Shown one piece after another: positions 1 to 28,605 of a stretch of DNA of 28,605 bases (positions within the stretch are counted from its first letter, which is position 1; every line of letters begins with the position of its first letter). The notes below the pieces were generated by a model. That model was not told where the DNA came from, did no database searches, and saw only the letters and a list, made by a program, of their open reading frames with translations. Where the stretch lies: positions 1-28,605 of IMG/VR virus record IMGVR_UViG_3300042197_002269. One strand, written 5' to 3'. Origin of the DNA: a virus. The translations under genes and the position numbers were made by a program.

Positions 1-333
1 TTGAATACAGAAAGATATGTTGCGGGTAGATACACTTGGGGTGAAATTCCTGTAACATTCCGTGACCCAATTGGTCCTTCAGCGGCTCAAGCTCTTATGG
101 AATGGGTTCGTTTACATGCTGAATCAGTTACAGGTCGTATGGGATATGCTGCGGGATACAAAAAAGACGTAACACTACAAATGTTAGACCCAACAGGTGT
201 TGTAGTTGAGAAATGGATTTTGATTGGATGTTTCCTAACTAAAGCCGATTTCCAAGCTCTTAACTATGGTCAAGATGGACTTGCAACAATCCAAGCAACA
301 CTTCGTCCTGACTATTGTGTACTTGTTTACTAA
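1..333 (+). CDS. gp19: Tail tube protein, gp19-like (5' truncated)
   Basis: This is the last 110 codons of a tail tube subunit, which stacks as hexamers to form the inner tube of a contractile tail. The layout matches the C-terminal two thirds of T4 gp19 (163 residues): a 'VAGRYTWGEIPVTFRDP' strand pair, then a helix with 'MEWVRL', a basic segment, 'VVEKWILIGCF', and a final 'ATIQATLRPDY' strand just before the C-terminus. The assignment comes from remembered family patterns, not a search. The TTG at position 1 is the window edge and probably an internal Leu codon, so the real start lies upstream. Codon choice is less AT-biased than in neighbours (CGT for Arg, GCT for Ala), as expected for a highly expressed structural protein. 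A hairpin terminator follows. Confidence 0.82.
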   Translation: MNTERYVAGRYTWGEIPVTFRDPIGPSAAQALMEWVRLHAESVTGRMGYAAGYKKDVTLQMLDPTGVVVEKWILIGCFLTKADFQALNYGQDGLATIQATLRPDYCVLVY

Positions 334-357
334 AAAAACTTTACATATTCTATTTAC

Positions 358-383
358 AAATCCACACTTGTTGTGGATTTTTT
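358..383 (+). terminator. Intrinsic terminator after the tail tube gene
   Basis: A 9-bp perfect stem (AAATCCACA at 358-366 with TGTGGATTT at 372-380, loop CTTGT) runs into a T-rich tract through 383. It sits between the tail tube stop and the gp26-like start, so it would make the very abundant tube transcript separate from the low-level chaperone and tape measure genes. Confidence 0.8.
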
Positions 384-398
384 ATTTAAAACAAAAAT

Positions 399-1151
399 AT
401 GAACGAATATATTGCAGGTCAAGAAAATTTTAATTTACCACACGATATGGTGATACTACCAAGTGGGGGAAAATATTATAAGAGTAAGAAAAAATCGGTC
501 AAAGTTGGATATCTTACGGCATCAGATGAAAATCTTTTATCTAACGTGGGAAAAATTTCAGGAGAACAACTTATGATTAGATTAATAAGAAGTAAACTAT
601 ATGAACCCGATTTAAATCCTAACGAAATGTTAGAAGGGGACGTGGAGGCGATTTTACTTTTTTTAAGAAATACTTCTTTTGGTCCTGACTATTCTTTTAA
701 TTTAGTAGACCCCGAAACAGGGGTAAAGTTTGATAGAACAATTCGTTTAGATGAACTTGATATACGTAAAGGAACCGTAGAACCTGATGAAAATGGTTAT
801 TACATTACAACTTTACCAAAATCAAATGCATCCGTAAAATTAAAACCATTAACATACGGAGAAAGTGTTGATATTGAAATAATGGCGTCCGAATATCCAC
901 AGAATATGGTTGCACCAAAAGTAACTTGGAGACTTATAAAACAAATTGTTGAACTTAATGGTAGTACGGATAAAGGAGAAATTGCTAAATTTATTGAGCA
1001 AATGCCAATTATGGACTCAAAGTACATTTCCAATTTTATAAAAGATAATGAGCCAAGGATAGAATTAGGTAGAGAAATATTAGCCCCGTCAGGAAAAAAG
1101 GTCAACGTAAGAATTACCTTTGGGGCTGAGTTTTTTCGCCCTTTCTTCTAA
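399..1151 (+). CDS. gp26: Baseplate hub / tail assembly protein, gp26-like
   Basis: This 250-residue protein resembles the T4 gp26 family. It has an N-terminal 'LPSGGKYY' motif, then 'VGYLTASDENLL', and the characteristic 'LLFLRNTSFGPDYSFNLVDPE' segment that in relatives precedes a Cys-rich loop; here the loop has no cysteines. T4 gp26 is assigned to baseplate hub assembly. Position matters: it lies between the tail tube and tape measure genes, exactly where many tailed phages keep the G/GT-type tail assembly chaperone. The zero-frame product ends abruptly a few codons after a run of six T (1131-1136), and the +1 frame stays open across the stop and continues for 51 codons. The protein is therefore probably made in a short and a frameshifted long form. 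The start at 399 follows an A-rich leader without a Shine-Dalgarno sequence. Confidence 0.72.
   Translation: MNEYIAGQENFNLPHDMVILPSGGKYYKSKKKSVKVGYLTASDENLLSNVGKISGEQLMIRLIRSKLYEPDLNPNEMLEGDVEAILLFLRNTSFGPDYSFNLVDPETGVKFDRTIRLDELDIRKGTVEPDENGYYITTLPKSNASVKLKPLTYGESVDIEIMASEYPQNMVAPKVTWRLIKQIVELNGSTDKGEIAKFIEQMPIMDSKYISNFIKDNEPRIELGREILAPSGKKVNVRITFGAEFFRPFF
1131..1138 (+). other. Candidate +1 (or -2) programmed frameshift site
   Basis: In the gp26-like frame the codons read GAG TTT TTT CGC. A Phe tRNA on the second TTT (1134-1136) can re-pair after a +1 slip on TTC (1135-1137), or after a -2 slip on TTT (1132-1134); both give the same downstream frame. The next zero-frame codon, CGC, looks uncommon in this AT-rich genome and could stall the ribosome. 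Slippage by +1 would join residue 246 to 51 further codons, giving a 297-residue product. This is inference from frame geometry and tail-gene synteny. Confidence 0.5.
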
Positions 1152-1155
1152 CTAT

Positions 1156-1293
1156 ATGATGTCCTTATTGGACCAATATTATCTTATGGGCAAATTCTTG
1201 AACACATCATATTCTGACTTCTTAAAAATACCAGTTTACCAAAGAAGATATTTGGTTGATAAAATCATTGAGTACAACACTCCAAAAAAATAA
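1156..1293 (+). CDS. Small tail-chaperone C-terminal segment, gp51/T-like
   Basis: This 45-codon ORF starts ATG ATG five bases after the gp26-like stop. It encodes a compact, clearly protein-like sequence with 'LLDQYYLMGKFLN' and 'IPVYQRRYLVDKIIEYN'. The second part resembles the Pro-x-x-x-Arg-Arg helix commonly seen at the end of T4-like gp51 and of frameshifted tail chaperone T domains. Upstream of the ATG the same frame is open back to 1111 (a TAA lies at 1108-1110), so it overlaps the gp26-like gene and can be reached by a +1 shift at the T run, adding 'ALSSNY' before the Met pair. It may be translated on its own, only as a fusion, or both. The tape measure follows 37 bases later, which fits a chaperone role. 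Confidence 0.55.
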   Translation: MMSLLDQYYLMGKFLNTSYSDFLKIPVYQRRYLVDKIIEYNTPKK

Positions 1294-1303
1294 AAGTTTT
1301 ATC

Positions 1304-1314
1304 TATTTATATAG
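1304..1314 (+). promoter_or_regulatory. Late-type promoter box TATTTATATAG upstream of tape measure
   Basis: TATTTATATAG begins 27 bases before the tape measure ATG. The same box recurs at 16797, 19932 and 27364, each time just ahead of a start codon. It differs from the T4 late consensus TATAAATA on this strand, so its identity as a promoter is inferred from recurrence and placement only. Confidence 0.4.
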
Positions 1315-1330
1315 TAACTTTTATTAAAAT

Positions 1331-3856
1331 ATGCAAGAACCAAACGTACCTGGACAAGACCCCGTTCAAAAACAAACAGAAGTATTAACGTCCGCTTTAG
1401 TGCCAGGAGGAGCTTTGGTAACAGGAGCTGCAAATGCGGTTAGTCAAACTTTACCACTTGTAGAAAAACTAGATAAAAGTGTTGCTCTTATTTCCCAAAA
1501 AATGGGAGATGGGATGAGATTATCCCAATCAATTAAAGAAAATTTATCTAAAGGCGCTGAATCAGTTATAAGTATTGGAGGTGTTTTTGAAAATGCAACA
1601 GCGTTACAATCAGATTTTTTGGACGTTTTTGGTAAAAATATTACCCTTCAAAGTGAGACCTATGATGAGTTATTTGCAACACAACAAGTTTCAGGAGTTG
1701 CCGCAAAAACATTAATGGAGTCTTTTGCAGATGCTGGCTTTGCAACCAAAAACATTACAAAAGAAATGAGGTCTGTTGTTGAAATAGCCCAAAGTTTAGG
1801 AGTTAATGCTTCCGCTGTTTCAAGTAAAGTTACTCAAAATTTAGATAAATTAAATAGATTTGGATTTCAGGGTGGTATTGACGGGTTAGCAAAAATGGCC
1901 GCACAATCAGCCGTTCTTCGTACAAATATGGACCAAGTATTTAATATTGCTGAAGATTTAATGTCACCTGAAAAGGCGATAGAAATGTCTTCTGCATTAC
2001 AAAGATTGGGAGCGACCACAACATCACTTGTTGACCCATTAAAATTAATGGATTTGGCTCAAAATGATGTTGGAGAATTACAAAATCAACTAGGACAATT
2101 ATTCAAACAATATACAACTTTTGATGAAAAATCACAAAAGTTTGAAATAATGCCTTCAGCAAGAAGAGATTTAAAGGCCATTGCACAAGAGTTAGGAATG
2201 TCGGTTGATGAAGTTACTAAATTTGCAATAGGAACCGCCGATGTTGAAAAAAAACTATCAGAAATTTCATTTCAAGGGTTAGACGTGGACGAAGACACCC
2301 AAAAAATGATTGCCAATATGGCAACTATGGGAAAAGGAGGGGAGTATGAAATAACTACAAAAGACGAAGGAACCGTAAGCCTTCAAGATTTTCTAAAAAA
2401 ATATCAGGGTAAAGAAGACGAATTAAAAAAATATTTTGAATCAGAAGCCGCGGCCGCTGCTGAAACACCTGAAGATAAAATGATTGCTCAGGCAAAGGAA
2501 CAACTTGGGGCTCTTGGACAGATTAGTGCGACTTTAAATACGATGAATACCACAATTGGTTTAGCTGTTGGAGGAACGCAAGCTGGTCAAGAAATTTTAA
2601 AATTGGCTCAAAAAAACATAGAAATACAAACCAAAGATTTTATTGAAAATTTTGGAGCGGCAAATAAAAATTTTACTGACGGGTTGAATGCGTTAGCGTC
2701 AAATTTAAAAAAGGCAAATGAGGAGGGTGATTTTTCTCTTGCGTTAACATCGTTCAAAGATTTTGGTAAAATAATATTAGACCAAGCTGTTGCCACAACA
2801 CAAGGAGTTTTAAGTGGGTATGGAGAGGCGGTAGGAATGAATTTAGACATTGACATTAATTCAATTAAAGAAAAAATTGAAGGAGCGATATCATCTTTTA
2901 CTACTGGTGTGTCTAGTGTTGCAACTACTCTTACAACAATTAAAGATACTTTAACTTCCGCTTTTTCAGGACTAGGTGATATTGTTGGTACAATTAAAAG
3001 TAAAATTGGAATGGAAGATGGTGAAATTGATATTGGGGGAGGAACTAATATTGTAACATATAGTGAGGGGGTAATACAACCAATTGAAACAGAAATAGGG
3101 GATAAAATTATGGTTTATAAAAATGAAACCAAACCCGAAAAAGAATACCTTACAGAACAAATATCGCAAGTTGAAAATAAAGCAACTCCAAATCAAAATA
3201 CTGGAAACCAAATAAATAATACTTTAACTCAAATTGCAAATAATGTTAATTCTTCTTTATCATCAATTAACCAAAACGCACAACAAAATACAATGACCAC
3301 TAACAATAATAATTTTGAAACATTAAATGAAATGGTTCAAAAGATGGCAGAACAAAAAGAACCAACTTTTAATGTTGTTATTCCAAAATCTATTGAGGGT
3401 GAACAATCACAAAATGTTTCTGAAACAAAAAATGAAACTATTTTTTTACAAAATCAATTAAAAAGTTTTTCGGATATTAAATTAAATGAAAAAACAACTG
3501 AAACTAATTTAAATAAAATTAATGAAGTATTTCTTAAACAAACCGAATTATTAAAACCTGAACAAATTAAACCAACCGCAATTTTAGAACAAAAAGAACT
3601 AAAAACTGAAAATACTGAAGAAACTATAAAAAGTTTGATGTCACAAACAAATACAAGAAATGAAAATATAGTTAGTGGTGGAGAACCTATAAGAGTAACA
3701 ATGGACTATAATGTTAAAATTGATGGGAATGGAATTAATACTTTGACTGCACAACAACTAGAGCCCATATTAAACAAAATGTTAAAAGAAAATAACAATA
3801 CACAACAAGCCGTTATGAGAGCGATTGAAAACGCTGATTTTGGACTTAAGACGTGA
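1331..3856 (+). CDS. gp29: Tail tape measure protein, gp29-like
   Basis: This 841-residue protein is the best candidate for the tape measure, which sets tail length and sits inside the tube bound to the baseplate hub. Supporting features are its location directly after the tail-chaperone region and before the baseplate genes, and its long helical composition with Ala/Gly-rich amphipathic stretches. It also has a hydrophobic Gly/Ala/Thr-rich segment around residues 510-590, followed by a long Asn/Gln/Thr-rich region (about 620-790). It is longer than T4 gp29 (590 residues), which would imply a longer tail if residue number scales with length as in other phages. I see no peptidase or lysozyme motif. 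The start at 1331 follows 'ttattaaaatATG' with no Shine-Dalgarno sequence, and a TATTTATATAG box lies just upstream. Function is assigned mainly from synteny and composition. Confidence 0.7.
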   Translation: MQEPNVPGQDPVQKQTEVLTSALVPGGALVTGAANAVSQTLPLVEKLDKSVALISQKMGDGMRLSQSIKENLSKGAESVISIGGVFENATALQSDFLDVFGKNITLQSETYDELFATQQVSGVAAKTLMESFADAGFATKNITKEMRSVVEIAQSLGVNASAVSSKVTQNLDKLNRFGFQGGIDGLAKMAAQSAVLRTNMDQVFNIAEDLMSPEKAIEMSSALQRLGATTTSLVDPLKLMDLAQNDVGELQNQLGQLFKQYTTFDEKSQKFEIMPSARRDLKAIAQELGMSVDEVTKFAIGTADVEKKLSEISFQGLDVDEDTQKMIANMATMGKGGEYEITTKDEGTVSLQDFLKKYQGKEDELKKYFESEAAAAAETPEDKMIAQAKEQLGALGQISATLNTMNTTIGLAVGGTQAGQEILKLAQKNIEIQTKDFIENFGAANKNFTDGLNALASNLKKANEEGDFSLALTSFKDFGKIILDQAVATTQGVLSGYGEAVGMNLDIDINSIKEKIEGAISSFTTGVSSVATTLTTIKDTLTSAFSGLGDIVGTIKSKIGMEDGEIDIGGGTNIVTYSEGVIQPIETEIGDKIMVYKNETKPEKEYLTEQISQVENKATPNQNTGNQINNTLTQIANNVNSSLSSINQNAQQNTMTTNNNNFETLNEMVQKMAEQKEPTFNVVIPKSIEGEQSQNVSETKNETIFLQNQLKSFSDIKLNEKTTETNLNKINEVFLKQTELLKPEQIKPTAILEQKELKTENTEETIKSLMSQTNTRNENIVSGGEPIRVTMDYNVKIDGNGINTLTAQQLEPILNKMLKENNNTQQAVMRAIENADFGLKT

Positions 3857-3860
3857 AGAA

Positions 3861-3936
3861 ACAATTTCCTATAGTACTTAATGAGTTATAATACATTAGA
3901 AATTGTATTTTAATCTATTTATTAAAAAACAATTTC
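3861..3936 (+). repeat. Three-part inverted repeat with mutually exclusive hairpins
   Basis: ACAATTTC occurs at 3861-3868 and again at 3929-3936, with its exact reverse complement GAAATTGT between them at 3899-3906. The central arm can pair with either outer arm (8 bp each, loops of 30 and 22 bases). Pairing with the first leaves AT-rich sequence downstream. Pairing with the second puts a stem 7 bases before the start codon of the giant baseplate gene at 3944, with a CTATTTATTA box in its loop. This could be an attenuator-like or translational switch, but the stems are short and AT-rich. Confidence 0.35.
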
Positions 3937-3943
3937 ATAGAGT

Positions 3944-6900
3944 ATGTCAAATAACAAGGGTAACAAAAATCTTTTAAGTTTAAAAGGGTCAGAGGAGTTT
4001 AGAAAATACTTGGTAACAAGAAATCTAAACCCTTATAAAGTTACCAATGGATACTCACCCTACGCAGGAGAAAGATACTTTGAAACAATATTATCTGATT
4101 TATCCCCAAAAAATACTCCTGACATAAGTGACTCTTTATTTGAAAATGCTGAAAAAGCAACAAAGACAAACACTTATGGAGAAATACAAAAATTAGACGG
4201 AGGAGAAATAATAGGTAGAAACGCCGGACCTGTATCCATGCAACAAGAAGGGACAGGTGACGTTTCAAATTTTTCACCACAAAGACAAGGAAACTATACA
4301 ATATCAAATACAAATTTACAATTAGTTAGTCAATTTTTTATTGATGCCGCTTCGGCAGTAAATAGATTTACACCTAACGGAGGGTTTGCCGACTCATATT
4401 TTTCTACCGATAATATTTTAACAAACAAGGCAAATGTTGGTAAAGAATACCCAAACTATTCGGTATTAAATAATAACATAATATCAAGGGCTAATGATGA
4501 GGGAACTATAAATAAATATTTGCCGGATAATGGGTATGGAGCAACTTACGAGTTTGGTGTTATTGCTCCCGAAAAGACAAATGGAGGAAACACACAATAT
4601 CCAAATTCTTTTAATCAAGAAAATAAAATTGCCAAAGAATTCCAAACAGCGGCAGCGGCAATTAATAGATTTATTCCTACCGACGGATACGGAGCTGAAA
4701 TTTCATTAAGTTTAGGAGTTTTAACAAAAAAATCCGGGTCTGCAACAGAATACCCTAATAATTTTAAATTAGACCCAATTTTAATTGAAAATACGCAAAA
4801 AGAAATTGCGGTAAATAGATACACTGCAGTTGGAGGAGAACTAAACATTTATACTAACAGAGTTACAATATTACCAAAAACTACAAGTGGTTCTGATGAG
4901 TATAGAAATTCTGACATTTTTAATTCCCAAACTTCTTTAATTGCGAAAAAAGAAGCCGCATCAATAAATAAATTTATTCCTGATGGAGGGTATACCTATG
5001 AAGTTTCACTCGGATTATCAGTGATTAATAGGGGAGAAGGGATTAAGGGGGAATACCAAAACTCAAATATTTCGGATGATACCATAATCAAAAATTTCCA
5101 ACAAGAAATTGCGATAAATAGGTATCAACCAATTGGAGGTATGTTTAACATTTATACCACAAGTTTAAATGCTTTAACAAAATTAGGGTCAGGGGCTCAA
5201 GAATATCCAAGTATTTCAAGTTTAAACAATGAAACCGCTCAGGTTCAACAAACACAATCAGCAGGTGCGAATAGGTATATCCCAAGTGAGGGATATATTG
5301 CTCAAGCTCCAATTAATTCAATTTTATTACCAAAAAATAGTTCAACAAGTGTTACTGAATACCCTAACAACATTAAATTAGACCCAATTTTAGTTGAAAA
5401 TACACAAAAAGAAATTGCGGTAAATAGGTACACCGCAACCGACGGAAATCTAAATGTATATTCAAACAATGTTTCAATCTTACCAAAAATCACAAATGGT
5501 TCCCAAGAATATGTTAATTCAGATTTGTTTAACCTTACCATAACACAACAATCCCAAGACAGAGCGGCGGCAATTAACAAATACATTCCTAATGATGGTT
5601 ATAATCAAGAATTTACGACATTTGTTAATACAACAAATGATGGTGGTGTAAAAATTGAATATCCTGGTAACGTAAATTCACCACTACCATTTTCAGTTGA
5701 AAATCAAGATAAGGCGGCTTCGGTTAATAGATATATTCCAGATGTTGGATATAATGCTCAATATACTAACAACGAAACTATTTTAGCTAAAATTGAGTCA
5801 GACACAAACCAATACCCAAACAACCTAAAACTTAATAATGAAAACGTAATTGATGCCGCAGATAAAATAGGTAAAAATAGATATTATCCAAACGCTGGAA
5901 TAAGTTACGCTTATGTTCCCGACTCAAAAATATTGGAAGGTAATTACCCAACAAAAGAGTATCCAAATTTTATTGTTCCTGACCAATCATTATTAGGAAG
6001 TAATTTGGTTGATATCAGCGCTCTTTTAAATGGAAATGTAAATCAAATTGTAAATCCCCAAGATTCATATTTACAACAATTGTCTACTAGATTTTTGGCG
6101 GAATCATTTCAACAAAGGATTGCAAGAGAGGTTGAGATACAAACAATTGGTAGAGTTAATTTACAGGCTTTTTCTGACCCATTTTCTTTATCCCTTTTGG
6201 TTACAGGACAGCAACCACTAATATATAAAAATTTTAGAATAACAGTACCTGATGGGATATTTGACCAGGCGTCAAATTTAATCCAAAGATTTACAGGAAC
6301 ATATATACCAGTATCACCAATTGAAGGGGAGTATTTTACAACTTACCCCGAAAGAGAAAGGACAAAAATTGGTGGATTAATTCAAAAAGTTTTGTCTGTC
6401 TTTACTAAACCGGCAACACCAACGAATAGGTCAATTAAATTTTTAAATAACACGGGAAGCGGACAAAGAAGTGTATTATTTTCAAATTTAGGATTTAACG
6501 TTTATAGACCTAAATACGATAGTAATACTACACAAGTTGGTCAAGCTATTGATAATTTTTTTGATGCTTTAGGAAACCCATTAGGAATTGGAGACAATTC
6601 TATTGGAAATTTATATGTTCCTTTTGATACTGAAGATATTCAAAATTTATCAAATCCTTTAGGTCTGGATGAAATTGGCAAAACTTTTGAAGGAACGGAA
6701 TTAGATAGTTATAAGTTCGGACTTAAAAGTACATCATACAATGATGATAGAGACCCAACAGGAGGAATGTCTTGGACTCAAAGTTCAACAGTAGACTTGG
6801 CCGGAAAATTTGTAGGACCTAATGCTGAACAAGGGCCACAAAGTCCGGGATATAATGGTAATGTTCAGGATAAATTTAATGCAAGTAGAACCGATAAAAT

Positions 6901-9900
6901 TTCATTTAGAGATAGGACTTTATTAAAAAGAACTCAAGATATTGTAAATGATACTCCAGCTTCAGGAGCAAAAAGATTAACGAGTGTTGGAAACGCAATT
7001 AACCAAGTTTCAAAAGTATTTCACGATGGATATAAAGAAATGACAAAAGGTTCAAGGGTGAGAAAATACGTAACCAAAAATGGGGCCGAAGTTGGACAAG
7101 AATATGGAAGAGTTTTCACAAAAGATATACCATATTTGACATATAATAATTTGCAGTCAACAATTGCAAATGAAAGCGGCTTAGAAACAAACGGAAACAT
7201 AAGAAAATTTACAAACTCAATCCTTGATTCAACATATAATTTAAATATTGCTCCAACATTTGGACAAGACTCAACAAACATTAAAGACGGAAAGGTAAAA
7301 AAATATATGTTTTCCATAGAAAATTTAGCTTGGAGAAATACTGACGAATACAATACCCTACCTGATTGTGAAAAAGGACCTAATGGTGGTAGAATTATGT
7401 GGTTTCCTCCATACGAATTAAAAGTAGGACAAGAAACTAACAGCCCAACTTTTAACTCTACAAGTTTTTTAGGTAGGCCTGAACCAATTTATACTTACGA
7501 AAATACTAAAAGAAGCGGTAGTATAAGTTGGAAAATAATTGTGGACCATCCATCAGTAATGGACATTGTTTTAAAATACGAACTAAACAGAGCAGACGGA
7601 AACACCGCAACACAAGTGGTTAATTCATTTTTTGCAGGTTTAAAAAAATATGACATTTATGAATTAGCTAGGAAATATAATACAGTTAGCCTTACAAGTT
7701 TGGAAAACCTGTACCAAAGTTTACTTCAAAGTAATCAGACATCAGATGAGGTTAAAGGTGCGGTATTGAACGCAAGTGGACCTCAATCAAATCTGTCGGA
7801 GACAAGTAATGGTTTAACTGATTTAAGTAACAACTACGTAGGATACGGATTTTATTTTCCAAAAACCTATTCAAGTGTTGTCGTAAATTATGACACAATT
7901 TACGACACATATATGTCTGAAGAAAACTTTTATATATCACAAAACGGAGCTTCAATACCTCCAGTGCAAACTTTTTTTGAAACTTATTTAGTTGAATCAA
8001 AAACTAAAATAGACGATTTAAGAAATAAAGTGGGACAAATTTTAGAAGGTGAAAAAGAAATGGTTGAAATAACTATTCAAAAAATTAAATCAGTAGGACA
8101 ACCTGATAACGAAGGTATATGGATAACCGCAATTGAAAATTTCTTTGGAGAATATACATTATCAAATAATAAAAAAATTGCGGATTATATTGGTAAAACT
8201 TTAACAATTAAGACAGATTCAGGGGAGCAGATTATAACGACTCCATTATCGTCATCTGGTGGAGGTCAAGAAATTAATTGTGGAGACACATACAATGAGT
8301 TATTAGTTGATTATACATTTTATGCCGCCGCATGTCGTGGATATATAATTAAAACGACAACAATAACCCCAAATGAAAACGCTCCAATTAACACTGATGC
8401 AAATCAAGAGAGTTCGCCAACACCACAAGCAAATACAGGATTAAAACCCCAACAATTAATCAACATTGGTTCAGATACCACAGGCATAAGTAAAAGAATT
8501 ATTAGAGAATTGTTAACTGAAACAAATTATTTTGAGGCATTAAAAAGTGACCAAAGTTTTGTTTACGACACAATAAAAACAAAATTTAAATTCTTTAATC
8601 CGGCATTTCATTCTATGACACCTGAAGGGCTGAACTCTAGATTGGTATTTCTTAATCAATGTGTAAGACCCGGTAAAACCATTCCAACAAAACAAGAAGA
8701 TGGTACTAGTGTTACTACGGATTCATTTAATACAAATTTCGGAACACCCCCAATATTAGTTTTACGTGTAGGGGACTTTTATCACACTAAAATAGTGCCA
8801 ACAAGTTTATCATTTACTTATAGTGATATTTGGGATATGAACCCAGAAGGAGTTGGATTTCAACCTATGATAGTTGACGTAAGTTTGGGGTATGATATGA
8901 TTGGTGGACACGGACTTGCCGGACCTGTAGAACGACTTCAAAACGCACTATCTTTTAATTACTATGCTAATACTGAAATGTATGACGAAAGAGCTGTACC
9001 AACCGAAGATACTACAGCAATTGATAATGCTCTTTTAAGTTCTATTAGAAACAATGAACCACTACCTATCATAAATAATGCGGGTAGTGTTCAAAGTGAT
9101 TTAGGTAAAACCTTTGGAGAAATTGTTGATTCAACCCCATTTAGCGGAGGAGTTCAAACTGGGGTTTTACAATATAAAACATTTTTCAATGAGTTTATTG
9201 ACTCAACTAGAGCTTATTTCCAAGAAACTTTTAATGTTTATGAAACTACTGTAAACCAATATAATAGAGGTATATGGGGACAATTAATGTTCAAAAGAAA
9301 TTTTACTAATGGAAATTCTTTAACATTACAAACGCCTGTTGGATTAAATTTAATTGGAAAACCAGTTGATTATCAAACTGCAATTCAGGCATTGGCTGAA
9401 GATTATGTTGATAATATTAATCAGGACAGGTTGTATGAAGCGATAAATAACGCAAAAACTGCTGATACAATAACAAACTCTGTAAAAAATAAAATGGTAG
9501 ATAATTTTACAGAATATATAACATCAATCGCGAGCACAAATTTCAATTCGTTATCAACCGCAGTTCAAGATATTTCAGACGTTCAATTGAAATTAACTAC
9601 ATCAATGGAAATAATGGACTATATTTCTTTTAGTGGTGATGCGAAAGTTTTAAATGATGGAAGTACTAAATTTTATTATTTAACTGGTCAAACTGAAAAT
9701 GGTCAAGATTCATTAGAGTCATTTAAGTCTGACTATAGTAAAATAGTTGAAGATTTGTCAGGATATACTAACGTAACAAAACAATTGTTTATATCAGAAA
9801 TTGATGACACATCGGCAGGTTTTTATCAACTACAGGGTAACATTGCTTTTCAATATTTAGATAATCTTGCTTATACTTTGTTTTCAGAAATAATTTTGGA

Positions 9901-10264
9901 CACAACAAAAAAATCATCTTTTGTTGAAAGTATAATAAAAGATGTTAATGAGGATTTTACTACAACTTGTGAAAATATTGTAAATGAATTTTTGGACACA
10001 TATTGGATTGAAATTTTTACCGCAGAAAAAGATTATGAAAAAGAATTCATAGATAGTACAAGAAATGGGAATGATTATAAAATTTATTCTGACTATAATC
10101 CACAAGTTAACGGGGTTTCGGTGTCAACTAAAGAAAGAAAAATGTCATTTGCAACAACTGGAAATAGTGCTAATTATGAAACGGCTTATAATAACATTAA
10201 ATCTTCACAAAACTCAAACAGCGATGTGACCACATTTAATGGAAAAAAACAATATAATGGATAA
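3944..10264 (+). CDS. gp48: Giant baseplate tail-tube junction protein, gp48-like, with repeat array
   Basis: This is a 2106-residue protein, against 364 for T4 gp48. Residues 131-689 hold 11 repeats of about 51 residues built around '(I/V)N(R/K)(Y/F)xPxxGY...EYPN'. The gp48-like part follows: near residue 1117 'KYMFSIENLAWRN', then 'GGRIMWFPPYELKV' (about 1150), 'GRPEPIYTYENTKRSG' (about 1180) and 'IIVDHPS'. Near residue 1604 comes 'LVLRVGDFYHTKIVPTSLSFTYS', then 'MIVDVSLGYDMI'. These patterns are typical of proteins that cap the baseplate and start tube polymerisation. The last 400 residues are helical with no recognised domain. The stop overlaps the next start (TAATG), so the two are probably translationally coupled. 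The gp48 assignment rests on remembered motifs; gp54-type is the main alternative. The repeats are unlike anything I know in T4 gp48 and could be an elaboration exposed on the baseplate. Confidence 0.6.
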   Translation: MSNNKGNKNLLSLKGSEEFRKYLVTRNLNPYKVTNGYSPYAGERYFETILSDLSPKNTPDISDSLFENAEKATKTNTYGEIQKLDGGEIIGRNAGPVSMQQEGTGDVSNFSPQRQGNYTISNTNLQLVSQFFIDAASAVNRFTPNGGFADSYFSTDNILTNKANVGKEYPNYSVLNNNIISRANDEGTINKYLPDNGYGATYEFGVIAPEKTNGGNTQYPNSFNQENKIAKEFQTAAAAINRFIPTDGYGAEISLSLGVLTKKSGSATEYPNNFKLDPILIENTQKEIAVNRYTAVGGELNIYTNRVTILPKTTSGSDEYRNSDIFNSQTSLIAKKEAASINKFIPDGGYTYEVSLGLSVINRGEGIKGEYQNSNISDDTIIKNFQQEIAINRYQPIGGMFNIYTTSLNALTKLGSGAQEYPSISSLNNETAQVQQTQSAGANRYIPSEGYIAQAPINSILLPKNSSTSVTEYPNNIKLDPILVENTQKEIAVNRYTATDGNLNVYSNNVSILPKITNGSQEYVNSDLFNLTITQQSQDRAAAINKYIPNDGYNQEFTTFVNTTNDGGVKIEYPGNVNSPLPFSVENQDKAASVNRYIPDVGYNAQYTNNETILAKIESDTNQYPNNLKLNNENVIDAADKIGKNRYYPNAGISYAYVPDSKILEGNYPTKEYPNFIVPDQSLLGSNLVDISALLNGNVNQIVNPQDSYLQQLSTRFLAESFQQRIAREVEIQTIGRVNLQAFSDPFSLSLLVTGQQPLIYKNFRITVPDGIFDQASNLIQRFTGTYIPVSPIEGEYFTTYPERERTKIGGLIQKVLSVFTKPATPTNRSIKFLNNTGSGQRSVLFSNLGFNVYRPKYDSNTTQVGQAIDNFFDALGNPLGIGDNSIGNLYVPFDTEDIQNLSNPLGLDEIGKTFEGTELDSYKFGLKSTSYNDDRDPTGGMSWTQSSTVDLAGKFVGPNAEQGPQSPGYNGNVQDKFNASRTDKISFRDRTLLKRTQDIVNDTPASGAKRLTSVGNAINQVSKVFHDGYKEMTKGSRVRKYVTKNGAEVGQEYGRVFTKDIPYLTYNNLQSTIANESGLETNGNIRKFTNSILDSTYNLNIAPTFGQDSTNIKDGKVKKYMFSIENLAWRNTDEYNTLPDCEKGPNGGRIMWFPPYELKVGQETNSPTFNSTSFLGRPEPIYTYENTKRSGSISWKIIVDHPSVMDIVLKYELNRADGNTATQVVNSFFAGLKKYDIYELARKYNTVSLTSLENLYQSLLQSNQTSDEVKGAVLNASGPQSNLSETSNGLTDLSNNYVGYGFYFPKTYSSVVVNYDTIYDTYMSEENFYISQNGASIPPVQTFFETYLVESKTKIDDLRNKVGQILEGEKEMVEITIQKIKSVGQPDNEGIWITAIENFFGEYTLSNNKKIADYIGKTLTIKTDSGEQIITTPLSSSGGGQEINCGDTYNELLVDYTFYAAACRGYIIKTTTITPNENAPINTDANQESSPTPQANTGLKPQQLINIGSDTTGISKRIIRELLTETNYFEALKSDQSFVYDTIKTKFKFFNPAFHSMTPEGLNSRLVFLNQCVRPGKTIPTKQEDGTSVTTDSFNTNFGTPPILVLRVGDFYHTKIVPTSLSFTYSDIWDMNPEGVGFQPMIVDVSLGYDMIGGHGLAGPVERLQNALSFNYYANTEMYDERAVPTEDTTAIDNALLSSIRNNEPLPIINNAGSVQSDLGKTFGEIVDSTPFSGGVQTGVLQYKTFFNEFIDSTRAYFQETFNVYETTVNQYNRGIWGQLMFKRNFTNGNSLTLQTPVGLNLIGKPVDYQTAIQALAEDYVDNINQDRLYEAINNAKTADTITNSVKNKMVDNFTEYITSIASTNFNSLSTAVQDISDVQLKLTTSMEIMDYISFSGDAKVLNDGSTKFYYLTGQTENGQDSLESFKSDYSKIVEDLSGYTNVTKQLFISEIDDTSAGFYQLQGNIAFQYLDNLAYTLFSEIILDTTKKSSFVESIIKDVNEDFTTTCENIVNEFLDTYWIEIFTAEKDYEKEFIDSTRNGNDYKIYSDYNPQVNGVSVSTKERKMSFATTGNSANYETAYNNIKSSQNSNSDVTTFNGKKQYNG
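4334..6009 (+). repeat. Eleven-copy ~152-bp coding repeat array
   Basis: Eleven tandem units of 50-52 codons each encode an N(R/K)(Y/F)-Pro-x-x-Gly-Tyr/Gly turn, a strand-rich middle and an (E/Q)YPN-type end. Units 3-9 alternate between two flavours: A ('INxxIPxxGY', units 3, 5, 7, 9) and B ('EIAxNRYxxxGxxNxY', units 4, 6, 8). The repeats stay in frame throughout and are diverged at the DNA level, so this is a protein-level array, not a simple DNA satellite. Confidence 0.88.
4751..5530 (+). repeat. 609-bp higher-order duplication inside the repeat array
   Basis: The sequence at about 4751-4921 is closely matched at about 5360-5530, an offset of 609 bp or four repeat units. The first 80 or so bases are nearly identical (both contain a long shared run ending in AAAGAAATTGCGGTAAATAG), while the rest drifts. 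Units 3-4 thus correspond to units 7-8. This suggests the array grew by duplication of a four-unit block more recently than the single units arose. Confidence 0.75.
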
Positions 10265-10587
10265 TGGCAAATCAATATTATAATAGATACGAAAATTTAA
10301 TTATTAACGGAGTTCAAACCATAATTCCAGGTGTTCAAATACCTCCTAAAAGTACAGATAAAATTTATATTTATCGTTTTGGTATTTCAAGATTAGATAA
10401 AGTTTCACAAACTTATTATGGTAGTCCATATTTTGGTTGGTTGATTTTACAAGCAAATGGCGAGTATGGAGGTTCTGAAATTAACATACCTGACAACGCA
10501 ACTTTAAAAATACCATTTCCTTTATTGTCATCTCTTTTAGATTATAAGTCGGCTTTAAATACACATTTTTATTATTATGGCAGGTGA
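10264..10587 (+). CDS. gp53: Baseplate wedge protein, gp53-like
   Basis: This is a 107-residue protein with a LysM-like core: 'YRFGISRLDKVSQTYYGSPY', then 'GWLILQANGE' and 'INIPDNATLKIPFPLL'. The Y-G-S/D-P-x-x-x-W-x-I-x-x-A-N pattern is the hallmark of gp53-type wedge subunits, which help join wedges in the T4-like baseplate. T4 gp53 is longer (196 residues), so this is a minimal version. The start codon overlaps the stop of the preceding giant gene by one base, and its last 11 bases overlap the start of the next gene, so all three baseplate genes are tightly coupled. Confidence 0.78.
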   Translation: MANQYYNRYENLIINGVQTIIPGVQIPPKSTDKIYIYRFGISRLDKVSQTYYGSPYFGWLILQANGEYGGSEINIPDNATLKIPFPLLSSLLDYKSALNTHFYYYGR

Positions 10588-13500
10588 AAAAATTTACTCA
10601 AATCATTTTCAAAACATTACACTAATTGACCCAAATAAGATTGTAAATGCCAATGGGTTTCCCGAAGATAGAAATGTAAAACAAGAAGATTTGGTAATGT
10701 ATGCTAATTTGGAATGTAGTTTACAACCAAGAAGCCGACTTGTTGTTGGTGAAAATGGAGGACAAATAGAAAAAATTTCAGTTGCAAAAGTAAATTTTTT
10801 AAAACCAAATAATCAAGATTATCTTACCACAAATTGGACTGATTTTTTTACAGGAAGAAGCGGAAGTGAAACTTTAAATAGTGAATTATTGGGTATTACA
10901 AATATTACATATAGATGTAATAGTAGTTTTATGCCAACTGTAGATATAATATTAGAAGACATAAGAGGTAGGGCTTTATTTGAATCAGGTAATGATTCAG
11001 TATATTCTGTATTTTTTAATCTACCTTACCCAACTTTTTATTTAACACTAAAAGGGTATTATGGTAAAGCGGTTCAATACCAACTAATTTTACAAAAATT
11101 TCAAGCTTCATTTGACCAAACAAGTGGAAATTTCATTATCAATATGAATTTCTTGGGATACAAGTATAATGTTTTATCTGATATCGCACAGGCGTATTTA
11201 ATCGCCCTCCCTTCAATGTACATAAGAGAAAGTGTCAATAATTTGGCAATTGAAAGTGCGACACCTAGCGAAGGTTCGGTGGCTCAAATCAACGGAAGTG
11301 ACCAACAAACAAACGTTCAAACAATCTATGGGGGTTATGAAAAAATAAAAGAAGTTTATAAAATCTATAAAACTAAAGGACTAATTGCTCAAGATTTTCC
11401 TGAATTGACATTACAGGAGTTAATTAACCGATTAGAGAATTTTGAAAAAAGTGTTATGTCAAATTTTACATCAACATCAATTGAAGATTTGACAAACGCC
11501 AAAAACTTTAGAAAAATATTAAATGAATTCAAAAAGGTTATATTAACTCAAAAAAATCCAGATTCCGTTAAAATTAAAAATTTAAACACAAAAGAAACTT
11601 ACTATGTGTTAGGTACCGATGGTATTCCTTATGAAGTTTTTACATACAAACCAGATATTACTGACTACACTTCAGTGGTAACGGAGTTTAAAACAGAAAT
11701 TGAAAAGTATAATAATATATTATCTGAAGCTCCAACCTTTGGAGAAAAGGCCGCAAAAAATAACGACTATAAAATTTCAAGTACAATCAATTATAAAAAT
11801 ATAGTTGGAAATGTTTTAATTTCTGTAGGAGATATAGACCCGACAGAAACAGCAAAAAAAAGATACAAAAAACAAACACCAAACGAAATTGAAATTAATA
11901 ATATAAAACAAGAGTTAGTTGGGATAGCGAAAAAAATTGAGATTGCAGAACAATTACAAGACGCAACATCGGACCCACTACCCTTTTTCTTTAGATTTGA
12001 TGGACCTGGATTTTTTGTTGAGGCGGTAAATTCAGTTTTAAAAACTTTGGATGAAAAAGTACAAAATATTGAAGCAAAACTAACTGAAGATATTAACAAA
12101 TCACTTTTGTCACCTGACAGGGGAATTGGGTTTAATCCAACAATTAGAAATGTGATTGGTGTAATTATGGCATCTACCGATGCGTTTTTAAGAAAAATGG
12201 AGGAAGTACATACTCAAGCTTTTAGTAATAATACAAGTTTGATAAAGAAAAATTCCTGTTCAAATGATGTAAAACAAGATACAAATTCACCAGTTTTTCC
12301 TTGGCCTCAATTCGCGGTTCAAATATCAAATAGCTCGGGAATAACACAATATGATTTAAAATACCCTGGTGACCCAAAATATATAAGGCAAACAGGGGCT
12401 TATGATTATAGTGTATGGCCTGAGGTTGAGTTTGTTGAAGAATTTGTTACAGGATTAACAACAAGACAACAACCCCCAATTGAACCTTCGCCACAAGCTA
12501 ATATTGAAAACACAATAAAAAGAATTTTAATATCAGGATTTGATGTTCCGTCAAACACACCATACTCAAATTTACAAAGTCAAAGTTTTTTCTACGAAAT
12601 TTGGGAAAGGATGAAAGCAATTTCAATATATCAAGGGTTTGTTAGAAATGATGGGTTTGGCAATTTGTTAAATTTTATACAAGCGGCTGAGGCAACAAAT
12701 GTTGTTGTTGGACTTGGCGATGGTAGCTTAGACATTAATAACCCATTGAAAAATAACGCATTTACTGTACCTAATTATATTGATTATTTAATACAAATTT
12801 CAAATAACGGAGTGTCCCAATCTTGGCAAAATTACATAAGGGGTAATTTTTCTATTAATTATTTAAGGGATGAGATATTATACCCATCTGCAATTTTGAA
12901 AAATGAATTACCGGAAATATCACAAGAATTAATAACTGAAACAGAACCTTCAAAAGTTGAGGACTCAATAAACCAATACCTTAAAGATACCGACAAAAAT
13001 TTTCAAGAATTTACTGATACATACCCGTTTATATTACCTGAATGGAATTCTGAAAATTTGAACAACTCAAATAATAATTCTTCGGTTAATAAAGTACTAG
13101 ATGTTTCCAAATCCCTTTTTTACTCGGTAAAACAAAAGAAAATTTTAAATTATAAAAGTGAATTTGCTTTAGATAATTTAGGGGACACATCACTTAATAG
13201 ACCATTTACATACTTACCAACATCGTCGTCTAAAATAGATTATAATGTTGTTAAAAATAGCATGGACTTATTTTATGAGAATAGAACTTTACAAAACACA
13301 CTTGACTATACGGAAGGAAAAATAAATAAACAAGAAATAATTGGTGGATATGGGTTCACGTCTTCAATGCTTAACACACCATTTTTTATTAACGCAATTC
13401 AAGAAGGTGTAAATAATCAAAGAAATAATTCTTCATCCCCATATATTTCGGCGTCTTACTTGTTTTTGAATTCTTTACCATTGGCGGATTTAACTTTTCA

Positions 13501-16500
13501 ATACTTAAACACATCAAATTTTTCTTTAAACAATTACATAGGACCAACTTTAAGAAAATATGGAGCAATACATGCATTACCCAAAACTTGGATTGCGAGA
13601 ATAGGGGCGATATGGTATAGATATAAGAATTTTGTGGAGAGCGGAACTGATATACTATCTTCAGTTATGACAAATTTTAATGTTGCCCCAAATTATGACC
13701 CACTAACTAATAATTTATCAAAAAGTTATAAATTAGTTGGAGCTACAAAAAATTTTAATATAGAGTTCCAAAAAACACAAAACGAAGTAAATGACGGAGT
13801 AACACAAACGATTGAAAGTTATGTTTTGGGATTTTATCCAAAAGTATTGAATGATTTTTATTATTTTTTAAATGGTGAAAATTTATACAAAAATACGGCA
13901 ACAATTGAACAAGAAATTCAAGAAAAAATTGATTCAGGTGAAATAATAATATTTAACAATTCCGATTCATCATTAGTTAAAAGCGCGGGATATAACCCTG
14001 CGTCACCTGACAATATTCTTTTTATAAATAACATTAGTGTATTATTCAAAAGTAAAACAAAAAATAAGATTGACGGAGAGTTTTATTATTCGGCGCCTTC
14101 ATTTGGTTCAAGATATAATCAAGTAAACACAGCGTGTTTTACAAATGGAATATTAACAAGACCGATTGATGGCGATGTTTTTAATGGTTCTGTTAGATTT
14201 TTTTGGGGAGGAACCCATTTTGGGTATTTTCCAACCATAACAAATCTGTGTGAATATAATGAAATCCCAAAAACACATGTAGAGAAACAATGGTCAATAT
14301 TTTTATCTGAAACATTCCCATCAATAAATGAAAACACTAGTTATATTGACTACATTCTTGCAACATTCACAAAAGAAGAATTAGATTTGTTTGAAGGAGA
14401 ATTTTTAAATTTTGCAAAATCTAAAGATACTTGTGATGACGATTTTAATTTACAAAGTATTTTACAAAATAGTATGTCGGTAAATAAAGTTGATTTTAAC
14501 GACGCCGAAGAAAATAATCTACTACAAAAGTTTCAAGAAAAACAAAGAACTAACTTTACTTCGTTTTTAGATAAATCAATTAATTTAAATTACCTTTTTC
14601 AAAAGGGAAACCCTACAAATATAAATTATAAATCTTGGGTCGAAATGTCGTCTTCGCCAGGTAGTTTTTTGGTTGGCGCTTTTGCACCAGAACCATATTT
14701 CCCAAATTCATTACCAACTAAGGGAAATACGGTATTACTTGCCAACTCAGAAATTAACTATCCTGAGGCTTGGAAGGCATTAAAACTTAATGTTGGGTTT
14801 TTTGAATTTGAAGGATTTGTGTATTCTGATAATGGCAGTTTCATTACAGATTTTTTTGTTGAAATGGATGTTGCATTTACAAAGGAAAATATTGAAAAAT
14901 ACGCTAGTTTAATTAAAATATATGCAACACAAAAATATCTAAACTTACCAAATGGTAACTATTCGGATGACTTTAGAAGAAGTTTAAATCAATACCTAAC
15001 AAGATTAGAAAATTTACAACAACAAATTTTTACAGGGACAATCTTAAAAATACAAAAAAACATTTCTGAAATATCTGTAGTAACTCCTGAAGGGGAAGAA
15101 GATTCAAAAACAACAGGGGAATTAACAAAATTGGAATATTATGAATTATTCAAGGCAATAAATGATAAATGGGTTGCTGGAAACAATTACAATAGCGAGA
15201 CAATGTTTGAAGACATTTTGTTTTTTGATAGAGCAAACAGAGATATTGGAGACAAAGTTATTGTTGATATATTTGAAACAATAAAATATTTGAAAGCAAA
15301 CCCAAAGGCTAGCGCTTTTCAAATGGCGGCATCAATAATACAGACAAATAATTTTGTTATTTTCCCAATGCCTGCCTACATTAATTTTTATAATGTTCAA
15401 GAGGTTGGGCAACAACCTAGAGAAGACGACGAATATTCTTTTGCGGAAAAACTTTTTGGTGTTTTTAGTGAAGTAGATTATCAGGGTTCAAAACAAAAAT
15501 TGGTATGCCAATACACCGAAAAACCATCAGAACAATTAAATAACCCTAGCACATATAATGGATATAATGGAGATACTTGGAATTTTGGGGTTCCAGATAA
15601 TAATCCATTAATAGATAAACTAGATGAAAAATCAAATTACGCATTATCAAATAAAGTTGTTGGAATGAATGTAGATTTTGGATTACAAAATCAGGGAGTA
15701 TTTAAAACAATACAAGTATCACAAGATGTGGGTAAGGCAACGTCTGAATCATTAAGAATGGAGTATGAAACCGCAAACTTAACTAGAGGAACACAAGCTT
15801 TTACTCAAAGTGTTTCGTTATATAATATTTACAAATCAAGAAGTTATTCGGCAACAATAACCGCATTTGGAAATGCGATTATTCAACCTACAATGTATTT
15901 TAATTTACAAAATGTTCCATTATTTTCGGGACCATATTTGATAACAGATGTTGAACACGTAATAACAAATGGTGATTTTACAACAAAATTTACGGGAACA
16001 AGACAAAAATTATTTACCCCACCAATTGAAAATCCATTACTATCTGTAATAAAAAATAACTTTATTGATAAATTGGTTGATAGGCTTGTAACTAAAAGAG
16101 AAACTGATGCAAAATTAGACCAAAATACAATTGCTCAAAGAGATTCAATTATAAATTCAATTAATGATACAAATTTAGGACCAAGTGAAAACCCACAATG
16201 TAAACCAATTTCCGGTTATGGGTCATTTAAACTTAAAAACGCACCTAAAAAACTTACCGCAACAAACAAAGAAATACAAAATAAGATTTACGAGGAAATA
16301 AGAAAATTAAGTGGAAATACAAATATGACATTTATTGTTTATACATTGTTCTATTTAAAATCATATAAGCAAAATAAATTTGAATTTTATGAAAATAATG
16401 TTTCACAAGTTCCACTTGGAAATTCAATCCAATCAAAATGGGGAGGAAATTTATCCAACTTCTTTAAGGATGAATATATGTGTCTAACAGATGAAGAAAG

Positions 16501-16777
16501 TGAAGCATATGCTGTTTTTGAAACAATTGAAAAGTGTGTTGATTTTAATTATAACAAATATAAAGATGTATTTAAAAAAGAAGTAGATAATGTTACAAAC
16601 AAAGAACTATTTATTTCAGGATTTACAAAAACTTGGATTGAAAAAGTACCTTATGATAAAACAAATAGTACTGCTAATTTATATAATACATTTGTAACAA
16701 CAAATCCAGGTGATTTTGAAATTCTAAAAGAAAAAGTAGAAAAAGCTTGGTCGTCTGTTACAACTTATATTTCTTAA
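10577..16777 (+). CDS. Giant baseplate hub-like protein
   Basis: This is a 2066-residue protein. Residues 100-210 contain 'MPTVDIILEDIRGRALFE', 'FFNLPYPTFYLTLKGYYGK' and 'FLGYKYNVLSDI', a pattern I associate with baseplate proteins of marine T4-like phages. Around residues 1750-1820 is 'SVSLYNIYKSRSYSATITAFGNAIIQPTMYF' with 'FSGPYLITDVEHVI' and 'FTTKFTGTRQKLF', like the C-terminal part of phage hub proteins (gp27/gpD-like) that wrap the tip of the tube. The last 180 residues form a separate region with 'YVLFYLKSYK'-like and 'YAVFETIEKCVDFNYNKY' motifs; a peptidoglycan-cleaving domain is conceivable but I cannot see a catalytic signature. The middle 1300 residues match nothing I know. The start overlaps gp53 by 11 bases. 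Hub is the best call, with gp27 the closest T4 analogue; the exact T4 counterpart is uncertain. Confidence 0.5.
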   Translation: MAGEKIYSNHFQNITLIDPNKIVNANGFPEDRNVKQEDLVMYANLECSLQPRSRLVVGENGGQIEKISVAKVNFLKPNNQDYLTTNWTDFFTGRSGSETLNSELLGITNITYRCNSSFMPTVDIILEDIRGRALFESGNDSVYSVFFNLPYPTFYLTLKGYYGKAVQYQLILQKFQASFDQTSGNFIINMNFLGYKYNVLSDIAQAYLIALPSMYIRESVNNLAIESATPSEGSVAQINGSDQQTNVQTIYGGYEKIKEVYKIYKTKGLIAQDFPELTLQELINRLENFEKSVMSNFTSTSIEDLTNAKNFRKILNEFKKVILTQKNPDSVKIKNLNTKETYYVLGTDGIPYEVFTYKPDITDYTSVVTEFKTEIEKYNNILSEAPTFGEKAAKNNDYKISSTINYKNIVGNVLISVGDIDPTETAKKRYKKQTPNEIEINNIKQELVGIAKKIEIAEQLQDATSDPLPFFFRFDGPGFFVEAVNSVLKTLDEKVQNIEAKLTEDINKSLLSPDRGIGFNPTIRNVIGVIMASTDAFLRKMEEVHTQAFSNNTSLIKKNSCSNDVKQDTNSPVFPWPQFAVQISNSSGITQYDLKYPGDPKYIRQTGAYDYSVWPEVEFVEEFVTGLTTRQQPPIEPSPQANIENTIKRILISGFDVPSNTPYSNLQSQSFFYEIWERMKAISIYQGFVRNDGFGNLLNFIQAAEATNVVVGLGDGSLDINNPLKNNAFTVPNYIDYLIQISNNGVSQSWQNYIRGNFSINYLRDEILYPSAILKNELPEISQELITETEPSKVEDSINQYLKDTDKNFQEFTDTYPFILPEWNSENLNNSNNNSSVNKVLDVSKSLFYSVKQKKILNYKSEFALDNLGDTSLNRPFTYLPTSSSKIDYNVVKNSMDLFYENRTLQNTLDYTEGKINKQEIIGGYGFTSSMLNTPFFINAIQEGVNNQRNNSSSPYISASYLFLNSLPLADLTFQYLNTSNFSLNNYIGPTLRKYGAIHALPKTWIARIGAIWYRYKNFVESGTDILSSVMTNFNVAPNYDPLTNNLSKSYKLVGATKNFNIEFQKTQNEVNDGVTQTIESYVLGFYPKVLNDFYYFLNGENLYKNTATIEQEIQEKIDSGEIIIFNNSDSSLVKSAGYNPASPDNILFINNISVLFKSKTKNKIDGEFYYSAPSFGSRYNQVNTACFTNGILTRPIDGDVFNGSVRFFWGGTHFGYFPTITNLCEYNEIPKTHVEKQWSIFLSETFPSINENTSYIDYILATFTKEELDLFEGEFLNFAKSKDTCDDDFNLQSILQNSMSVNKVDFNDAEENNLLQKFQEKQRTNFTSFLDKSINLNYLFQKGNPTNINYKSWVEMSSSPGSFLVGAFAPEPYFPNSLPTKGNTVLLANSEINYPEAWKALKLNVGFFEFEGFVYSDNGSFITDFFVEMDVAFTKENIEKYASLIKIYATQKYLNLPNGNYSDDFRRSLNQYLTRLENLQQQIFTGTILKIQKNISEISVVTPEGEEDSKTTGELTKLEYYELFKAINDKWVAGNNYNSETMFEDILFFDRANRDIGDKVIVDIFETIKYLKANPKASAFQMAASIIQTNNFVIFPMPAYINFYNVQEVGQQPREDDEYSFAEKLFGVFSEVDYQGSKQKLVCQYTEKPSEQLNNPSTYNGYNGDTWNFGVPDNNPLIDKLDEKSNYALSNKVVGMNVDFGLQNQGVFKTIQVSQDVGKATSESLRMEYETANLTRGTQAFTQSVSLYNIYKSRSYSATITAFGNAIIQPTMYFNLQNVPLFSGPYLITDVEHVITNGDFTTKFTGTRQKLFTPPIENPLLSVIKNNFIDKLVDRLVTKRETDAKLDQNTIAQRDSIINSINDTNLGPSENPQCKPISGYGSFKLKNAPKKLTATNKEIQNKIYEEIRKLSGNTNMTFIVYTLFYLKSYKQNKFEFYENNVSQVPLGNSIQSKWGGNLSNFFKDEYMCLTDEESEAYAVFETIEKCVDFNYNKYKDVFKKEVDNVTNKELFISGFTKTWIEKVPYDKTNSTANLYNTFVTTNPGDFEILKEKVEKAWSSVTTYIS

Positions 16778-16796
16778 CTTTAATTAAAAAATCATA

Positions 16797-16807
16797 TATT
16801 TATATAT
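16797..16807 (+). promoter_or_regulatory. Late-type promoter box TATTTATATAT
   Basis: TATTTATATAT begins 22 bases before the start codon at 16819 in an otherwise A/T-only leader, matching the boxes at 1304, 19932 and 27364. It would drive the two small genes at 16819 and 17048. Being in pure AT sequence, it is weaker evidence than the others. Confidence 0.33.
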
Positions 16808-16818
16808 AAATTATTACC

Positions 16819-17046
16819 ATGAATAACGTAAAAGAAATTTTAGACAACTATCTTGGAAGAAAAACAAGAATAAGTGAAAGAGATGCCGGAAACGGATTTA
16901 AGGAAGTTTGCGATTTAGACACAGGAGATTGTTATACGATAAGAATGAAAGACGGACTTATTGAAAGAGTTGACAATACTTATATGTCAAACAAAAAAAT
17001 TAATGTAGAAACCAAAACAGGTATAAAACAATTATTAAACGGATAA
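16819..17046 (+). CDS. Small protein of unknown function (75 aa)
   Basis: I do not recognise this 75-residue protein. It has an N-terminal amphipathic helix ('VKEILDNYLGRKTRI'), a central 'DLDTGDCYTIRMKDGLIERVD' that reads as a beta hairpin, and a short basic tail. There is no signal peptide or membrane segment. It is separated by one base from the 218-residue gene at 17048, so the two are probably one operon with linked roles. They follow the baseplate genes and precede gp32, so they may be virion or assembly proteins, but nothing in the sequence proves this. ATG is chosen because it sits after the AT-rich leader and no longer in-frame start is available. Confidence 0.7.
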   Translation: MNNVKEILDNYLGRKTRISERDAGNGFKEVCDLDTGDCYTIRMKDGLIERVDNTYMSNKKINVETKTGIKQLLNG

Positions 17047-17047
17047 A

Positions 17048-17704
17048 ATGGATATTTCAAAAACTATTTTAGAGGAATTACAAAGATACAGAAGTATCAA
17101 TAATTATATTTCCGAACAAGCGGCAGAACCTCCAGTAGACGCTCCGCCAGCTGACCCATTGGCGGCAGGAACTCCTCCACCGGCACCTGATGCTGTGGGA
17201 GCCCCGCCCGCAACTCCTCCAGCGGCAGGAGCTGAACCAACACCTGTTGATGTTGCAACTGACCCTGATGTAGAAAAAGTTGGAGAAGAGGAAGGAGGTG
17301 ATAGTGAGGAACTTGAAATTACTGATTTGGTTAAATCACAAAAAAATATTGAAACAAAACAAGAGGAATATTTTAACAATCTATTTTCACAATTAACAAA
17401 TCTAGAACAAAAATTGTCAGACATGGATAATGTTATGACAAAACTTAATGACCTTGAAATGAAGATTGAAAAATATAGACCAAAGACAAATCAAGAAAAA
17501 TTGGAGTTAAGAAGTTTGGACTCAGGACCATTCAATCAGAAACTTACAGATTTTTTCACAGATAAGCAAGATGATATTCAAAAATCTGGAAAAAATGAAT
17601 ATGTTCTAACTACAGACGATGTTGAAGATTATTCGGTTGATGAAATCAAAAGAACCTTCAATAACTACGGAGACGAAGAAGAATTCAAACCTATCAAATA
17701 TTAA
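17048..17704 (+). CDS. Pro/Ala-rich coiled-coil protein of unknown function
   Basis: This 218-residue protein has three visible parts. Residues 1-24 form a short helix ('TILEELQRYRSINNYISEQ'). Residues 25-75 are an unstructured Pro/Ala/Gly-rich linker with repeated 'PPA' units, unusually GC-rich for this genome. After an acidic stretch (about 78-92), residues 95-145 form a heptad-like coiled coil ('LTNLEQKLSDMDNVMTKLNDLEMKIEKY'). The C-terminal part is acidic and ends in 'EEFKPIKY'. It looks like a structural tether or scaffold protein rather than an enzyme. It starts one base after the previous stop. No T4 counterpart is apparent to me. Confidence 0.65.
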   Translation: MDISKTILEELQRYRSINNYISEQAAEPPVDAPPADPLAAGTPPPAPDAVGAPPATPPAAGAEPTPVDVATDPDVEKVGEEEGGDSEELEITDLVKSQKNIETKQEEYFNNLFSQLTNLEQKLSDMDNVMTKLNDLEMKIEKYRPKTNQEKLELRSLDSGPFNQKLTDFFTDKQDDIQKSGKNEYVLTTDDVEDYSVDEIKRTFNNYGDEEEFKPIKY

Positions 17705-17716
17705 TTCAAACCTTAT

Positions 17717-17745
17717 TTGACTTTTACGGCTGACACATTTATAAT
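17717..17745 (+). promoter_or_regulatory. Consensus promoter for gp32 (TTGACT-N17-TATAAT)
   Basis: TTGACT at 17717-17722 and TATAAT at 17740-17745 are separated by exactly 17 bases, a near-perfect sigma-70 arrangement placing transcription start around 17752, some 23 bases before the gp32 ATG. The same bases also read as TTG, 20 bases, TATAATTG, one mismatch from the Bacteroidota TTG / TAnnTTTG layout. It differs clearly from the TATTTATATAG boxes and marks the switch from late to early/middle genes. Confidence 0.7.
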
Positions 17746-17774
17746 TGTATATTAACTATTAAATTTTATATATT

Positions 17775-18605
17775 ATGGCGACAAATTCATTAGATGCTGT
17801 TCTCGCTCAGTATGAAAAAGCGAAATCAAATGGTGGTGGAAAAATTTCACAAGAAGACCGAATGAAGAAATACTTCGCGGCAATTCTACCACAAGGAAAA
17901 TCAACAGGTCAAAAACGACTTCGTATTCTGCCAACTTCCGATGGTTCATCACCATTTAAAGAAGTTTGGTTTCACGAAATTCAGGTGGCTGGCAAATGGA
18001 ACAAAATCTATGACCCAGGCAAAAACGACAATGAGCGTTCCCCACTTAATGAAATTCACGATGAACTTATGATGACCGGCAAAGCTTCCGATAAGGAACT
18101 TGCAAAACAATATAAAGCTCGCAAGTTTTATATCGTTAAAGTAATTGACCGAGACGCTCCTGAAGATGGTGTTAAATTTTGGAGATTTAAACACAACTAC
18201 AAAAACGAAGGAATTCTTGATAAGATTATTCCGATTTGGAAAGCGAAGGGTGATATTACAGACCCTGAAAAAGGTAGGGATTTGATTGTTGAACTTGCAA
18301 AGGCAAAGACACCAAAAGGTCTTGAATATACCGTAATTCAAACAGTAATGTATGATGACCCAGCTCCACTTCACGAAGATAAAGAAACAATGGGAACTTG
18401 GTTAAAAGATGAACTATCTTGGAGAGATGTTTATTCTAAAAAACCAGTTGATTATTTGGAAGCAATTGCTCGTGGAGAAACTCCAAGATGGTCTTCTGAA
18501 CTTGGAAAATATGTTTATGGTGATGAAGCCACAGAAATGACTATGGGTGGAACAATTTCTGACCCTCAGTCTGAAGACGAACCTGATGGTGATTTACCCT
18601 TCTAA
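17775..18605 (+). CDS. gp32: Single-stranded DNA-binding protein, gp32-like
   Basis: This 276-residue protein coats single-stranded DNA during replication and recombination and loads the helicase and UvsX. The T4-like gp32 plan is visible: a basic N-terminal arm, an OB-fold core starting near 'KRLRILPTSDGSSPFKEVWFHEI' with many aromatic residues, and an acidic C-terminal tail. Two points are unusual. There are no cysteines at all, so the His/Cys zinc site of T4 gp32 is absent. And the protein ends in 'DGDLPF', closely like the DDDIPF tip that bacterial SSB uses to recruit partner proteins. Codon use is less AT-biased than in the flanking genes, fitting high expression. It has its own consensus promoter and a strong terminator, so it can be expressed as a single gene. 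Confidence 0.88.
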   Translation: MATNSLDAVLAQYEKAKSNGGGKISQEDRMKKYFAAILPQGKSTGQKRLRILPTSDGSSPFKEVWFHEIQVAGKWNKIYDPGKNDNERSPLNEIHDELMMTGKASDKELAKQYKARKFYIVKVIDRDAPEDGVKFWRFKHNYKNEGILDKIIPIWKAKGDITDPEKGRDLIVELAKAKTPKGLEYTVIQTVMYDDPAPLHEDKETMGTWLKDELSWRDVYSKKPVDYLEAIARGETPRWSSELGKYVYGDEATEMTMGGTISDPQSEDEPDGDLPF

Positions 18606-18625
18606 TTAAAAAAATATTAATCATT

Positions 18626-18654
18626 GTTACCCCTGAAATACGGGGTAACTTTTT
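18626..18654 (+). terminator. Intrinsic terminator after gp32
   Basis: Perfect 8-bp GC-rich stem GTTACCCC (18626-18633) with GGGGTAAC (18642-18649), an 8-base loop, then TTTTT. It lies 21 bases after the gp32 stop and separates the abundant gp32 message from the genes that follow. Confidence 0.9.
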
Positions 18655-18665
18655 ACACTCAAAAA

Positions 18666-18890
18666 ATGTCAAAACAAGCACAAATTTCAAAAAAACTCTA
18701 TGAAGCTCTTATGAGCAAGTATGCGGCTGAAATAAATGAGGCCGAAGCAACACTTTTGGTTTATTTTAATAGTCCAGTGGGTATTGGAGAACACCCACAA
18801 CATATTGAAGAGATGGACAAGATGATTGAAAAACTTGCAAATGCAAAAGATAAAAGTGAAGCACTCCAAGAATTTTATAAATACAACTAA
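18666..18890 (+). CDS. Small conserved T4-like phage protein (74 aa)
   Basis: This 74-residue, mostly helical protein contains 'YFNSPVGIGEHPQHIEEMDKMIEKLA', a motif I recall in uncharacterised small proteins of several T4-like phages; no function is known to me. I chose the ATG at 18666, not an in-frame TTG at 18624, because the latter would be translated through the gp32 terminator hairpin. It lies two bases before uvsX and probably shares its message, which suggests a role in recombination or replication. A gp33-like clamp-binding late co-activator was considered, but the C-terminus shows no clear clamp-binding motif. Confidence 0.75.
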   Translation: MSKQAQISKKLYEALMSKYAAEINEAEATLLVYFNSPVGIGEHPQHIEEMDKMIEKLANAKDKSEALQEFYKYN

Positions 18891-18892
18891 TT

Positions 18893-19891
18893 ATGGCTTT
18901 AAAGAAAAAAGAATTTTCGTTAGATGCGATTAAGGATAAGTATTCTACAAAAACTAAATACAAGGATGAGTCCTTTTATAATTGTGGAGAAGCCTTTATG
19001 GAGGCTTGTGGATTACCTGGTCCGATAATGGGTGGGATTAACACCAATATCGGGCATTCAAATTCATCAAAAACAACCGCAATGATACTTGCCGCAGCTG
19101 ATGCGCAAAAAAAAGGACATTTACCCGTGTTTATCATAACAGAAAAAAAATGGTCTTGGGAACATGCCGTTGAGCTGGGTTTACAGGCGTCAAAAAACAA
19201 AGACGGAGAGTGGGAAGGTCAATTCATTTTTAATGATTCTTTTGAATACGTTGAACAATTAACTGATTTTATAAACAAAATTTTGGACGCCCAAGAAAAT
19301 GGGGAAATTCCTTTTAGTTTATTATTTTGTATTGATTCAATAGGGTCAATCCCCTGTAAAATGACATATGAAGGTGCCGGAGGGTCCATGCATACCGCTA
19401 AGGCTTTGGCCGATAAAGTTGGTATGGGACTACACTCAAGAATAACTAAGTCCAAAAAAGAAGACTACCCGTACTATAACACTATGATTGTGATTAATCA
19501 GGCTTGGGTTCAATTACCCGATTCACCTTTTGGACAAGCAACAATTCAACCAAAAGGAGGGCAAGCGATATATCTTGCTTCTTCATTAGTGTTTTTATTT
19601 GGAAACCAAAAAAATTCCGGTGTAAATCACATTGACGCAACAAAAAATGGTAGAAAAGTCTCATTTGCAGTCAGAACAAAAATATCAATATTAAAAAATC
19701 ACGTAAATGGTTTAGGATATAAAGATGGAAAAATAATTGCTGTACATAATGGGTATATTTCCGACACTAAAGAAGCTTTAGATAAATACAAAAAAGAATT
19801 CTCAGAATATTGGACAGACAAAATGGGAGGGAACAATTTTGATTTAAGTGAAAGTGAAAGTAATGATTTAGGGGTTGATTTTGTAAACTAA
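18893..19891 (+). CDS. uvsX: UvsX-like recombinase (RecA family)
   Basis: This 332-residue RecA-family protein forms filaments on single-stranded DNA and drives strand exchange and recombination-dependent replication. The P-loop is 'GHSNSSKTT' (residues 54-62); the usual second Gly is replaced by Ser, and T4 UvsX likewise lacks that Gly. Walker B is 'LLFCID' (143-148), followed by 'SIGSI'. The DNA-binding loop region contains 'GAGGSMHTAKALADKVGMGL', and 'NQAWVQL' with 'PKGGQAIYLASSLVFLF' matches the conserved RecA/UvsX core. It is shorter than T4 UvsX (391) but appears complete, ending in an acidic Ser/Glu-rich tail. A homing endonuclease gene follows; because both ends of uvsX look intact, the endonuclease does not interrupt it. 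Confidence 0.9.
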   Translation: MALKKKEFSLDAIKDKYSTKTKYKDESFYNCGEAFMEACGLPGPIMGGINTNIGHSNSSKTTAMILAAADAQKKGHLPVFIITEKKWSWEHAVELGLQASKNKDGEWEGQFIFNDSFEYVEQLTDFINKILDAQENGEIPFSLLFCIDSIGSIPCKMTYEGAGGSMHTAKALADKVGMGLHSRITKSKKEDYPYYNTMIVINQAWVQLPDSPFGQATIQPKGGQAIYLASSLVFLFGNQKNSGVNHIDATKNGRKVSFAVRTKISILKNHVNGLGYKDGKIIAVHNGYISDTKEALDKYKKEFSEYWTDKMGGNNFDLSESESNDLGVDFVN

Positions 19892-19931
19892 AAAAATGTT
19901 TTTAGGACATTCCTTTTTGTGATTTTACATA

Positions 19932-19940
19932 TATTTATAG
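19932..19940 (+). promoter_or_regulatory. Late-type box TATTTATAG at homing endonuclease start
   Basis: TATTTATAG begins 12 bases before the ATG at 19944. If it works as a -10 element, transcription would begin at or beside the start codon, giving a leaderless message. The leader of the GIY-YIG gene at 27376 has the same box at the same distance, although the two endonucleases are unrelated. Confidence 0.42.
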
Positions 19941-19943
19941 TAT

Positions 19944-20837
19944 ATGTGTAATTGTGAAGATACTAAAGGATTTAAAACCCCATGTTTTAGTTATTGTACT
20001 GAATGTAATAAAATTATTAATTATTCGCAAAGAAGTAACTACACTAATGGTAAAAAAAGAAATAAAAGATTTAGTGTTTGTTCATCTTGTTTAAAAAATG
20101 GGAACAAAAATCCATTTTATGGTAAAAAACATTCTAAAGAATCTATGTTAAAAATGGTTGAAACTTCTAAAAATAGTGAACTTAGAAAAAAATATTATGA
20201 AAAAATAAAATCAGAAGAATATCGTAAACTTTTAAGTGATTGGATGAAAAAAAATTCACCAATGAAAGGTAATTCCCAATATAAAATTTGGGTTAAAAAA
20301 TATGGAGTGGAAATAGCCGACAAAAAAAAGGAAGAATGGAGATTAAAAGTAGGAAGGAAAGGTGAAAAAAATTATTGGTTTGGTAAAACACCACCATTTG
20401 GTTCTGGAAATGGTTGGTCTGGATGGTACAAAGGATGGTATTTTAGAAGTATATTAGAGTTGTCATATATGATTAATGTGATTGAAAAACATCAAATTAA
20501 GTGGGAAAGCGGTGAAAAAAATCAATTTAAAATCGGGTACGAACATAAAGGTTTAAAAAAAAATTATTTTCCTGATTTTATATTAGAAGAAAAATATATG
20601 ATTGAATGTAAACCTAAAAAATTATGGAATACCGATTTAATCAAAATTAAAAAAAAATATGCAGAAGATTTTTGTAAAAAAAATAATTTAATTTATAAGT
20701 TGAGAGAAGTTCCTAAAATATCAGACCATGAAATTCAAAATTTAGTAAATAATGGGGAATTAATTTGGATAGATAAATATGATAAAAAATTTAGAGACAG
20801 ATTAAAAAAACTAACAAAAATTGTAGAACCTGGTTAA
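19944..20837 (+). CDS. Freestanding homing endonuclease, NUMOD3 plus PD-(D/E)XK-like nuclease
   Basis: This is a 297-residue probable homing endonuclease. Residues 1-50 hold paired cysteines ('CFSYCTEC' and 'CSSC'), likely a zinc ribbon. Residues 52-70 ('GNKNPFYGKKHSKESMLK') and about 141-150 ('EKNYWFGKTP') are NUMOD3-type DNA-binding repeats. The C-terminal domain has 'FRSILE' (Glu172), 'NYFPDF' (Asp211) and 'MIECK' (Glu221, Lys223) in the order and spacing of a PD-(D/E)XK nuclease; a Vsr-like relative is an alternative, but the E-x-K favours PD-(D/E)XK. The gene is much more AT- and Lys-rich than its neighbours, consistent with later arrival. It sits between uvsX and the exonuclease gene, both complete, so it is freestanding rather than intron-borne. 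It has its own late-type box. Expected role: cut alleles lacking it in co-infecting phages. Confidence 0.75.
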   Translation: MCNCEDTKGFKTPCFSYCTECNKIINYSQRSNYTNGKKRNKRFSVCSSCLKNGNKNPFYGKKHSKESMLKMVETSKNSELRKKYYEKIKSEEYRKLLSDWMKKNSPMKGNSQYKIWVKKYGVEIADKKKEEWRLKVGRKGEKNYWFGKTPPFGSGNGWSGWYKGWYFRSILELSYMINVIEKHQIKWESGEKNQFKIGYEHKGLKKNYFPDFILEEKYMIECKPKKLWNTDLIKIKKKYAEDFCKKNNLIYKLREVPKISDHEIQNLVNNGELIWIDKYDKKFRDRLKKLTKIVEPG

Positions 20838-20846
20838 CCGAAACTA

Positions 20847-21845
20847 ATGAAAAAGACCCTTCTTATTGATGGAAATAACCTATTCAAAATAGGTTTCCAC
20901 GGAGTGAAAGATTATTTTCATAACGGAAATCATATTGGGGGTCTTTTTCATTTTATTAATACTTTAAGAAAATTTATTGACGAACAAAATTTTGATAAGG
21001 TAATTGTATTTTGGGATGGAGAAGATTCACGTTCTTTAAGAGAAGTGTTATACCCAAAGTATAAAATGAATAGAAGATTAACATTTGAAGACCCAATCTA
21101 TATTTCATATCTGTATCAAAAAAATCGTGTAAAACAATACTTGGAGGAAATGTATGTCAGACAAATTGAAGTTCAAGGAATTGAAGCAGATGACCTTATG
21201 GCTCAATACTGCAAAATTTCTGAAAACGAAAAAAAGTTAATATTTTCTAGTGATAGGGATTTGACTCAATTAATTTCTGAAAATGTTTCAGTTTATTCGC
21301 CTTCTTTAAAAACAACTTTCAAAAACGGAGATAAAATTAAATTTAATGATTATGAGTTTCCACATAAAAATGTGAAAACAATAAAAATTATGATGGGTGA
21401 TAAATCCGACAACATTGAAGGAATACAATATCTTGGAGAAAAAACTTTTGTTAAGTTTTTTCCTGAAGTTTTGGAGAAAGAAGTTACATACCAAGAACTA
21501 CTTGAAAGGGCTGAAAATCTTCTAAAAGAACAAAAAGATAATCAAACTTTAAAAAATATTTTGACCGGCAAGACAAAATCAGGTATATTTGAAAAAGAGT
21601 ATTATGATATAAATGAAAAGATTGTTGATTTGTCAAATCCTTTACTTAATGACGAGGCAAAACAAATGGTTGAATCAATTTATAATGAAAAACTTGATAC
21701 GGACGGAAGAAGTTATAAGAACCTCATCAAATATATGGTGAATGATGGGATTTTTAAATTTCTTCCAAAAACAGATGACGCATGGACTTATTTTATTACA
21801 CCATTTTTAAAATTAACAAGAAAAGAAAAAAGAAAACTTAATTAA
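20847..21845 (+). CDS. rnh: RNase H / 5'-3' flap exonuclease
   Basis: This 332-residue nuclease of the FEN/T4 RNase H family removes RNA primers and 5' flaps from lagging-strand fragments. The acidic metal-binding residues are all visible: 'LIDGNN' (Asp8), 'VFWDGEDS' (Asp57), 'IEADDLMAQY' (Glu113, Asp115, Asp116), 'FSSDRDLTQL' (Asp136, Asp138) and 'MMGDKSDNI' (Asp185, Asp188), followed by the helix-hairpin-helix-like 'IEGIQYLGEKT'. 'YPKYKMNRR' is the conserved basic arch segment. T4 Rnh is 305 residues, so the length fits. It starts 9 bases after the homing endonuclease stop, with no promoter of its own visible, so it is probably read through from uvsX. Confidence 0.88.
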   Translation: MKKTLLIDGNNLFKIGFHGVKDYFHNGNHIGGLFHFINTLRKFIDEQNFDKVIVFWDGEDSRSLREVLYPKYKMNRRLTFEDPIYISYLYQKNRVKQYLEEMYVRQIEVQGIEADDLMAQYCKISENEKKLIFSSDRDLTQLISENVSVYSPSLKTTFKNGDKIKFNDYEFPHKNVKTIKIMMGDKSDNIEGIQYLGEKTFVKFFPEVLEKEVTYQELLERAENLLKEQKDNQTLKNILTGKTKSGIFEKEYYDINEKIVDLSNPLLNDEAKQMVESIYNEKLDTDGRSYKNLIKYMVNDGIFKFLPKTDDAWTYFITPFLKLTRKEKRKLN

Positions 21846-21852
21846 ATTTTTT

Positions 21853-22305
21853 ATGAAAGAGCAAAACGAAATTACAAAATTGGAATTTTTGGTAACAGTT
21901 AATGACAATTTTATTGTTCAAAGGTTTTTTAATGTCAAAGATTATAACTCAAAGGCAAAAAACTCGGTTGAACTTATGAACCTGATGGATGAATTTATTC
22001 AAAAAATGAAACATCATTTAAAAATAAAAACAGTTACTTATATGATTGATAATCAATATGAGATACTTGAAAATCCTGAAATCCTTGAAACCTCGTTTAC
22101 CGATGGTCCCGAAGTGTTTAATATCTATTTGAAATATAATGGAAACATTATGAACCACATCACTTTTGACGCAAAATGTTATCCCCCAAAAGTTAGATAT
22201 ACAGTTGATATTCGTCCGTATCTAAAGAATATTTTGACAAATTTAACGGAAGTTTTTTCCACTAAAAATTTAACAAACGAATATATGGGATACTCACTAG
22301 TCTAA
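21853..22305 (+). CDS. Hypothetical protein in replication operon (150 aa)
   Basis: I do not recognise this 150-residue protein. It is rich in predicted beta strands ('LEFLVTVNDNFIVQRFFNV', 'KTVTYMIDNQYEIL', 'VFNIYLKYNGN', 'VRYTVDIRPYL') with helices at about residues 35-55 and 125-140, and no cysteine pairs, signal peptide or membrane segment. It sits 7 bases after the exonuclease gene and 24 bases before gp41, so it belongs to the replication operon. A helicase-loader or primase-associated role would fit that place, but there is no motif to support it. Confidence 0.75.
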   Translation: MKEQNEITKLEFLVTVNDNFIVQRFFNVKDYNSKAKNSVELMNLMDEFIQKMKHHLKIKTVTYMIDNQYEILENPEILETSFTDGPEVFNIYLKYNGNIMNHITFDAKCYPPKVRYTVDIRPYLKNILTNLTEVFSTKNLTNEYMGYSLV

Positions 22306-22328
22306 TTATATTTACTTAAAAAGACTAG
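22297..22328 (+). repeat. Inverted repeat abutting the gp41 start codon
   Basis: CTAGTCT (22297-22303) pairs with AGACTAG (22322-22328) around an 18-base AT-rich loop. The right arm ends one base before the gp41 ATG and the left arm overlaps the stop region of the preceding gene. No T-run follows, so it is not a normal terminator; a translational operator at the helicase start is possible. Confidence 0.4.
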
Positions 22329-22329
22329 A

Positions 22330-24768
22330 ATGGCTGACAAGAATTTTGATTATTTAGGAAACACATTCCAACAACAACTTATCAATCAAATCATCGTTGA
22401 TAAGAACTTTTCACACTCAATTTTGGAGGTGATTGACACGGGGTATTTTGAAAACAAGTATTATAAAATCATTTTGCAAATGATTAAAGAATACTATAAA
22501 AAGTTTGATTGTGCCCCAACTTACGACACACTTCTTCAGATAGTAAAATCGGAAATTAGTCAGGAGTTAATGCTTAAAATAACTCTTGACACAATTTCTG
22601 AAATTAAAAATATATCAGACGAGGGAGCGTTATTCGTTCAAGAAAAAGCATTGAAGTTTTGTAAACAACAAGAACTTCAAAAGGTAATGTCAAAAGCTCA
22701 AAAGATTATTGATGCTGGTGAATTTGAAAACTACGACACCCTTGAAGAAATGGTGAGGGAAGCCCTCCAAGTTGGTGTTGTTGAAAAAGATACAGGTGAT
22801 GTATTTGAAAATCTGGAACAAGTACTTGAAGAAGATTATAGACACCCAATCCCGATGGGAATTCCAGGTATTGACAACCTTTTAAAAGGTGGTTTGGCGA
22901 AAGGTGAAATAGGTGTAATCCTCGCCCCGACAGGTGTTGGAAAAAGTTTAAGTGTGTCTGAACCTGTATTAACCCCATTTGGGTGGACAAAAATGGGCGA
23001 TTTAAAACTTGGAGATAAAGTTGTTGGCTCAGACGGAAAACCGCAATATGTAATTGGTGTTTATCCGCAAGGAGTGAGACCAATTTATAAAGTTGAATTT
23101 ACAGACAATACTTTTGTTAATTGTGATGAAGAACATCTTTGGAGTGTAAATACTTTAAACATGAGGACTGCAAAAACAAGAGTTAATGGTAAGGGTTTAT
23201 ATAAACCAAAATATGGATATAAAGTTGTTAAAACTTCAGATATGATGAAAGACATCAAAAAAAGAGGTAGATACAATTATAGATTACCGATAGTATCCCC
23301 AATTCATTTTGAAGAAAAAGAAGTTTTGATTGACCCTTATTTATTGGGACTTTTATTAGGGGACGGATACATTGGTAAAGGAAATAATAACCCAACAATA
23401 AGTACAAAGGATGATGAATTGTTTGAAAATATAAAACATCTAAATAATCACACTTCTTATACTGAATACACAAGGGAAAACACTAAAACAATTAAGTCTA
23501 TTAGGCTAAAATCTTCCGTAGGGAATGATTTGGAAAAAATAGGATTAAAAGGGTGTTTATCAAATAGTAAATTCATCCCAAAAGAATATTTGTACAATTC
23601 ACTTAATGTTAGATTGTCAATTTTTCAAGGATTAATGGATACTGATGGATATGTTAATAAAAAAGGAATGTGTCAATTTAGTACAGTTTCAAAACAACTA
23701 TCTGAAGACGTAAGAGAATTGGTGCTTTCACTTGGAGGTACGGTTAGGACAAATAAAAAATTACCAACATTTAAATCTAATGGAGAGAAAAAAATTGGAC
23801 AATTATGTTATAATCTTACAATTTCATTTGCGAACGATATAGTCCCATTTAGGCTTTTAAGAAAGGTCGGAAGATATTACAAAAGGACAAAGTATGTTGA
23901 GCAAAAATATGTAAAATCAATAGAATATTCTCATGATGAAGAAGCGGTTTGTATTAAAGTATCAAATCCTGACGAGTTATTTGTTACAAGAAACTATGTG
24001 TTAACTCACAATACATCCCTAACTACAAAAATCGCAAATTACGCATTTAATATGGGATTTAATGTTCTTCAAATATTCTTTGAGGACAACCCAAAGATTA
24101 TTCAAAGGAAACATTTTACACTATGGACTGGTATTGCTCCTGATTTACTTGGGGAACACAAAGAAGAAGTTATGAAAAAAGTTTCTGAAGTACAAGAAAA
24201 GATGAAAAATAAATTAATCTTAAAAAAACTTCCTTCAGATACTCTGACAATGACCCAAATTAAAAATCAAATTAGAAAGATGATTGCCGATGGAATTAAA
24301 ATTGATGTAATCATTCTTGATTATATTGATTGTGTGACTCCTGAAAAAATGATGGAAGATGAATGGAAGAGTGAAGGTTCAGTTATGAGAGCGTTTGAGT
24401 CAATGTGTCACGAATTAAACATTGCGGGATGGACGGCAACACAGGGTAATAGAAGTTCAATTTCATCTGAAGTTGTAACGACGGACCAAATGGGAGGGTC
24501 AATTAAAAAGGCTCAAGTCGGACACGTAATTATAACCGTAGCCAAAACACTTCAACAAAAAGAATTAAAACTCGCAACAATTGCAATTACAAAATCAAGA
24601 ATTGGAAAAGACGGAGTTGTTTTTGAAAATTGTAAATTTGATAATGAATTGTTAATTATTGATACTGAAAGCTCTATGACCTTCTTGGGATTTGAAGAAA
24701 ACAAGGAACAAAAAAATAGAGATAGAATTAGAGAGATTATGGATAAAAAGAAACAACAAGCAGTATAA
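22330..24768 (+). CDS. gp41: Replicative helicase gp41 (DnaB-like) containing an intein
   Basis: This is an 812-residue precursor of the phage replicative helicase, which unwinds the fork 5'-3' as a hexamer with primase. Removing the 356-residue intein (206-561) leaves 456 residues, close to T4 gp41 (475). The N-terminal helical domain spans about 1-150. The P-loop is split: 'APTGVGK' (199-205) before the intein and '[15 protein letters not shown]' (from 562) after it, which rejoin as GVGKTSLTTK. Walker B is 'VIILDYID' (Asp664), and 'TATQGNRS' with '[10 protein letters not shown]' match later DnaB motifs. Because the insertion interrupts the nucleotide-binding loop, the precursor should have no helicase activity until it splices. 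There is no frameshift, and the intein reads straight through. Confidence 0.9.
22945..24012 (+). other. Intein in gp41 P-loop with LAGLIDADG endonuclease
   Basis: This is an in-frame 356-residue intein, from Ser1 (AGT at 22945) to a C-terminal His-Asn (CAC AAT, ending 24012); the +1 extein residue is Thr. Block A reads '[16 protein letters not shown]', block B 'NCDEEHLW', and block F/G '[22 protein letters not shown]'. Two DOD motifs are intact: '[12 protein letters not shown]' (Asp345 of the precursor) and '[12 protein letters not shown]' (Asp439), so the endonuclease is probably active. It uses Ser at position 1 rather than the more common Cys, and Thr at +1. The insertion point lies between Lys and Thr of the Walker A motif, a site where DnaB-type inteins are known to insert. 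Confidence 0.92.
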
Positions 24769-24790
24769 TTATAAAAAAATAGAGAACCTT

Positions 24791-25738
24791 ATGGAAAAAA
24801 TATTAGTAGAAAACCCCAACCGATTTGTTATATTCCCCATACAATACAACGATATATGGGAATATTATAAAATGCACCAAGCCGCATTTTGGACGGCGGA
24901 AGAAATTGATTTAAGTGGTGATATCAGAGATTGGGAAAATTTGTCTGAAAATGAGCAGTATTTTGTAAAAAACATTTTATCGTTTTTTGCGGCATCTGAC
25001 GGAATTGTAAATGAAAATTTGGCGGAAAACTTCTATAGGGAAGTTCAATATCCTGAAGCCAAGTTTTTCTATGGTTTCCAACTTATGATGGAGAATATTC
25101 ATAGTCTTATGTATTCACTTTTGATTAACACTTATGTTTCAAACCCAAAAGAAAAGGACGAATGTTTTAATGCAATTGATAGATTACCCGCCGTTCAGAA
25201 AAAAGCAAAATGGGCTCTTGAATGGATAACAAAAGCGTCTTTCCAAGAAAGATTAATTGCGTTTGCTGCAGTCGAAGGCATATTCTTTTCCGGTTCATTC
25301 TGTTCCATTTTTTGGTTAAAATCAAGAGGTATTATGCAAGGACTTTGTAATGCAAACGCTCTTATTTTTAAAGATGAAAACCTACATTGTGATTTTGCAA
25401 TTCATTTGTTGAATAATCACGTTGAAAACAAACCAAGTGAAAAAAGGATTAAAGAAATTTTATTGTCCGCACTTGAAATTGAAAAAGAATTTATTACCGA
25501 ATCATTGCCAGTATCACTTATTGGAATGAATTCAAATCTTATGAAACAATATCTTGAATTTGTGGTTGATGGATTACTTGTTAAAATGGGTTGCAAAAAA
25601 CATTTTAATGTGGAACAACCATTTAAATTTATGGAACAAATTGCGGTTGAAACAAAAGGCAATTTCTTTGAATCACGAACCGTAGAATATCAAAAGGCAA
25701 AACTTAATGAAACTTTGACCTTTACAGAAGACTTTTAA
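24791..25738 (+). CDS. nrdB: Ribonucleotide reductase small subunit NrdB
   Basis: This 315-residue class I R2 subunit holds the di-metal site and tyrosyl radical that start ribonucleotide reduction. Ligands are visible in order: Asp40 ('FWTAEEID'), Glu101 and His104 ('MENIHSLMY'), radical Tyr108 four residues after that His, Glu162 ('AAVEGIFF'), Glu196 and His199 ('DENLHCD'). The '[10 protein letters not shown]' form resembles eukaryotic-type R2. The C-terminus 'TLTFTEDF' resembles the R1-docking tail. I chose ATG 24791; an in-frame ATG at 24692 would overlap the end of gp41 by 77 bases and add 33 residues that do not look like R2. nrdB precedes nrdA, the reverse of T4. Confidence 0.92.
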
Positions 25739-25756
25739 TTGTTATTGTATAAAACT

Positions 25757-27343
25757 ATGATGTCACTAAAAATTAGAAAGCGTGGTGGGGAAGACGCATC
25801 TTTTAACCCACAGAAAATTTATAATAGAATTAAAAGAGCTGCAAAGGGAATGAGCGTTAATTCTGATGAAATTTTTATTAAAGTAATAACTTCCGTTCCG
25901 ACTGAAGGGGAGATTACAACAAAAGAATTGGATAAGTTAATTTATGAAATCGCTGCGGCGTATACAGGTAGTCACCACGATTATTCTAGATTGGCATCGT
26001 CTGTTGCAATATCTTCATATCATAAGGAGACCGACCCAAGCTTTTCAAACACTATGACCGAGCTCCATAAAGCATGTATAGTTAATAGAGAGTTCATGGA
26101 GACAATTGAATTGTATGGACCACAAAATGTTGATAAAGTAATTAATCACGATAATGATTATAACTTTGATTATTTTGCTTGGCGTTCTTTACAAGAAATG
26201 TATCTTTTAAAACTACCAAGTGGTAAAACAATTGAAAGACCCCAACATATGTATATGCGTGTTGCAATATGGGTTACAAAATCATTTGAAGAGGCTGTTG
26301 AGTATTATAATTCTTTGTCAAATCAACTTATTTCACCGGCAACCCCAATTATGATTAATTCGGGAACAAAAACTCCGCAACTTGCTTCTTGTGTATTACA
26401 TTATAACGATGCCGACTCAAGAGAAGGGTTATTAAATACAATGAGGGATATTTCAACATATTCATCTGATGCCGCTGGTATTGGATTATCTATGTCAAAT
26501 ATTCGTAGTAAGGAAAGTAGAATTACATCTTCAGGTGGATACGCTGGTGGACTTTTAAAATATTTAAAAATTGTTAATGAGTCGTTAAGATTTTTTAATC
26601 AACAAGGCCGTCGTCCTGGCTCTGCTGCAATTTATTTGGAACCTTGGCATAAAGATATTTTTGACCTACTTGATATTAAAAAGAATACAGGGGCTGAAGA
26701 ATTAAGGGCAAGAGATTTATTCACGGCTCTTTGGATACCTGATAATTTTATGAGAGCAGTAAAAAGTAATGACGATTGGTATTTGTTTTGTCCTAACGAT
26801 ATTAAAAAGGCGGGAATTAAACCACTACAAGAATGTTATGGTGACGAGTATGAATTAAACTATAATAAAGCTGTATCACTTGGAATTGGTAAAAAAGTAA
26901 AAGCTCAAGAAGTATGGACAAAAGTAATTGAATCACAAGTTGAAACAGGTGTTCCATACCTGTCTTCAAAAGACAATGCAAACAAAAAAACCAATCATCA
27001 AAATTTAGGGACAATAAAACAAAGCAATTTGTGTTGTTTGGTCGGAGATACTTTATTAACTATTAAAAGAGAAAATGGTAATGTGGAAAATATAGCAATA
27101 TCCCAAGTTATTGAATTAATTAATACATCTGAAAGATTGATGGTATTAACTGAAGGTAATAAATTTTCTTTAATTAGTGCAGGTATGTTAACTAAAAAAA
27201 ATTCAGAAATAATTGAAATTTCTGACGTTGAAACCGGCTTTAGTGTAAAGTGTACTCCCGACCATTTAATATTTACTAAAAATAGAGGATTTGTTAGGGC
27301 TGACGAATTAAAAGAAAATGATGAATTAGATTTGAACATATAG
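25757..27343 (+). CDS. nrdA: NrdA N-terminal part fused to N-half of a split intein
   Basis: This 528-residue ORF encodes the first 426 residues of the class I ribonucleotide reductase large subunit followed by 102 residues of intein. The N-terminus looks like an ATP-cone region ('LKIRKRGGEDASFNPQKIYNRI'). Conserved R1 pieces follow: 'TPIMINSGT', 'LASCVL' (Cys212, the first redox cysteine), 'GIGLSMSNIR', 'NQQGRRPGSAAIYLEPWH'. It runs to 'IKQSNLC', where Asn424 and Cys426 match E. coli Asn437 and thiyl-radical Cys439. The intein begins with the very next codon, so the catalytic Glu (E. coli 441), second redox Cys and C-terminal tail are missing here and must lie beyond the window. It is a fractured gene, not a decayed one. 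Start chosen at ATG 25757 (25760 is equally possible), 18 bases after nrdB. Confidence 0.92.
   Translation: MMSLKIRKRGGEDASFNPQKIYNRIKRAAKGMSVNSDEIFIKVITSVPTEGEITTKELDKLIYEIAAAYTGSHHDYSRLASSVAISSYHKETDPSFSNTMTELHKACIVNREFMETIELYGPQNVDKVINHDNDYNFDYFAWRSLQEMYLLKLPSGKTIERPQHMYMRVAIWVTKSFEEAVEYYNSLSNQLISPATPIMINSGTKTPQLASCVLHYNDADSREGLLNTMRDISTYSSDAAGIGLSMSNIRSKESRITSSGGYAGGLLKYLKIVNESLRFFNQQGRRPGSAAIYLEPWHKDIFDLLDIKKNTGAEELRARDLFTALWIPDNFMRAVKSNDDWYLFCPNDIKKAGIKPLQECYGDEYELNYNKAVSLGIGKKVKAQEVWTKVIESQVETGVPYLSSKDNANKKTNHQNLGTIKQSNLCCLVGDTLLTIKRENGNVENIAISQVIELINTSERLMVLTEGNKFSLISAGMLTKKNSEIIEISDVETGFSVKCTPDHLIFTKNRGFVRADELKENDELDLNI
27035..27340 (+). other. N-terminal split intein (IntN) of NrdA
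   Basis: The 102 residues begin with Cys1 ('CLVGDTLLTI', block A) directly after the NrdA catalytic Cys. Block B is 'VKCTPDHLIFT', with the expected T-x-x-H. The ORF ends after 'NRGFVRADELKENDELDLNI', at the place where natural split inteins such as NrdJ-1 and NrdA-2 end; the 'CTPDH.. (Y/F)T.NRG(Y/F)V.A.(E/D)L' run is very like theirs. It is predicted to associate with the C-half starting at 28530. Confidence 0.93.
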
Positions 27344-27363
27344 TAGTATTTTATTTATTTGTA

Positions 27364-27374
27364 TATTTATATAG
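27364..27374 (+). promoter_or_regulatory. Late-type box TATTTATATAG at GIY-YIG gene start
   Basis: TATTTATATAG begins 12 bases before the ATG at 27376 and ends one base before it, identical to the box upstream of the tape measure gene and spaced as for the homing endonuclease at 19944. It could start a leaderless transcript that also covers the C-terminal nrdA ORF. Confidence 0.45.
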
Positions 27375-27375
27375 T

Positions 27376-28524
27376 ATGAGGTATTATGTTTATATATTAT
27401 TAGATGACACTAAAAAAGGTAATTACAATAATGAGTTTTGCGATGTTGAATTTAAACCATTCTATGTTGGTAAAGGGGATTTTTTATCTAAAAATAAAAA
27501 AGAAAGACATTTGACTCATTATAAAGAAATGAAAAGAAAATTAACAAAAATACCAAATCTTCATAAATATAATACTATAAAAAAATTGCAAGAAAATGGA
27601 TTTAAACCAAATTTTATAATTGTTTGTAAAGATGATGATGAAAAAAAAATTTTAGATATTGAAAGTAAATTAATTAAATTTTATGGTAAAGTAAAAGATG
27701 GTGGTTTATTAACTAATATTTCTGATGGTGGGGTTGGAGGTAATTTATTTTCACATGTTGAAGGGTTAAGAGAAAAATTAAACGAATTAGGGTCTAAAAG
27801 ATGGGGAGGAGAAAACAATCCTAATTATAATAAGCCTAAAGAAGAAACATATAGTTTTAAATATAAAAAAGAACACGGGCATCATTGGAATACTGGTAGA
27901 AAAATAACTGAAGAACAAAAAATAAAAACAAAAAAAACAAAATATGAAAAATTACCTAATGTTGAAATGATATGTCCTAACACTTATGAGATTATTGATG
28001 TTGGTAAAACTGTTGATATGATAAAAAAATATCAGTTAAAACCTTATTTACTATATAGATGTTTAAATCAAGGAGGAAGACACAAAAATTTTTTTTGGAA
28101 ATATCAAAAAAAAGATTTAGTATTAAGTAAATCTAAAGTAGAAGGATATGTTAAACCAAAAATTAAACATAATAATAAAAAAATTTATTTTAAAAAAAAC
28201 ATAAACGACATTAAAGAAGTTGTTTTTAGTGACATTTATGAGGCGTCGCAAAAAACAGGATTTTGTGAAGAGGTTATTAGAAGAAAATGTAGAACTAACA
28301 ACAGCAATGAAAAAATATTTAGGTATGAAAATGGAGAATATAACTTTAATGTTAAAAATGGTAAAAAAATTAAAGTCATAAGTATAGATGAAAACGGGAA
28401 TGAAAAAGTATATGAGTCCGCAACTGACGCCGCAAAGGATATAAATGGTAACGTGTCGTTAATAATTGCAATTTGTAAAGGAAAAAGAAAAAAACATAAA
28501 AAATTAACATTTAAATATTTTTAA
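27376..28524 (+). CDS. GIY-YIG homing endonuclease inside the fractured nrdA gene
   Basis: This is a 382-residue homing endonuclease gene lying between the two halves of nrdA. The catalytic domain (about 1-115) shows the GIY equivalent 'YYVYILLD', the YIG equivalent 'FYVGKG', the Arg/His/Tyr cluster 'ERHLTHY', the metal-binding Glu in 'DIESKLIKFYG' and 'LLTNISDGGVGG' at the end of the fold. DNA-binding modules follow: a NUMOD3-like segment ('NPNYNKP' and 'GRKITEEQKIKTKKTK'), then three NUMOD1-like helix-turn-helix segments, the last being 'VISIDENGNEKVYESATDAAKDI'. It is extremely Lys/Asn-rich and AT-rich, unlike the NrdA sequence around it. It starts 32 bases after the IntN stop and ends 5 bases before the IntC start, so it occupies the whole gap. 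It would be expected to cut intact nrdA near the insertion site. Confidence 0.9.
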   Translation: MRYYVYILLDDTKKGNYNNEFCDVEFKPFYVGKGDFLSKNKKERHLTHYKEMKRKLTKIPNLHKYNTIKKLQENGFKPNFIIVCKDDDEKKILDIESKLIKFYGKVKDGGLLTNISDGGVGGNLFSHVEGLREKLNELGSKRWGGENNPNYNKPKEETYSFKYKKEHGHHWNTGRKITEEQKIKTKKTKYEKLPNVEMICPNTYEIIDVGKTVDMIKKYQLKPYLLYRCLNQGGRHKNFFWKYQKKDLVLSKSKVEGYVKPKIKHNNKKIYFKKNINDIKEVVFSDIYEASQKTGFCEEVIRRKCRTNNSNEKIFRYENGEYNFNVKNGKKIKVISIDENGNEKVYESATDAAKDINGNVSLIIAICKGKRKKHKKLTFKYF

Positions 28525-28529
28525 AAAAT

Positions 28530-28605
28530 ATGATAAAAATAAAAAAAATAGAAGAAAAACAAGATGTATTTGACATACAAGTGCCTGAAACATCATGCTT
28601 CTACG
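28530..28605 (+). CDS. nrdA: C-terminal split intein (IntC), start of NrdA C-terminal ORF (3' cut by window)
   Basis: A new ORF opens at ATG 28530 and runs off the window after 25 full codons. It begins with a short basic lead ('MIKIKKIEEKQ') and then 'DVFDIQVPETSCFY', the block F pattern of C-terminal inteins (D-V-x-D-I-x-V...N-F-x-A-N-x-I-x-V-H-N). The lead and block resemble the C-halves of NrdA-2 and NrdJ-1. The expected continuation is about ten more intein residues ending in His-Asn, then the NrdA C-extein starting with a nucleophilic residue and the catalytic Glu. Only part is visible, so identity is strong from context but the splice junction is unseen. Confidence 0.85.
   Translation, partial: MIKIKKIEEKQDVFDIQVPETSCFY

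What the first reader, a model, noticed from the sequence alone, without database searches (positions are those of the whole stretch)
25757..28605. nrdA is a fractured gene: split intein halves with a GIY-YIG homing endonuclease gene in the break
Seen: NrdA runs to its SNLC motif, continues into a 102-residue N-intein with a normal stop, is followed by a complete 382-residue GIY-YIG gene, and five bases later a new ORF opens with C-intein block F. Known: fractured genes with split inteins and intervening endonuclease genes were described from marine metagenomes (Dassa and colleagues, 2009), including nrdA and nrdJ cases. Inferred: NrdA is made by trans-splicing and the GIY-YIG gene is the mobility module of this insertion. 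The exact trio, tied to this phage genome and endonuclease family, may be undescribed.
Basis: partly seen in the sequence, partly recalled or inferred. Interest (0 to 1): 0.92.

Follow-up and report, generated by a model that had tools for sequence, protein, structure and literature searches.

The report
Mobile split intein breaking phage nrdA
A phage gene for making DNA building blocks has been cut in two by a jumping element that carries its own DNA-cutting enzyme and two protein 'glue' halves predicted to rejoin the broken enzyme; the arrangement was known, but relatives, including a cultured Klebsiella phage, show it moving between phages.

Summary
NrdA runs to QSNLC (27034), then a 102-residue class-1 N-intein (27035-27340), a 382-codon GIY-YIG/NUMOD endonuclease gene (27376-28524), and an ORF at 28530 opening with C-intein block F, cut by the record end at 28605. 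The His-Asn end and C-extein lie outside the record, but at least seven independent viral contigs carry the same trio complete (LVHN|CEI), always in nrdA at this codon. Trans-splicing of NrdA, with the GIY-YIG gene as mobility module, is well supported, though untested by experiment. The unit is horizontally mobile: the window's N-extein is 91% identical to intein-less alleles but at most 82% to any carrier; insert synonymous divergence is lower than the host gene's; the +1 residue is Cys in 13/13 carriers and Asn/Ser/Ile in 79/79 close empty alleles, so the element seems to bring its own splice nucleophile. Cultured Klebsiella phage KP13-7 carries the same arrangement at the same codon, unannotated, beside siblings with the empty site and clear coconversion. 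Fractured genes with split inteins (Dassa 2009), one with a GIY-YIG gene (AceL NrdHF), are known. This is a new member of a known kind, with an unusually good natural record of homing and decay.

The parts
24791..25738 (+). nrdB, class I ribonucleotide reductase small subunit, intact, directly upstream
   Evidence: PF00268 E 1.7e-106
25757..27034 (+). NrdA N-extein (ATP-cone, all-alpha domain, start of the barrel) ending in QSNLC, the conserved RNR active-site Cys motif
   Evidence: PF03477, PF00317, PF02867; 84-91% identical to intein-less phage NrdA where SNLC-N-EIYQ is contiguous
27035..27340 (+). IntN, 102 residues, class 1 (C1; block B CTPDH); stop 27341-27343
   Evidence: PF14890 4e-6, TIGR01445 3e-4; NrdJ-1 split intein E 1e-21; foldseek best hit NrdJ-1, then other inteins; dN/dS 0.17-0.32
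27361..27371 (+). GTATATTTATA, promoter-like element 4 bases before the endonuclease start, conserved in most carriers
   Evidence: spacer listing; ATATTTATA-type words are strand-specifically concentrated upstream of ORFs in this phage group
27376..28524 (+). Free-standing GIY-YIG homing endonuclease gene, 382 aa (catalytic domain about residues 1-120; NUMOD-like DNA-binding repeat 336-380)
   Evidence: dN/dS 0.24-0.37
28530..28605 (+). Start of the IntC-NrdA C-extein gene: C-intein block F; cut by the record end before HN|C
   Evidence: complete in relatives, e.g. MIKIKK..DVYDIQVPETSCFYANNILVHN|CEIYQ

Best explanation
The nrdA gene is fractured by a mobile unit of about 1.6 kb made of three parts: IntN, a GIY-YIG homing-endonuclease gene, and IntC. 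Shown by sequence: two NrdA half-genes carry the two halves of a class-1 split intein, the endonuclease gene sits between them, and the unit is present or absent at one codon of nrdA in related phages. Inferred: (1) the two half-proteins associate through IntN and IntC and trans-splice, restoring NrdA with SNLC-C-EI at its active site; (2) the endonuclease, probably transcribed from its own ATATTTATA-type promoter, cuts intein-less nrdA near SNLCxEI during co-infection, and repair from the carrier copies the whole unit plus flanking bases; (3) this coconversion also installs the +1 Cys codon, which empty alleles lack, so the element makes its landing site competent for splicing. The endonuclease is later lost repeatedly (deletion, remnant, no gene, in one lineage apparently a re-fused cis mini-intein), while the splicing halves, needed for a working NrdA, are kept.
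For: Same trio, same codon, complete in L003, L010, L013, L016, L017, L118, L121 and L129. 80 of the 80 nearest NrdA loci are empty. The window's N-extein lies inside a starred clade with 11 empties (99/92), 90.6% identical to the nearest empty versus at most 82.3% to any carrier, while its intein groups with L003/L005/L006/L010/L121 (98/97). dS window vs L010/L003: endonuclease 0.69/0.82, IntN 0.83/0.70, NrdA 1.92/1.69. +1 residue Cys in 13/13 carriers; Asn 74, Ser 3, Ile 2 in empties. Cultured phage KP13-7 has the same arrangement at the same codon; siblings RaK2, K64-1, Muenster and phiKp_21 read SNLC-Q-EI. Flanks are nearly identical upstream to 6 bases from the junction, then 60 mismatches in 552 bases downstream versus 6 in 426 upstream (p 6e-10). 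phiKp_21, which carries only the second insertion, is RaK2-like next to the empty site, which ties that tract to this insertion. Decay series: L006-L009, L018, L005, L012, L019, L029.
Against: No splicing or cleavage data. The window stops before HN|C. The window endonuclease alone misses the Pfam GIY-YIG models and the family's AF2 model is modest (pLDDT 65.5). The flank signal in the window itself is weak: of 15 private amino-acid differences from the empties, 3 fall in the last 30 of 424 codons. dS is near saturation for nrdA, so the ratios are rough.
Confidence: 0.88

Rival explanations
1. NrdA works as two unspliced polypeptides, as after the mobE insertion in Aeromonas phage Aeh1 nrdA, and the intein halves are relics.
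For: A ribonucleotide reductase broken by an endonuclease gene that keeps function as two peptides is documented (PMC10448857). In L027/L029 a further nrdA break has no recognisable splice residues.
Against: All splice residues are conserved across carriers and IntN is under purifying selection (dN/dS 0.17-0.32). Without splicing the break falls directly at the active-site Cys with 102 and 33 extra residues attached. The +1 Cys is in every carrier and no close empty.
Confidence: 0.06
2. The insertion is ancient and inherited vertically; the endonuclease is an immobile passenger and intein-less phages lost it.
For: Many carriers fall outside the large empty clade in the NrdA tree, and the tree needs only 4 changes of state.
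Against: The window nests among 11 empties with strong support; insert dS is below host-gene dS; KP13-7 has it while siblings with about 98% identical flanks lack it, with coconversion.
Confidence: 0.05
3. Assembly or sequencing artefact: a chimeric contig joining an nrdA fragment to an unrelated endonuclease gene.
For: The record is a short metagenomic fragment that ends inside the feature.
Against: Identical organisation in many independent contigs, and the same arrangement in a complete cultured phage genome.
Confidence: 0.01

Closest known systems
Fractured genes with split inteins (Dassa et al. 2009, NAR 37:2560; paper not held)
   Same: Conserved DNA-metabolism enzyme broken by a split intein with a free-standing endonuclease gene between the halves; nrdA among the hosts (7 nrdA subunits interrupted by inteins in Global Ocean Sampling data per PMC3653736)
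   Different: The endonuclease here is GIY-YIG, not the new (Vsr-related) family announced in that paper's title; which endonucleases its nrdA cases carried could not be checked
AceL NrdHF split class 3 intein locus (PMC7891396)
   Different: Small-subunit gene nrdHF and a class 3 intein; here nrdA and a class 1 intein with Cys1
NrdJ-1 split intein
   Same: Closest solved intein to IntN (E 1e-21; best foldseek hit)
   Different: From nrdJ, another RNR class
Aeromonas phage Aeh1 nrdA with mobE (PMC10448857, PMC2988022)
   Same: Homing-endonuclease gene breaks phage nrdA
   Different: No intein splicing is invoked; the halves work as two peptides; mobE is HNH-type
I-TevI and I-TevII of phage T4 (PMC2988022)
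   Same: GIY-YIG nuclease with modular DNA-binding part, own promoter inside the host gene, homing with asymmetric flank coconversion
   Different: They sit in group I introns, not in a split intein

Membership tests
Fractured gene (split-intein type) | Conserved enzyme gene broken into two ORFs at a conserved motif | tested here: met
   NrdA broken at SNLC|xEI; both halves complete in relatives
Fractured gene (split-intein type) | IntN at the end of the first ORF, IntC at the start of the second | tested here: met
   in the window IntC is cut before HN, complete in relatives
Fractured gene (split-intein type) | Free-standing endonuclease gene between the halves | tested here: met
   27376-28524, own start and stop
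Fractured gene (split-intein type) | Trans-splicing to the intact enzyme | not testable with these tools
   Needs expression of both halves
Class 1 intein | Nucleophile at position 1, block B TxxH, C-terminal HN, Cys/Ser/Thr at +1 | tested here: met
   C1 and T74-H77 invariant in 12 sequences; HN|C in all complete carriers. For the window itself HN and +1 lie beyond the record
Class 1 intein | HINT fold | tested here: met
   IntN model (pLDDT 79): best matches are inteins, NrdJ-1, TFIIB mini-intein, Npu DnaE; TM scores are low (0.34-0.37), the model being half of a domain
GIY-YIG homing endonuclease | GIY-YIG domain with catalytic Arg, Glu, Asn | tested here: met
   YVY..FYVG motif, R44, E96, N114 invariant; LEM-3_GIY-YIG in 4 of 6 members, best 2.7e-6, the window member itself has no hit; foldseek 9u75 prob 1.00, E 0.019
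GIY-YIG homing endonuclease | Separate DNA-binding module | tested here: met
   I-HmuI NUMOD-like domain in 6 of 6; structure match 1u3e E 5e-4
GIY-YIG homing endonuclease | Cuts the empty allele and promotes its own insertion | tested here: inconclusive
   Comparative footprint of homing; no cleavage assay possible
Vsr-like endonuclease of fractured genes | PD-(D/E)XK/Vsr-like nuclease in the break | tested here: not met
   The window endonuclease has no such match

The most novel reading that the evidence does not exclude
The unit does not need a splice-competent landing site. It homes into SNLCxEI where x is Asn, Gln, Ser or Ile, and coconversion replaces x with the Cys that splicing needs, leaving a Cys scar beside the RNR active-site Cys after splicing. 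A related intein group one codon earlier (SNL|CxE) instead uses the invariant Cys as nucleophile. Contiguous SNLC-C-EI alleles (L198-L204) with carrier-like flanks would be footprints of precise loss.
Probability: 0.5. Interest if true: 0.68.

Novelty: new member of a known kind. Interest (0 to 1): 0.52.

Why it matters
Fractured genes have been discussed as a step in how split inteins and gene breaks arise, but their mobility was inferred from anatomy. The relatives collected here give occupied and empty alleles, discordant trees, coconverted flanks and a decay series (full endonuclease, in-frame deletion, remnant, none, apparently re-fused cis intein) at a single codon. The unannotated copy in cultured phage KP13-7, next to siblings with the empty site, makes homing of a split intein directly testable. 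The families also add natural split inteins of the NrdJ-1 type, and some relatives need two split inteins working side by side in one protein.

Tried and rejected
A single-sequence viral scan with the endonuclease found nothing; the alignment-based scan did. Relatives cannot be drawn for a virus record. An I-TevI-like operator (spacer resembling the homing site) was tested and not supported: best 12-14 of 20 matches, reached by 5-69% of shuffles. No Rfam match in the window or across the KP13-7 nrdA region, so no group I intron was recognised in either. The scan of cellular genomes gave only four weak, partial intein matches, so no cellular carrier is known. Dassa 2009 is not in the held library, so its endonuclease assignments could not be compared. 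The raised divergence between the two KP13-7 split inteins was at first ambiguous as to which insertion brought it; phiKp_21 resolved it. Considered and dropped: programmed frameshift or readthrough, since there is a stop after IntN and a complete gene separates the halves.

Full report
What is there. The window is the whole of a 28,605-base viral record. At its right end lie nrdB and then nrdA. NrdA is read to QSNLC at 27034 and then continues into a 102-residue N-intein that begins at the second Cys of the CC pair (CLVGDT) and ends with a stop at 27341-27343. A 382-codon gene follows (27376-28524), and five bases after its stop an ATG opens MIKIKKIEEKQDVFDIQVPETSCFY, which is C-intein block F, cut by the record end. 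There is no second nrdA in the record, but the record is a fragment.

Completion from relatives. A viral scan with IntN gave 36 loci. The same trio is complete, with LVHN followed by CEI and the rest of NrdA, in L003, L010/L011, L013 and L015, L016 and L017. Further copies found through the endonuclease family are L118/L119, L121 and L129, the last in a 339 kb contig with only 41% identical NrdA. Every strong hit of this long GIY-YIG family lies in nrdA at this codon; the next hits are at most 40% identical over only part of the protein and, bar weak matches in L175, show no intein nearby. The endonuclease and the split intein therefore travel together.

What the parts are. IntN matches Pfam and TIGR intein models. 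Its nearest solved structure is the NrdJ-1 split intein (E 1e-21), and its AF2 model finds NrdJ-1, TFIIB, Npu DnaE and other inteins. C1 and block B TxxH are invariant. The endonuclease has a degenerate GIY-YIG motif (YVY..FYVG), invariant R44, E96 and N114, LEM-3_GIY-YIG matches in 4 of 6 members and a NUMOD-like C-terminus in 6 of 6. Its AF2 model (pLDDT 65.5) matches I-HmuI's NUMOD region and a GIY-YIG nuclease. Arg, Glu and Asn are the catalytic residues of I-TevI (PMC2988022). Both parts look to be under purifying selection: dN/dS 0.24-0.37 for the endonuclease and 0.17-0.32 for IntN in the divergent pairs.

Mobility. The 80 nearest NrdA N-exteins are all intein-less, reading SNLC-N/S/I-EI without a break. 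The window is 90.6% identical to the best of them and at most 82.3% to any carrier. In the NrdA tree it sits in a starred set of 12 with 11 empties, while in the intein tree it sits with L003, L005, L006, L010 and L121. Synonymous divergence from L010 and L003 is about 0.7-0.8 in the insert but 1.7-1.9 in nrdA (rough, because near saturation). The last codons of the window N-extein (NLGTIKQSNLC) resemble L010, whereas all 80 empties have GVIKQ; with 3 of 15 private residues in the last 30 of 424 codons this is suggestive only.

A cultured case. Klebsiella phage KP13-7 (OP617745.1) has nrdA in pieces, largely annotated as hypothetical proteins. At the same codon it carries IntN, a 237-aa GIY-YIG gene (PF01541) and IntC; further downstream there is a second split intein with another gene in the break, and upstream an interruption with an HNH gene. 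RaK2, K64-1, Muenster and phiKp_21 lack the first split intein and read SNLC-Q-EI. KP13-7 differs from RaK2 by 6 mismatches in 426 bases upstream but 60 in 552 downstream (p 6e-10). phiKp_21, which has only the second split intein, matches RaK2 over the first ~300 bases next to the empty site and KP13-7 over about the last 100-150 before the second insertion. Two homing events, each with its own flank tract, explain this mosaic. The KP13-7 trio is an analogue of the window trio (IntN 39% identical; endonucleases similar over about 100 residues), not a close copy.

The +1 residue. All 13 carriers with a readable junction have Cys at +1; 79 readable close empties have Asn (74), Ser (3) or Ile (2), and the KP13-7 siblings have Gln. 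Asn, Gln and Ile cannot serve as the splice nucleophile (established knowledge of class 1 inteins). The simplest reading is that the Cys codon comes with the insertion by coconversion. A second intein group (L022-L026, L032-L037, except the HNH case L036, which shares the site) is inserted one codon earlier, SNL|CxE, and uses the invariant Cys. Seven contigs (L198-L204, one group) have contiguous SNLC-C-EIYQ with carrier-like flanking residues; they may be alleles that lost the insertion precisely, which is not shown.

Decay. L006-L009 keep a 120-codon endonuclease gene with an in-frame deletion that removes the stretch holding E96 and N114; L018 has only a remnant; L005 and L012 have none; L019/L020 have none, with IntN stop and IntC start overlapping in ATGA; L028-L031 have one continuous mini-intein at the same site, grouped with split ones. 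Re-fusion of a split intein is the parsimonious reading, but branching inside that clade is unresolved.

Expression. GTATATTTATA lies 4 bases before the window endonuclease gene and in most carriers. Among 56 words of the same letters, the two overlapping words ATATTTAT and TATTTATA rank first and second for lying upstream of ORFs in this phage group (50% and 40% of occurrences, median 6.5%), and the reverse complement does not (53 versus 1; the loci are related, so counts are not independent). A promoter for the endonuclease gene is the likely meaning, as for the T4 intron endonucleases (PMC2988022).

Known or new. Split inteins in fractured genes with an endonuclease gene between are known (Dassa 2009, not held; 7 nrdA cases according to PMC3653736). 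A GIY-YIG gene in a fractured RNR gene is known from AceL nrdHF (PMC7891396). So the find is a new member of a known kind. What the follow-up adds is comparative evidence of mobility, the own-nucleophile pattern at +1, the decay series, doubly fractured nrdA in relatives (L005, L013), and a cultured phage in which to test it. I found no held paper that notes the inteins of KP13-7, but most subscription papers are not held.

Noticed in passing
L005 5364-8595; L013 6511-9720; L012 5345-7042; L010 6515-7756: Second intein site in the same NrdA (MPVA|C..HN|SSAKI): split with a ~494-aa endonuclease-like gene in L005 and L013 (nrdA in three genes, two split inteins), continuous cis mini-intein in L012, empty in L010.
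   Followed up: partly
L197 (OP617745.1 27846-38151): Cultured Klebsiella jumbo phage KP13-7 has nrdA interrupted three times (HNH gene; split intein + GIY-YIG; split intein + another gene), largely annotated as hypothetical proteins.
   Followed up: yes
window 22330-24768: DnaB-like helicase with an in-frame LAGLIDADG intein after GVGKS; the L010 homologue (459 aa) has no intein.
   Followed up: no
window 19944-20837: Free-standing NUMOD3/PD-(D/E)XK-like endonuclease gene between a UvsX/RecA-like gene and a 5'-3' exonuclease gene, with its own ATATATTTATA element at 19929-19939.
   Followed up: no
window 1304, 16797, 19932, 27364 and loci L038-L117: Strand-specific ATATTTATA words just upstream of ORFs, a probable promoter element of this phage group.
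   Followed up: partly
L198-L204: Contiguous SNLC-C-EIYQ without intein, with GTIKQ and EIYQFTDE flanks like carriers: possible footprints of precise intein loss.
   Followed up: partly
L027 6306-7435; L029 5430-7713: A further NrdA break: the first half ends in a block-B-like tail (..HKVLL..DDDI..*), the second half starts MKI(V/I)KKEC without recognisable splice residues; a gene lies between, antisense in L029.
   Followed up: no
L006-L009: In-frame deletion derivative of the GIY-YIG gene (120 codons, lacks the stretch with E96 and N114) in four contigs; the deletion ends share an IIY(E/D)S repeat.
   Followed up: partly
L028-L031 versus L019-L021: Continuous mini-intein grouped among split inteins; L019 has IntN stop and IntC start overlapping in ATGA, close to a fusion.
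   Followed up: partly
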